Assembly (NCBI RefSeq): GCF_029243085.1
Contig: NZ_JAQWSS010000037.1
Coordinates: 1-44,467 of the forward strand
DNA length: 44,467 nucleotides
Direction of reading: 5' to 3'
Source of the DNA: Candidatus Thioglobus sp.
GTDB lineage: Bacteria; Pseudomonadota; Gammaproteobacteria; PS1; Pseudothioglobaceae
Shown: positions 1 to 44,467 of the stretch, in pieces
Layout of the letters: each line of letters opens with the position of its first letter
Numbering within the stretch: position 1 is the stretch's first letter
Position numbers and translations under genes: made by a program
The notes under the pieces: model-generated
Told to the model about the DNA's origin: nothing
The model's database searches: none
Seen by the model: only the letters and a program-made list of their open reading frames with translations

Positions 1-81
1 TCAGCTCAATGGGAACACACCATTCTGGTTACTAAAGATGGCTATGAAATCCTCACACTAAGAGCTGAAGAGGATATCTAA
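1..81 (+). CDS. map: Methionine aminopeptidase, C-terminal fragment
   Basis: The window opens inside a plus-strand reading frame that gives 26 residues before a TAA stop. It contains SAQWEHTILVT, the conserved C-terminal segment of type I methionine aminopeptidase, where the Glu is a metal ligand. The enzyme removes the initiator Met from nascent cytosolic proteins. Only the C-terminus is visible, so start, length and upstream context cannot be judged. It is too short for the ORF track. The segment is diagnostic enough that the call is fairly safe. Confidence 0.8.
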   Translation, partial: SAQWEHTILVTKDGYEILTLRAEEDI

Positions 82-137
82 GCAGCTAGCTGCATGTGCT
101 AAAATAAGTGTTTTTTATTGTTGTATAAATCTAAGCG

Positions 138-734
138 TTGAAAAACCTAAGAAATTATTTTATCTCCGGCCTACTTTTTTGGATTCCATTAGGCTTAAGT
201 ATTGTCGTTATCAAGTTCTTTTTAGAGCTTGTTAATGACATTGTGCCGCCAGAATATTTACCCGAAGCCTTATTTAATCTAGGAAGCGCCATTCCTGGAT
301 CGGGCATTATTTGGGTAATACTCATCATTATGCTAACTGGTACATTAGTCAATAACTTTATTGGTCGCAGGCTAGTCCAACTATGGGAAAAACTCTTAGA
401 TAAGATTCCTGGATTCCGTGGTATTTATAAAGCTTTAAAACAACTCTCTGATACCGTTTTAAGCCCTTCTGGCAATAGTTTTAAAAAAGCACTACTAGTT
501 GAATATCCGCGCAAAGGTATGTGGACAATTGCCTTTCAAACAGGAGATTATCAGGGTGAAGTTGCAGATAAAATTGGCGAAGAAATTATTAATATCTATG
601 TTCCAACGACACCAAACCCAACCTCAGGATTTTTCATCATGCTACCAAAAAGCGAAGCAATCGAACTAGACATGAGTGTTGATGAAGCATTTAAACTTAT
701 TATCTCTACCGGCGTGGTAGAACCAAGCAAATAA
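138..734 (+). CDS. DUF502 family membrane protein
   Basis: This is a 198-residue protein of the DUF502 family, whose molecular role is unknown. Two hydrophobic segments are visible, at about residues 8-28 and 53-75. A soluble part follows with family-like stretches such as PGFRGIYKALKQ and the PTTPNPTSGF segment. The start is TTG, with no clear Shine-Dalgarno site upstream and no better in-frame ATG before the conserved N-terminus. It lies 15 bp upstream of aspS on the same strand, an arrangement common in gammaproteobacteria, so the two are probably co-transcribed. The family call is good; the function is open. Confidence 0.85.
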   Translation: MKNLRNYFISGLLFWIPLGLSIVVIKFFLELVNDIVPPEYLPEALFNLGSAIPGSGIIWVILIIMLTGTLVNNFIGRRLVQLWEKLLDKIPGFRGIYKALKQLSDTVLSPSGNSFKKALLVEYPRKGMWTIAFQTGDYQGEVADKIGEEIINIYVPTTPNPTSGFFIMLPKSEAIELDMSVDEAFKLIISTGVVEPSK

Positions 735-749
735 TCAAAAGGAAAAACT

Positions 750-2501
750 ATGAGAACAAATTATTGTGGCGAATTAAACAAAGAAAATATCGATCAAACG
801 GTTGAAATTTGTGGCTGGGTTAATCGCCGTCGTGACCATGGTGGCGTTATCTTCTTAGATATGCGTGATAAACGAGGTATTGCTCAAGTTGTTATTAACC
901 CTGATAATGCTGATTTTGCACTTGCTGAAACCATTCGAAATGAGTTTGTACTTAAAATTACAGGTGTTGTTATTGCTAGAGGTGAAGGCTTGGCCAACCC
1001 TAAGCTTGCTTCTGGCGATATTGAAATCGTAGCCAACAATATTGAAATTCTCAACGCTTCTAAACCGGTGCCATTCCAGATCGATGCGACTGACACCTCT
1101 GAAGAGGTTCGACTTAAGTATCGCTACCTTGATTTACGCAACGACGCGATGCAAAAACGCATGCGCCTACGTTCAAAAGTTACTCACTTTATGCGCGAGT
1201 TCATGGACGAGAATGATTTCCTAGATATTGAAACACCTTTTTTAACTAAAGCAACACCTGAAGGTGCGCGTGATTATTTAGTGCCTTCACGTACTCATCC
1301 AGGTGAGTTTTTCGCCCTGCCACAATCACCACAATTATTCAAACAATTGTTAATGATGTCAGGTTTTGAGCGTTACTATCAAATCGTTAAATGTTTCAGG
1401 GACGAAGACTTACGTGCTGATCGACAGCCAGAATTCACTCAACTGGATATTGAAACTTCATTTATGAATGAAGATGAAATTATGTCAATGATGGAGGAAA
1501 TGACACGTGGCATGTTTAAACATGCAATCGATGTTGATCTAGGTGACCAATTCCCTAGTATCACTTACGCAGATGCAATGCATCTATATGGCGTTGATCG
1601 TCCTGACATGCGTATTCCTATGAAAATGACTGACATGAATGAGCTAATGCAAGGCGTTGATTTTAAAGTATTCTCTGGTCCTGCGAGTAGTGATGACTCT
1701 CGTGTTGCTGCGCTACGCGTACCGGGTGGCGCTGCTATCAGTCGTAAGAAAATTGATAAATACACAAAATACGTTAGCATTTATGGCGCCAAAGGTTTGG
1801 CTTATATCAAACTAAATGAAGATGGTCCAGCATCGCCAATTTTGAAATTCTTAGGTGACGATGTTACCGCTAAAGTGATTGAAATGACTGGCGCACAAAC
1901 GGGTGATATTATTTTCTTTGGTGCTGATAAAACCAAAATTGTTAACGAGGCATTAGGTAACTTGCGTGAACAATTAGCAAAGGACATGGATTTATTTGAT
2001 AAAGAATGGGCGCCTATCTGGGTGGTTGATTTCCCAATGTTTGATCAAAATGATGATGGCTCATTAAGCGCCATTCACCATCCATTCACTGCGCCAAGTG
2101 TTGACGCTGAGACATTAGAAAAAACTGCTGCTAGTGCTTTATCAAGAGCTTACGATCTTGTTATTAATGGCTCTGAAGTGGGTGGTGGCTCTATTCGTAT
2201 TCACCAGGTTGCGATGCAACAAACAGTTTTGAAATTATTAGGCATTTCTGACGAAGAGGCGCAAGATAAATTTGGCTTCTTATTAAATGCACTTGAATAT
2301 GGCTGTCCACCTCATGGTGGCATGGCATTTGGTCTTGATCGTTTAGTGATGATCATGACAGGAAGTGACTCTATTCGTGATGTTATCGCCTTCCCTAAGA
2401 CGCAAACAGCTGCTTGTTTATTAACTGATGCACCTGCCGAAGTTCCAAGAAAAGTACTTCGTGAACTTAGCGTGCAAGTGAGCTTACCGAAAAAAGACTA
2501 A
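750..2501 (+). CDS. aspS: Aspartyl-tRNA synthetase, bacterial type
   Basis: This class II synthetase charges tRNA with aspartate in the cytosol. At 583 residues it has the usual bacterial length. An N-terminal OB-fold anticodon-binding domain ([12 protein letters not shown]) comes first. Motif 2 follows ([14 protein letters not shown], about residue 217), then an inserted GAD-type domain and motif 3 ([11 protein letters not shown], residue 528). An AAGGA ribosome-binding site precedes the ATG. Residue 30 is His, where the E. coli enzyme has Leu. His here is a feature reported for non-discriminating enzymes that also charge tRNA-Asn, so this one may be non-discriminating. It sits between the DUF502 gene and nadA in a plus-strand run. 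Confidence 0.97.
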
Positions 2502-2506
2502 ATTTT

Positions 2507-3457
2507 GTGAGTAGTATTACTGATCAAATAAAGGCAGAGTTAAAAGCTAAGAATGCGGTTTTGGTAGCTCACTATTACGTGAGTGCTGAACTGCAAACTT
2601 TGGCAGAAGAATCTGGCGGAATTGTCTCAGATTCATTAGAGATGGCACGTTTTGGACAAAATTGTAATGCCGATACCATTGTGGTTGCTGGTGTTAAATT
2701 TATGGGTGAAACAGCTAAAATTCTATCTCCAGAGAAAACAGTACTAGTGCTTGACCAAGCTGCGACTTGCTCTTTAGACGAAGATTGTCCTATTGATGAT
2801 TTCTCAAAATTTTGTGATCAACACCCAGATCGCACTGTTGTCGTTTATGCCAATACCAGCGCTGCAGTTAAAGCGCGTGCAGATTGGGTTGTTACTTCAG
2901 GTAGTGCTCTTAAGGTAGTTAAACATCTTAAAGATCAAGGTGAGAAAATACTGTGGGCACCTGACAAACATTTAGGTAATTTTGTTAAAAATGAAACAGA
3001 TGCAGATATGCTACTTTGGCAAGGCTCATGTGTTGTGCATGAGCGTTTTAAGGCTGATGCACTTGCCAATCTCAAAGCGCACCACCCTAAAGCAGCAGTA
3101 TTGGTTCATCCTGAATCACCACAATCAGTGGTGGATTTAGCCGATGTTATCGGTTCAACTACCGCATTAATTAACGCTGTCAGAGATCGAGACGAGCAAA
3201 CTTTTATTATTGCTACAGATAACGGCATATTTCATAAAATGCACGAAGTTGCACCTGATAAAACATTAATCGAAGCACCAACGGCTGGCCAAGGTGCAGA
3301 TTGTGAATCATGTGCTCACTGTGAGTGGATGGCAATGAATACCTTGGATAATTGTCTTAGCACAATCAAAACTGGCAATAATGAAATAAAAATTGACGCT
3401 TCAATTAACCAGGAAGCTCAGATTTCTATACAAAAATTACTCGACTTTACCGCATAA
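2507..3457 (+). CDS. nadA: Quinolinate synthase A
   Basis: NadA condenses iminoaspartate with dihydroxyacetone phosphate to make quinolinate, the second step of de novo NAD synthesis. It carries an oxygen-sensitive [4Fe-4S] cluster. The 316-residue protein begins with the family segment [13 protein letters not shown]. It keeps the expected cysteines: one in [10 protein letters not shown], one in [11 protein letters not shown], and a C-terminal CESCAHC cluster. The start is GTG, five bases after the aspS stop, which implies co-transcription with aspS and perhaps translational coupling. No good Shine-Dalgarno site is visible. nadB and nadC are not in the window. Confidence 0.95.
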
Positions 3458-3510
3458 AGATCACTCATAAAAGGTAAAATTCAACCCCTATATTCACCGG
3501 AGAAAACACC

Positions 3511-4254
3511 ATGGCAGGACATAGTAAATGGCACAATATTCAACATCGAAAAGGCGCACAAGATGCTAAACGTGGAAAAATTTTTACTAAACTCATTAAA
3601 GAGATAGTAATTGCCGCTAAATCTGGTGGCGGTGTCATTGAAAATAATCCAGGCCTGAGAATGGTTATCGATAAAGCTTTGGCAGCGAATATGAAGCGTG
3701 ACACCATTGAAAATGCAGTGAAACGTGGGTCAGGCGACTTAGAAGGTGAGAACTATGACGAGGTACGTTACGAAGGTTATGGATTAGCAGGTACAGCAAT
3801 TATGGTTGACACGTTAACAGACAACCGTAATCGTACGGTTGCAGATGTTCGCCATGCTTTTACTAAACATGGTGGCAATCTTGGTACTGATGGTTCAGTG
3901 TCCTATCTATTTACTAAACAAGGTTTTATTAGTTTTGCTGCAGGTAGTGATGAAGACCAGATTATGGAGGCGGCATTGGACGCAGGTGCAGATGACGTAG
4001 TCACTAACGATGATGGATCAATCGATGTACTTACTTCTCCAGAAGAGTTTTTTACTGTGAAAGATGCACTAACAGATGCCGGCTTGGAATGTGCTCACGC
4101 TGAGGTCACCATGGAGCCATCTACCCGTGTAGAACTAAATCTTCAAGATGCAGAAAAATTCATGAAATTGATTGATCGTTTAGAAGATCTTGATGATACA
4201 CAAGAGGTTTACCATAACGCTGATATCTCTGAAGAGGTCATGGCTCAATTATGA
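3511..4254 (+). CDS. yebC: YebC/PmpR family protein
   Basis: This 247-residue protein has the hallmark N-terminus [22 protein letters not shown] and matches the usual YebC length. The family was long annotated as DNA-binding transcriptional regulators; more recent work ties members to relief of ribosome stalling. The ATG follows a GGAGA site at 3499-3503. Its stop overlaps the purL start in an ATGA, so the two genes are probably coupled. In many gammaproteobacteria yebC is followed by ruvC; here purL takes that place. Family identity is certain, while the physiological role is not readable from sequence. Confidence 0.95.
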
Positions 4255-7200
4255 TTCATATTCATCAAGGTATAAGCGCATTAGGCGCTTTTAGAACTCA
4301 AGCTTTACAAGCTAAACTTAATCAGGCTCAACCTGACCTAACTCTTTTAGGCGCTGAGTTTATTCACTTGGCCGATCTTAACGAAAGTCTTGATCAAAAT
4401 AAAACAAACCAACTAGAACAATTATTATCTTATAGCGAAGTATTAACAATCTCTGGCGCTGCATCTTGTCTTATTATCATTCCAAGACTAGGTACTATTT
4501 CTCCTTGGTCTTCCAAAGCTACAGATATTATGCACTTGTGTGATATGCCTCAAATTAATCGTATTGAGCGCGCTATTGTCTATCATTTTGATACTGAAAT
4601 AACCAACCGATCAGCTGTATTAGCCTGTGTGATGGACAAAATGACAGAATCAGAGCTAGCTAGTATTGATGATGCACACAGTGTGTTTGCTAATTTTGAA
4701 CCTCGAGTATTTTCTAGTGTTGATATTCTAACTCAAGGCAAAGTAGCGCTTGAAAAAACTAATACTGAATTAGGTCTAGCATTATCGACCGGTGAAATTG
4801 ATTATCTAGTTGATAGCTTTACTAAACTAGAGCGCAACCCAACAGATATTGAACTCATGATGTTTGCTCAAGCAAATTCAGAGCATTGTCGTCATAAAAT
4901 TTTTAACGCTGATTGGAAAATTGATGATACTGAACAAGCCAAAAGTTTGTTTGCTATGATTCGAAACACCTATCACAAGCACCCTGAAGGGTTGCTTAGC
5001 GTCTATTCAGACAACTCTGCAGTGATGGCTGGGTACGAAGGTGAGCGTTTTTATGCTGACAAAACAGGTAAGTACGTCAGCTCAAATGAACATAGAGCTA
5101 TTTTAATGAAAGTAGAAACTCACAACCACCCTACTGCTATTGCGCCACACCCAGGTGCAGCAACTGGCTCTGGTGGTGAAATTCGTGATGAAGGCGCTAC
5201 TGGTCAAGGTTCAAAACCTAAAGTTGGTTTATGCGGCTTTAGTGTCTCTAATTTAAAGATTAACGGCGCTACTCAGCCATGGGAAGTAGATCATGGCAAA
5301 CCATCTCAAATTGTATCGGCTCTTGACATTATGCTTGAAGGCCCGATTGGCGCAGCTGCTTTTAACAATGAATTTGGCCGTCCAAATACGCTAGGCTATT
5401 TCCGTAGCTATGAACAACAAACACCAGATGGTGATGTTCGTGGCTATCATAAGCCAATTATGCTTGCAGGCGGACTTGGTCATATTCAAGAACAGCATAT
5501 TAAAAAAGGTGAAATTCCAGTCGGTAGTAAGATCATTGTTTTAGGCGGTCCAGCAATGTTGATCGGTCTTGGTGGTGGCGCTGCTTCTAGTATTAAGAGT
5601 GGTGAACAAAGCGAAGATTTAGATTTTGCTTCTGTACAACGTGCCAACCCTGAAATGGAAAGACGCGCACAAGAAGTGATTGACCGTTGTGCTAATCTTG
5701 GCAATGACAATCCAATTATTTCCATTCATGACATTGGTGCCGGTGGCTTATCAAACGGCCTACCAGAATTGGTTAATGATTCAGGTCGTGGTGGTCGTTT
5801 TGAGTTGCGTAATATTCCTAATGATGACAACCAAATGTCACCGCTTGAAATTTGGTGCAACGAATCTCAAGAACGCTACGTCCTTGCTATCGCCCCATCT
5901 AGCTTGGCATTATTTAGCGATATTTGTCAACGTGAACGCGCTCCATTTGCAGTGTTGGGTGAGTCAACCAAAGAACAAGAGTTGGTTTTAAGCGATGAAT
6001 TATTTGCAGATACGCCTATTGATATGCCAATGTCTGTACTATTGGGCAATCCACCAAAAACCAACATTAATGCTGTCACACATGACATAGATCTTAGTCC
6101 ATTAGATGTTAGCGACATTCAACTTGATGATGCCATCACTCGAGTATTACAATTGCCAACCGTTGCAAGTAAAAATTTCTTAATCACTATTGGTGATCGA
6201 AGTGTTACTGGTATGGTTGCTCGAGATCAGTTTGTTGGCCCTTGGCAAGTGCCAGTGGCTGACTGTGCAATTTCCATCTCTGATTATGTTGGCTATAAAG
6301 GTGAAGTTATGTCCTTAGGTGAGCGCACTCCGCTTGCTTTGTGTGATGCAAATTCAGCTGCGCGTATGACTATTGGTGAAGCATTAACCAATATGCTAGG
6401 TGGTTACGTTGCAGATATTCACGATATTAGCTTAAGCGCTAATTGGATGAGTGCCAGTGGGCATAAAGGTGAAGACGCCAAATTATTTGCTGCTGTTAAA
6501 GCAGTTGGTATGGATTTGTGTCCTGAACTTGGGTTAACTGTCCCTGTGGGTAAAGACTCTATGAGTATGAAAAGCTCTTGGAATGAGAATGGTGAAGATA
6601 AGTCGGTTACCTCGCCCTTATCTTTAATTATCACCGCTTTTGCAAAAACCCCTGATGTTAGACTACAACAAACCCCACTACTTGATACAGATGCAGAATC
6701 TGAATTATTATTGATCGACTTAGGCTTTGGCCAAAATAGAATGGGTGGCTCATGTTTGGCACAAGTTTATAATCAAGTTGGTGACATTGCGCCAAATTTG
6801 GATGATAGTGCCATATTTAAATCATTCTTTACAGTCATTAACCAATTGAATAAAGACGGCTTAATTAGTGCTTATCATGATCGAAGTGATGGTGGTGTTA
6901 TAACAACATTACTAGAAATGGCATTTGCATCACATTGCGGATTAACCATTTCAACGGATGGCAATATTGAGCATTTATTTAATGAGGAACTTGGCTGCGT
7001 TATTCAGGTGAAATCTGAACATAAGCAAATAGTTAGTGATACTCTAGCCACTGCAGGACTTAAATCTTGTACACAATCAATTGCAACTATTAACAACTTA
7101 GATACAATTGAAATTATTGCCAATGGGCAAGTAATTTACACGCAACCGCGTGCTAAGCTACACACACTTTGGTCATCAACGTCATATGAAATTGCCAAGT

Positions 7201-8081
7201 TACGAGATAATCCAGATTGCGCCCAACAAGAATTTGATGCGATCAGTCAGACTTCTAATGGCATACTATCTGACTTAAGCTTTGATATTGATCAATCAGT
7301 TGTTACCCCTTATATCAAAACTAATATCAAGCCAAAGATTGCCATCCTTAGAGAACAAGGTATTAATGGCCAAGTAGAGATGGGTGCTGCCTTTAACAAG
7401 GCAGAATTTGATGCCATTGACGTACATATGAGTGACATCCTTTCTGGACGCTTATCTTTAGATGAATTTAAAGGCTTGGTTGCTTGTGGCGGTTTCTCCT
7501 ATGGTGATGTACTAGGCGCAGGTAGAGGTTGGGCAAGTTCGATTCTTTATAATACACATGCCAAAGATGAATTCGAAGCTTTCTTTAATCGAGAAGATAG
7601 TTTTGCTTTAGGTGTATGTAATGGATGCCAGATGATTTCAAACTTATCTGAGATAATTCCAGGTGCACAAAATTGGCCTAGCTTTAATCGCAACCTATCA
7701 GAGCAATTTGAGGCGCGCTTTTCAAGTGTTAAGATTGGCGAATCTAATTCAATTTTCTTAAAAGACATGATTGGCTCAACCATACCAATTGCAATTGCTC
7801 ACGGCGAAGGTAGAGCATCATTTGGAAATGGTGAAGCGAATAATATCGCTTTGCAGTATGTGGATCACAGTGGTGCCATCACCAAAACTTACCCACACAA
7901 TCCAAATGGATCTGACCAGGGTGTTGCTGGCGTTACCAATGACTCTGGGCGTGTTACTATTATGATGCCACATCCTGAGCGTGTCTTTAGAGCGGTACAA
8001 CACTCACACCATCCAAAAGATTGGGATGAGCGCAGTCCATGGATGAGAATGTTTGAAAATGCTAGAGCTTGGGTTGACTGA
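4251..8081 (+). CDS. purL: Phosphoribosylformylglycinamidine synthase
   Basis: PurL converts FGAR, ATP and glutamine to FGAM in purine synthesis. At 1276 residues this is the large single-chain proteobacterial form, with N-terminal PurS-like, two synthetase and C-terminal glutaminase domains. Synthetase motifs include [11 protein letters not shown] and [11 protein letters not shown] with the glycine-rich segments after it. The glutaminase nucleophile is Cys1123 in GVCNGCQM, and the His/Glu pair sits in PHPERVFR. The start overlaps yebC by four bases. A hairpin just past the stop probably ends the transcript. No truncation or missing catalytic residue was seen. Confidence 0.98.
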
Positions 8082-8108
8082 TATTCAAGTTAATTAATTC
8101 AAAAAATG

Positions 8109-8130
8109 AAGGTCGCCATTATGCGACCTT
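8109..8130. terminator. Bidirectional hairpin terminator, purL / ytoQ-like gene
   Basis: AAGGTCGC and GCGACCTT form a perfect 8-bp stem around the loop CATTAT, between two convergent genes. T residues follow on the plus strand (TTTT), and an A-run upstream gives a T-run on the minus strand. The hairpin can therefore serve both directions. It is the only structure in the 55-bp gap. Confidence 0.75.
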
Positions 8131-8136
8131 TTAAAC

Positions 8137-8580
8137 TTACTCTTTGGTAAGTACATATTTTAGAATCTCAATAACTTGCTCTGGTGTAGTTGCCCACGCC
8201 ATTGCCGATCCGTCAACTTCCTTCAACGGGTGCACTATATTTTCATCATGAAGAGTGATGTAAGGCTTGTCTAATGCAGAACAATACCCAGCATCAAATG
8301 CTGCATTCCATTGTTTATACTTGTCACCAAAACGTACTACAGCAACATCGCAATTTTTAATCAGGGTTTTTGTGCGTATTGCATTAACTTTTGCGGATTT
8401 GTGATCGCGCCAATAATTAACATTTTCTGCACCAAGCATATCACCTGCTGCATCGCTAGACTCATGATCTGTGACAGCAGATGTAAAGACAATCGATAAA
8501 TTATGTGCAGCACACCCATCTTTTAAGCGCTGTCTCCAGTCTGTGTGTATTTCACCCGAAAGGTATACGTTTAAATCCAT
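8137..8580 (-). CDS. ytoQ: YtoQ family protein
   Basis: This 147-residue protein begins MDLNVYLSGEIHTDWR and resembles the YtoQ family, related in fold to nucleoside 2-deoxyribosyltransferases. YLSGEIH at the N-terminus and the later DVAVVRFGDKYKQWNAAFDAG segment look like the nucleotide-binding and active-site parts of that fold. The substrate is unknown, and I do not claim deoxyribosyltransferase activity. An AGGA site precedes the ATG at a reasonable distance. It converges on purL and diverges from the metallopeptidase gene across a 162-bp gap that probably holds both promoters, though none stands out there. Confidence 0.75.
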   Translation of the reverse strand: MDLNVYLSGEIHTDWRQRLKDGCAAHNLSIVFTSAVTDHESSDAAGDMLGAENVNYWRDHKSAKVNAIRTKTLIKNCDVAVVRFGDKYKQWNAAFDAGYCSALDKPYITLHDENIVHPLKEVDGSAMAWATTPEQVIEILKYVLTKE

Positions 8581-8742
8581 GTTTAATTCCTATGTTGATA
8601 ATAAAAAGATAGAAGTTTACGTCAAAATTAGAATAACTCTAACCTAGTTCGCTACTGCTTTAACTTGATATGATTATTTAAAGTTGCTAGTTTATTAAAA
8701 TATTAGAGAAACAGGAATATTGAATCAGGTTAAATAGTAACC

Positions 8743-9393
8743 ATGGACTATCAACTTATTCGCTCAAAACGTAAAACTTTGAGTTTACAAATCAATACTA
8801 AAGCAGAGCTCATTATTCGCTCTCCAAAAAACCTCTCTATTAAGGAAATAGAATCTTTTGTAAATGATAAATCTGAATGGATAAAGAAAAAACAACGGAC
8901 TATTCAATCAAAAATAATACCATCACCAAATTACATGGAAGAGGAGTGCTTCTTATATCTGGGCAATCAATATCCGTTAATTCACAACACTAACCAAACA
9001 TCCAGCCTCCACTTTGATGGCAAGATGTTTAGCCTAAAAGGTGATGGATTATCAGCATTTCACACTTGGTATAAAACCACTTTTGAGAAAGTTGCCTTGC
9101 CAAGATTGGATTATTACGCTCAACTTCATCAACTAAACTATCAACAAGTTAGGATTAAGGCGCAAAAAACACTTTGGGGCTCATGCTCTGCAGTTAATAA
9201 TATCAATCTTAATTATCTACTCATTCAAGCACCCATGAGTGTGATTGATTATGTCATTGTGCATGAGTTGGCGCACATTAAACACAAAAATCATTCGAAA
9301 CATTTCTGGAGTTTTGTCAGTCAGATGCTCCCAAACTATAAAGCCAGCAAATGCTGGCTTCAAGAAAATGGCCATAAGTTAAAAAACTTATAG
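8743..9393 (+). CDS. YgjP-like (DUF45/M48-type) metallopeptidase
   Basis: This 216-residue protein has the layout of the YgjP-like family. The N-terminus is beta-rich and starts with RSKRKTLSLQI. The C-terminal zinc site is VHELAHIKHKNHSKHFW, an HExxH motif followed by the conserved downstream His. The segment TLWGSCSAVNNINLN just before the zinc site is also typical. Members are often called M48-family or SprT-like metallopeptidases, and their substrates are poorly known. No signal peptide or membrane segment is present, so it should be cytosolic. It ends 19 bp from the convergent grxD. Confidence 0.85.
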   Translation: MDYQLIRSKRKTLSLQINTKAELIIRSPKNLSIKEIESFVNDKSEWIKKKQRTIQSKIIPSPNYMEEECFLYLGNQYPLIHNTNQTSSLHFDGKMFSLKGDGLSAFHTWYKTTFEKVALPRLDYYAQLHQLNYQQVRIKAQKTLWGSCSAVNNINLNYLLIQAPMSVIDYVIVHELAHIKHKNHSKHFWSFVSQMLPNYKASKCWLQENGHKLKNL

Positions 9394-9412
9394 CGAAATT
9401 AGTTTAACTGAT

Positions 9413-9742
9413 TTATTTATTGTTAAACTTTGAAGATGCTTCTTCCATAGCAACCTTTAACGTTCCCATTTGCGACATTTCAACAATAATATCACCTCCA
9501 CCTACTAATTCAGAATTGAAATAGATTTGTGGAAAAGTTGGCCAATCTTGGAATGCCGGTAAGTTTTGCATAACTTCTTGGTCTTCAAAGATATTAACAT
9601 AAGCAAATTCTACGCCAGTTGAAGCAAGAGTTTGTGCAGCTGTTGCTGAAAATCCACATTGTGGAAATTGTGGTGTACCTTTCATATACAAAACAATCGG
9701 TGCACTATCAACTTGCGCTTGAATTCTTTCCATTATTTCCAT
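9413..9742 (-). CDS. grxD: Monothiol glutaredoxin, GrxD type
   Basis: A 109-residue monothiol glutaredoxin with the CGFS active site (PQFPQCGFSATAAQ). This family binds a [2Fe-2S] cluster with glutathione and delivers it to target proteins in the cytosol. Other family features are the WPTFPQIY segment with its cis-Pro and the GGGDI glutathione-binding motif. An AAAGGAG site lies six bases before the ATG. A second in-frame ATG three codons later (MERIQ) is possible but less well placed. It lies 56 bp downstream of the small methyltransferase gene on the same strand. Confidence 0.95.
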   Translation of the reverse strand: MEIMERIQAQVDSAPIVLYMKGTPQFPQCGFSATAAQTLASTGVEFAYVNIFEDQEVMQNLPAFQDWPTFPQIYFNSELVGGGDIIVEMSQMGTLKVAMEEASSKFNNK

Positions 9743-9798
9743 TACTTACTCCTTTATATGTGCGTAAAAGTTTAGTATTTTACTCTTATATTATGATT

Positions 9799-10389
9799 TT
9801 ATTGTTTAATTGCCTGAGCAATTGTGTATTTTGATCCTTGTTTTAATTTTTTATAATTACCAAAAACCGATTTAAAGTTATCTTTAATAAAATGCCTTAA
9901 ACCATTAATTGTGACAAAAGTAATGGTTCCACCTGGTTTTAAAGCGTCATATGCATCATACAATATAATACTTAATTGTTCTCTACCCACTTTAGCAGGG
10001 ACATTTGACAACACCTGATCAAAATAATTACTCTTACCAACTGCAGAAAATGCATCGGAGAGGTAAGCTTGAGCATTATCAATGTGGTTAAGCTTGGCAT
10101 TTGCATTAGATAATTCGATAGCAATAAAATCTTTATCTACCATATGCACCTCTCCTCTAGGGCATGACTTGGCCACACTTAAGCCTATAGGACCATAACC
10201 GCAACCTAAATCTAAACATTTGTCATCTGTTGCGATATCAAGATATTTCATAAACATGACTGTACCATCATCAATGGCTCTTGGGCTAAATACACCCCAG
10301 CGTGTTTTAAGAGTTAAATCATGGCCTAATAAGTTGGCTTGAATGTTGAGTTCTTGTTTTAGTTTAGGAATATCTTGTCTGGTAAACAT
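9799..10389 (-). CDS. Small class I SAM-dependent methyltransferase, RsmC-like
   Basis: This 196-residue protein has a Rossmann SAM-binding core: motif I is LDLGCGYGPIGLSVA and the acidic post-motif is MVDKD. It resembles the small 'MTS domain' methyltransferases related to the rRNA guanine methyltransferases RsmC and RlmG. The usual catalytic NPPF/Y motif reads SNVPAKVG here, so the target base or even the nucleic-acid target is uncertain. There is no extra RNA-binding domain. The ATG overlaps the trhO stop (TAATG), which points to translational coupling with trhO. Confidence 0.75.
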   Translation of the reverse strand: MFTRQDIPKLKQELNIQANLLGHDLTLKTRWGVFSPRAIDDGTVMFMKYLDIATDDKCLDLGCGYGPIGLSVAKSCPRGEVHMVDKDFIAIELSNANAKLNHIDNAQAYLSDAFSAVGKSNYFDQVLSNVPAKVGREQLSIILYDAYDALKPGGTITFVTINGLRHFIKDNFKSVFGNYKKLKQGSKYTIAQAIKQ

Positions 10390-11357
10390 TAGGTATCTTG
10401 TTGTTGTTTTTTAAGTGCTTTCTTCTTTGCCTTAGCAGCAATCATTTGACTGGCATTATCTCCAATATGATCTTCGCCTCTTTTTTCTGCCAATTGAATT
10501 TGCTTTTCTCTTTCACGGTATCGATTCACTTGATCTTCGCTTTTAGATCCATAGCAACGAGGACAAGATACGCCTTTTTCATAATGTTTGTGATTTTTAT
10601 CTTCAGCAGTAATAGGATATCTACAAGCATGGCATTGGTCATATTGACCCTGTTCAAGATTATGTTTTACTGCTACTCGATCATCAAATACAAAACATTC
10701 GCCTTCCCACATGCTGTCTTGTTCAGGCATTTGTTCAAGATACTTAAGAATACCACCATGCAAATGGTATACCGTGTCAAAACCTTGAGTTTTTAAATAG
10801 GCGGTTGATTTTTCACAACGGATACCACCTGTACAGAACATCGCTACTTTCTTGCCCCGATACTGCTCTAAATTATTTTTAGTATACTCTGGAAACTCGC
10901 GAAAGGTTTCCGTACTAGGATTAATAGCTCCTTTAAAGCTGCCAATCTCATATTCATAATTATTTCTAGTGTCTATTAATATAACATCAGGGTCGCTAAT
11001 CAAATCATTCCAATCTTGTGGTGATACGTAAGTGCCAACAGACTCTTTAGGATCAATCCCTGAGACTCCAAGTGTCACAATTTCCTTTTTCAACTTAACT
11101 TTTAAACGCTTAAAAGGAAGCTTATCACTATATGAAAATTTAATTTCTAAATGGTCAAAACGTCCATCTTCATCTAAAAATTTTAAGAAGGCGTCAATAG
11201 AGTCTTGTGTTCCAGCTACAGTGCCATTCAAACCCTCTAAAGCCAATAAAACAGTTCCCTTAATCTCTAAATCAACCATTAACTCACGTAACGGCTCTCT
11301 AAATTTTTCAAAATCATCCAAACGTACAAACTGATATAGAGCGCAAACTGTAAACAT
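10389..11357 (-). CDS. trhO: tRNA uridine-34 hydroxylase TrhO (YceA rhodanese family)
   Basis: TrhO hydroxylates U34 of certain tRNAs, the first step toward cmo5U-type wobble modifications, using molecular oxygen. The 322-residue protein has an acylphosphatase-like N-terminal domain ([14 protein letters not shown]) and a rhodanese domain with the conserved Cys in [12 protein letters not shown]. Its C-terminal region holds paired cysteines (CHACRYP, CPRC) and a Lys-rich tail. Length and order match E. coli YceA. No Shine-Dalgarno site is evident. It heads a minus-strand group with the small methyltransferase and, further on, grxD. Confidence 0.93.
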
Positions 11358-11383
11358 ACAACTTTAATTAAGAAAAAAAATCT

Positions 11384-11413
11384 ATTTTACCGTAAAGCCA
11401 TAATATCATTGAA
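11384..11413 (-). promoter_or_regulatory. Possible sigma-70 promoter for trhO
   Basis: On the minus strand TTCAAT and TAAAAT are separated by 18 bases, about 30 bases before the trhO start. The -10 box is good and the -35 box is weak. It is the best candidate I see in the divergent trhO-dxs gap. Confidence 0.3.
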
Positions 11414-11430
11414 TAATAAGGTTATTTACC

Positions 11431-11520
11431 ATGATTGCCTTAAAGCATATTATCAGTCAAACTCAACATCCGTATAATAACAGAACCTTTTTTGTAACTA
11501 TTTTTTTTCAATATTGCTAA
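11431..11520 (+). CDS. Candidate 29-codon leader ORF overlapping the dxs start
   Basis: An ATG at 11431 opens a 29-codon frame (starting MIALKHIISQTQ) that ends at TAA 11518-11520, seven bases past the dxs TTG. AAGG nine bases before the ATG could act as a Shine-Dalgarno site, whereas dxs has none. The last part runs over a T8 tract (11501-11508) where a -1 slip, or one extra T, would join this frame to dxs. It may be a coupling or regulatory leader peptide, a dxs N-terminal extension split by a one-base difference, or chance. An ORF this short is expected by chance in AT-rich DNA, so confidence is low. Confidence 0.25.
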   Translation: MIALKHIISQTQHPYNNRTFFVTIFFQYC

Positions 11521-13316
11521 ATTCAATTAAATCTCCTCAAGATATTAAACAACTGGATTTAACCCAGTTGCAATCTCTAGCGGATGAAATTCGTGAATTT
11601 TTGATTGAAAACATTCAAAAAACAGGTGGGCATCTAGCGTCGAACTTAGGCACTGTTGAAATAACGCTGGCCATGCATTATGTATTTAACACACCTAATG
11701 ACAGCTTTGTTTTTGATGTAGGTCATCAAGCTTATACTCATAAAATTCTAACTGGACGTCTTGACAGAATGCATTCTTTACGTCAAAAAGACGGACTGTC
11801 AGGTTTTACCAAGCGTGCTGAAAGCGAGCACGACAGTTTTGGTGCCGGCCACTCTTCCACCTCTATTAGTGCTGCACTTGGCATAGCCATTGCCAATAAC
11901 ATTCTACAAAACCACAATAAATCAATTGCTGTTATTGGCGATGGCGCTTTAACAGGCGGCATGTCGTTTGAGGCACTTAATCATGCTGGTGATTCTGATG
12001 CAGATCTACTGATTATTTTGAATGACAACGATATGAGTATCTCTAAAAATGTCGGCGCCATGAATAAATATTTAACCAAATTAATTTCTGGTAAGACTTA
12101 TTCCACCATGAAAAGCAAATCTTTAGGATTTTTAGAAAAAATGCCAATGGTTCATGAATTTGCTAAGCGATCAGAAGAGCATTTAAAAGGCATGGTATTA
12201 CCAAGTACTCTATTTGAAGAGCTGGGCCTTGATTATTTTGGCCCTATTGATGGACATGATTTACCAACTCTGGTTAAAACATTACAAAACCTAAAGGTTC
12301 AAAATAGGCCGCGTTTATTACATATTATCACCAAAAAAGGCAATGGCCTTGAAAGTGCTGAACAAGACCCTTGCAAATTTCATGGCGTTACACCTTCTGA
12401 AACAACAGCAAGCACCCTGCCAAGTTATAGTAGTGTATTTGGCCAGTGGCTGAACGACACTGCTAGCAATCATACAAACTTAATTGCCATTACACCTGCA
12501 ATGTGTACAGGCTCAGGCATGAGTAAATTTGAACAAAAATTTCCAAATCAATATTTTGATGTTGGCATTGCTGAGCAGCATGCAATTACTTTTGCTGCTG
12601 GTTTGGCGACTCAAGGCTTAAAGCCTATTGTTGCTATTTACTCAACCTTCTTACAACGTGGGTATGATCAGCTTATTCATGATGTTGCCTTACAAGATTT
12701 AAACTTGGTATTTGCCATTGATCGTGCAGGCCTTGTTGGTAGTGATGGTGCTACTCATGCAGGGTGTTTTGATTTAAGTTATTTACGCTGCATCCCCAAC
12801 CTCACCATCATGTCTCCCAGCAATGCCAAACAAATGTATCAAATGTTAAATACAGCATTTAATTCATCTGGTACAGTTTGTGTACGCTACCCTAGAGGTG
12901 CTTCTAATGTTAAAAACTATACAAGTATTGAACAAATAGAAATTGGCAAGGCCGAGGTTATTCGCCGAGGCTCTGATGTTGCCATTCTTGCCTTTGGAAC
13001 CATGCTGGAAGCTGCACTTGATGCAGGCAATAAAATTAATGCGACAGTAGTTGATATGCGTTTTGTGAAGCCACTTGATGAAGCACTACTCATTGAACTG
13101 ACCAATGATCATACTCAATTTATTTCTATTGAAGATAATGCTATCAACGGTGGTGCTGGTAGTGCAATTAGTGAATTTTTACACAATCAAAACCTTTCAA
13201 TCTCGTTAAAAATTCTTGGACTGCCAGATCAGTTTACAGAGCAAGGCTCTCAGACTGAACTTTATCATCTTTACGGCCTGGATGCAGATGGTATTGTCAA
13301 TGCAAGCTATTCATGA
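11514..13316 (+). CDS. dxs: 1-deoxy-D-xylulose-5-phosphate synthase
   Basis: DXS makes DXP from pyruvate and glyceraldehyde 3-phosphate using thiamine diphosphate, the entry step of the MEP isoprenoid pathway. The 600-residue protein shows GGHLASNLGTVE, the VGHQAY segment, the ThDP motif GDGALTGGMS ending in NDN, and the catalytic Glu in GIAEQHAITFAAG. The C-terminal transketolase domain is complete. The TTG at 11514 is the best start because the encoded SIKSPQDIKQL aligns with the usual DXS N-terminus. It lacks a Shine-Dalgarno site and overlaps the short leader ORF. It overlaps the DUF2062 gene by ATGA. ispG lies next on the opposite strand. Confidence 0.96.
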   Translation: MLNSIKSPQDIKQLDLTQLQSLADEIREFLIENIQKTGGHLASNLGTVEITLAMHYVFNTPNDSFVFDVGHQAYTHKILTGRLDRMHSLRQKDGLSGFTKRAESEHDSFGAGHSSTSISAALGIAIANNILQNHNKSIAVIGDGALTGGMSFEALNHAGDSDADLLIILNDNDMSISKNVGAMNKYLTKLISGKTYSTMKSKSLGFLEKMPMVHEFAKRSEEHLKGMVLPSTLFEELGLDYFGPIDGHDLPTLVKTLQNLKVQNRPRLLHIITKKGNGLESAEQDPCKFHGVTPSETTASTLPSYSSVFGQWLNDTASNHTNLIAITPAMCTGSGMSKFEQKFPNQYFDVGIAEQHAITFAAGLATQGLKPIVAIYSTFLQRGYDQLIHDVALQDLNLVFAIDRAGLVGSDGATHAGCFDLSYLRCIPNLTIMSPSNAKQMYQMLNTAFNSSGTVCVRYPRGASNVKNYTSIEQIEIGKAEVIRRGSDVAILAFGTMLEAALDAGNKINATVVDMRFVKPLDEALLIELTNDHTQFISIEDNAINGGAGSAISEFLHNQNLSISLKILGLPDQFTEQGSQTELYHLYGLDADGIVNASYS

Positions 13317-13801
13317 AGAAAATACTTAAACGTTACAGTCCTAATGCAGGTGATATTAAAAAGCATAAGCGCCTAGGCTGGTTAAGTGAACACTTGCATG
13401 ATCCTAGTTTGTGGAACTTTAATCGAAAATCAATTTCTAAAGCGTTTGCAGTAGGTCTTTTCTGTGCCTTTATCCCAGTGCCATTTCAAATGCTATTAGC
13501 AGCGCCAGTGGCTGTTATTGTGAGTGCCAATCTACCCTTATCAATTGCATTAGTGTGGATTACCAATCCAATTACCATGGCACCTATCTATTATGGATGC
13601 TATAAGTTAGGCGCTTGGCTATTGGGTGTACAAATAGAATCTGACTTTGTAGTGTCACCAGAATATATCTGGCAAGTCTTTGATACCATTTGGCAGCCGT
13701 TTTTATTAGGTTGTTTGATTGTATCTACATTAAGCTCGATCATTGGATACTTTGGCATACAGTTAATTTACCGCTATCGCGTTTATCGGCGTCTTCGCTA
13801 A
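13313..13801 (+). CDS. DUF2062 domain membrane protein
   Basis: A 162-residue protein with the DUF2062 layout: a basic N-terminus (KKILKRYSPNAGDIKKHKRLGWLSEHL) followed by hydrophobic segments around residues 45-75 and 120-150. The conserved stretches SISKAFAVGLFCAFIP and TNPITMAPIYYGCYKLG are clear. The family sits in the inner membrane and has no established function. The start codon overlaps the dxs stop (ATGA), so expression is probably coupled to dxs. Its stop codon directly abuts the ispG stop on the other strand, leaving no intergenic base. Confidence 0.88.
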   Translation: MKKILKRYSPNAGDIKKHKRLGWLSEHLHDPSLWNFNRKSISKAFAVGLFCAFIPVPFQMLLAAPVAVIVSANLPLSIALVWITNPITMAPIYYGCYKLGAWLLGVQIESDFVVSPEYIWQVFDTIWQPFLLGCLIVSTLSSIIGYFGIQLIYRYRVYRRLR

Positions 13802-14890
13802 CTATAAATTGTCTAAATTAAGCTTTAGCTGAGCTCTAATTTTCTCTTCTAGAGCGTCCACTAGGTTTTCATTAGTCACTTTTGTGTAAGTTTTTCCATC
13901 GACATACATCAAATTTGGTTCACCACCTGTTAAACCCACTGATACTGCTTTTGCTTCACCAGGGCCATTAACCACACAACCAATAACTGCCGCATCAATC
14001 GGCTCATTAATATCTTCTAGGCGCGCTTCTAGCTCGTTAACTACCTTTACGACATCGAATTTTTGACGTGAACATGAAGGACAAGCAATTAAATTAACGC
14101 CCTTCTGTCTTAACCCTAAGGATTTAAGAATATCAAAGCCAACACGCACTTCATCAACAGGATCAGAAGCTAGAGAAACACGAATGGTGTCACCGATACC
14201 CTCTGCTAATAACAAACCTAAGCCTATGGCAGATTTAACCGTGCCTGAACGTAATGAACCTGCCTCAGTAATACCTAAATGTAGTGGGTTATCAATTTGA
14301 GAAGCCAGCTGTTTATAAGCAAATACCGTCATAAAGATTTCACTAGCCTTAAGAGATATTTTATAGTTATCAAAATTAAGTCGATCTAAGATGTCGATAT
14401 GTCGAAAAGCTGACTCTACCATCGCCTCAGGTGTTGGTTCAGTATACTTCTTTTGCAGATCCTTTTCGAGTGAGCCTGCATTAACACCAATCCTAATCGG
14501 AATACCATGATCTTTGGCTGAGGCCACCACTTCACGAACTCGATCTTCACGGCCAATATTGCCAGGATTTATGCGTAAACAATCAGCCCCATATTCTGCT
14601 ACCTTGAGTGCAATTTTATAATCAAAATGAATGTCAGTAATGAGTGGAATATTAGCTTGCTTTTTAATTTCTTTAAAGGCTTCTGCCGCCTCCATCGTAG
14701 GTACAGAAACCCGCACCAAGTCAGCACCAGCATTCTCAATTGCTTTGATTTGTTGTACTGTTGCTTCAACATCTGTTGTTTGTGTATTTGTCATACTTTG
14801 AACTGAGATTGGTGCATCGCCCCCAATAGCTACATTGCCAACAAAAATTTGACGGGATTTTCTTCTAGTTATCGTATGTATTGGCTTCAT
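13802..14890 (-). CDS. ispG: 4-hydroxy-3-methylbut-2-enyl diphosphate synthase (IspG)
   Basis: IspG reduces MEcPP to HMBPP in the MEP pathway with a [4Fe-4S] cluster. The 362-residue protein starts with the family segment [17 protein letters not shown]. It keeps the cluster cysteines in IACPSCSRQ and [10 protein letters not shown], with the catalytic Glu in the latter. The TIM-barrel region includes [14 protein letters not shown] and [10 protein letters not shown]. It overlaps the upstream 100-residue membrane protein by four bases (ATGA). The order rlmN - membrane protein - ispG recalls the common gammaproteobacterial rlmN-pilF-rodZ-ispG cluster with pilF missing. Confidence 0.97.
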
Positions 14891-15189
14891 TGCTGTTCAA
14901 ATGTTTGAATAAGTTCATCTAGTCCTTTGTCACTTTTGACTCGAGAGTCAATCTTGGGCTGATAGGTTTGGTTAGATTTAATTATAATACTACTATTAGT
15001 AGTAACGGTTGGCTTTTCACCTTTACTAATCACAATTAAGGTTTTGCTATTAGCCTCTTGAGTGAACGTTGAAAGGTTTTGAACAATAGTATATAAGACT
15101 ATTAATACAATAGTTAAGCCTAAAATCCAGATCATTAATTTAGGCTTCTTTTTAGTTTTTCGGGGATAGTAGTCAATTCCGTCTAGCAT
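14887..15189 (-). CDS. Unrecognised single-pass membrane protein
   Basis: I do not recognise this 100-residue protein. A short basic cytosolic N-terminus ([11 protein letters not shown]) precedes one transmembrane segment at about residues 18-39 ([19 protein letters not shown]). A polar, Thr/Ser/Lys-rich tail follows that would lie in the periplasm. It overlaps rlmN by 17 bases upstream and ispG by four downstream, so it is surely part of that operon. In related genomes rodZ occupies this spot. RodZ also has one TM segment, but its N-terminal helix-turn-helix is absent here, so a RodZ relationship is positional speculation. Confidence 0.65.
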
Positions 15190-16246
15190 CAGTACGCTTA
15201 GTTTTATCTTTAACTTTACCAGCTAATTGACCGCATGCTGCGTCAACATCTTCTCCCCGTGTACGACGAGTCATTGTACGAATACCTTGCGAAAACAAAA
15301 TATTTTGAAACTTCTCAATCGTCCTGACACTAGATACTTGATATTCTGATTGAGGGAAAGGGTTAAATGGAATTAAATTAACCTTAGCAGATACGCCTTT
15401 TAATAATTTAGCCAACTGTTCGGCGTGCTGCTGGGAATCATTCACACCTTTGAGCATAACATATTCAAACAAAATATGACGCTCTTGCGTGCCAGCATTC
15501 AGATAGACATCGCAAGCTCGCATTAACTCTTTAATAGGATATTTCTTATTAATGGGTACCAGCTCATCACGTAGATCATCGGTTGGCGCGTGTAGAGAAA
15601 TTGCCAAACTGACTGGCACCCTCTCACTCATTCGCTCCAATGCAGGCACAACACCTGAACTAGAAATAGTCACTTTTCGGCGAGACAATCCAAAGGATAA
15701 ATCATCTAACAATAAATCACAAGCACTATAAACTGCCTCCTCATTAAGCATCGGTTCACCCATACCCATAAATACGACATTAGAAATTCGCTTGCCACTT
15801 GACGTTAAATGCAAATTAGCAATTAAAACTTGAGCAATGATTTCCGCTGTTGATAGATTTCGATTAAAGCCTTGATAACCAGTTGAGCAAAATGTACAAG
15901 CTAAGGCGCAACCTACTTGAGAAGAGATACATAAAGTGCCGCGATCTTTTTCAGGAATATAGACCATTTCAACATTGTTTTCACTGCCCATGTCAATCAC
16001 CCACTTCACTACCCCATCAAGCGCATGATTCTTACTTACTACTGTAGGAAAATCAATGCAAGCTATTTCAGTTAACTGCTCTCTAAGCTTTTTACTTAGA
16101 TTAAGCATTTGATTAAAATCAAATACATGATCTTTATAAATCCATTTCATTATTTGCTTAGTACGATAAGGCTTTTCACCCAATTTAGCAAAAAAATCGT
16201 TCAGAGCTTGTTGGTTATAATTTAATAGATTTTGCTTCTCGTTCAT
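15173..16246 (-). CDS. rlmN: Dual-specificity 23S rRNA/tRNA methyltransferase RlmN
   Basis: RlmN is a radical-SAM enzyme that adds a C2 methyl group to A2503 of 23S rRNA and A37 of some tRNAs. The radical-SAM cluster motif is CALACTFC (CxxxCxxC). The methyl-carrying cysteine near the C-terminus is in DVDAACGQLAG. I chose the ATG at 16246 (MNEKQNLL), giving 357 residues. The ORF-track start at 16261 is a TTG that adds only MTIFI before it. Neither has a clear Shine-Dalgarno site. It leads the rlmN - membrane protein - ispG operon. Confidence 0.95.
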   Translation of the reverse strand: MNEKQNLLNYNQQALNDFFAKLGEKPYRTKQIMKWIYKDHVFDFNQMLNLSKKLREQLTEIACIDFPTVVSKNHALDGVVKWVIDMGSENNVEMVYIPEKDRGTLCISSQVGCALACTFCSTGYQGFNRNLSTAEIIAQVLIANLHLTSSGKRISNVVFMGMGEPMLNEEAVYSACDLLLDDLSFGLSRRKVTISSSGVVPALERMSERVPVSLAISLHAPTDDLRDELVPINKKYPIKELMRACDVYLNAGTQERHILFEYVMLKGVNDSQQHAEQLAKLLKGVSAKVNLIPFNPFPQSEYQVSSVRTIEKFQNILFSQGIRTMTRRTRGEDVDAACGQLAGKVKDKTKRTDARRN

Positions 16247-16320
16247 AATAAAAATAGTCAAGAAAAAAGTATATTAATTTTACAAGATAAGCTTGCACTA
16301 CTCAGAAAATATTTAGACGT

Positions 16321-16342
16321 AAAAAAAGCACCCGAAGGTGCC
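16321..16342 (-). terminator. UUCG-tetraloop intrinsic terminator after HU
   Basis: On the minus strand GCACC-TTCG-GGTGC is followed by seven Ts. This is a textbook Rho-independent terminator with the extra-stable UUCG loop, 25 bases past the HU stop. It separates HU from rlmN. Confidence 0.9.
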
Positions 16343-16366
16343 TTTTATCAATTAACAATGAATTAA

Positions 16367-16642
16367 TTAACCGTTAACTGCATCTTTAAGGGCTTTACCC
16401 GCTTTAAATGCAGCTACTTTAGAAGCAGCAATTTGAATTGTGTCGCCTGTTTGTGGGTTGCGACCTGTACGTGCAGCGCGATCTCTAACCACAAATGAAC
16501 CAAAACCTGTTAGCTGAACACCATCACCACCAGCCATGGCGCTCGTAATTGCGTCAGTCGTTGCATTAAGTGCACGACCTGCATCTGCCTTTGATAAATT
16601 TGCTGCTGATGCAATTGCATCAATTAATTCTGATTTGTTCAT
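16367..16642 (-). CDS. hupB: DNA-binding protein HU
   Basis: HU is a small nucleoid protein that bends and compacts DNA as a dimer. The mature frame is [11 protein letters not shown]..., 91 residues, with the DNA-binding arm [17 protein letters not shown]. The ORF-track version begins 24 codons earlier, but the extra residues are unlike HU and the internal ATG follows a GAGGGG ribosome-binding site, so I use 16642. It has its own promoter and a UUCG terminator, so it is a single-gene unit. IHF subunits are close relatives, but the sequence fits HU better; alpha versus beta cannot be decided. Confidence 0.93.
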
Positions 16643-16723
16643 ATTTCCCCTCGATATACTAAAAAAATTAAATTTTGATTGATGACAAACTAAATAGAGT
16701 TCAGTTTGTAACAATTAGCATTT

Positions 16724-16753
16724 ATTATAAAATAAAAAAACCTGTTAAATCAA
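16724..16753 (-). promoter_or_regulatory. Sigma-70 promoter for HU
   Basis: On the minus strand TTGATT and a perfect TATAAT are separated by 18 bases. They lie about 80 bases upstream of the HU start and just downstream of the smpB stop. This explains how the short HU gene can be strongly expressed on its own. Confidence 0.6.
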
Positions 16754-16788
16754 GCGTTTGCAAAAAAAAAACAAGCTAGCATTTCGAC

Positions 16789-17274
16789 CTATTTATTCAT
16801 TTCTTTTAACGTTCTTTGCTTATCTCTCTGCCAATCTCTAGACTTAACATCTTGACGCTTATCATGCGCTTTTTTACCTTTAGCAACGCCAATCTCAAGC
16901 TTAACACGACCGCGCTTCCAATACATTTTTAACGGCACGACAGTTGCGCCTTTTTGTTCAATTTTTTCTCGAAGTCGGTTAATTTCCAAACGATTAAGTA
17001 ATAATTTTCTAGTGCGTGTAGGATCAGGGTTTACATGAGTGGAGGCACTTTGCAAAGCTGAGATATGCGCACCAAATAAAAACATTTCTCTATTTTTTAT
17101 AATGACATAACTTTCTTTAATTTGGACTTTGTTTTCACGCAGGCTTTTTACCTCCCAACCCTCTAAAGAAAGTCCAGCTTCAAGTGTTTGTTCGATAAAA
17201 TAGTCATGACGTGCTTTTTTATTCAGTACGATCGTATTCGAACTTGTTTTAGATTTTTTGGATTTTTTTGCCAT
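16789..17274 (-). CDS. smpB: SsrA (tmRNA)-binding protein SmpB
   Basis: SmpB binds tmRNA and works with it in trans-translation to rescue stalled ribosomes. The 161-residue protein shows [33 protein letters not shown] and a basic C-terminal tail ([20 protein letters not shown]) that enters the mRNA channel. The Lys/Ser-rich N-terminal extension is usual. Its start codon overlaps that of the divergent ratA by two bases, so its ribosome-binding site (AGAGAG, in the ratA coding region) and probably its promoter lie inside ratA. The tmRNA gene is not in the window. Confidence 0.97.
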
Positions 17275-17701
17275 GCATCAACTCTCTAAAAGTGCTCTTG
17301 TGCCTTATTCAGCTGAGCAAATGTACCAATTGGTTAATCAAGTTGACGATTATCCAAAATTTCTCAACTGGTGCTCAGGTGCCTCTATTTTAAAGCAAAC
17401 TAGCGGGCAAATCATAGCCTCGGTTGAGATTAATAAAGCTGGATTAAATCAAAGTTTTACTACTATTAATACACTTACATTAAATCAACGAATTGATATG
17501 AGTCTTAAAGAAGGGCTGTTTAAACAACTCAATGGCGCTTGGATATTTACCAAACTTAATGATAATGCGTGTAAAGTTGAGCTTAATCTAAGCTTTAGCT
17601 TTTCTTCTAAAATAGTTGATATGGCAATCTCGCCCATATTTACCAATATTGCCAATTCTCAGCTAGAAGCTTTTATTGCTAGAGCCAAGGTAGTTTATTG
17701 A
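17273..17701 (+). CDS. ratA: RatA family START-domain protein
   Basis: A 142-residue START/polyketide-cyclase fold protein matching RatA (YfjG): [24 protein letters not shown] is nearly the E. coli N-terminus. E. coli RatA has been described as a toxin that blocks 70S ribosome assembly; relatives are linked to coenzyme Q binding (Coq10-like). The ORF-track start is a TTG five codons upstream, but the ATG at 17273 matches the family start. The stop overlaps the rluE ATG (TGATG). The smpB-ratA divergent pairing is common in gammaproteobacteria, though usually with a spacer. The ratB partner seen in E. coli is absent; rluE follows instead. Confidence 0.9.
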
Positions 17702-18225
17702 TGCTGTATGCTTTTAACAAGCCTTTTGGCGTCTTGTGTCAATTCAGTGGCGAAGGCGATACACTGGCTAATTATATTACTACTAAAAATATCTATCCAG
17801 CAGGAAGGCTTGATAAAGATTCTGAAGGTCTATTGTTGTTAACGGATGATGGAAAACTTCAGCACAAAATCTCACATCCTAAATTTGACAAAGAAAAAAC
17901 CTATGTTGTTCAAGTTGACGGTCAAATAACTAACGATGCCATTCATCAGCTTTGTCATGGCGTTAAGCTCAAAGACGGTCTAACTAAGCCTGCTAAAGCA
18001 GCTATTATCGACGAACCAGACTGGATCTGGCCTAGAACCCCTGCAGTTAGATATCGAAAAGACATTCCCACTTCTTGGATTCAACTAATAATCACTGAAG
18101 GTAAAAATCGCCAAGTAAGACGTATGACGGCTCATGTTGGATTTCCAACCTTACGCCTAATTAGAACTCAAATTGGTGATTGGTCTTTAAATAATCTTGA
18201 TTCAGGAAACTATGAATCCCTTTGA
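17701..18225 (+). CDS. rluE: 23S rRNA pseudouridine synthase, RluE type
   Basis: A 174-residue RsuA/RluB/E/F-family pseudouridine synthase. The catalytic Asp is in PAGRLDKDSEGLLLLTDDG. The segment SWIQLIITEGKNRQVRRMTAHVGFPTLRLIR is typical of RluE, which modifies U2457 of 23S rRNA in E. coli. There is no N-terminal S4 domain, as expected for RluE. The ATG at 17701 overlaps the ratA stop; the ORF-track TTG three bases earlier is less likely. The last 14 bases overlap the next gene, so ratA, rluE and the DUF455 gene form one operon. Confidence 0.9.
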   Translation: MLYAFNKPFGVLCQFSGEGDTLANYITTKNIYPAGRLDKDSEGLLLLTDDGKLQHKISHPKFDKEKTYVVQVDGQITNDAIHQLCHGVKLKDGLTKPAKAAIIDEPDWIWPRTPAVRYRKDIPTSWIQLIITEGKNRQVRRMTAHVGFPTLRLIRTQIGDWSLNNLDSGNYESL

Positions 18226-19000
18226 ATTAAGCTATAACGCACTAATGTGTACCAGTATTGTTGAAAAAATTGACTTGGTTGATCAGCTTCAGGAATTAAA
18301 AAATAAAAAATCCCTTAATTTTCAATCAACCTATAGTATTAATCCCGTTGAACATCCCGGACGACCCATTAAACCAACACTAGCCAGATTTAATTCTATG
18401 CCAAAAAGAGGTAAATCTGATCTTGGATTTATTGAAACCATTCATGCAATTTGCCATATTGAATTTAACGCAATAAATCTAGCACTAGATGCAGCTTACC
18501 GCTTTAGAAATATGCCAGCCCAGTTTTATCAAGACTGGATTCAAGTGGCTTTTGAAGAGTCACAACATTTTCAATTACTAAACAATTATCTAATAGAGCT
18601 TGGGTATCAATATGGAGATTTTCATGGGCATAATGGCTTGTGGAAAATGACGCATGAAACCAATTATGATGTATTGGCAAGAATGGCATTAGTGCCTAGA
18701 GTATTAGAAGCCAGGGGGCTGGACGCCACTCCTAAAATTCAAAAACGATTTAAAAAATCTAAGTTTACAGCCATGGTTGATTTATTAGATATCATCTTTA
18801 ATGATGAAATTGGTCATGTGAAGATTGGCAACTTTTGGTTTCATTATTTATGTCAAGAGCGAAAATTAGATCCGATGATTACTTTTGATCAAATGATCCA
18901 GCGACATATTGGCGAAGATTTACGCGGCCCGTTTAATCTTGAAGCAAGAAAATTAGCAAATTTCAATTTGTCGGAAATCAACTATCTAAAAGCACTCTAA
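18212..19000 (+). CDS. DUF455 family ferritin-like protein
   Basis: A 262-residue helical protein of the DUF455 ferritin-like family, function unknown. Candidate di-iron ligands come in ferritin-like order: ICHIEFNAI, FEESQHF, RVLEARGLD and FNDEIGHVKIG. The ATG at 18212 follows an AGGAA site, which is why I prefer it to the ORF-track TTG at 18197. It overlaps rluE by 14 bases. Members resemble diiron hydroxylases such as MiaE in overall form. The neighbouring rRNA-modification gene invites an RNA-modification guess, but nothing in the sequence proves it. Confidence 0.85.
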   Translation: MNPFELSYNALMCTSIVEKIDLVDQLQELKNKKSLNFQSTYSINPVEHPGRPIKPTLARFNSMPKRGKSDLGFIETIHAICHIEFNAINLALDAAYRFRNMPAQFYQDWIQVAFEESQHFQLLNNYLIELGYQYGDFHGHNGLWKMTHETNYDVLARMALVPRVLEARGLDATPKIQKRFKKSKFTAMVDLLDIIFNDEIGHVKIGNFWFHYLCQERKLDPMITFDQMIQRHIGEDLRGPFNLEARKLANFNLSEINYLKAL

Positions 19001-19036
19001 CTTGTACTATATCTACCTTAGAAAATCAATTAAAAG

Positions 19037-19951
19037 CTAGTCAAGCGCAGACAACCACTGATTAATTGTCAACACTAAATCGTTAGCTGTATCTCCTTCT
19101 TTATAATAATGATCGGCATTGGCAATAACCTTTTGATCACTTTGATTATTATTGGCAAGACTCATTAGCCATTTTCGCTCTTCTGCTGAACGTTTTACGC
19201 CTGAAAAATCTTTCTCACCATAAACATCTAGTACGGGTTTGAGCATAATATCAAGTGGCATACGTTTAATAACCTTTTGCTTGTAATCTGTAGCACCCAT
19301 ACCGATACCAACATAGGCTTTAATTTTATCATCGCCATATTTATCAAAATAACTCATAGCCATATGCGCACCACAACCGTGCGCAATTAGAATGACATTG
19401 TCAATACCTCGTTGCTCGTAAAATTCAATAGCCGCATCAATACGCTCATGCGCATACGGGAAAATTGGGACATAATCATAATAAGTTGCTTGTTTGTCGA
19501 GCACTGGCATTTGTACAGATAAGCTATGCCAGCCTTTGTCCGCCAACCCAATACGGAGTGGCTTAATAGTACTCTCCCAATTAGCGTGATATCCACGTGA
19601 ATGTAGGACAATCACGCCGCCTTTAGGATTTTCCACATCAGCTTCCATATAAATACTAAACACCTCTTTATCATTAGACAAAGGTAAGTATTCAACATCC
19701 CCATCCATGACCGCTTCTTCAATTTCACCAATCATACGAACTTCACGTGCGTAATCAGGCTTAACTTCCGTAAATTGATTGTAGAGTTTTTGCAATGAAG
19801 TCGTATCAAATCCTTCTAATTTAGGCAATTCAGGAAATTTTGGCAATTGAGAAAAATCAGGAAAACTTGAAAGTTTATCTATGGATGGCAAAAAGGCTGA
19901 GACATTCATTGAAAAACTCAGTACTGATATAATAATAATTTTATTCCACAT
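19037..19951 (-). CDS. Exported DUF3530-like alpha/beta-hydrolase-fold protein
   Basis: A 304-residue protein with an N-terminal signal sequence (IIIISVLSFSMNVSA, cleavage near residue 19), so probably periplasmic. It has an alpha/beta-hydrolase fold resembling DUF3530. GVIVLHSRGYHANWE forms the first strand and oxyanion region, and VYGEKD and NADHYY supply the expected Asp and His. The nucleophile elbow reads AHGCGAH, with Gly where a catalytic Ser should be, so ordinary esterase activity is doubtful. It overlaps the Sel1 gene by 11 bases and is the last gene of the exported-protein run. Confidence 0.7.
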   Translation of the reverse strand: MWNKIIIISVLSFSMNVSAFLPSIDKLSSFPDFSQLPKFPELPKLEGFDTTSLQKLYNQFTEVKPDYAREVRMIGEIEEAVMDGDVEYLPLSNDKEVFSIYMEADVENPKGGVIVLHSRGYHANWESTIKPLRIGLADKGWHSLSVQMPVLDKQATYYDYVPIFPYAHERIDAAIEFYEQRGIDNVILIAHGCGAHMAMSYFDKYGDDKIKAYVGIGMGATDYKQKVIKRMPLDIMLKPVLDVYGEKDFSGVKRSAEERKWLMSLANNNQSDQKVIANADHYYKEGDTANDLVLTINQWLSALD

Positions 19952-20486
19952 ATTTTTTATTGAGTTGCTCCAACGCTACTTTAGCATCTGGATGGTTATT
20001 TTGAGTTGCACGATTAAACCAATAATAAGCTTGTTTGATATCACCCTTTTCCAGCATTAACGAGGCTAGATTGTACTGAGCATATTCGTCTTCCTGCTTG
20101 GCAGCTATTAGCCACCATTCTTCTGCTAATTTAATATTTTTCTCTACGCCTTTGCCATCATAATAGAGCATGGCTAATTCACTTTGAGCATACGATAAGC
20201 CTTGTTTAGCTGATTTTTCAAACCACTCAAAGGCTTTTCGCTCATTTTTTTCTGCGCCTAAACCGTGTAGATAGCTTAAGCCAATATTATTTTGCGCAGC
20301 ACTATGTCCGCCGTCAGCGGCACGCATCATCCAATTAAACGCATCGTCATTACGACCTGCTTGTGAATAATCGTAGCCAATTTGATACCAACGATCAAAT
20401 CTTGTTTCAGCTAGCGCGAAAGAAGTTGTTAAAACATAAAAAAGGGACGCCATAAGCATCCCTTTTTTTAAAACAATGGTTAACAA
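19941..20486 (-). CDS. Exported Sel1-repeat protein
   Basis: A protein of up to 181 residues with tandem Sel1-like (TPR-type) repeats, such as AQNNIGLSYLHGLGAEKN and AQSELAMLYYDGKGVEKN, followed by a shorter repeat. Such repeats mediate protein-protein contacts. A signal peptide ends near SFALAE, so it should be exported. The start is uncertain. TTG at 20486 gives a basic n-region (LKKG) before the hydrophobic core. ATGs at 20459 and 20453 are alternatives, and AAAAAGGG is well spaced for the latter. It begins two bases after the rhodanese stop and overlaps the DUF3530-like gene. Confidence 0.8.
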   Translation of the reverse strand: MLTIVLKKGMLMASLFYVLTTSFALAETRFDRWYQIGYDYSQAGRNDDAFNWMMRAADGGHSAAQNNIGLSYLHGLGAEKNERKAFEWFEKSAKQGLSYAQSELAMLYYDGKGVEKNIKLAEEWWLIAAKQEDEYAQYNLASLMLEKGDIKQAYYWFNRATQNNHPDAKVALEQLNKKYVE

Positions 20487-20487
20487 G

Positions 20488-21177
20488 TTACTTAACTGTT
20501 AGACCCAAAAGTTTCCAATCGTTCATACCACCACGGTAGTATTTGATTTTACTTTGTGGGTAACCCATCGTTAATAGTGCACGTATAGCCGCAGGCGACT
20601 GTCCACACCATGAACCATTACAGTACAAGTATAACGTCTTAGCATTGTCGTAGTTTAATACGCCATCCATATCTACAACGCCAAACTTATCCGTTAGGAT
20701 TTCTACAACAGCCATAGGATCTTTAGCTAACGCCTTAGAGTTAAGCTTAGTAAATGGTACATTTACTGCATGTGGAATCATGCCTTTTTTAGCCCAACCC
20801 TTTGTACGTGCATCAATCACTAACTGTGTTGTGTCACCACCTGCAATATCACGCGCAGCGTGAATTACATCTAGCTCAGTTACTGTTTCAACCGCTGCAG
20901 GCGCGAACGGTGCAGTTGGTTGAATACAGAACGGCGGACAAGGACGTGAAGTCTTTGCAAATGCCGGATCTACCATATTGCCATTGTCAGCATTACGAGA
21001 GATACCTGCAATTTCCAAAGTACCCTTAACGATACCAACTGGTTTTCCAGCTTTTTTTACAGTCTTAGCTGCAGAAGAGCCGTTATTCCAGTTATGGTCA
21101 GCGCCTAAAAAGTCTGCTGATTGAGCTGAAAAAGCCAATGTTGAAATTACAGCTGCTGCTAATAATTTAATTTTCAT
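20488..21177 (-). CDS. Exported rhodanese-domain protein, copy A
   Basis: A 229-residue protein with a clear signal peptide (MKIKLLAAAVISTLAFSAQSA). It has an N-terminal extension containing the cysteine pair SRPCPPFCIQP and one rhodanese domain. The active-site loop is YCNGSWCGQSP; its first Cys is in the persulfide-carrying position, and a second Cys lies within the loop. Rhodaneses move sulfane sulfur between thiols, so a periplasmic sulfur-handling role is plausible but unproven. It is a close paralogue of the next gene upstream, from which a hairpin separates it. AGGAG precedes the ATG. It has about 16 more residues than copy B after the signal peptide. Confidence 0.88.
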   Translation of the reverse strand: MKIKLLAAAVISTLAFSAQSADFLGADHNWNNGSSAAKTVKKAGKPVGIVKGTLEIAGISRNADNGNMVDPAFAKTSRPCPPFCIQPTAPFAPAAVETVTELDVIHAARDIAGGDTTQLVIDARTKGWAKKGMIPHAVNVPFTKLNSKALAKDPMAVVEILTDKFGVVDMDGVLNYDNAKTLYLYCNGSWCGQSPAAIRALLTMGYPQSKIKYYRGGMNDWKLLGLTVK

Positions 21178-21194
21178 ATTAATCTCCTAGATTA

Positions 21195-21219
21195 AAAAGC
21201 ACTCGTGTAGAGTGCTTTT
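21195..21219 (-). terminator. Hairpin between the two rhodanese genes
   Basis: AAAAGCACTC and GAGTGCTTTT form a perfect 10-bp stem with a 5-base loop and a following T-rich tract on the minus strand. It lies 10 bases past the copy B stop and 18 bases before the copy A start. It may be a partial terminator or an mRNA-stabilising hairpin that sets a higher level for copy B. Confidence 0.7.
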
Positions 21220-21228
21220 ATGAATCAA

Positions 21229-21870
21229 TTACTTAGTAGTTAAACCTAAAGACTTCCAAGAATTCATACCACCACGGTAGTATTTAATCTTGTTCTCAGG
21301 GTAACCCATAGTTAATAATGCTCTAATTGAAGCTGGAGACTGACCACACCATGAACCATTACAGAACAAGTATAAAGTCTTGGCATTGTCGTAGTTTAAT
21401 ACGCCGTCCATATCCTTTACGCCAAATGTATCAGTCATAATTTCTACAACTGCCATAGGGTCTTTGGCTAACGCCTTAGAATTAAGCTTTGTAAATGGAA
21501 CGTTTACTGCGTGTGGGATTGTACCTTTCTTAACCCAACCTGGTGTACGTGCATCAACAACCAATACTGAAGTGTCGCCACCAGCAGAATCACGTGCTGC
21601 ATGAATTACGTCTAGTTCAGTTACTGTTTCAACTGCTGCAGGCGCGAACGGTGCAGTAGGCTGAATACAGAACGGCGGACAAGGACGTGAAGTCTTTGCA
21701 AACGCTGGATCGATTGTTGCTTTATTATCTTGGTTACGTGAAATACCCGCAACTTCCATAACGCCTTTAACGATACCAACTGCTTTGCCTGTTACTTTTT
21801 CTGCAAAAACTGGTGTTACTGATAATGCTGCCGCAACAGCTGTACTTACTACTAATGTTTGAAGTTTCAT
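21229..21870 (-). CDS. Exported rhodanese-domain protein, copy B
   Basis: A 213-residue paralogue of copy A, with its own signal peptide (TLVVSTAVAAALSVTPVFA), the same RPCPPFCIQP segment and the same CNGSWCGQSP active loop. By hand count about 25 of the last 183 residues differ from copy A, roughly 86% identity. The block from PAFAKTSRPC to VIHAARD is identical. I start at the ATG at 21870, preceded by a purine-rich site (GAGGAGAG), rather than at the ORF-track start 12 codons earlier, because the signal peptide begins there. It is likely exported; its partner proteins are unknown. Confidence 0.88.
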   Translation of the reverse strand: MKLQTLVVSTAVAAALSVTPVFAEKVTGKAVGIVKGVMEVAGISRNQDNKATIDPAFAKTSRPCPPFCIQPTAPFAPAAVETVTELDVIHAARDSAGGDTSVLVVDARTPGWVKKGTIPHAVNVPFTKLNSKALAKDPMAVVEIMTDTFGVKDMDGVLNYDNAKTLYLFCNGSWCGQSPASIRALLTMGYPENKIKYYRGGMNSWKSLGLTTK

Positions 21871-21962
21871 ACTTCTCTCCTCTTTCTTATATAAAAAATT
21901 ACTCATTATGAGTTTGTTATTAACAACTTCTCCAACCGAGCAAGAAATTGTAAATTCTGTAA

Positions 21963-22193
21963 TTAATCGCAGCTAGGCTCTTCTTCTAAGTTGTGATTAG
22001 CGAAAAAATCCATGACACATTCTTCTTTTGCATCTTCTTCTGCGCCATCACAAAAATTTTGTGCGCCATCACGAATAACTTGCTTTTGAGCCTCTGTTGC
22101 ATCTGCAGCTAGTGGAGCTACTGTCTCACCATCCATGTGTGCAAATACTGTTGTTGTCATTAAAAATGCAAATAATACGGCTAATTTTTTCAC
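21963..22193 (-). CDS. Small exported Cys-containing acidic protein
   Basis: I do not recognise this 76-residue protein. It has a signal peptide (KKLAVLFAFLMTTTVFA) and a short acidic mature part with three cysteines: one in NFCDGAEED, one in KEECVMDFF and one at the penultimate residue. The start is GTG, with a strong AAAGGAGAT site. A good promoter lies just upstream, so it is the first gene of the exported-protein run that includes both rhodaneses. The mature domain, about 58 residues, is too small for an enzyme; a thiol carrier or binding role is only a guess. Confidence 0.75.
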   Translation of the reverse strand: MKKLAVLFAFLMTTTVFAHMDGETVAPLAADATEAQKQVIRDGAQNFCDGAEEDAKEECVMDFFANHNLEEEPSCD

Positions 22194-22225
22194 TTTATCT
22201 CCTTTGTAATAGGTTTAAAGTGCTA

Positions 22226-22253
22226 TTTATACCATGATGAGCCAAATTATCAA
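22226..22253 (-). promoter_or_regulatory. Sigma-70 promoter for the exported-protein gene run
   Basis: On the minus strand TTGATA and TATAAA are separated by 16 bases. They lie about 30 bases before the GTG of the small Cys protein. Both boxes match the consensus well, making this one of the better promoters in the window. Confidence 0.55.
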
Positions 22254-22311
22254 GTTATTTTCAATGTATCTGTATACCCTAATACTCTAATATCAATAAT
22301 GATTACTGTTT

Positions 22312-22746
22312 CTAATGTTTGTCCATGGCCAAATTAGCTAACTCATCTGCCATTTCATTCCCTTCATCACCACTATGACCTTTAACCCAATGCCAATGCA
22401 CATTGTGCCGTATGTTTAATACATCCAGTCGCTGCCATAAATCTACATTTTTAACCGGTTTTTTGGCAGCTGTTTTCCAACCTTTAGCTTTCCACCCCTT
22501 GATCCAATCATTGATACCATTCATCACATATTTTGAATCAGTAAATAAATCAATATCAATACTGCTAGATTTAATAGCCTCTAAGGCCTTAATGGCAGCC
22601 ATTAACTCCATGCGATTGTTGGTAGTCTCTTTTTCACTACCGTGAAGTTTTTTATCATGATCACCATAACGTAACCAAACACCCCAACCACCTATGCCAG
22701 GATTACCTCTACAACCGCCATCTGTATAGATAATAATTTTTTCCAT
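22312..22746 (-). CDS. rnhA: Ribonuclease HI
   Basis: RNase HI cuts the RNA strand of RNA-DNA hybrids, removing R-loops and primer remnants. The 144-residue protein has all the catalytic acids in their usual settings: [26 protein letters not shown] and a C-terminal NEMADELA. The basic protrusion ([18 protein letters not shown]) and the [11 protein letters not shown] loop are typical. It starts one base after the asnB-like stop, so it is probably co-transcribed with that gene. In many gammaproteobacteria rnhA is next to dnaQ, which is not here. Confidence 0.97.
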
Positions 22747-22747
22747 A

Positions 22748-24526
22748 TTATTTATTAGTATCTACGTTAATTTGCAGCCAATATTCTAGTAATGCCAAAT
22801 GCCACAGTCTTGAACCGTTCAGTGCTGTCATATATTGCTCTGGTTTGTTAATCACTTTTTGTACAAACGCTTGATCAAACACACCGCGATTAATACACTG
22901 ACTAGAAGTTAGGATGTCAGCCATAAACTCTAAAAATTCACCTTGTACATATTTAAGTGCCGGCATTGGAAAATAACCTTTTTTACGATCAATCACGCTG
23001 GCTGGTAATAACGGTCTTGAAATTTTCTTGAGTGGGTGCTTTCCCTCTTCAGCCATTTTTAAACTCGGTGGCATGCTTAGTGCATGCTCCACCAGTTGAT
23101 AATCCATAAAAGGGACGCGCGCTTCTAAACCCCAGGCCATGGTCATGTTATCAACACGCTTGACTGGATCATCTACAATCAAGCGGGTAATGTCTGTGCG
23201 AAATACTTTATCCATAAATTCATCTGCATTGGCTTTGGCAAATTCTTTATTAAGCCATGTTTGCGTATGATTGCCCGAATGATATTGCTTATTAACCGTT
23301 TGCAAATATTCTTCATAGGGTCTATCAACATAGTGCTTAGAGAAGCGCTCGACTTCGGAGCCTGATTCAGCTTGCATACGTGAATACCAAAAGTATCCTG
23401 CAAAAGCCTCATCTGCACCCTGACCTGATAACACCACTTTTATGTGTTTTGAAACCTGCTCAGAGAGTAAATAAAAGGCTACAGCATCCTGGCCGACCAT
23501 TGGCTCATTCATGTTGGCAACCGCTTCTCCTAATCTTGGCAATACTTGCGAATTGCTCACCACATATTTTTCATGATGGGTATTGAACTTTTTAACAATC
23601 TGATCTGAATATTCAAACTCCGAACCAGCCTCATCACCTATATCTTCAAAGCCAATGGAAAAAGTACGAATATCTTCATGGCCTGCCTCATGTAACAAGG
23701 CTACCAATAATGAAGAGTCTAACCCACCAGATAGCAACACGCCAATCGGTACGTCAGCTGCATCCATTCTTTTTAATACGGCTTGAGTTAAAAGATCATG
23801 CGTTTTTTCAATATACTCTTTATTGGATAATTCAATTTCGGGACGTTGCGCTTTGGGCTGCCAATAAGTTCTTTCTTTAATCTCACCATTCGGTTTAATA
23901 ATTAACGTTGTTGCCGGCTTGATTTTTTTTACACCCTCAAGAATGGTGTTTGGCGCTGGTACTACGGCGTGCAATGAAAGTTGCTGCTGTAAAGCCACTG
24001 AGTTGATATCTGTATTAGCACCAATAGCCACTAAAGACTGAGTGTTTGATGCAAAACTAAAAGCTTTGTCGGTTAAATTAAAGTAAAGTGGTTTAATGCC
24101 CATTCGATCTCTAGCGACAAATAAATGTTGTTGTTTTTTATCCCAAATACAGAACGCAAACATACCATCTAGGTGGTTCACACAATCCTCACCCCAATGA
24201 TGATAAGCCTTGATAATAGTCTCTGTATCCGAATGCGAGAAAAACTCATAGCCTTTTTTGCTTAGCTCGGTACGCAACGCTTTATAGTTATAAATTGTGC
24301 CATTAAATACTAACACCAAATCTAACGCTTGATCCACCATTGGCTGTGCACCAAAGTTTGACAAATCGATAATGCTTAAGCGCTGATGACCAAAGCCTAT
24401 GGTTTCATCAATCCACTCGCCAGAACTATCTGGACCGCGACGCGCAATTTTTTGCATCATGATATTCAGATCTTGAGAGTTTACTGCCTGTTGATCAAAT
24501 CTTAGTTGTCCACAAATACCGCACAT
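22748..24526 (-). CDS. Asparagine-synthetase-family amidotransferase, NAGGN-amidotransferase-like
   Basis: A 592-residue glutamine-dependent amidotransferase. It has an N-terminal glutaminase domain with nucleophile Cys2 (MCGICG) and a synthetase domain with the PP-loop LLSGGLDSS. From remembered family sequences, stretches such as [28 protein letters not shown] and [15 protein letters not shown] fit N-acetylglutaminylglutamine amidotransferase (osmolyte synthesis) better than E. coli AsnB. The ligase/acetyltransferase gene that usually accompanies that enzyme is not next to it. It may therefore act as an asparagine synthetase or rely on a distant partner. It lies directly upstream of rnhA and diverges from leuC. 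Confidence 0.8.
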
Positions 24527-24594
24527 ATTTTTAAAAGCCCTTAGGGTGTAGAAAATGTAAAATAGCTTATTTTATCAAGTATTTCAATCGAGTT

Positions 24595-25995
24595 ATGCCA
24601 CAAACACTTTATGACAAACTAATGAGCGCACACGTGGTGCGCGAAGAAGCAACTACAGCGTTAATATACATCGATAGACAGCTGATTCATGAGGTGACTT
24701 CACCGCAAGCATTTGAAGGTTTAGAGATAGCCAATAGAAAGCCATGGCGTTTAAATGCCAGTATTGCTGTACCAGATCACAACGTACCCACGACTGATCG
24801 CTCAAGTGGTGTAAGTGGTATTGAAGATCCTATTTCAAAATTACAAATCGAAACATTAGATAAAAATTGTGAAACATTTGGTATTAATGAAATTCAAATG
24901 AATGACATTCGTCAAGGGATTGTTCATGTCGTTGGTCCTGAACAAGGAGCCACTCTGCCAGGCATGAGTATTGTTTGTGGCGACTCACACACCTCTACTC
25001 ATGGCGCATTAGGAGCGCTTGCGTTTGGCATTGGTACCAGTGAGGTTGAGCATGTGTTAGCCACTGGTTGCTTATGGCAAGCAAAATCGAAAAATCTAAA
25101 AATCGAAGTAAATGGAACACTTGATCAATATGTTAGTGCCAAAGATGTCGCACTTTACATTATTGGCCAAATCGGCACTGCCGGTGGTACTGGCTTTGCC
25201 ATTGAATTTGCAGGGAGTACCATTCAAGATTTAAGCATTGAAGGTCGTATGACTTTATGTAATATGGCGATTGAAGCTGGCGCACGTGTAGGTATGGTAG
25301 CAGTTGATGACAAAACCCTAGAATACGTTAAAGGTCGCCCAATGGCACCAACAGGTGAGCAGTGGGATAAAGCAGTAGAATACTGGAATACACTACATTC
25401 TGATAAAGATGCGCATTTTGATCAAGTGATCAGTCTTAACGCTAAAGATATCAAGCCTCAAGTCACTTGGGGCACTTCTCCTGAAATGGTAATTGCTGTT
25501 GATGGCACTACTCCTGATCCAGATCAAGAAGTAGATTCGGTTAAGGCTGAAAGCATTAGAAACGCTTTAGATTATATTCATTTGGAAGCCAACACACCAA
25601 TCAACACGGTTGCAATTGACAAGGTATTTATTGGCTCATGTACCAACTCTCGTATTGAAGATTTGCGTGCTGCTGCTAGTGTTTTAAAGGGTAAGAAAAT
25701 TGCCCAGAATATCAAGCTAGCTTTGGCAGTACCAGGATCGGGGCTGATTAAAGCGCAAGCAGAACAAGAAGGGCTTGATAAGATCTTTACTAGTGCTGGG
25801 TTTGAGTGGCGTGAAGCAGGTTGCTCAATGTGTTTAGCCATGAATGCAGACAAATTAGAGTCTGGAGAGCGTTGTGCCAGTACTTCTAATAGAAATTTTG
25901 AAGGTCGCCAAGGCCAAGGGTCATTTACACATTTAGTTAGCCCTGCTATTGCAGCTGCTAGTGCTATTGCCGGTCACTTTTCGGAGGTGAAATAA
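24595..25995 (+). CDS. leuC: 3-isopropylmalate dehydratase large subunit
   Basis: LeuC and LeuD form the isomerase that converts 2-isopropylmalate to 3-isopropylmalate in leucine synthesis. The 466-residue protein matches the family length. It carries the [4Fe-4S] cysteines in [13 protein letters not shown] and [10 protein letters not shown], plus [13 protein letters not shown] near residue 130. The ATG at 24595 begins [15 protein letters not shown], which fits the family start. leuD follows after five bases. leuA and leuB, often in the same operon, are absent. The 68-bp gap to the divergent asnB-like gene must hold its promoter, though none is obvious. Confidence 0.98.
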
Positions 25996-26000
25996 ATATT

Positions 26001-26615
26001 ATGGAAAAATTTACAACCTTAACATCAATCGCTGCACCTCTTGATCGTGCCAATGTAGATACAGATGCCATTATTCCTAAGCAATTTTTAAAGTCAATTA
26101 AACGCTCTGGTTTTGGGCCAAACTTATTTGATGAGTGGCGTTACGAAGATCATGGCGAAGTAGGTATGGATAATTCTAAACGCCCACTCAACAAAGAGTT
26201 TGTTCTCAACAAGGATGAATACCAAGGTGCGCAAATATTACTAGCGCGTGAAAATTTTGGCTGCGGATCATCTCGTGAACATGCGCCTTGGGCGCTAGAA
26301 GATTATGGCTTTAAAGCAATCATTGCACCAAGTTTTGCGGATATTTTTTATAATAATTGCTTTAAAAACGGCATTCTTCCCATTGTTCAAGATAACAAGA
26401 TCATGGATGAGCTTTTTACAGTTAAGGGCGATATCACTATCGACCTTAACACTCAAAGTATACGCGCCAATGATAAAGAGTACCATTTCGAAGTCGATGA
26501 AGAGCGTAAACGTCGCTTAATGAATGGCTTAGACGATATTGGTCTAACACTGCAATATGCTGATGATATTAAAGCTTTTGAAGTACAGTATTTCAAAAAC
26601 TATTCTTGGCTTTAG
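26001..26615 (+). CDS. leuD: 3-isopropylmalate dehydratase small subunit
   Basis: The 204-residue small (swivel-domain) subunit of isopropylmalate isomerase. Conserved parts include [20 protein letters not shown] near the N-terminus and [16 protein letters not shown], which positions substrate against the LeuC cluster. A near-perfect GGAGGTGA ribosome-binding site lies inside the end of leuC, about ten bases before the ATG. The strong site suggests LeuD is made in step with LeuC. ruvA follows after nine bases on the same strand, an unusual neighbour. Confidence 0.98.
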
Positions 26616-26624
26616 CCACAAATC

Positions 26625-27215
26625 ATGATTGGTCGCCTAACCGGGAAAATTCTGGAAAAAAATCCACCTGAAGTCTTACTTGAGGTGAGTGGTATTGGTT
26701 ATGAAGTACTATGCCCAATGTCAAGTTTTTATGAAATGGGTGACACTGAGGATATTTCATTGCATACGCATTTTCATGTCAAAGAAGATGCACACACTCT
26801 ATATGGCTTCATTTCTAAAGATGAGAAAACTTTATTTCGAGAACTGATCCGTGTGAATGGTGTTGGTCCAAAAGTAGCGCTTGCCATCCTTTCACATCTC
26901 AATGTCGCCTCACTCATGAATGCGGTTGCTAATGAAGATGACGCGTTACTGGCCAAAACCCCGGGTATTGGTAAAAAAACAGCGCAAAAACTCATTGTTG
27001 AACTTAAAGATCGTCTTGCGAAATTAGAATTACTTGGTTCAAACCATCAAACTATTACCTCGAGTGTCAATATCAATCCGAATACTCAGAAAGCCTCTCA
27101 AGCATTGCAAGCACTTGGATTTAAATTGAAAGAATCTGAAAAAATGCTAAGTGCCATTCAAGATGACTCCCTTTCCACCGAAGAATTGATTCGTCAAGCG
27201 CTACAAAACAAATAG
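26625..27215 (+). CDS. ruvA: Holliday junction DNA helicase subunit RuvA
   Basis: RuvA binds four-way junctions as a tetramer and loads the RuvB motor for branch migration. The 196-residue protein has the N-terminal OB domain (MIGRLTGKILEKNPPEVLLEVSG). The helix-hairpin-helix pair follows (VNGVGPKVALAILSHL and TPGIGKKTAQKLIVELKD), then the C-terminal RuvB-contact domain. ruvB and ruvC are not adjacent; ruvA sits behind leuCD instead, with a nine-base gap suggesting read-through from leuD. The ORF is intact and of normal length. Confidence 0.97.
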   Translation: MIGRLTGKILEKNPPEVLLEVSGIGYEVLCPMSSFYEMGDTEDISLHTHFHVKEDAHTLYGFISKDEKTLFRELIRVNGVGPKVALAILSHLNVASLMNAVANEDDALLAKTPGIGKKTAQKLIVELKDRLAKLELLGSNHQTITSSVNINPNTQKASQALQALGFKLKESEKMLSAIQDDSLSTEELIRQALQNK

Positions 27216-27278
27216 ACTCATTAACAAAAATCTTGAAAATAATCCAAATAGGCTAATTTAGATGGATTAAAACACTTA

Positions 27279-27304
27279 AAAAAAGACTAATTTCGGCCTT
27301 TTTT
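27279..27304 (-). terminator. Hairpin terminator after the RND permease gene
   Basis: On the minus strand AAAAAAGGC, an 8-base loop and GTCTTTTTT form a 9-bp stem with one G-U pair, ending in a T-run. It lies 50 bases beyond the permease stop, in the gap with convergent ruvA. The plus-strand version has one mismatch but could also serve ruvA. The rest of the 138-bp gap shows nothing else. Confidence 0.6.
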
Positions 27305-27353
27305 GACATAAAAAATAGATAAAACGCACTATTTTTCTAAAATATTGGAAATT

Positions 27354-30300
27354 TTACCCACGAGAGTTTTTTCTGAATTTTCCCATCCAATTGATAAATT
27401 CATAGTTAATCAAGTATAGGCAGGGTAGCAAAATAAGCGTCATTAATGTGCCAAACAATAAGCCATAACCCAATGCTAATGCCATTGGTTGCAAGATGTA
27501 GTCGGTTCCGCCAATACCATAAGCCAATGGAATAATGCCTGCTAGTGTCGTCAAACTGGTTAATACTACCGCTCTAAGCCTATCTTTAGCACCCTTGACA
27601 ATCCATTGGTGCAATGACATTTTATTGACGACTTTATTCTTAAGATAATTTAAATGTGAGACGAGCACCAAAGAGTCATTAACAATCACCCCTACGAGTG
27701 CCAAAACACCTAATATCGCAAAGAAACTCAACGTTTCTCCATGAAAAAAGAATGCCCAGATAACACCAATAACTGAAAAAGGAATGGCGCTCAGGATTAG
27801 CAATGGCTGTGTATATGAATTAAACAACAATACTAGCAATAAGAAAATACCAAATATAGCCATAATAAAGGCTTGCTTAAAACTAGCCATGGATTTCTTA
27901 GTTTCCTTAGCGCCACCTTCAGAAATAGCGCGTACCGATATAAAATTCTTCTCCAGATCTAATTGTGCCAAAGCCTCTTCCATAACAACAGCTGTAGAGG
28001 TTACTTCATCTTCAATGCTAGCACTCACCACAACTGATCGAAGGCCATTGTAATGATTAAAATCTGGCTCTCCAACAATCTCTCTAATACTAGAAAAATT
28101 ACTCAGTGGAATAACGCGACCTTGTTGATTGACTACCTTCAAAGATTGTATAAATGCTTCTGATTGCTGTAAATCGCCAAGATAAATTCGGAAATTAACA
28201 TCATTCTGCCCTTCTCTGATGTTGGTCACATTAATACCGGTAAAGGCGGCTCGAAGATAACGATTAACAGTGGTAAAGTCAATATTAAGACGAGCCATTT
28301 TTTCGAAATCAAGCTTAACTTCGATCCGATCTTTGCCCGGATCGTCATCTCGATTGACGTTAGTTACCCCAGATAAATTTAATAAAATCTCTTCTAATTG
28401 ATCTGCAGCACGCTTATTTTCATTGCTATCTTGACCAATTAAGTTAATTTCAATATCTTCACCTTGGGGAGGGCCTGGTCTTCTTACAGAAAACTTTAAT
28501 TTTTCTATTTGGTCAATTTCAGCGGCCCCTGCTTTTAATGATTTCAGAATTGTTTTAGAATCTTGAACTCGTTGTGAAGCAGGCGTTAACTCAATGGTAA
28601 ATTTGGCCTTATGAGAAAAGTATTTACCCACATCGGTCGTAACTGAAACTAGCTCATCACCAACAACACGAGTAATTAACAACTCTACTTGTTTTGCTTT
28701 AGCCTCAGTATTAACTAATGAAGATCCAATTGGCATCGTCATACGTGCACTGATAGTATCTACACCCACTGATGGAAATAAAGAAAATTTCATTTGTGTC
28801 GTAGCAAAATACAATGAGAATGCTAGCACCATACTAAAAATTATTACCACCCAATAACGCAGTTTTAAAATTTTAGTTAAAAATAGCTCAAATTTATCTT
28901 CAAAATATTCAAACCAATTGTGTTGCTTTTGTTTCTCTGTTGCACTGGCTAAATGCGCAGGGAGCGCCAAAGATACTTCTAAAAAAGATAAAACCAAAGC
29001 AAAGATAACCACTATTGGAATGACATAAATAAACTTACCCATCGTGCCACCCATCAAAAACATAGATGAAAATGCTAATATCGTGGTCAAAATAGTTGTT
29101 ACCACTGGCATGATAACACGCTTAAATCCTTGAACAGCAGACTCAAACCGATTTACGCCTACTTGCTTATAATGATGAATACTCTCTGCAACAATGATTG
29201 AATCATCTACTACAATGCCGAGCACTAAAATCATCGCCGCTAATGATACTAGGTTGATTGTTTCACCTGTGATACCAAGTAGCGCTACGGTTCCAAGAAG
29301 GCTGACAGGTAGGCTGATTGCCACCCAGAAGGCCGTTTTGAAAGATAAAAATATACCTAGTACTACTAACACCATTAGCAGACCAATGAGTCCATTATTG
29401 ATCACAATTTCCAAACGATTTCTAACGTATTTAGATAAGTCTGAAGAATAAAAGATATCAATCTGATTGTTGTGTTTGATGATCATATCGTTCATATGAT
29501 TCTTAACCAAGTCAACTGTGGTTATAACATCAGCTTGTGCTTGTTTTTTTACAAGCAAAATAAAACCCTTCTTGCCATTCACTCGAACAATGGATTTTTC
29601 TTCAACATTGCCACTTTTAATATTGGCAATATCTTTTAGTCGAACCACCAAGCCTTCAAATGTAGATTTAACAATAACGTCACCAACATCGTCAGCCGCA
29701 TCAAATTTTGATAAAACAACAATGGTTTTTTCGTGTTGGCGTTGGTGATTACTGCCCACCGTATAACGCTGATTTCGTTGAGTAATCGCATTCATCACTT
29801 GCGGCAATGACAATTCAAATTGATAGAGTTTTTCAGGATCGATATGAATTTGAATTTCTTTATCCAAATAACCTTGCTTGTTAACCTCAGAGACGCCATC
29901 AATCAGTTCAATTGATTTAGCCAGATCATCTACGACATTTCTAAGTCGTGCATAATCTAACTGCTCACTACCAATACTGATTTTTAACACACTTTTTCGT
30001 GAAGTTTTACGATCAGTGACTCTTGGCAAATCAACCACTTCTTCAGGCAAGGATTTGATGCGATTAACCGCATTGCGAATCTCTTGCTTGAGCTCTGAAA
30101 TGTCACTAACATCTTGCGAAAGTGTCACAACAATGGAAGAGGTTCCGGCTCGTGAAGTTGAAGTGAACTTATCAATACCGGAAATATTGCTTAACTCATC
30201 TTCAATAACATTCGTGATATTTTGCTCAACATCTTCAGGAGAAGCGCCTGGGTACGATGTAACAATAGACATCACTTCAAAATCCACTGCAGGAAATTGA

Positions 30301-30407
30301 TCGCGCTGTATATGGTTAAGACTCAATAAGCCAAGCGCAATAACACTGATGGTAAATGCCAGTGCTAGTTTCTTTTGACGAACTAAAAACTCAAGAATAC
30401 TGTTCAT
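27354..30407 (-). CDS. RND-family efflux transporter permease
   Basis: A 1017-residue inner-membrane RND permease of the hydrophobe/amphiphile efflux type (AcrB-like). The first TM helix is at residues 13-30, followed by a large periplasmic loop starting YPGASPEDVEQNI. TM4 has the proton-relay Asp pair in GIVVDDSIIVAESI (around residue 400). TM10 has GVIVNDSLVLVSHL. Family members pump out toxic compounds, or lipid-like molecules in some branches, using the proton gradient. No periplasmic adaptor or outer-membrane channel gene is beside it, so the substrate and partners are unknown. Confidence 0.93.
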   Translation of the reverse strand: MNSILEFLVRQKKLALAFTISVIALGLLSLNHIQRDQFPAVDFEVMSIVTSYPGASPEDVEQNITNVIEDELSNISGIDKFTSTSRAGTSSIVVTLSQDVSDISELKQEIRNAVNRIKSLPEEVVDLPRVTDRKTSRKSVLKISIGSEQLDYARLRNVVDDLAKSIELIDGVSEVNKQGYLDKEIQIHIDPEKLYQFELSLPQVMNAITQRNQRYTVGSNHQRQHEKTIVVLSKFDAADDVGDVIVKSTFEGLVVRLKDIANIKSGNVEEKSIVRVNGKKGFILLVKKQAQADVITTVDLVKNHMNDMIIKHNNQIDIFYSSDLSKYVRNRLEIVINNGLIGLLMVLVVLGIFLSFKTAFWVAISLPVSLLGTVALLGITGETINLVSLAAMILVLGIVVDDSIIVAESIHHYKQVGVNRFESAVQGFKRVIMPVVTTILTTILAFSSMFLMGGTMGKFIYVIPIVVIFALVLSFLEVSLALPAHLASATEKQKQHNWFEYFEDKFELFLTKILKLRYWVVIIFSMVLAFSLYFATTQMKFSLFPSVGVDTISARMTMPIGSSLVNTEAKAKQVELLITRVVGDELVSVTTDVGKYFSHKAKFTIELTPASQRVQDSKTILKSLKAGAAEIDQIEKLKFSVRRPGPPQGEDIEINLIGQDSNENKRAADQLEEILLNLSGVTNVNRDDDPGKDRIEVKLDFEKMARLNIDFTTVNRYLRAAFTGINVTNIREGQNDVNFRIYLGDLQQSEAFIQSLKVVNQQGRVIPLSNFSSIREIVGEPDFNHYNGLRSVVVSASIEDEVTSTAVVMEEALAQLDLEKNFISVRAISEGGAKETKKSMASFKQAFIMAIFGIFLLLVLLFNSYTQPLLILSAIPFSVIGVIWAFFFHGETLSFFAILGVLALVGVIVNDSLVLVSHLNYLKNKVVNKMSLHQWIVKGAKDRLRAVVLTSLTTLAGIIPLAYGIGGTDYILQPMALALGYGLLFGTLMTLILLPCLYLINYEFINWMGKFRKNSRG

Positions 30408-30461
30408 AAGTCAACAGTATACCAAGGCTAAAGTTTATCTGGCCTTAGTGTGTTTAGAAAT

Positions 30462-32273
30462 TTACTTACCGCGTGAACGCTTACGCTCAACTTCCTTAAG
30501 CAGTCGCTTACGAATACGAGTGAAGTTTGGTGTAATTTCTACCAATTCATCGTCATCAATAAATTCTAGAGCTTGTTCAAGATCTAATTTAATTGCAGGT
30601 GTTAACGATACTGCTTCATCTGTACCAGAGGCACGTACGTTAGTTAATTGCTTACCTTTCATCACATTGATCACAAGATCTTTGTCACGCGCATGAATAC
30701 CAACAACCATACCTTCGTAGACTTCCGTATTGTGCTCAACAAAGAATTTACCACTCTTTTGTAGGTTAAAGATAGCATAAGCAACAGCCTTACCTTGATT
30801 CATTGAGATTAATGAACCATTTGAACGCTGACCAATATCACCTGGCTTTTGTGGTTTGTATGAATCAAAGGTTGAGTTCATTAAGCCAGTACCAGTTGTT
30901 GCTGTTAAAAACTCTGTTCTAAAACCAATTAAACCACGAGCAGGAATGTTAAAGTCTAATTTAACACGGCCATTACCATCCGGCTCCATGTTAGTTAATT
31001 CACCCTTACGCTCACCCAATTTTTCCATCACTGTACCCTGGTGCTGAGTTTCAACATCAACACTTAGATCTTCAAATGGTTCGCAAACAACGCCATCAAT
31101 CTCTTTTAAGATAACTTGTGGACGACCCACAGCCAACTCAAAGCCTTCACGACGCATGGTTTCAATTAGTACCGATAAGTGTAATTCACCACGGCCCGAT
31201 ACAATAAATTCTGATGGATCTTTAGTGTCTGCAACACGAAGGGCTACGTTGTAAATAAGCTCTTTATCTAGACGATCACGAATGTTTCTTGAAGTAATAT
31301 ACTTACCATCCTGACCTGCAAAAGGCGAGTCGTTAACTCTAAAGGCCATTGATACTGTTGGTTCATCGACACTTAATGGTGGCAGTGCTTCAATAGTTTC
31401 AGGGTCACACAATGTGTCAGAAATTGAGAGGCCTTCAATACCCGTAACACAAACAATATTACCTGCTTCAGAAGCATTAGTATCTACCTTATCAAGACCT
31501 AGAAAGCCTTGAAGGTTGGCAATTTTAGCTTTTCTTTCAACGCCATCTGCACCAACAACTACCACCTGTTGGTTCTTTTTGATCGTACCACGAGTAACTC
31601 GGCCAATACCAATTGCACCCACAAATGATGAATAATCTAGTGCAGTGATTTGCATTTGCAATGGTGATACAACATCTACTTCTGGTGCTTTCACATGTTC
31701 AACAATAGTTTCGAACATTGGCAACATGTCACCTTCACGCACATCGTCTTCCAAAGAGGCATATCCGTTAATACTAGAAGAGTAAATAACTGGAAAATCT
31801 AGTTGTTCATCAGTTGCGCCTAATTGATCAAATAACTCAAACACTTGATCAATTACCCAATCAGGGCGGGCTGCATCTTTATCAATCTTGTTAACTACAA
31901 CAATTGGACTAAGGCCTTGTTCAAAAGCTTTTTTAGTTACAAAACGCGTTTGCGGCATAGGGCCTTCTTGCGCATCAACTAATAATAATACCGAATCCAC
32001 CATAGATAGCACACGCTCAACTTCACCACCAAAATCGGCGTGTCCCGGGGTGTCTACAATGTTAATGTGATAATCTTTCCACTTAATAGCAGTATTCTTA
32101 GAAGAAATGGTAATGCCACGCTCTTTTTCAAGGTCGTTTGAATCCATCATACGGTCAGATGACTCGAAGCGATCGTCGAACGTTTCTGATTGCTCCAATA
32201 ATTTGTCAACTAAGGTTGTTTTACCGTGGTCAACGTGAGCAATAATGGCGATGTTTCTAAGTTTAGTATTCAT
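30462..32273 (-). CDS. typA: Ribosome-associated GTPase TypA/BipA
   Basis: A 603-residue translational GTPase of the TypA/BipA family, which binds 70S ribosomes and helps large-subunit assembly at low temperature or under stress. The G domain shows [15 protein letters not shown] (G1), [10 protein letters not shown] (G2), [14 protein letters not shown] (G3) and [10 protein letters not shown] (G4). EF-G-like domains II, III and V follow, then the TypA-specific C-terminal domain ([18 protein letters not shown]). Length and order match the family. No Shine-Dalgarno site is evident. It diverges from rlmE and lies 54 bp upstream of the permease gene. Confidence 0.97.
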
Positions 32274-32321
32274 GCGTATGAGAATGATTCGAAAAAGACA
32301 CTATTATCCCCTAAGTCTCTT

Positions 32322-32351
32322 ATAATATTATGATTTATTAATGTGAATCAA
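32322..32351 (-). promoter_or_regulatory. Possible typA promoter in the divergent typA-rlmE gap
   Basis: On the minus strand TTGATT and TATTAT are 18 bases apart, about 50 bases before the typA start. A TATAAT at 32321-32326 on the plus strand overlaps the same bases and could serve rlmE, though without a good -35. The AT-rich context makes both only tentative. Confidence 0.3.
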
Positions 32352-32364
32352 TCACTTAAGACTT

Positions 32365-32982
32365 ATGGCTAAAAAAGGCTCCTCAGGTCGCTGGATGAGC
32401 GAACATCTAAGTGATGAATATGTCAAGCGTGCGCAGAAAGAAGGCTATCGCTCTCGTGCCGTTTACAAACTGACAGAAATTATCGACAAAGATAAATTTA
32501 TTAAACCTGGTGATCGTGTACTAGATTTAGGTGCAGCACCTGGGGGCTGGAGTCAAGTAGCGATTAAAATTGTGGGTGGTAGTGGCCAGGTAATTGCAAG
32601 TGACATCTTGGATATTGAGCCCATAGATGATGTGGATTTTTTATGTGGTGACTTTACCGAAGAGTCTGTTTATGAGGAACTACTTGGATTAACAGGTGGT
32701 AAAAAAATCGATGTGGTGTTGAGTGATATGGCGCCAAATATGAGCGGCCAGCTATCAGTTGACCTGCCAAAGTCTATGTATTTATGTGAATTAGCCCTTG
32801 ATATGGCGATTAAAACTTTAACTCCTAATGGCACTTTCTTTATCAAAGTGTTTCAAGGTGCAGGATTTGATGAATATGTTAAATCGTGTCGATCAGCATT
32901 TTCCAAAGTCATCATTCGTAAACCAAAAGCCTCTCGTGCCAGATCTAAAGAAGTATATTTACTAGCAACTACGCTAAAATAA
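32365..32982 (+). CDS. rlmE: 23S rRNA 2'-O-ribose methyltransferase RlmE
   Basis: RlmE (FtsJ/RrmJ) methylates the 2'-OH of U2552 in the 50S A-loop. The 205-residue protein has the start [21 protein letters not shown], the SAM motif [26 protein letters not shown], and the K-D-K-E catalytic set ending in FFIKVFQG and RSKEVYL. In E. coli this gene is followed by ftsH; here ispB follows after four bases. The heat-shock regulation known in E. coli cannot be confirmed, as no sigma-32 site is visible upstream. Confidence 0.97.
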
Positions 32983-32986
32983 CAGC

Positions 32987-33958
32987 ATGAAAAATTTTGA
33001 CGACATTCGCACATTACTAAAAGATGATTTAAAAAAAACTGACGTCATTCTTCAAAATCGCCTTAGCTCCAATGTTGCTCTGATTAATCAAATGAGTAGT
33101 TATATTATCGGTGCTGGTGGCAAGCGCTTACGTCCACTGCTACTACTATTATGTGCTCGCGCCACTAACTACCAAGGCGAACATCACCGACTTATGGCTG
33201 TGGTAATTGAGCTAATCCATACGGCAACGCTATTACACGATGATATTGTTGATGAATCATCAACACGCCGTGGCAAAGACACAGCTAACGAAGTTTGGGG
33301 CAATGCAGCTAGCGTACTAGTAGGTGATTTTCTCTATTCACGCGCATTTGAAATGATGGTAGAGCCTGGCTCAATGAAGATTATGCAAATCCTCTCCAAA
33401 GCAACCAATGAAATCGCTCAAGGTGAGGTGTTACAATTACTAAATTGTCAAAATTCAGAGTTAACACAAGACGAGTATTTTCAAGTTATTGAACGAAAAA
33501 CTGCAGTACTATTTCAAGCAGCCACTCAAATTGGTGGCATTCTATCTAATGTCAATGAAAAACAAGAGTTGGCGCTTAAAAATTACGGCTTACACTTAGG
33601 TAACGCTTTTCAAATTATTGATGACGTGCTAGATTACGAATCTGACTTTGAAACCATGGGTAAAGAAGTGGGTGATGATCTTAGTGAAGGAAAAACCACA
33701 TTACCAATGATCTACGCTCTGGCCAACACTTCGGGTGCTGACAGGCAATTATTAGAAGATGCGATTAACAACGCCGACAACAGTAAAATTACTGAGGTTA
33801 TTACAATATTGCAATCTGTTGATGCATTTGGGTATACGCGTCAGCAGGCTAAAAATTCTGCAGACCTAGCCAAAGCCGCTTTGGATGATATTCAAACATC
33901 ACCATACAAAGAAGCGCTCATCTTGCTGTGTGATCTTTCTCTTCAGCGCAAATCATAG
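32987..33958 (+). CDS. ispB: Octaprenyl/long-chain polyprenyl diphosphate synthase
   Basis: A 323-residue trans-prenyltransferase making the polyprenyl side chain for ubiquinone from FPP and IPP. The first Asp-rich motif is LLHDDIVDESSTRRG and the second is IIDDVLDYESD, each with its surrounding conserved Arg/Lys residues (GGKRLRPLLLLL). The exact chain length is not readable, but the absence of bulky residues before the first motif fits a long product. The stop overlaps the dinG GTG by one base (TAGTG). It uses precursors that dxs and ispG in this window help make. Confidence 0.92.
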   Translation: MKNFDDIRTLLKDDLKKTDVILQNRLSSNVALINQMSSYIIGAGGKRLRPLLLLLCARATNYQGEHHRLMAVVIELIHTATLLHDDIVDESSTRRGKDTANEVWGNAASVLVGDFLYSRAFEMMVEPGSMKIMQILSKATNEIAQGEVLQLLNCQNSELTQDEYFQVIERKTAVLFQAATQIGGILSNVNEKQELALKNYGLHLGNAFQIIDDVLDYESDFETMGKEVGDDLSEGKTTLPMIYALANTSGADRQLLEDAINNADNSKITEVITILQSVDAFGYTRQQAKNSADLAKAALDDIQTSPYKEALILLCDLSLQRKS

Positions 33959-36018
33959 TGTTATCAGACGAACTAAAGGCTGTAATTAAAGATTCTTTTG
34001 TTGCGTTAAAATCTGACATGACAGATTTTAGAGTTCGCCCTTCGCAAAATAAAATGATTGCAGAAGTCTCCAAAACACTCTCTGGTGATTATCAAGATTC
34101 CAATAGAATTCTGTGTGTCGAAGCACCAACAGGTACTGGAAAAACCTTTGCGTATTTGCTTGGCAGTATTCCAATTGCCAAAGCCAACAAAAAGAAACTG
34201 ATTGTCTCTAGTGCCAATGTAGCCCTACAAGAACAATTATTATTGAAAGACCTTCCCAAAGCGCAAAAATATTGCCAGGTTGATTTTGAATATGCGCTGG
34301 TTAAGGGTCGATCTCGTTATGTTTGTATTCGAAACCTGATTAATCTATGTGAGGATAGCGCATCTGAAGGTGCGCTTTTTGACTCCAGTCTATTGTTTGA
34401 CGAACCCCCTGGTAAATATCAATTAGAGGCGATGTCTGAACTACTAGAAGATTATTCAGCAAAAAAATGGAATGGTGAAATTGATGACCTAATGCGCACA
34501 CCTGATCATGATATTTGGCAAAAGATTAATTGCAATCGTTTCACTTGCACTGCTAAGAGTTGTGAATTCTACCAAGATTGTGCATTTTTCAAAGCGCGTA
34601 AACAAATCACTCAGGCTGATGTTATTGTTGCCAATCATGACTTAGTATTGGCTGACTTGGCAACTGGAAACACGGTTTTGCCAGACGTTGAAGAGTCTAT
34701 TTTTATTTTTGATGAGGCGCATCATTTAAGCTCAAAAGCCTTATCGCACTTTTCATTGAGCACTGGCACTGAATTTATAAAGACCAGTATTCGTCAAGTC
34801 AAAAGTGTTAGTGATCAAATGTGCGCTATTACCGAGCAAGTTGCGCCAGAGATTAATATCAAACAGATAGACGACTATTTAACTGACCTAGGCGTCCTTT
34901 TTAAAACGCTAGAATTTGACGAGGATGTGCATTTGTTTAACCAAGGGCAAGTTGATGATTCAGTCAAAACCATTGGTCAGAATTTGTTTATCTCGGTAGG
35001 CAATATCCAAAATAAATTTAGCACTCTTAGAGAATCTTGGTCTGATTTTTTGAAAATTAAACTCTTAGATAAAGCTATTAGCGATCCTATTAACAATGCA
35101 AGTGGTGAATGTGAACAACACCTAAATGGCATTGTTGAACTCCTTTCTTCTTTTTTACAAAATGATGATAGCTCACACTCACCTCACTCCAGATGGATTG
35201 AAAAAAATACACTCGCCAATAAAAAAACTAACTACAGTTTATGTAGTGCTCAAACCGATATTTCTAACAATTTAAATACACTCATTTGGTCAAAAGCATC
35301 AGGCGCAATTCTTACCTCAGCAACGCTAACATCATTAGGCAGCTTTAATCGACTTAATAGCCAGCTTGGTTTAATAAAAGCCAATAATCAATACTTACGC
35401 CTACCGTCACCTTTTAAATTTGAAAAAGTTGATTTTATTGTCGCAAAATTTAAATCTAACCCAACCCAAGTGTACGACCATACACAAGAAGTAGCCAGTC
35501 AACTGGTAAAACGTATTAACAACAATGAAGGCTCTTTAATTTTGTTTGCCTCTAACAAACAAATGCAAATGGTGGCCGATATGGTTGAATCAAAACTTGA
35601 TTGTGATTTATTCATACAAGGTGAATATCCAAAGAAAACCATTTTAGAAAAACACATGACTTTGCGTAAACAAGGCAAGGGTAGTGTTATATTTGGTTTA
35701 GATAGTTTTGCCGAAGGTGTTGACCTTAAAGGTGATAACTTAACTCACGTTATTATTATTAAATTGCGCTTTAGTGTTCCCACCTCACCCATTGATAAAA
35801 CATTGGCAGATTACCTTCAATCAAAAAATCGAAATCCATTTATGGAAATCTCTTTGCCAGATGCCTCTTTACGACTTATCCAGGCTTGCGGACGACTCAT
35901 TCGTACGGAAGTTGACACTGGCAAGATTACTATTTTTGACAATCGACTAACCACTAAATTCTATGGCAAACAACTATTAGCCGCCCTACCTAATTACAAC
36001 ATTATTATTGAATCTTAA
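33958..36018 (+). CDS. dinG: ATP-dependent DNA helicase DinG
   Basis: A 686-residue XPD-like superfamily 2 helicase that matches E. coli DinG in layout and local sequence. DinG unwinds 5'-tailed DNA, D-loops and R-loops. Walker A is EAPTGTGKT and the DEAH box is FDEAHH. The [4Fe-4S] cluster cysteines are in RYVCIRN and across FTCTAKSCEFYQDC. Late motifs include GLDSFAEGVDLKG and QACGRLIR. The start is GTG, overlapping the ispB stop. Its stop overlaps the trkH stop on the other strand within the palindrome TTAA. No LexA site was noticed. Confidence 0.93.
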   Translation: MLSDELKAVIKDSFVALKSDMTDFRVRPSQNKMIAEVSKTLSGDYQDSNRILCVEAPTGTGKTFAYLLGSIPIAKANKKKLIVSSANVALQEQLLLKDLPKAQKYCQVDFEYALVKGRSRYVCIRNLINLCEDSASEGALFDSSLLFDEPPGKYQLEAMSELLEDYSAKKWNGEIDDLMRTPDHDIWQKINCNRFTCTAKSCEFYQDCAFFKARKQITQADVIVANHDLVLADLATGNTVLPDVEESIFIFDEAHHLSSKALSHFSLSTGTEFIKTSIRQVKSVSDQMCAITEQVAPEINIKQIDDYLTDLGVLFKTLEFDEDVHLFNQGQVDDSVKTIGQNLFISVGNIQNKFSTLRESWSDFLKIKLLDKAISDPINNASGECEQHLNGIVELLSSFLQNDDSSHSPHSRWIEKNTLANKKTNYSLCSAQTDISNNLNTLIWSKASGAILTSATLTSLGSFNRLNSQLGLIKANNQYLRLPSPFKFEKVDFIVAKFKSNPTQVYDHTQEVASQLVKRINNNEGSLILFASNKQMQMVADMVESKLDCDLFIQGEYPKKTILEKHMTLRKQGKGSVIFGLDSFAEGVDLKGDNLTHVIIIKLRFSVPTSPIDKTLADYLQSKNRNPFMEISLPDASLRLIQACGRLIRTEVDTGKITIFDNRLTTKFYGKQLLAALPNYNIIIES

Positions 36019-37463
36019 AAACGCCAGAAAGCTTTATGTAATAGCGCCATCAGAGTTAAGATTTCTAAACGACCCAGTAACATTGAAAAACTTAAAATCC
36101 ACTTGGCGCTTTCGCTAATTGAGGCGTAATTTTCAGCCACTTCACCCAGGCCCGGACCAAGATTGTTCATGCTTGCTGCTGTAGCTGAAAAACTTGTGAC
36201 CTGATCCATACCGGTAAACATTAAAGCGACCATGATTAAAATAAACGCAATCACGTAAAGAGAGAAAAACCCCCAAACTGAAACCAGAGTACTTTCAGCA
36301 ACACTACGCTGATTCAATTTGATATTTATTTGCGCATTAGGATGGATAAACTTCTTAATCTCTTTCATTGCCAATTTAAACATTAACAATACTCTTACGA
36401 CTTTAATACCACCACCTGTTGAGCCAGCGCAAGCGCCAATAAAACTAGCAAAAATCAGCATGACTGGCAATATTAATGGCCAAAGTGAAAAATTAGTCGA
36501 AGCAAACCCGGTTGTGGTTGCGATAGAAATACTTTGAAAAATACCATAACGTAACGCCTCCTCAGGGGTTTGATAGTAGCCACTATTCAACAAATATATT
36601 GAAATGATGGCAATCAGTACGCTTAACATTAACAGGTACGTTTGAAATTCGGCATCTTTAAAAAAAGCTAGAATGTTTTTCTTACGCCAAACAAAGAAGT
36701 GTAGTGAGAAATTAATACCTGCCAAAAACATAAAGACTACAGCAACAGACTCAATTGCAATAGAATCAAAATATCCTATTGACAAATCATGAGTGGAAAA
36801 GCCACCAATTGCAACTGTCGAATAACTATGCCCAATTGCATCAAACATATCCATTCCAGCATAATAATAAGCCAAAGCACAAACAACAGTAAAGCTTAGG
36901 TAAATCTTCCATAAGGCTTTAGCAGTTTGAGTTAACTTTGGGGTTAGTCGATCTTTTGAAATGCCACTAGATTCTGCATGATACAGCTCCATACCACCCA
37001 CACCCAACATTGGCAAAATAGCCACCGCTAATACAATGATACCCATACCACCAAGCCATTGTAATTGTTGACGGTAGTACAAAATTGCCATTGGCAGGTC
37101 ATCTAAACCTGACAAAATAGTTGCACCTGTTGTTGTCAATCCTGACATAGACTCAAAAAATGCATCTGAGAAAGTCATTCTTAATGATTCAGAAAGCAAG
37201 AATGGTATTGTTGCAAATAACGACAGTACAAACCAAAAACTGACGACAACCAATATTCCCTCGCGAATTCTAAAGTCCTTGGTTGACTTTCTAAAAGGCA
37301 AATAAAGCAGTAGACCACTTAAAAACGTCAGTAAGAAGGCTGTCAAAAAAGAGTGAGTTTCGTTTTGCTGATAGATAATATCAACTATAACAGGGGGTAA
37401 TTGGGTCAAACTAAACACCATTAATAATAAACCAATGGTTTTAAAAACAATACTAAATTGCAT
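36015..37463 (-). CDS. trkH: Trk potassium uptake membrane subunit TrkH
   Basis: TrkH forms the membrane pore for K+ uptake, gated by TrkA. The 482-residue protein is rich in TM segments. It has the four imperfect pore loops with the filter glycines: LTTTGATILSGLDD, YSTVAIGGFSTHD, ATTTGFASTNF and ASMNNLGPGLGEV. Length matches E. coli TrkH. It lies 24 bp downstream of trkA and is probably the last gene of an ntrY-ntrX-trkA-trkH operon. The stop overlaps the end of dinG, so no room remains for a terminator outside coding sequence. Confidence 0.96.
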   Translation of the reverse strand: MQFSIVFKTIGLLLMVFSLTQLPPVIVDIIYQQNETHSFLTAFLLTFLSGLLLYLPFRKSTKDFRIREGILVVVSFWFVLSLFATIPFLLSESLRMTFSDAFFESMSGLTTTGATILSGLDDLPMAILYYRQQLQWLGGMGIIVLAVAILPMLGVGGMELYHAESSGISKDRLTPKLTQTAKALWKIYLSFTVVCALAYYYAGMDMFDAIGHSYSTVAIGGFSTHDLSIGYFDSIAIESVAVVFMFLAGINFSLHFFVWRKKNILAFFKDAEFQTYLLMLSVLIAIISIYLLNSGYYQTPEEALRYGIFQSISIATTTGFASTNFSLWPLILPVMLIFASFIGACAGSTGGGIKVVRVLLMFKLAMKEIKKFIHPNAQINIKLNQRSVAESTLVSVWGFFSLYVIAFILIMVALMFTGMDQVTSFSATAASMNNLGPGLGEVAENYASISESAKWILSFSMLLGRLEILTLMALLHKAFWRF

Positions 37464-37487
37464 AATACATCCTAAATAAGGCTGACT

Positions 37488-38861
37488 TTAATCAAAATAA
37501 CCTTCAAATAATTCTTCTACTTCATGAATTTTATTCACATCGGTTAATATCAGTAAGACATGATCCCCTTCTTCGATCATTAATTCTCTGGAACCCATAA
37601 TCACTTCATCATTGCGCACGATAGAGCCAACGACAACCCCGTCTGGTAAGTTAAGCTGCTCAATCGTCCTTCCAACAACGTCTGAATGCTCCTTATCGCC
37701 ATGAACAATTACTTCAATCGCCTCAGATTTACCTTGGCGCAAAGAATGCACCATCATCGTATCACCTTTACGAATATGTGCCAAAATACCACTGGTGGTA
37801 ATTTGATCAGGCGAGATTACCATATCCACATCTTCACTCTGCTCAGCTAAGTCTTCATAAACATTACGTTTTACTAAGGCGATCGTTTTATGAGCACCAA
37901 GGCGTTTTGCCAAAATTGAGACAATAACATTAATTTCATCCGAATTGGTTAACGCTAAAAACAAATCGGTGTTTTCAATGCCTTCTTCTAACAACAGCTC
38001 CTCATCTGATGCATTACCCCGTAGCACCAACGCATCTTCCAACTGATCTGCCAATTCCTTAACGCGACTTTTACTCATTTCAATAATGCGTACACGATGA
38101 TTTTTCTCTAAATGTTTAGCCAGATTAAGGCCAATTCGTCCACCACCGGCAATAATAATATTTTTATAAGCCTTATCAAGTCGCCTAAATTCTTTTAAAA
38201 CCTTAGAAACACTGGATTTTTTAGTTACAAAATAAACACGATCGCCGTCTTTAATAACTGTATCACCATAAGCTGAAATGGCTTGGCCATTTCGATACAA
38301 ACTAACAATGCGCATATGAATATTAGGCAAATGTTTGTGTAATTCTTTAATAGGGTGACCAACAATAGGGGTTCCGGCATAGGCTCGAGTTTCAACCAAC
38401 TGCACCAAACCATTTTCAAATTCAAATACTTGTTCAGCTCCTGGAACTTCAACCACACGCTTAATATAATTCGTTACCAATCCTTCAGGTGTAATGATGA
38501 AATCAATTGGAATAGCGTCATCTGAAAATAACTCTTTACGGTGTAAGTATTCGGCTGTACGTACACGGGCAATTTTTTTATCTACTTGGTAAAGTGTATG
38601 CGCCATCTGACAAGCAAGCATATTACCTTCATCTGACTTAGTAACGGCAATCACCATATCCATATTTCTAATATCCGCCTCTTCTAAAATATTTGGATAA
38701 GAAGCATGACCACAAATCGTTTTAATATCTAAGTGTCGCTGAAGATCCAGTAAATTGGTATCGTCTTTATCAATAATAGTAATATCATTAATATTATCTT
38801 CACTTAAATATTTAGCCAAAGTAGAGCCAACTTGGCCAGCGCCTAAAATTAAAATTTTCAT
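37488..38861 (-). CDS. trkA: Trk potassium transporter regulatory subunit TrkA
   Basis: TrkA is the cytosolic NAD(H)/ATP-sensing ring that gates TrkH. The 457-residue protein has the doubled RCK_N-RCK_C arrangement. The first nucleotide-binding motif is ILGAGQVGSTLAKYL at the N-terminus. The second is IIAGGGRIGLNLAKHL at about residue 233. Each is followed by its C-terminal regulatory half. It begins two bases after the stop of the ntrX-like gene, an arrangement that points to a shared transcript and possible control of K+ uptake genes by the same signals. Confidence 0.97.
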   Translation of the reverse strand: MKILILGAGQVGSTLAKYLSEDNINDITIIDKDDTNLLDLQRHLDIKTICGHASYPNILEEADIRNMDMVIAVTKSDEGNMLACQMAHTLYQVDKKIARVRTAEYLHRKELFSDDAIPIDFIITPEGLVTNYIKRVVEVPGAEQVFEFENGLVQLVETRAYAGTPIVGHPIKELHKHLPNIHMRIVSLYRNGQAISAYGDTVIKDGDRVYFVTKKSSVSKVLKEFRRLDKAYKNIIIAGGGRIGLNLAKHLEKNHRVRIIEMSKSRVKELADQLEDALVLRGNASDEELLLEEGIENTDLFLALTNSDEINVIVSILAKRLGAHKTIALVKRNVYEDLAEQSEDVDMVISPDQITTSGILAHIRKGDTMMVHSLRQGKSEAIEVIVHGDKEHSDVVGRTIEQLNLPDGVVVGSIVRNDEVIMGSRELMIEEGDHVLLILTDVNKIHEVEELFEGYFD

Positions 38862-38863
38862 AA

Positions 38864-39445
38864 TTAAATCTTGTTCTTATCAATGCCTAAATCTTTGAGT
38901 TTTCGATATAGTGTTGTTCGTTCCAAACCTGCTTTGGCAGCAACTGCTGCAATGTTATGATTGTTTTCTTGCAAGTGATGATTGAAATATTCTTTTTCAA
39001 AAATATTCCTAGCCACTTTAAGCGGTGCATCAAACTCAATACCGGTGACTGCTTGCTGATTATTCCTTGTCATATTTTCAGATAAAAATTTACGTACCAA
39101 TGGCAAAATATCATGCAGTGGTTTCTTTAAAAAATCTACCGCACCAAGCTTGATTGCCTTAACCACATCTTTATGCTCTGCATGACCAGACATCATCACA
39201 ATAGGCGTTGAAAATCCTGCTTCAATCCATTCTTCTAATAACGACATACCGTCTTGACCTGGCATCCATACATCCATCATAACTAAATCAAAGGATTGTT
39301 TTGCAATTAGGCTTTTAGCTTCTTGTGCATTAGCGGCTAAACTAACTTGATAATTAACATCTTCTAAAGTATCCATCATGGTTTCAGAATTAATACTTTC
39401 ATCATCGATAATGAGAATTCTGCCAATTATGTTTGTATTGTTCAT
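38864..39445 (-). CDS. NtrX-like response regulator without AAA+ domain
   Basis: A 193-residue regulator. The receiver domain (about 1-125) has the acidic pair D14/D15, phospho-acceptor D58 in VMMDVWMPG, the SGHAE switch region and KKP at 107-109. A short linker leads straight to a Fis-type helix-turn-helix (about 140-190) with NIAAVAAKAGLERTTLYRKLKDLG, as in NtrX. The roughly 240-residue AAA+ sigma-54 activation domain of canonical NtrX is missing. The frame is open and both ends look family-like, so this is an internal deletion rather than a frameshift. It probably acts as an ordinary DNA-binding regulator partnered with the NtrY-like kinase upstream. Confidence 0.88.
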   Translation of the reverse strand: MNNTNIIGRILIIDDESINSETMMDTLEDVNYQVSLAANAQEAKSLIAKQSFDLVMMDVWMPGQDGMSLLEEWIEAGFSTPIVMMSGHAEHKDVVKAIKLGAVDFLKKPLHDILPLVRKFLSENMTRNNQQAVTGIEFDAPLKVARNIFEKEYFNHHLQENNHNIAAVAAKAGLERTTLYRKLKDLGIDKNKI

Positions 39446-39467
39446 TACATATACCTCTTGTTTTTAT

Positions 39468-41624
39468 CTATTCTTGATAATCAAATTCAATGGTGATTTT
39501 GGCACCATGTGGCTTCACATTAGATGCAAATATACGCGCATCATGTTGTTCAATAATATTTTGCACAATGGCCATGCCTAGGCCACTACCTTTGACCTTA
39601 GTGGTCACATAAGGCTCAAAAACCCGATCTAATACTTCTTCATTAAAGCCTTCGCCATCATCCATAATGCTTAATCGAACTATTTGCTTATTTGGCAGAT
39701 ATTGGGTCATAATATTAACGTTGACCGCCTTAGATGATGATTCAGCTGAATTCTTAACCAAGTTAATCAATACTCTTGAAAGACTGGTTGAATCAAGCAA
39801 TAGCTGCGGCACATCCTTATCTAAATTAAAAGTCACACTTAAACCTTCTTGCGCATCATATAAAGAGATTGACTGATCAATAACGGTGTTTAAATCACTT
39901 GGTTTTCGTTCAATTTGCGGTGTATTAGCATAATCTGCAAAAGCGCTGACCATAAGATCCATAGACTGTACTTGATCAATAATCGTATTGGTGGTTTTAT
40001 CAACAACCTCCAAATCTCGATCTTGTAAAGAATCCATAAAACGATTACGTAAGCGTTGTGCTGAGAGCAAAATTGGCGTTAGCGGATTTTTAATCTCATG
40101 CGCCATACGTACAGCCACCTCACCCCAAGCAGCTTTTTTCTGGGCGCGATTTAGCTTGGAAATATCCTTAATAATAATGACATATCCTAAAATCTTATGG
40201 TTACTTTCAAGCGCTGCACCTTGGCAAGACAACAAAAGATGTCTGTCAGTCAAACTTAATTCAAGCGATTCATTCCACTCACTGTGTTGAATTTTGAATT
40301 GTTCAGTGGTTAATGCAAATAGAGGGGCCAACTCTGGATACTGCTTGCCCATTTCAGCACAACTCTTACCCACAAAGGCTTGCTCATTCTCAATATTAAA
40401 CATGTTGCCAATGACTGGATTAATAAGACGAATCTTTCTATTCTCATCTAAAGCAATCACACCGTATGAATATTTCAAAATAGTCTCTAAATATAAATTA
40501 TGGGTATTCAGACTTTCTTTAGAACTTTGAATTTGTGATGACATAATATTAAACTGATCAATCAGTAAACGTACATCGTCACTATCTTCGCTTTGTTTTA
40601 TACGCACATCGTAATTACCTTGGGCTATCTCTCGAGTGGCAACCGACAGGTTATTGAGCGGTCGCATAAGTTTTTCAATCATACGAAAAACCAACATGAG
40701 CGCACTTAATGTTGCTAATAATACGGTTGATGAAAAGTCAATCATGAAACGCTTTTGAGTGACAGAAGTATTTAAGTCAAATTCAATCTTTTTAGTTCTT
40801 TTGGTAAAAGCTTCAACTTGAGATAAAAATCCCAATAGTCCAGGATCCGCTGCATAGACTGCATCCACTACAAAAAAAGTTTTGTCTGCAGATCGAGAAA
40901 TATAACGTGTTGACATCTTAACCTGAATAACGTTTGTGGCACTATCTTCATTAATGGTGCGTGGCTGAGCACCAGGCAACGGTTGATCTTCAACTGCCAT
41001 ACAATTCGAAATATCAGCAGTCTTGGCAATCACCTCTTCTTTCTCATCCAACAAAGTAATCTGACAAGCCCAACCTTTATCAATTAGGCCTTCTAAAAAA
41101 ATACGCATACTTGTTTTATAATTGCCAGCATCTTTCTTAAAGTCACCAAATGAAGTGATTAGCGTCAATAAACGCTTGGTTTGCTGAGTGTAACGCTCAT
41201 TTCTAACAGCTTGAACACCTTGGTACAATCCATCCACTTGATGGATAAAGTTATTACTAAACGTATCAAAGGTTTTTTCAGAATCTGCAACGTTATTTTG
41301 AATGGTTTGAAAAGAAAACAAATAAAATGACAATACTGGCACAATCACCAACATAGGTACAATCTTAATAAACGACCAGGTGAATTTAGAACCAACTACA
41401 TCGTGCCCAATATCGCGCTTAAGTCGAGTAACATCAGTATAGATGTAATAAATTGAAACCAAGCTTAAGATGACGTTATAGCCAACCAAATAACCCCACC
41501 ATTGTTCAATTAATTGAGGATTCAAGCCTAAATAAAAAGTGCCTGAAATAGACAATAGAAACACCGAAGCCCAAAACCAAGTAGGTGGCGTGCTCATAAA
41601 ACTTGCAGTTTGGCGATAAGTCAT
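39468..41624 (-). CDS. ntrY: NtrY-like membrane sensor histidine kinase
   Basis: A 718-residue sensor kinase. Three TM helices lie in the first 105 residues and a fourth near 295-315, enclosing a periplasmic sensing region. A HAMP segment and a PAS domain (about 375-480) follow. The phospho-acceptor is His509 in AHEIKNPLTPILLSAQRL, and the ATPase domain has LINLVKNSAESS and FEPYVTTKVKGSGLGMAIV. This order is that of NtrY. Its likely partner is the shortened NtrX-like regulator 22 bp downstream, which has an AGAGG site. The signal is unknown; the linked trkAH genes suggest osmotic or K+ status as one option. Confidence 0.92.
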   Translation of the reverse strand: MTYRQTASFMSTPPTWFWASVFLLSISGTFYLGLNPQLIEQWWGYLVGYNVILSLVSIYYIYTDVTRLKRDIGHDVVGSKFTWSFIKIVPMLVIVPVLSFYLFSFQTIQNNVADSEKTFDTFSNNFIHQVDGLYQGVQAVRNERYTQQTKRLLTLITSFGDFKKDAGNYKTSMRIFLEGLIDKGWACQITLLDEKEEVIAKTADISNCMAVEDQPLPGAQPRTINEDSATNVIQVKMSTRYISRSADKTFFVVDAVYAADPGLLGFLSQVEAFTKRTKKIEFDLNTSVTQKRFMIDFSSTVLLATLSALMLVFRMIEKLMRPLNNLSVATREIAQGNYDVRIKQSEDSDDVRLLIDQFNIMSSQIQSSKESLNTHNLYLETILKYSYGVIALDENRKIRLINPVIGNMFNIENEQAFVGKSCAEMGKQYPELAPLFALTTEQFKIQHSEWNESLELSLTDRHLLLSCQGAALESNHKILGYVIIIKDISKLNRAQKKAAWGEVAVRMAHEIKNPLTPILLSAQRLRNRFMDSLQDRDLEVVDKTTNTIIDQVQSMDLMVSAFADYANTPQIERKPSDLNTVIDQSISLYDAQEGLSVTFNLDKDVPQLLLDSTSLSRVLINLVKNSAESSSKAVNVNIMTQYLPNKQIVRLSIMDDGEGFNEEVLDRVFEPYVTTKVKGSGLGMAIVQNIIEQHDARIFASNVKPHGAKITIEFDYQE

Positions 41625-41709
41625 TTATTCTTATTCGATATAAGTCAATTAACCGGAATTATCTCATAAATAAAGTGGCAATATTATTACTTGTTGCTAA
41701 AATACAACA

Positions 41710-42747
41710 ATGATTCAAACCGACCAACAATTAAGTGATTTTTTAACTGTCATTAAATCACAAACTCATTTAGCCATTGACACCGAATTTAAGCGTGTTG
41801 ATACTTTCTACCCTATTTTATGCTTAGTGCAAATTGCTACTGAGTGTGGCGCAGAGTGCATTGACATACTGGCCATTGAAAATTTAGAACCTTTGTTTAA
41901 TAAACTATACGATGATAGTAGCATTTGGATTGTGCACTCAGCACGCCAAGATATTGAAGCCTTGTATTATTTATCTAATCGATTGCCCAATCAATTATTC
42001 GATACTCAAATTGCCGCGCATTTTCTTAATCACCCTGCACAAATATCATATCAAAAACTCACTGAAATTCTACAAAGTGTTATTTTAGATAAAGCTTATA
42101 CACGGCTTGATTGGACCATACGCCCACTGCCTGCTGAGGCAATTGAATATGCGTTAGATGATGTGCGTTATTTACTCAAAAATTACGCACAGCTCAACGA
42201 GCAATTAATAGCTGAAAAAAAACTGGCTTGGCTTATGGCTGAAGGCATAGATTTATCTGATATTAACTTATATCTACCAAATCTTGATCAGGCTTGGAAA
42301 AAAATAAAAGGCCTGTCTAAGCTTTCTACAAGTAAACACCAAAAGGCAGCACAGTTAGGAGCTTGGCGCGAATCACAAGCCGTGGCTAGCAACAAGCCTA
42401 GAAAATGGATTATGAAGGATGAGCAGTTAATTAATTACGCCTCAAATAAAGAGAAACTCTCAAGCCAGGCTAAGAACACGTTTAATGAATTTTTGTCGCA
42501 ACATCCGCAGTTAACTGAAGTTCGTATTGAGGTTAGCAGTCACCAACCCCCTAGCAAGAGTGAAAAACAGCAAAAAAATGAACTGCAAAAACTCATCCAA
42601 AAAATTGCAGTTCAGTATAATCTTGACGAAACATTGGTTGCTAATGGCAAAACATTGTTAAAGTTTATTCGTGGCGATCAATCAGTTAAATTTTTAACTG
42701 GTTGGCGTTATCACATACTAAAAGAGGAGTTGAAAAATGTTAAATAG
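41710..42747 (+). CDS. rnd: Ribonuclease D
   Basis: RNase D is a 3'-5' exoribonuclease that trims tRNA and other small RNA precursors. The 345-residue protein has the DEDD catalytic residues: AIDTEFKRV, VHSARQDIEAL and YALDDVRYLL. HRDC-type helical domains follow, with ARESQAVASNKPRKWIMKDEQL typical of the first. Its last 11 bases overlap ppa, and the ppa ribosome-binding site lies inside the rnd end. It diverges from ntrY across an 85-bp gap. Confidence 0.94.
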   Translation: MIQTDQQLSDFLTVIKSQTHLAIDTEFKRVDTFYPILCLVQIATECGAECIDILAIENLEPLFNKLYDDSSIWIVHSARQDIEALYYLSNRLPNQLFDTQIAAHFLNHPAQISYQKLTEILQSVILDKAYTRLDWTIRPLPAEAIEYALDDVRYLLKNYAQLNEQLIAEKKLAWLMAEGIDLSDINLYLPNLDQAWKKIKGLSKLSTSKHQKAAQLGAWRESQAVASNKPRKWIMKDEQLINYASNKEKLSSQAKNTFNEFLSQHPQLTEVRIEVSSHQPPSKSEKQQKNELQKLIQKIAVQYNLDETLVANGKTLLKFIRGDQSVKFLTGWRYHILKEELKNVK

Positions 42748-43267
42748 TCTTAAACCCGTTACTGCAGGAAATCTACCCGATGAAGTTAATGTCATTATTG
42801 AAATTCCGGCCAATTCATCGCCGGTTAAGTATGAGATTGACAAGGAAACCGGTGCTATGTTTGTAGACCGTTTTATTTCAACACCTATGTTCTATCCATG
42901 CAATTATGGCTTTGTACCAGAAACATTGGCAGACGATGGTGATCCAGCTGATGTATTAGTCATTACGCCGTATCCATTGATTCATGATTCAGTTATTACC
43001 GCTCGCCCAATTGGCGTATTGCGTATGACTGATGAAGCAGGTAAGGATGTTAAAATTCTTGCCGTTCCAACAGACAAACTATGCAAATCTTATCACGATA
43101 TCAAAGGTATTGATGATGTTGGTGCAACACTTAAAGATCAAATTGAGCATTTTTTCCGTTACTATAAAGATCTAGATGAAGGCAAATGGGTTGAAATTGA
43201 TGGCTGGGGTGATGCTGAAGAAGCTAAAAGAGAATTACAAGAATCTTTTGACGCTTATACTAAATAA
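42737..43267 (+). CDS. ppa: Inorganic pyrophosphatase
   Basis: A soluble family I pyrophosphatase that hydrolyses PPi and pulls biosynthetic reactions forward. At 176 residues it equals the E. coli enzyme. Metal-binding acids are in DGDPADVLV and in MTDEAGKDVKIL. Substrate-site residues appear in KYEIDKETGAMFVDRF and FYPCNYGFVPETL. A strong GAGGAG site in the end of rnd precedes the ATG, which fits a highly expressed protein. rsmD starts three bases after its stop. Confidence 0.98.
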   Translation: MLNSLKPVTAGNLPDEVNVIIEIPANSSPVKYEIDKETGAMFVDRFISTPMFYPCNYGFVPETLADDGDPADVLVITPYPLIHDSVITARPIGVLRMTDEAGKDVKILAVPTDKLCKSYHDIKGIDDVGATLKDQIEHFFRYYKDLDEGKWVEIDGWGDAEEAKRELQESFDAYTK

Positions 43268-43270
43268 ACG

Positions 43271-43846
43271 TTGAGCAATACCACCAATCAATTCCAAATT
43301 ATTGGTGGTACACATCGAGGTAGGAAATTTCACTTTCCTGATGCGCCTAGTCTTAGACCCACGCCTAATAAAGTAAGAGAAACTTTGTTTAATTGGATTC
43401 AATTCGAATCTAATAATAAGATTTTTTTAGACTTATTTGCCGGTAGTGGCGCCCTAAGTTTTGAAGCGCTTTCTCGAGGCGCTCAGCAAGTAGTTAGTAT
43501 TGAAAAAGATTATCAAGCATTTCAAAGTCTAGAGAAAAATCGAAAAATATTAAAATCAGACAAAATTCATATTATCAATACTAGCGCTCTAGATTTTTTA
43601 GATAGAAAGCCTACTCAAAACTTTGACTTTATCTTACTCGACCCGCCTTTTCATAAAAACTTCCTTGAAAAAGTCTTGATACAACTCTCAAAATCAGGTT
43701 TTTTCAAGATAGGATGTCAAGTTTATCTAGAATCTGAATTTGAAATAACCGAACACTTTTTATCTGAAAAAATTTCCCAAAAATTTAGAATTAACAAACA
43801 AAAACGCTCAGGACAAGTGCATTATTGCCTAATTGAGGTATTATAG
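43271..43846 (+). CDS. rsmD: 16S rRNA guanine(966)-N2 methyltransferase RsmD
   Basis: RsmD methylates G966 of 16S rRNA in the small subunit. The 191-residue protein begins with IIGGTHRGRKFHFPDAPSLRPTPNKVRETLFNW, a family signature. The SAM motif is DLFAGSGALSFEALSRGA and the catalytic motif LLDPPFHKNF. The start is TTG, three bases after ppa, with no Shine-Dalgarno site; no ATG precedes the conserved segment in frame. It is followed by coaD, as in many gammaproteobacteria. Confidence 0.95.
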   Translation: MSNTTNQFQIIGGTHRGRKFHFPDAPSLRPTPNKVRETLFNWIQFESNNKIFLDLFAGSGALSFEALSRGAQQVVSIEKDYQAFQSLEKNRKILKSDKIHIINTSALDFLDRKPTQNFDFILLDPPFHKNFLEKVLIQLSKSGFFKIGCQVYLESEFEITEHFLSEKISQKFRINKQKRSGQVHYCLIEVL

Positions 43847-43870
43847 ACTTATTCATTATTGGCACTATTT

Positions 43871-44350
43871 ATGACAAAAAGAATTGCAATTTATCCTGGC
43901 TCATTTGATCCAATCACGAATGGTCATATTGACTTAATTAAACGTGCCAGCAAATTGTTTGACGAGGTTATTGTCGGTATTACTCAAAACAGTAAAAAAT
44001 CTGCTTTTCTAAGTATTGATCAGCGCATTGATATTACTAAAGAAACTTTAAGCGGAATTAATAATATTAAAGTGATGAGTTTTAACACTTTGTTAGTTGA
44101 CTTTGCCAACGCTCAAAACGCCCAAGTTATTTTGCGTGGGTTACGCGCTGTTAGTGACTTTGAATACGAATTTCAACTCTCGGGCATGAATAAACACCTT
44201 AATCCTACGATTGAGACTCTGTTTATGACGCCAGCAGAGCAATACGCCAACATTTCCTCCTCGTTAGTTCGAGAGATTTTATCTCTAAATGGCGATATCA
44301 GCCATTTTGTACCAAAATCAGTAGAAATTCTACTTAAGCAACACTTATAA
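43871..44350 (+). CDS. coaD: Phosphopantetheine adenylyltransferase
   Basis: CoaD transfers AMP from ATP to 4'-phosphopantetheine, the penultimate step of CoA synthesis. Starting at the ATG 43871 (MTKRIAIYPGSFDPITNGHID) the protein is 159 residues, equal to the E. coli enzyme. The ORF-track start is a TTG four codons earlier and adds only MALF. Nucleotidyltransferase motifs are TNGHID near the N-terminus and ISSSLVREI near the C-terminus. LRGLRAVSDFEYEFQLSGMN is highly conserved. It ends 89 bases before dnaK. Confidence 0.97.
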   Translation: MTKRIAIYPGSFDPITNGHIDLIKRASKLFDEVIVGITQNSKKSAFLSIDQRIDITKETLSGINNIKVMSFNTLLVDFANAQNAQVILRGLRAVSDFEYEFQLSGMNKHLNPTIETLFMTPAEQYANISSSLVREILSLNGDISHFVPKSVEILLKQHL

Positions 44351-44381
44351 GATCACTTTATTATTTTTTTCATTATTACTC

Positions 44382-44410
44382 CTTGAAATAGAAATACTCA
44401 CCCCTATATA
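44382..44410 (+). promoter_or_regulatory. Sigma-32 heat-shock promoter of dnaK
   Basis: CTTGAAA (44382-44388) and CCCCTATATA (44401-44410) are 12 bases apart, fitting the sigma-32 consensus CTTGAAA-N11-16-CCCCATNT with one changed base. It lies 28 bases before the dnaK ATG. This indicates heat-shock control by RpoH and that dnaK starts its own transcript. Confidence 0.85.
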
Positions 44411-44415
44411 GGGTG
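44399..44415. repeat. Inverted repeat over the -10 box of the dnaK promoter
   Basis: CACCC and GGGTG flank CTATATA, and the core CCCTATATAGGG (44402-44413) is a perfect 12-base palindrome. It covers the sigma-32 -10 box up to the likely transcript start, so it could be an operator or only a by-product of the GC-rich -10 sequence. Confidence 0.45.
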
Positions 44416-44438
44416 TATATCAAATACAAGGAGTAAAA

Positions 44439-44467
44439 ATGTCAAAAATTATCGGTATTGACTTAGG
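44439..44467 (+). CDS. dnaK: Chaperone DnaK, N-terminal fragment
   Basis: The window ends ten codons into a frame reading MSKIIGIDLG, the start of the Hsp70 ATPase domain of DnaK. An AAGGAG site lies five bases before the ATG, and a sigma-32-type promoter stands upstream. grpE, often placed before dnaK, is not here; coaD precedes it instead. The fragment is too short for the ORF track, but promoter and N-terminus together make the call reliable. Confidence 0.88.

Follow-up and report, generated by a model that had tools for sequence, protein, structure and literature searches.

Which process is served by five exported proteins, two of them rhodaneses, that are encoded side by side on the minus strand of a Candidatus Thioglobus contig? 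The window, the whole stretch of 44,467 nucleotides analysed here, belongs to a relative of SUP05 and Ca. Thioglobus (Thioglobaceae), and the named records related to it comprise Ca. Thioglobus, Ruthturnera, Thiodubiliella and SUP05 genomes. SUP05 and other Thioglobaceae are major oxidisers of sulfide and thiosulfate in oxygen-minimum zones and in vent and seep animals. A first-pass annotation had suggested a periplasmic sulfur-handling unit of all five proteins. The reading favoured here, with a probability of roughly 0.6, is that the small three-cysteine protein sm3Cys and the rhodaneses RhdA and RhdB constitute a SoxL-type module for periplasmic transfer of sulfane sulfur, accessory to the SoxCD-less Sox system of Thioglobaceae.

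All five open reading frames of the first-pass annotation are present on the minus strand between 19037 and 22193, and each begins with a signal-peptide-like segment as judged by eye (Table 1). Two start codons needed correction. RhdA starts at ATG 21870, which is preceded by the Shine-Dalgarno sequence AGAGGAG; ATG 21906, located upstream and inside a weak hairpin, was discarded. For the Sel1-repeat protein, TTG 20486, ATG 20459 and ATG 20453 are candidates, but many relatives display ATA in place of the last and several possess no ATG in this region at all. The intergenic gaps, described before as short or negative, amount in gene order to 92, 51, about 28–34 and −11 nt, so that the description does not hold throughout. 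Pfam matches above cut-off were obtained for both rhodaneses, Sel1 and DUF3530, while sm3Cys matched no Pfam or NCBIfam family and a fold search with its predicted model returned no match.

Table 1. Features of the five-gene region (positions refer to the window).
Feature	Position	Strand	Description
Promoter-like element TTGATA-16-TATAAA, extended −10 (TGGTATAAA)	22226..22253	−	From sequence; extended −10 recurs in most relatives
sm3Cys	21963..22193	−	Exported acidic protein, 76 aa, three invariant Cys, GTG start
Weak hairpin ACTCA-TAA-TGAGT, then AATTTTTT	21893..21913	−	Before RhdA; −3.4 kcal/mol, z −1.9 in the window alone
RhdA	21229..21870	−	Exported SoxL-type four-Cys rhodanese, 213 aa, no tag
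Terminator-like hairpin AAAAGCACTC-TACAC-GAGTGCTTTT + T	21194..21219	−	RhdA/RhdB; −12.3 kcal/mol, z −7.6
RhdB	20488..21177	−	Second SoxL-type rhodanese, 229 aa
RhdB N-terminal tag DFLGADHNWNNGSS	21073..21114	−	Common to SoxK and NapB
Terminator-like hairpin AAAAAAGGGATGCT-TAT-GGCGTCCCTTTTTT	20438..20468	−	Over Sel1 start region; −18.5 kcal/mol, z −6.3
Sel1-repeat protein	19941..20453	−	Exported; Pfam Sel1, 1.5e-25; start uncertain
DUF3530 protein	19037..19951	−	Exported, alpha/beta-hydrolase-like; Pfam DUF3530, 9e-23; 11-nt overlap with Sel1

Restriction of the gene order to this strain had been named as grounds for abandoning the proposed unit; instead, almost all Thioglobaceae loci show the same order, with a single rhodanese in several genomes (L026, L029, L036, L040). 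In the literature searched, the cluster has not been described for SUP05. However, the flanks (leuC-asnB-rnhA on one side, DUF455-rluE-coq10-smpB on the other) are as syntenic as the set itself. Gene order alone was therefore rejected as an argument for joint function and is treated here as weak evidence.

RhdA and RhdB belong to a group of exported rhodaneses with four cysteines, located in the motifs SRPCPPFCIQP and CNGxWCGQSP. In an alignment of 47 sequences, Cys170 and Cys175 (RhdA numbering) never vary, and Cys64 and Cys68, which form the CPPFC pair, are conserved to at least 90%. Both proteins are members of PF00581, with scores above the cut-off, the invariant Cys170 and, in a structure search with RhdA, a match to the fold of solved rhodaneses; the corresponding sequence search against solved structures gave weak rhodanese matches only. 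Similarity to the PQQ_CXXCW rhodaneses (TIGR03865) and to TsoB (NF045694) is weak, is located in the active-site half and scores far under the curated cut-offs. At three loci (L028, L030, L032) the cores of RhdA and RhdB cluster together (100/95) and have residues such as CINAT and NFCNGAWC in common, whereas the N-termini remain A-type and B-type. Gene conversion of the core is the simplest reading of this pattern.

The first-pass annotation knew of no named pathway with this set, which was too pessimistic, since a named relative exists in SoxL. In A. vinosum the genes are laid out as soxXAKL, and SoxL has been proposed to replace SoxCD (PMC3368242, PMC10892978). Like the window proteins, A. 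vinosum SoxL (Alvin_2171) is a periplasmic single-domain rhodanese of a SoxCD-less sulfur oxidiser, and relatives of the window proteins are likewise placed after soxK in soxXAK loci or fused to SoxK. One relative resides in a soxCDXYZA-SoxK-rhd-soxB cluster (L056), others precede soxXYZA (L103) or adjoin soxB (L140), and in L138 and L139 a SAXB/SoxK domain is fused to the rhodanese directly after soxX-soxA. These sox-linked and SoxK-fused proteins display the same four-cysteine pattern as RhdA and RhdB, together with signal peptides read from the sequence. The host genome (G000) encodes soxB, soxA and soxK and lacks soxC, which on these two grounds, presence of SoxB and absence of SoxC, places it among the SoxCD-less sulfur oxidisers. 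In the sequence examined, however, no sox gene lies beside the unit, and downstream of soxA the host has soxK and next an unrelated gene, with no rhodanese at this position. The window loci make up a separate clade of the tree and show no specific grouping with the soxXAK-linked members. RhdA and RhdB are thus designated SoxL-type and not SoxL, since sox linkage is absent in the host and any orthology to Alvin_2171 is putative. Paralogues at L050–L053 were dismissed as true SoxL, as they lack the CPPFC pair and, in the stretches read, any sox linkage. Further differences from A. vinosum SoxL are the tandem duplication of the window genes, the family-specific three-cysteine protein upstream and a SoxK-like tag on RhdB.

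The four-cysteine group is present in 79 of 340 sampled gammaproteobacteria. SoxB was found in 65 of these 79 genomes versus 73 of the 261 rhodanese-negative ones (Fisher p = 7e-18, uncorrected for phylogeny). Absence of SoxC was discarded as a predictor: at class level the rhodanese occurs in 56 of 111 SoxC-less and 9 of 27 SoxC-bearing genomes, an excess that is not significant (p = 0.13). Fourteen rhodanese-positive gammaproteobacterial genomes are devoid of SoxB and lend some weight to the main rival of the SoxL-type reading, according to which the rhodaneses act independently of Sox as thiosulfate sulfurtransferases, splitting thiosulfate directly, with the sulfane going to a thiol, possibly that of sm3Cys, and the sulfite released for AprAB. 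We regard this as unlikely, given the tag common to RhdB and SoxK, the SoxK fusions and the sox clusters, all of which indicate Sox; moreover, periplasmic sulfite must cross the membrane to reach AprAB. Direct splitting has nevertheless been proposed for rhodaneses of Endoriftia (PMC7787665) and for a highly transcribed pair from a bathymodioline-related scallop ectosymbiont, the genes of which take the second and third places by transcript level, above soxAX and soxYZ (PMC10999363). The high transcription of these putative counterparts of RhdA and RhdB fits the SoxL-type reading as well. A second rival, general maintenance of persulfides and thiol redox state in the envelope instead of a role in energy metabolism, could draw on the additional conserved CPPFC pair, on the three-cysteine partner and on the occurrence of the group in some SoxB-less genomes. 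It appears very improbable in view of the strong association with SoxB and of genus g3 of Thioglobaceae, where SoxB, rhodanese and sm3Cys are absent throughout (about 30 genomes).

Within Thioglobaceae, the N-terminus of RhdB provides a possible link to Sox. Following the signal peptide, RhdB carries the tag FLGxxHNWNNGSS, whereas the mature start of RhdA is plain and untagged. Behind the signal peptide, this tag is also present in SoxK of the host and its relatives (SAXB, SoxAX-binding protein, NF052674) and in NapB (PF03892), and one DsrE-family protein of G441 bears it as well. SoxK is a small subunit which differs from RhdB in having no rhodanese domain, so that only the N-terminal cassette is common to both. 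In six genomes the core tag pattern gave 25 matches compared with 9 for the reversed control, and matches near N-termini corresponded to SoxK, RhdB or NapB. At the DNA level, signal peptide and tag region are recognisably alike in the three tagged genes of G002, a likeness that fades past the tag. In L031 and L035 the RhdB tag is flanked by two cysteines.

In Thiodubiliella the second rhodanese displays a lipobox (LTAC) instead of the tag; of the five genomes in which both proteins could be read, four encode SoxK as a lipoprotein. Over all genomes read for both, the N-termini of RhdB and SoxK are tag/tag in 16, lipo/lipo in 4 and mixed in 1, an agreement with a Fisher p of 0.0008 that is uncorrected for phylogeny and involves lipoproteins from one clade only. 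Within a genome, the tags of SoxK and RhdB resemble each other more closely than they do across genomes (permutation p = 0.002), most strikingly in G428 (GDSMPSTHNWN), and the N-terminal module of RhdB matches that of SoxK from the same genome. The tag might thus, like a lipid, set the location or docking of the protein that carries it. Several observations run against the preferred SoxL-type reading: the tag is found on NapB too and is hence not Sox-specific, the swap between tag and lipobox stems from one clade, and the window genes do not adjoin sox. The separate position of the window clade in the tree, the non-significant excess among SoxC-less genomes and the loss of the module from genus g2 (see below) likewise count against it. 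A more tentative idea, which we consider doubtful, is that FLGxxHNWNNGSS represents a new kind of periplasmic tag for docking or anchoring, for which lipidation can substitute and vice versa. It would bring SoxK, NapB, RhdB and one or more DsrE-like proteins to a common site, and the oxidation of thiosulfate, the transfer of sulfane and the reduction of nitrate would thereby be assembled together in SUP05.

The family-specific protein sm3Cys contains three cysteines, Cys48, Cys59 and Cys75, that are invariant in 17 sequences; outside the family it was found in none of 369 sampled gammaproteobacteria. Together with a window-type rhodanese it occurs in about 35 genomes of the family (hand count), and the exceptions in the family survey are contig-end genes or broken copies. 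At L041 sm3Cys and RhdA are adjacent in a different neighbourhood, without the rest of the set. Co-occurrence, in combination with this linkage outside the shared synteny, supports the earlier suggestion of the small protein as a partner, and sm3Cys is likely to be a thiol partner of the rhodaneses. In genus g2 (vesicomyid-type, small genomes) SoxB, SoxA and SoxK are kept, whereas rhodanese and sm3Cys are mostly lost or degraded. Since these clam-type symbionts retain Sox without the module, the latter is accessory and not essential to Sox.

Upstream of sm3Cys, the extended −10 element TGGTATAA and an AT-rich block recur in most relatives, in agreement with the good promoter noted in the first-pass annotation; a general promoter scan found sites no more often than in shuffled sequence and missed the site at 22253–22226. 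The claim that all five genes lie behind one promoter stands as far as this promoter-like element is concerned, but has to be reconciled with two covarying terminator-like hairpins. In the RhdA/RhdB hairpin, which is followed by a U-tract, 98.1% of cells are paired and 8 of 10 pairs show two-sided changes (16 genomes); it is absent between the tandem rhodaneses of Thiodubiliella. The second hairpin precedes Sel1 and follows RhdB, or RhdA where that is the only rhodanese; over 22 sequences, 97.7% of its cells are paired, with two-sided changes in 3 pairs. Upstream of RhdA, the hairpin was judged too marginal in energy and z-score to be a terminator (Table 1). Rfam gave no match in the region. 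Among 53 short co-directional spacers of family DNA, 15 contain a hairpin of the terminator-like kind, versus 1 of 530 shuffled spacers, so co-direction does not guarantee a single operon in this family. Neither terminator-like hairpin leaves enough room behind it for both a promoter and a ribosome-binding site, so the downstream genes most likely depend on read-through. Protection of 3′ ends after processing is an alternative role for the hairpins.

These features bear directly on the membership of Sel1 and DUF3530. Whether both are neighbours of convenience outside the module appears evenly balanced. The covarying hairpin ahead of Sel1, the synteny of the entire neighbourhood from leuC-asnB-rnhA to smpB and the absence of Sel1 and DUF3530 from L041 argue for bystanders; on the other hand, both genes stand behind the rhodanese(s) in every sufficiently long syntenic Thioglobaceae locus, decayed clam-symbiont loci excepted, and the sequence past the hairpin leaves too little space for a promoter of their own. 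Of the five proteins said to act together, sm3Cys and the rhodaneses are associated by co-occurrence, whereas Sel1 and DUF3530 are joined to them by synteny and overlap across an intervening hairpin. A functional unit of all five goes beyond the present evidence, and the membership of these two is unproven; they are probably genes transcribed at a low level by read-through.

Gene content, family, the sox linkage of relatives, co-occurrence, the common tag and the covarying hairpins were obtained directly, and the SoxL-type reading combines them as follows. Thiosulfate would be loaded onto SoxY by SoxXA(K), and sulfate released by SoxB. The sulfane sulfur left on SoxY may then be taken over by the catalytic cysteine, Cys170 of RhdA or its equivalent in RhdB (in CNGSWCGQSP), possibly with the help of Cys175 or the CPPFC pair, and passed on, to be either stored as sulfur or delivered to the cytosol, with sm3Cys as a possible acceptor or thiol partner. 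These substrates and this direction of flow are, like the binding partner of the tag, what we infer. RhdB could be kept near SoxXAK by its SoxK-type N-terminal tag, or by lipidation in Thiodubiliella, with RhdA as the untethered copy. One promoter probably drives the set, and the internal hairpins would, by partial read-through, grade its output down to a low-level Sel1-DUF3530 tail. Such a relay resembles the cytoplasmic Rhd-TusA-DsrE2 system, in which persulfide is handed between a rhodanese and small thiol carriers. In contrast to that system, which is built from other proteins, the window proteins are exported and neither TusA nor DsrE2 is encoded nearby.

To our knowledge, clearance of sulfane sulfur from SoxY in SoxCD-less Sox systems is still mainly a proposal based on SoxL. 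For this step the locus supplies a conserved candidate module in which the cysteines are defined and a small protein is the candidate partner. The tag predicts the location of RhdB, and the internal hairpins predict graded expression. Periplasmic sulfur handling, vague as first stated, is supported and becomes specific through the SoxL-type family and the tag that RhdB has in common with SoxK. For Thioglobaceae, this tag offers a concrete hypothesis on the organisation of the periplasm and, by connecting RhdB with a Sox subunit, makes the loosely defined cluster testable as an accessory to a pathway that is already known.

Rhodaneses related to RhdA and RhdB also occur apart from the five-gene unit. 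Exported paralogues in the window's genome and, in tandem arrangement, at locus L052 retain the CNGxWC motif and lack the CPPFC pair. At two further loci, immediately 3' of soxX-soxA, a 4-Cys rhodanese is joined to a SoxK (SAXB) domain in one protein. Degraded units are found as well: one Thiodubiliella genome carries on a separate contig a decayed second copy, comprising sm3Cys and two rhodanese-like remnants, and of two vesicomyid-type genomes one (L059) has an intact sm3Cys adjoining a broken RhdA and the other (L049) only remnants of the unit.

The tag, as FFGxxHNWNN, is present on NapB of several Thioglobaceae (L194-L199, L164), in some followed by a long low-complexity linker. In a single genome (L187, G441:C259), a DsrE-family periplasmic protein shares the ADFLPSTHNWNDGSS start.

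Upstream of the promoter lies a conserved AT-rich block, which reads ATTAGAATATTATGATATTTAGATAG in relatives and is weaker in the window; it is possibly a regulator site.

Coordinates of the features described
Feature	Location
CPPFC-less rhodanese	L050:6575-7201 (G000:C114)
CPPFC-less rhodaneses	L052:5826-7294
SoxK-rhodanese fusion	L138:7735-8697
SoxK-rhodanese fusion	L139:8959-9930
Decayed second copy	L280 (G429:C16:11500-14000)
AT-rich block	window 22254-22312

Follow-up and report, generated by a model that had tools for sequence, protein, structure and literature searches.

Regulators of the NtrX family that lack the central AAA+ domain have been reported for betaproteobacteria, with Bordetella PlrR as the studied case (PMC13001219, citing Bonato 2016). 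PlrR works through phosphorylation of residue D52 (PMC13001219). In Brucella and Sinorhizobium, NtrX in its phosphorylated state binds to the promoter of ntrY (PMC9223101), and NtrX proteins without the GAFTGA motif are known from Caulobacter (PMC10274813) and Thioalkalivibrio (PMC5744179 Table 2). No experiments on any SUP05 NtrX turned up in the literature searched.

The window analyzed here is a stretch of 44,467 nucleotides from Candidatus Thioglobus sp. (contig NZ_JAQWSS010000037.1), in which ntrX occupies positions 38864 to 39445 of the minus strand and encodes a protein of 193 aa. The gene is adjoined upstream, on the same strand, by ntrY (39468 to 41624), an NtrY-like sensor kinase of 718 aa as the first-pass annotation had recognized, with HAMP, HisKA, and HATPase domains in Pfam and an intact catalytic motif, HEIKNPL with H509. 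Downstream follow trkA (37488 to 38861, minus strand; Pfam TrkA_N/TrkA_C) and trkH (36015 to 37463, minus strand; Pfam TrkH). An open reading frame named rnd from its sequence (41710 to 42747, plus strand), encoding a ribonuclease D-like protein, is divergent from ntrY.

In Pfam, the 193-aa protein matches only Response_reg (residues 10 to 111; E value, 2.5e-26) and HTH_8 (residues 149 to 185; E value, 2.7e-8), and no Sigma54_activat or AAA domain was found in it. The receiver domain (39113 to 39418, minus strand) contains D14/D15, D58, S86, and K108, the last three of which are invariant across the alignment; D58 (codon at 39272 to 39274, minus strand) is the predicted phosphorylation site. 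The NtrX-type DNA-binding domain (38882 to 39022, minus strand) combines a long first helix with a helix-turn-helix (HTH; residues 165 to 185) that carries the recognition helix ERTTLYRKL. In the AlphaFold model (mean pLDDT, 83), a standard receiver is followed by a disordered linker at residues 126 to 135, a helix at 142 to 160, and the HTH helices at 165 to 172 and 176 to 185. The flexible linker (residues ~126 to 141; 39023 to 39070, minus strand) is the sole low-confidence internal part of the model, and the earlier estimate that about 15 residues separate receiver and HTH was right. Alignment with full-length NtrX, which the first-pass annotation had proposed as a check, maps the deletion: ~260 to 270 residues are absent between residues ~130 and ~137. 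The entire AAA+ domain has thus been removed, cleanly at both ends.

Brucella NtrX (5M7N) is the best PDB match and, in the sequence-profile comparison (4.5e-41), the closest protein of known structure. Residues 9 to 118 align to its residues 5 to 117 and residues 140 to 188 to 406 to 454, with ~290 template residues skipped. The receiver fold also matches 4D6X/4D6Y. The best NCBIfam match is the NtrX model NF051870, which covers the receiver only and scores 105 bits, short of the 600-bit cut-off for a canonical NtrX with a central AAA+ domain. In a separate observation, a two-residue deletion after K108-P109, in the beta5-alpha5 loop (39107 to 39120; residues ~109 to 113), separates the NtrX of this order from other aligned NtrX and could affect receiver dimerization or kinase recognition.

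A tree of 113 receiver-plus-HTH sequences places the short forms of the Thioglobus/SUP05 order in one clade (100/100), nested in full-length gammaproteobacterial NtrX and far from RegA-type regulators. Together with the receiver type, the Fis-type HTH, and the ntrY, trkA, and trkH neighbors, this position identifies the window protein as an AAA+-less NtrX, orthologous to gammaproteobacterial NtrX. Pfam, NCBIfam, the 5M7N match, and the tree thus bear out the first-pass description of an NtrX-like receiver and Fis-type HTH from which the AAA+ domain has been lost. The protein is filed as an AAA+-less, non-canonical NtrX, since betaproteobacterial NtrX/PlrR is counted in the family without this domain (PMC13001219).

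Among the order's 83 genomes, 77 encode the short form, single-contig chromosomes among them, and all 49 good genomes do so. In a scan of named genomes, the same protein was found at 61 to 89% identity in Candidatus Thioglobus, the Bathymodiolus heckerae thiotrophic symbiont, Ca. Ruthia, Ca. Ruthturnera, Ca. Vesicomyosocius, and the SUP05 cluster. All members examined with enough flanking sequence share the gene order ntrY-ntrX-trkA-trkH, with divergent rnd where it is kept. The ntrY-ntrX-trkA-trkH order is common to most outgroup gammaproteobacteria, there with an NtrX of 440 to 470 aa. The best reading is a single excision of the AAA+ domain, which took place in the ancestor of the Thioglobus/SUP05 order.

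The alternative that survives best, although we regard it as improbable, is that the short form is shared with or inherited from the AAA+-less betaproteobacterial form (PlrR), through one loss or a gene transfer. The two architectures are alike, and in an approximately unbiased (AU) test on NtrX only, a single clade of the order's short forms and the beta short forms was compatible with the data (P = 0.49). However, the NtrX tree splits these two sets (100/99), and the corresponding AU test on NtrY (663 columns) rejects a clade of the order with the beta short forms (P = 0.0011; delta lnL, 144), a result that presumes that NtrY and NtrX were inherited together. In a quick NtrY tree, the order adjoins G230 and G341, both with full-length NtrX and rpoN. 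Linker and flanks differ as well, the beta-type order having a long linker and a DUF4390 gene. An excision in SUP05 independent of that in betaproteobacteria is therefore strongly favored. NtrX forms of about 210 to 280 aa and of 410 to 470 aa coexist within the order to which G305 belongs (probably Burkholderiales), so AAA+ loss is not uniform there. Loci L221 to L230 of that order also encode NtrX of 410 to 440 aa with a further reduced AAA+ domain, the whole ELFG...GAFTGA stretch being absent, alongside AAA+-less forms.

The flanks deserve closer description. A DUF4390 (plrP)-like open reading frame lies by ntrY in 90 of 98 outgroup loci, according to a home-made profile applied at the locus level, and two of these were confirmed as PF14334. 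The same locus-level profile found no such gene by ntrY at any locus of the order, and in the window the place that it has in relatives is taken by rnd. A whole-genome search with PF14334 returned 0 of 83 order genomes, with control genomes equally silent. Because the gene is absent from all loci of the order, SUP05 NtrY would appear to run without DUF4390/PlrP, unless the gene sits elsewhere and was missed. Compared to a PlrR-type locus (plrP-plrS-plrR), the window thus has the AAA+-less NtrX but no DUF4390 gene immediately upstream of ntrY.

Without an AAA+ domain, Walker motifs, or GAFTGA, the window protein cannot be a sigma-54 activator, as had been predicted. The first-pass annotation went further and proposed that NtrX was once such an activator, that rpoN was lost, and that removal of the AAA+ domain rewired the pair to ordinary promoters. 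The genomic setting agrees with part of this scenario. The search of the host genome that it had suggested (1.16 Mb, 122 contigs, 98.7% complete) detected neither rpoN, in agreement with neighboring species, nor sigma-54 activators; three weak PF00158 matches are ClpB, CbbQ/NorQ, and ComM-like proteins. The evidence for rpoN absence is strong, and it is not absolute given the 122 contigs and 98.7% completeness of the assembly. Across the order, rpoN occurs in just 11 of 83 genomes, each with exactly one GAFTGA/GSFTGA activator that is never NtrX and each with a short NtrX. Of the rpoN loci inspected, L107 and L113 place the gene and its activator in a NiFe-hydrogenase cluster, and L108 and L112 form a kinase-activator-rpoN block. 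These are cassettes with one dedicated activator and no general sigma-54 network, which looks like separate acquisition or retention. As a side note, G064 encodes two sigma-54 activators (L110, L111) with rpoN undetected, which may reflect contamination or a gap in the assembly.

The rewiring itself is contradicted by full-length relatives. When 83 full-length gamma- and beta-type NtrX from about 75 families were aligned with 11 true activators, the GAFTGA loop was a gap in all 83, while GAFTGA, GSFTGA, or GSFSGA was present in 11 of 11 activators. Walker A or B is altered in many of the full-length proteins (e.g., GTPSSGAS and GTLFLKDI). Since the loop is missing even though nearly all of the genomes tested hold rpoN, sigma-54 independence predates the AAA+ excision. 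The ancestral NtrX was already not a sigma-54 activator, and the excision therefore did not rewire it. Judged from these alignments, AAA+ loss trims a regulator that was already independent of sigma-54.

In addition, AAA+ loss and rpoN loss are decoupled. AAA+-less NtrX occurs together with rpoN in G305 and G189, and G140, a 1.1-Mb genome with rpoN, encodes a 298-aa NtrX (L080:3603-4496) with the AAA+ lid alone (PF25601) between receiver and HTH, which from its sequence reads as an intermediate in AAA+ loss. Conversely, G122 has a full-length NtrX and is rpoN negative, as is G261, where full length was judged by open reading frame length. Because of these combinations, rpoN loss is not a general trigger. 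Of the first-pass scenario, the absence of detectable rpoN from the host stands, while loss of rpoN as the cause and a switch of promoter type do not, and the scenario as a whole is quite unlikely. A further short NtrX-like open reading frame was seen in G179 (L076:4017-4610), with an early stop inside the HTH, a long branch, ntrY not adjoining, and no rpoN match.

It is still less likely that a RegA/PrrA/ActR-type regulator, in which an AAA+ domain was never present, displaced NtrX beside NtrY. Length and domain order are alike, and the top PDB matches include the short receiver-HTH structure 3RQI. However, the window protein is nested in NtrX, away from the RegA sequences (100/100), and both of its domains score higher to NtrX than to RegA-type proteins or true sigma-54 activators. 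The receiver pairwise scores have a median of 97.8 bits against full-length NtrX versus 47.8 to 67.8 bits against RegA-type proteins. The HTH, which is about 38 to 56% identical to that of outgroup NtrX, scores a median of 55.8 bits over 69 full-length NtrX versus 26.6 to 36.2 bits against RegA-type proteins, with still lower scores against sigma-54 activators. The ActR/PrrA/RegA model NF033791 is outside the best 25 NCBIfam matches of the window protein, in contrast to the 183 bits of a true RegA relative. A RegA-type identity was rejected on the tree and on these pairwise scores.

That the gene is an assembly artefact, a pseudogene, or the product of a deletion at strain level, a view for which the fragmentation of the host assembly could be cited, is practically dismissed by the shared short form across the order, single-contig chromosomes among them, by the intact set of active-site residues, and by substitution rates. 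For same-genus pairs with finite dS, ntrX has a dN of 0.065 to 0.094 and a dS of 1.4 to 2.6, and a dN so far below dS places the gene under purifying selection. The combination that the first-pass annotation had named as the mark of such an artefact, rpoN with many intact activators and full-length NtrX in close relatives, was not encountered. The short ntrX is a real, constrained, and old gene in the order.

The gap between rnd and ntrY (41625 to 41710) contains two elements conserved over most of the order. The first, TTTATGAGATAAT, probably serves ntrY as an extended -10 promoter element and is found in the window as TTTATGAGATAATT (41657 to 41670, minus strand), for which the chance level in the window was checked. 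The second is a dyad, TTGTTG-N8-CAACAA (41691 to 41710), a candidate regulator site. In some Ruthia/Ruthturnera species (L244, L245), its half-sites appear to change together, to AAGTTGT...ACAACTT and AAGTTAT...ATAACTT, as would be expected of a dimer site. Because it also overlaps what may be an rnd -10, TGCTAAAAT, the dyad could belong to the ntrY or the rnd side and is considered a candidate site only. It departs from the alpha motif CAAN2-5TTG. Genome-wide, one-mismatch matches numbered 26 versus 14 for a reversed-pattern control in G000 and 11 versus 13 in G002, almost every further copy inspected is intragenic, and so is a second site repeated in several species. Given this weak enrichment and the intragenic second site, the dyad was rejected as a regulon motif and no regulon is proposed.

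The explanation that we consider likely as a whole is that an NtrX orthologue, its AAA+ domain excised once and the short form conserved since, acts directly on sigma-70-type promoters under the control of a phospho-switch, in a host with no detectable rpoN or sigma-54 activators. NtrY would sense an envelope signal and phosphorylate or dephosphorylate D58 of NtrX. Phosphorylation would shift the receiver and thereby control the Fis-type C-terminal domains, which are predicted to dimerize via the long first helix and to bind dyad sites. The NtrX dimer could then activate or repress sigma-70-type promoters directly, without ATP and without sigma-54, and the promoter of ntrY is probably among the targets, which would give autoregulation. 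The AAA+ domain could go because that of NtrX had already lost the sigma-54 contact loop, leaving a module whose role may have been no more than structural or ATP sensing. We infer this mechanism from the intact receiver and kinase, the PlrR precedent, and the binding of the ntrY promoter by phosphorylated NtrX in Brucella and Sinorhizobium.

A broader scheme is put forward tentatively. The AAA+ domain may have been disarmed once, early, by deletion of GAFTGA, and then removed repeatedly and independently in the SUP05 order, several beta-type lineages, and G179, proceeding from Walker decay over a lid-only stage (G140) to complete absence. SUP05 would also have lost PlrP/DUF4390, leaving NtrY-NtrX as a minimal two-protein system that regulates its own promoter via the TTGTTG-N8-CAACAA dyad.

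SUP05 bacteria play a central part in the sulfur and carbon cycles of low-oxygen waters, and the receiver-HTH NtrX serves this abundant marine lineage as well as clam and mussel symbionts. NtrX is often annotated as a sigma-54-dependent activator, yet by the GAFTGA criterion none of the 83 full-length NtrX checked, from many gamma and beta families, qualifies. Annotation and regulon predictions can be corrected: there are no sigma-54 promoters to seek for SUP05 NtrX. The protein also offers a simple natural experiment on the contribution of the AAA+ domain to NtrX.

Among described regulators, RegA/PrrA/ActR resemble the window protein in size, domain order, and the lack of an AAA+ domain and differ in clade, kinase type, and sequence scores. 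Brucella abortus (5M7N) and Sinorhizobium NtrX have a similar Fis-type HTH and reported ntrY promoter binding; unlike SUP05, the solved protein includes the AAA+ domain and the alpha-type locus lies beside ntrBC (PMC13001219). Full-length gammaproteobacterial NtrX share receiver, HTH, ntrY partner, trkAH neighbors, and the absent GAFTGA, but retain an AAA+ domain, degenerate and some 260 residues long, and in most cases have a DUF4390 gene upstream, whereas the SUP05 locus has neither. The closest likeness is to PlrR and the AAA+-less betaproteobacterial NtrX, which have the same receiver and Fis-HTH, an adjoining NtrY-family kinase, and often trkAH, and whose action the one proposed for SUP05 NtrX resembles. 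The SUP05 linker spans ~16 aa, whereas it is longer and of low complexity in aligned beta-type relatives, and the SUP05 locus has a divergent rnd instead of DUF4390/plrP or an upstream rsmB-plrP. SUP05 NtrX thus represents a new example, probably of independent origin, of the architecture described for betaproteobacteria, set apart by its very short linker, the apparent lack of PlrP, and the divergent rnd.
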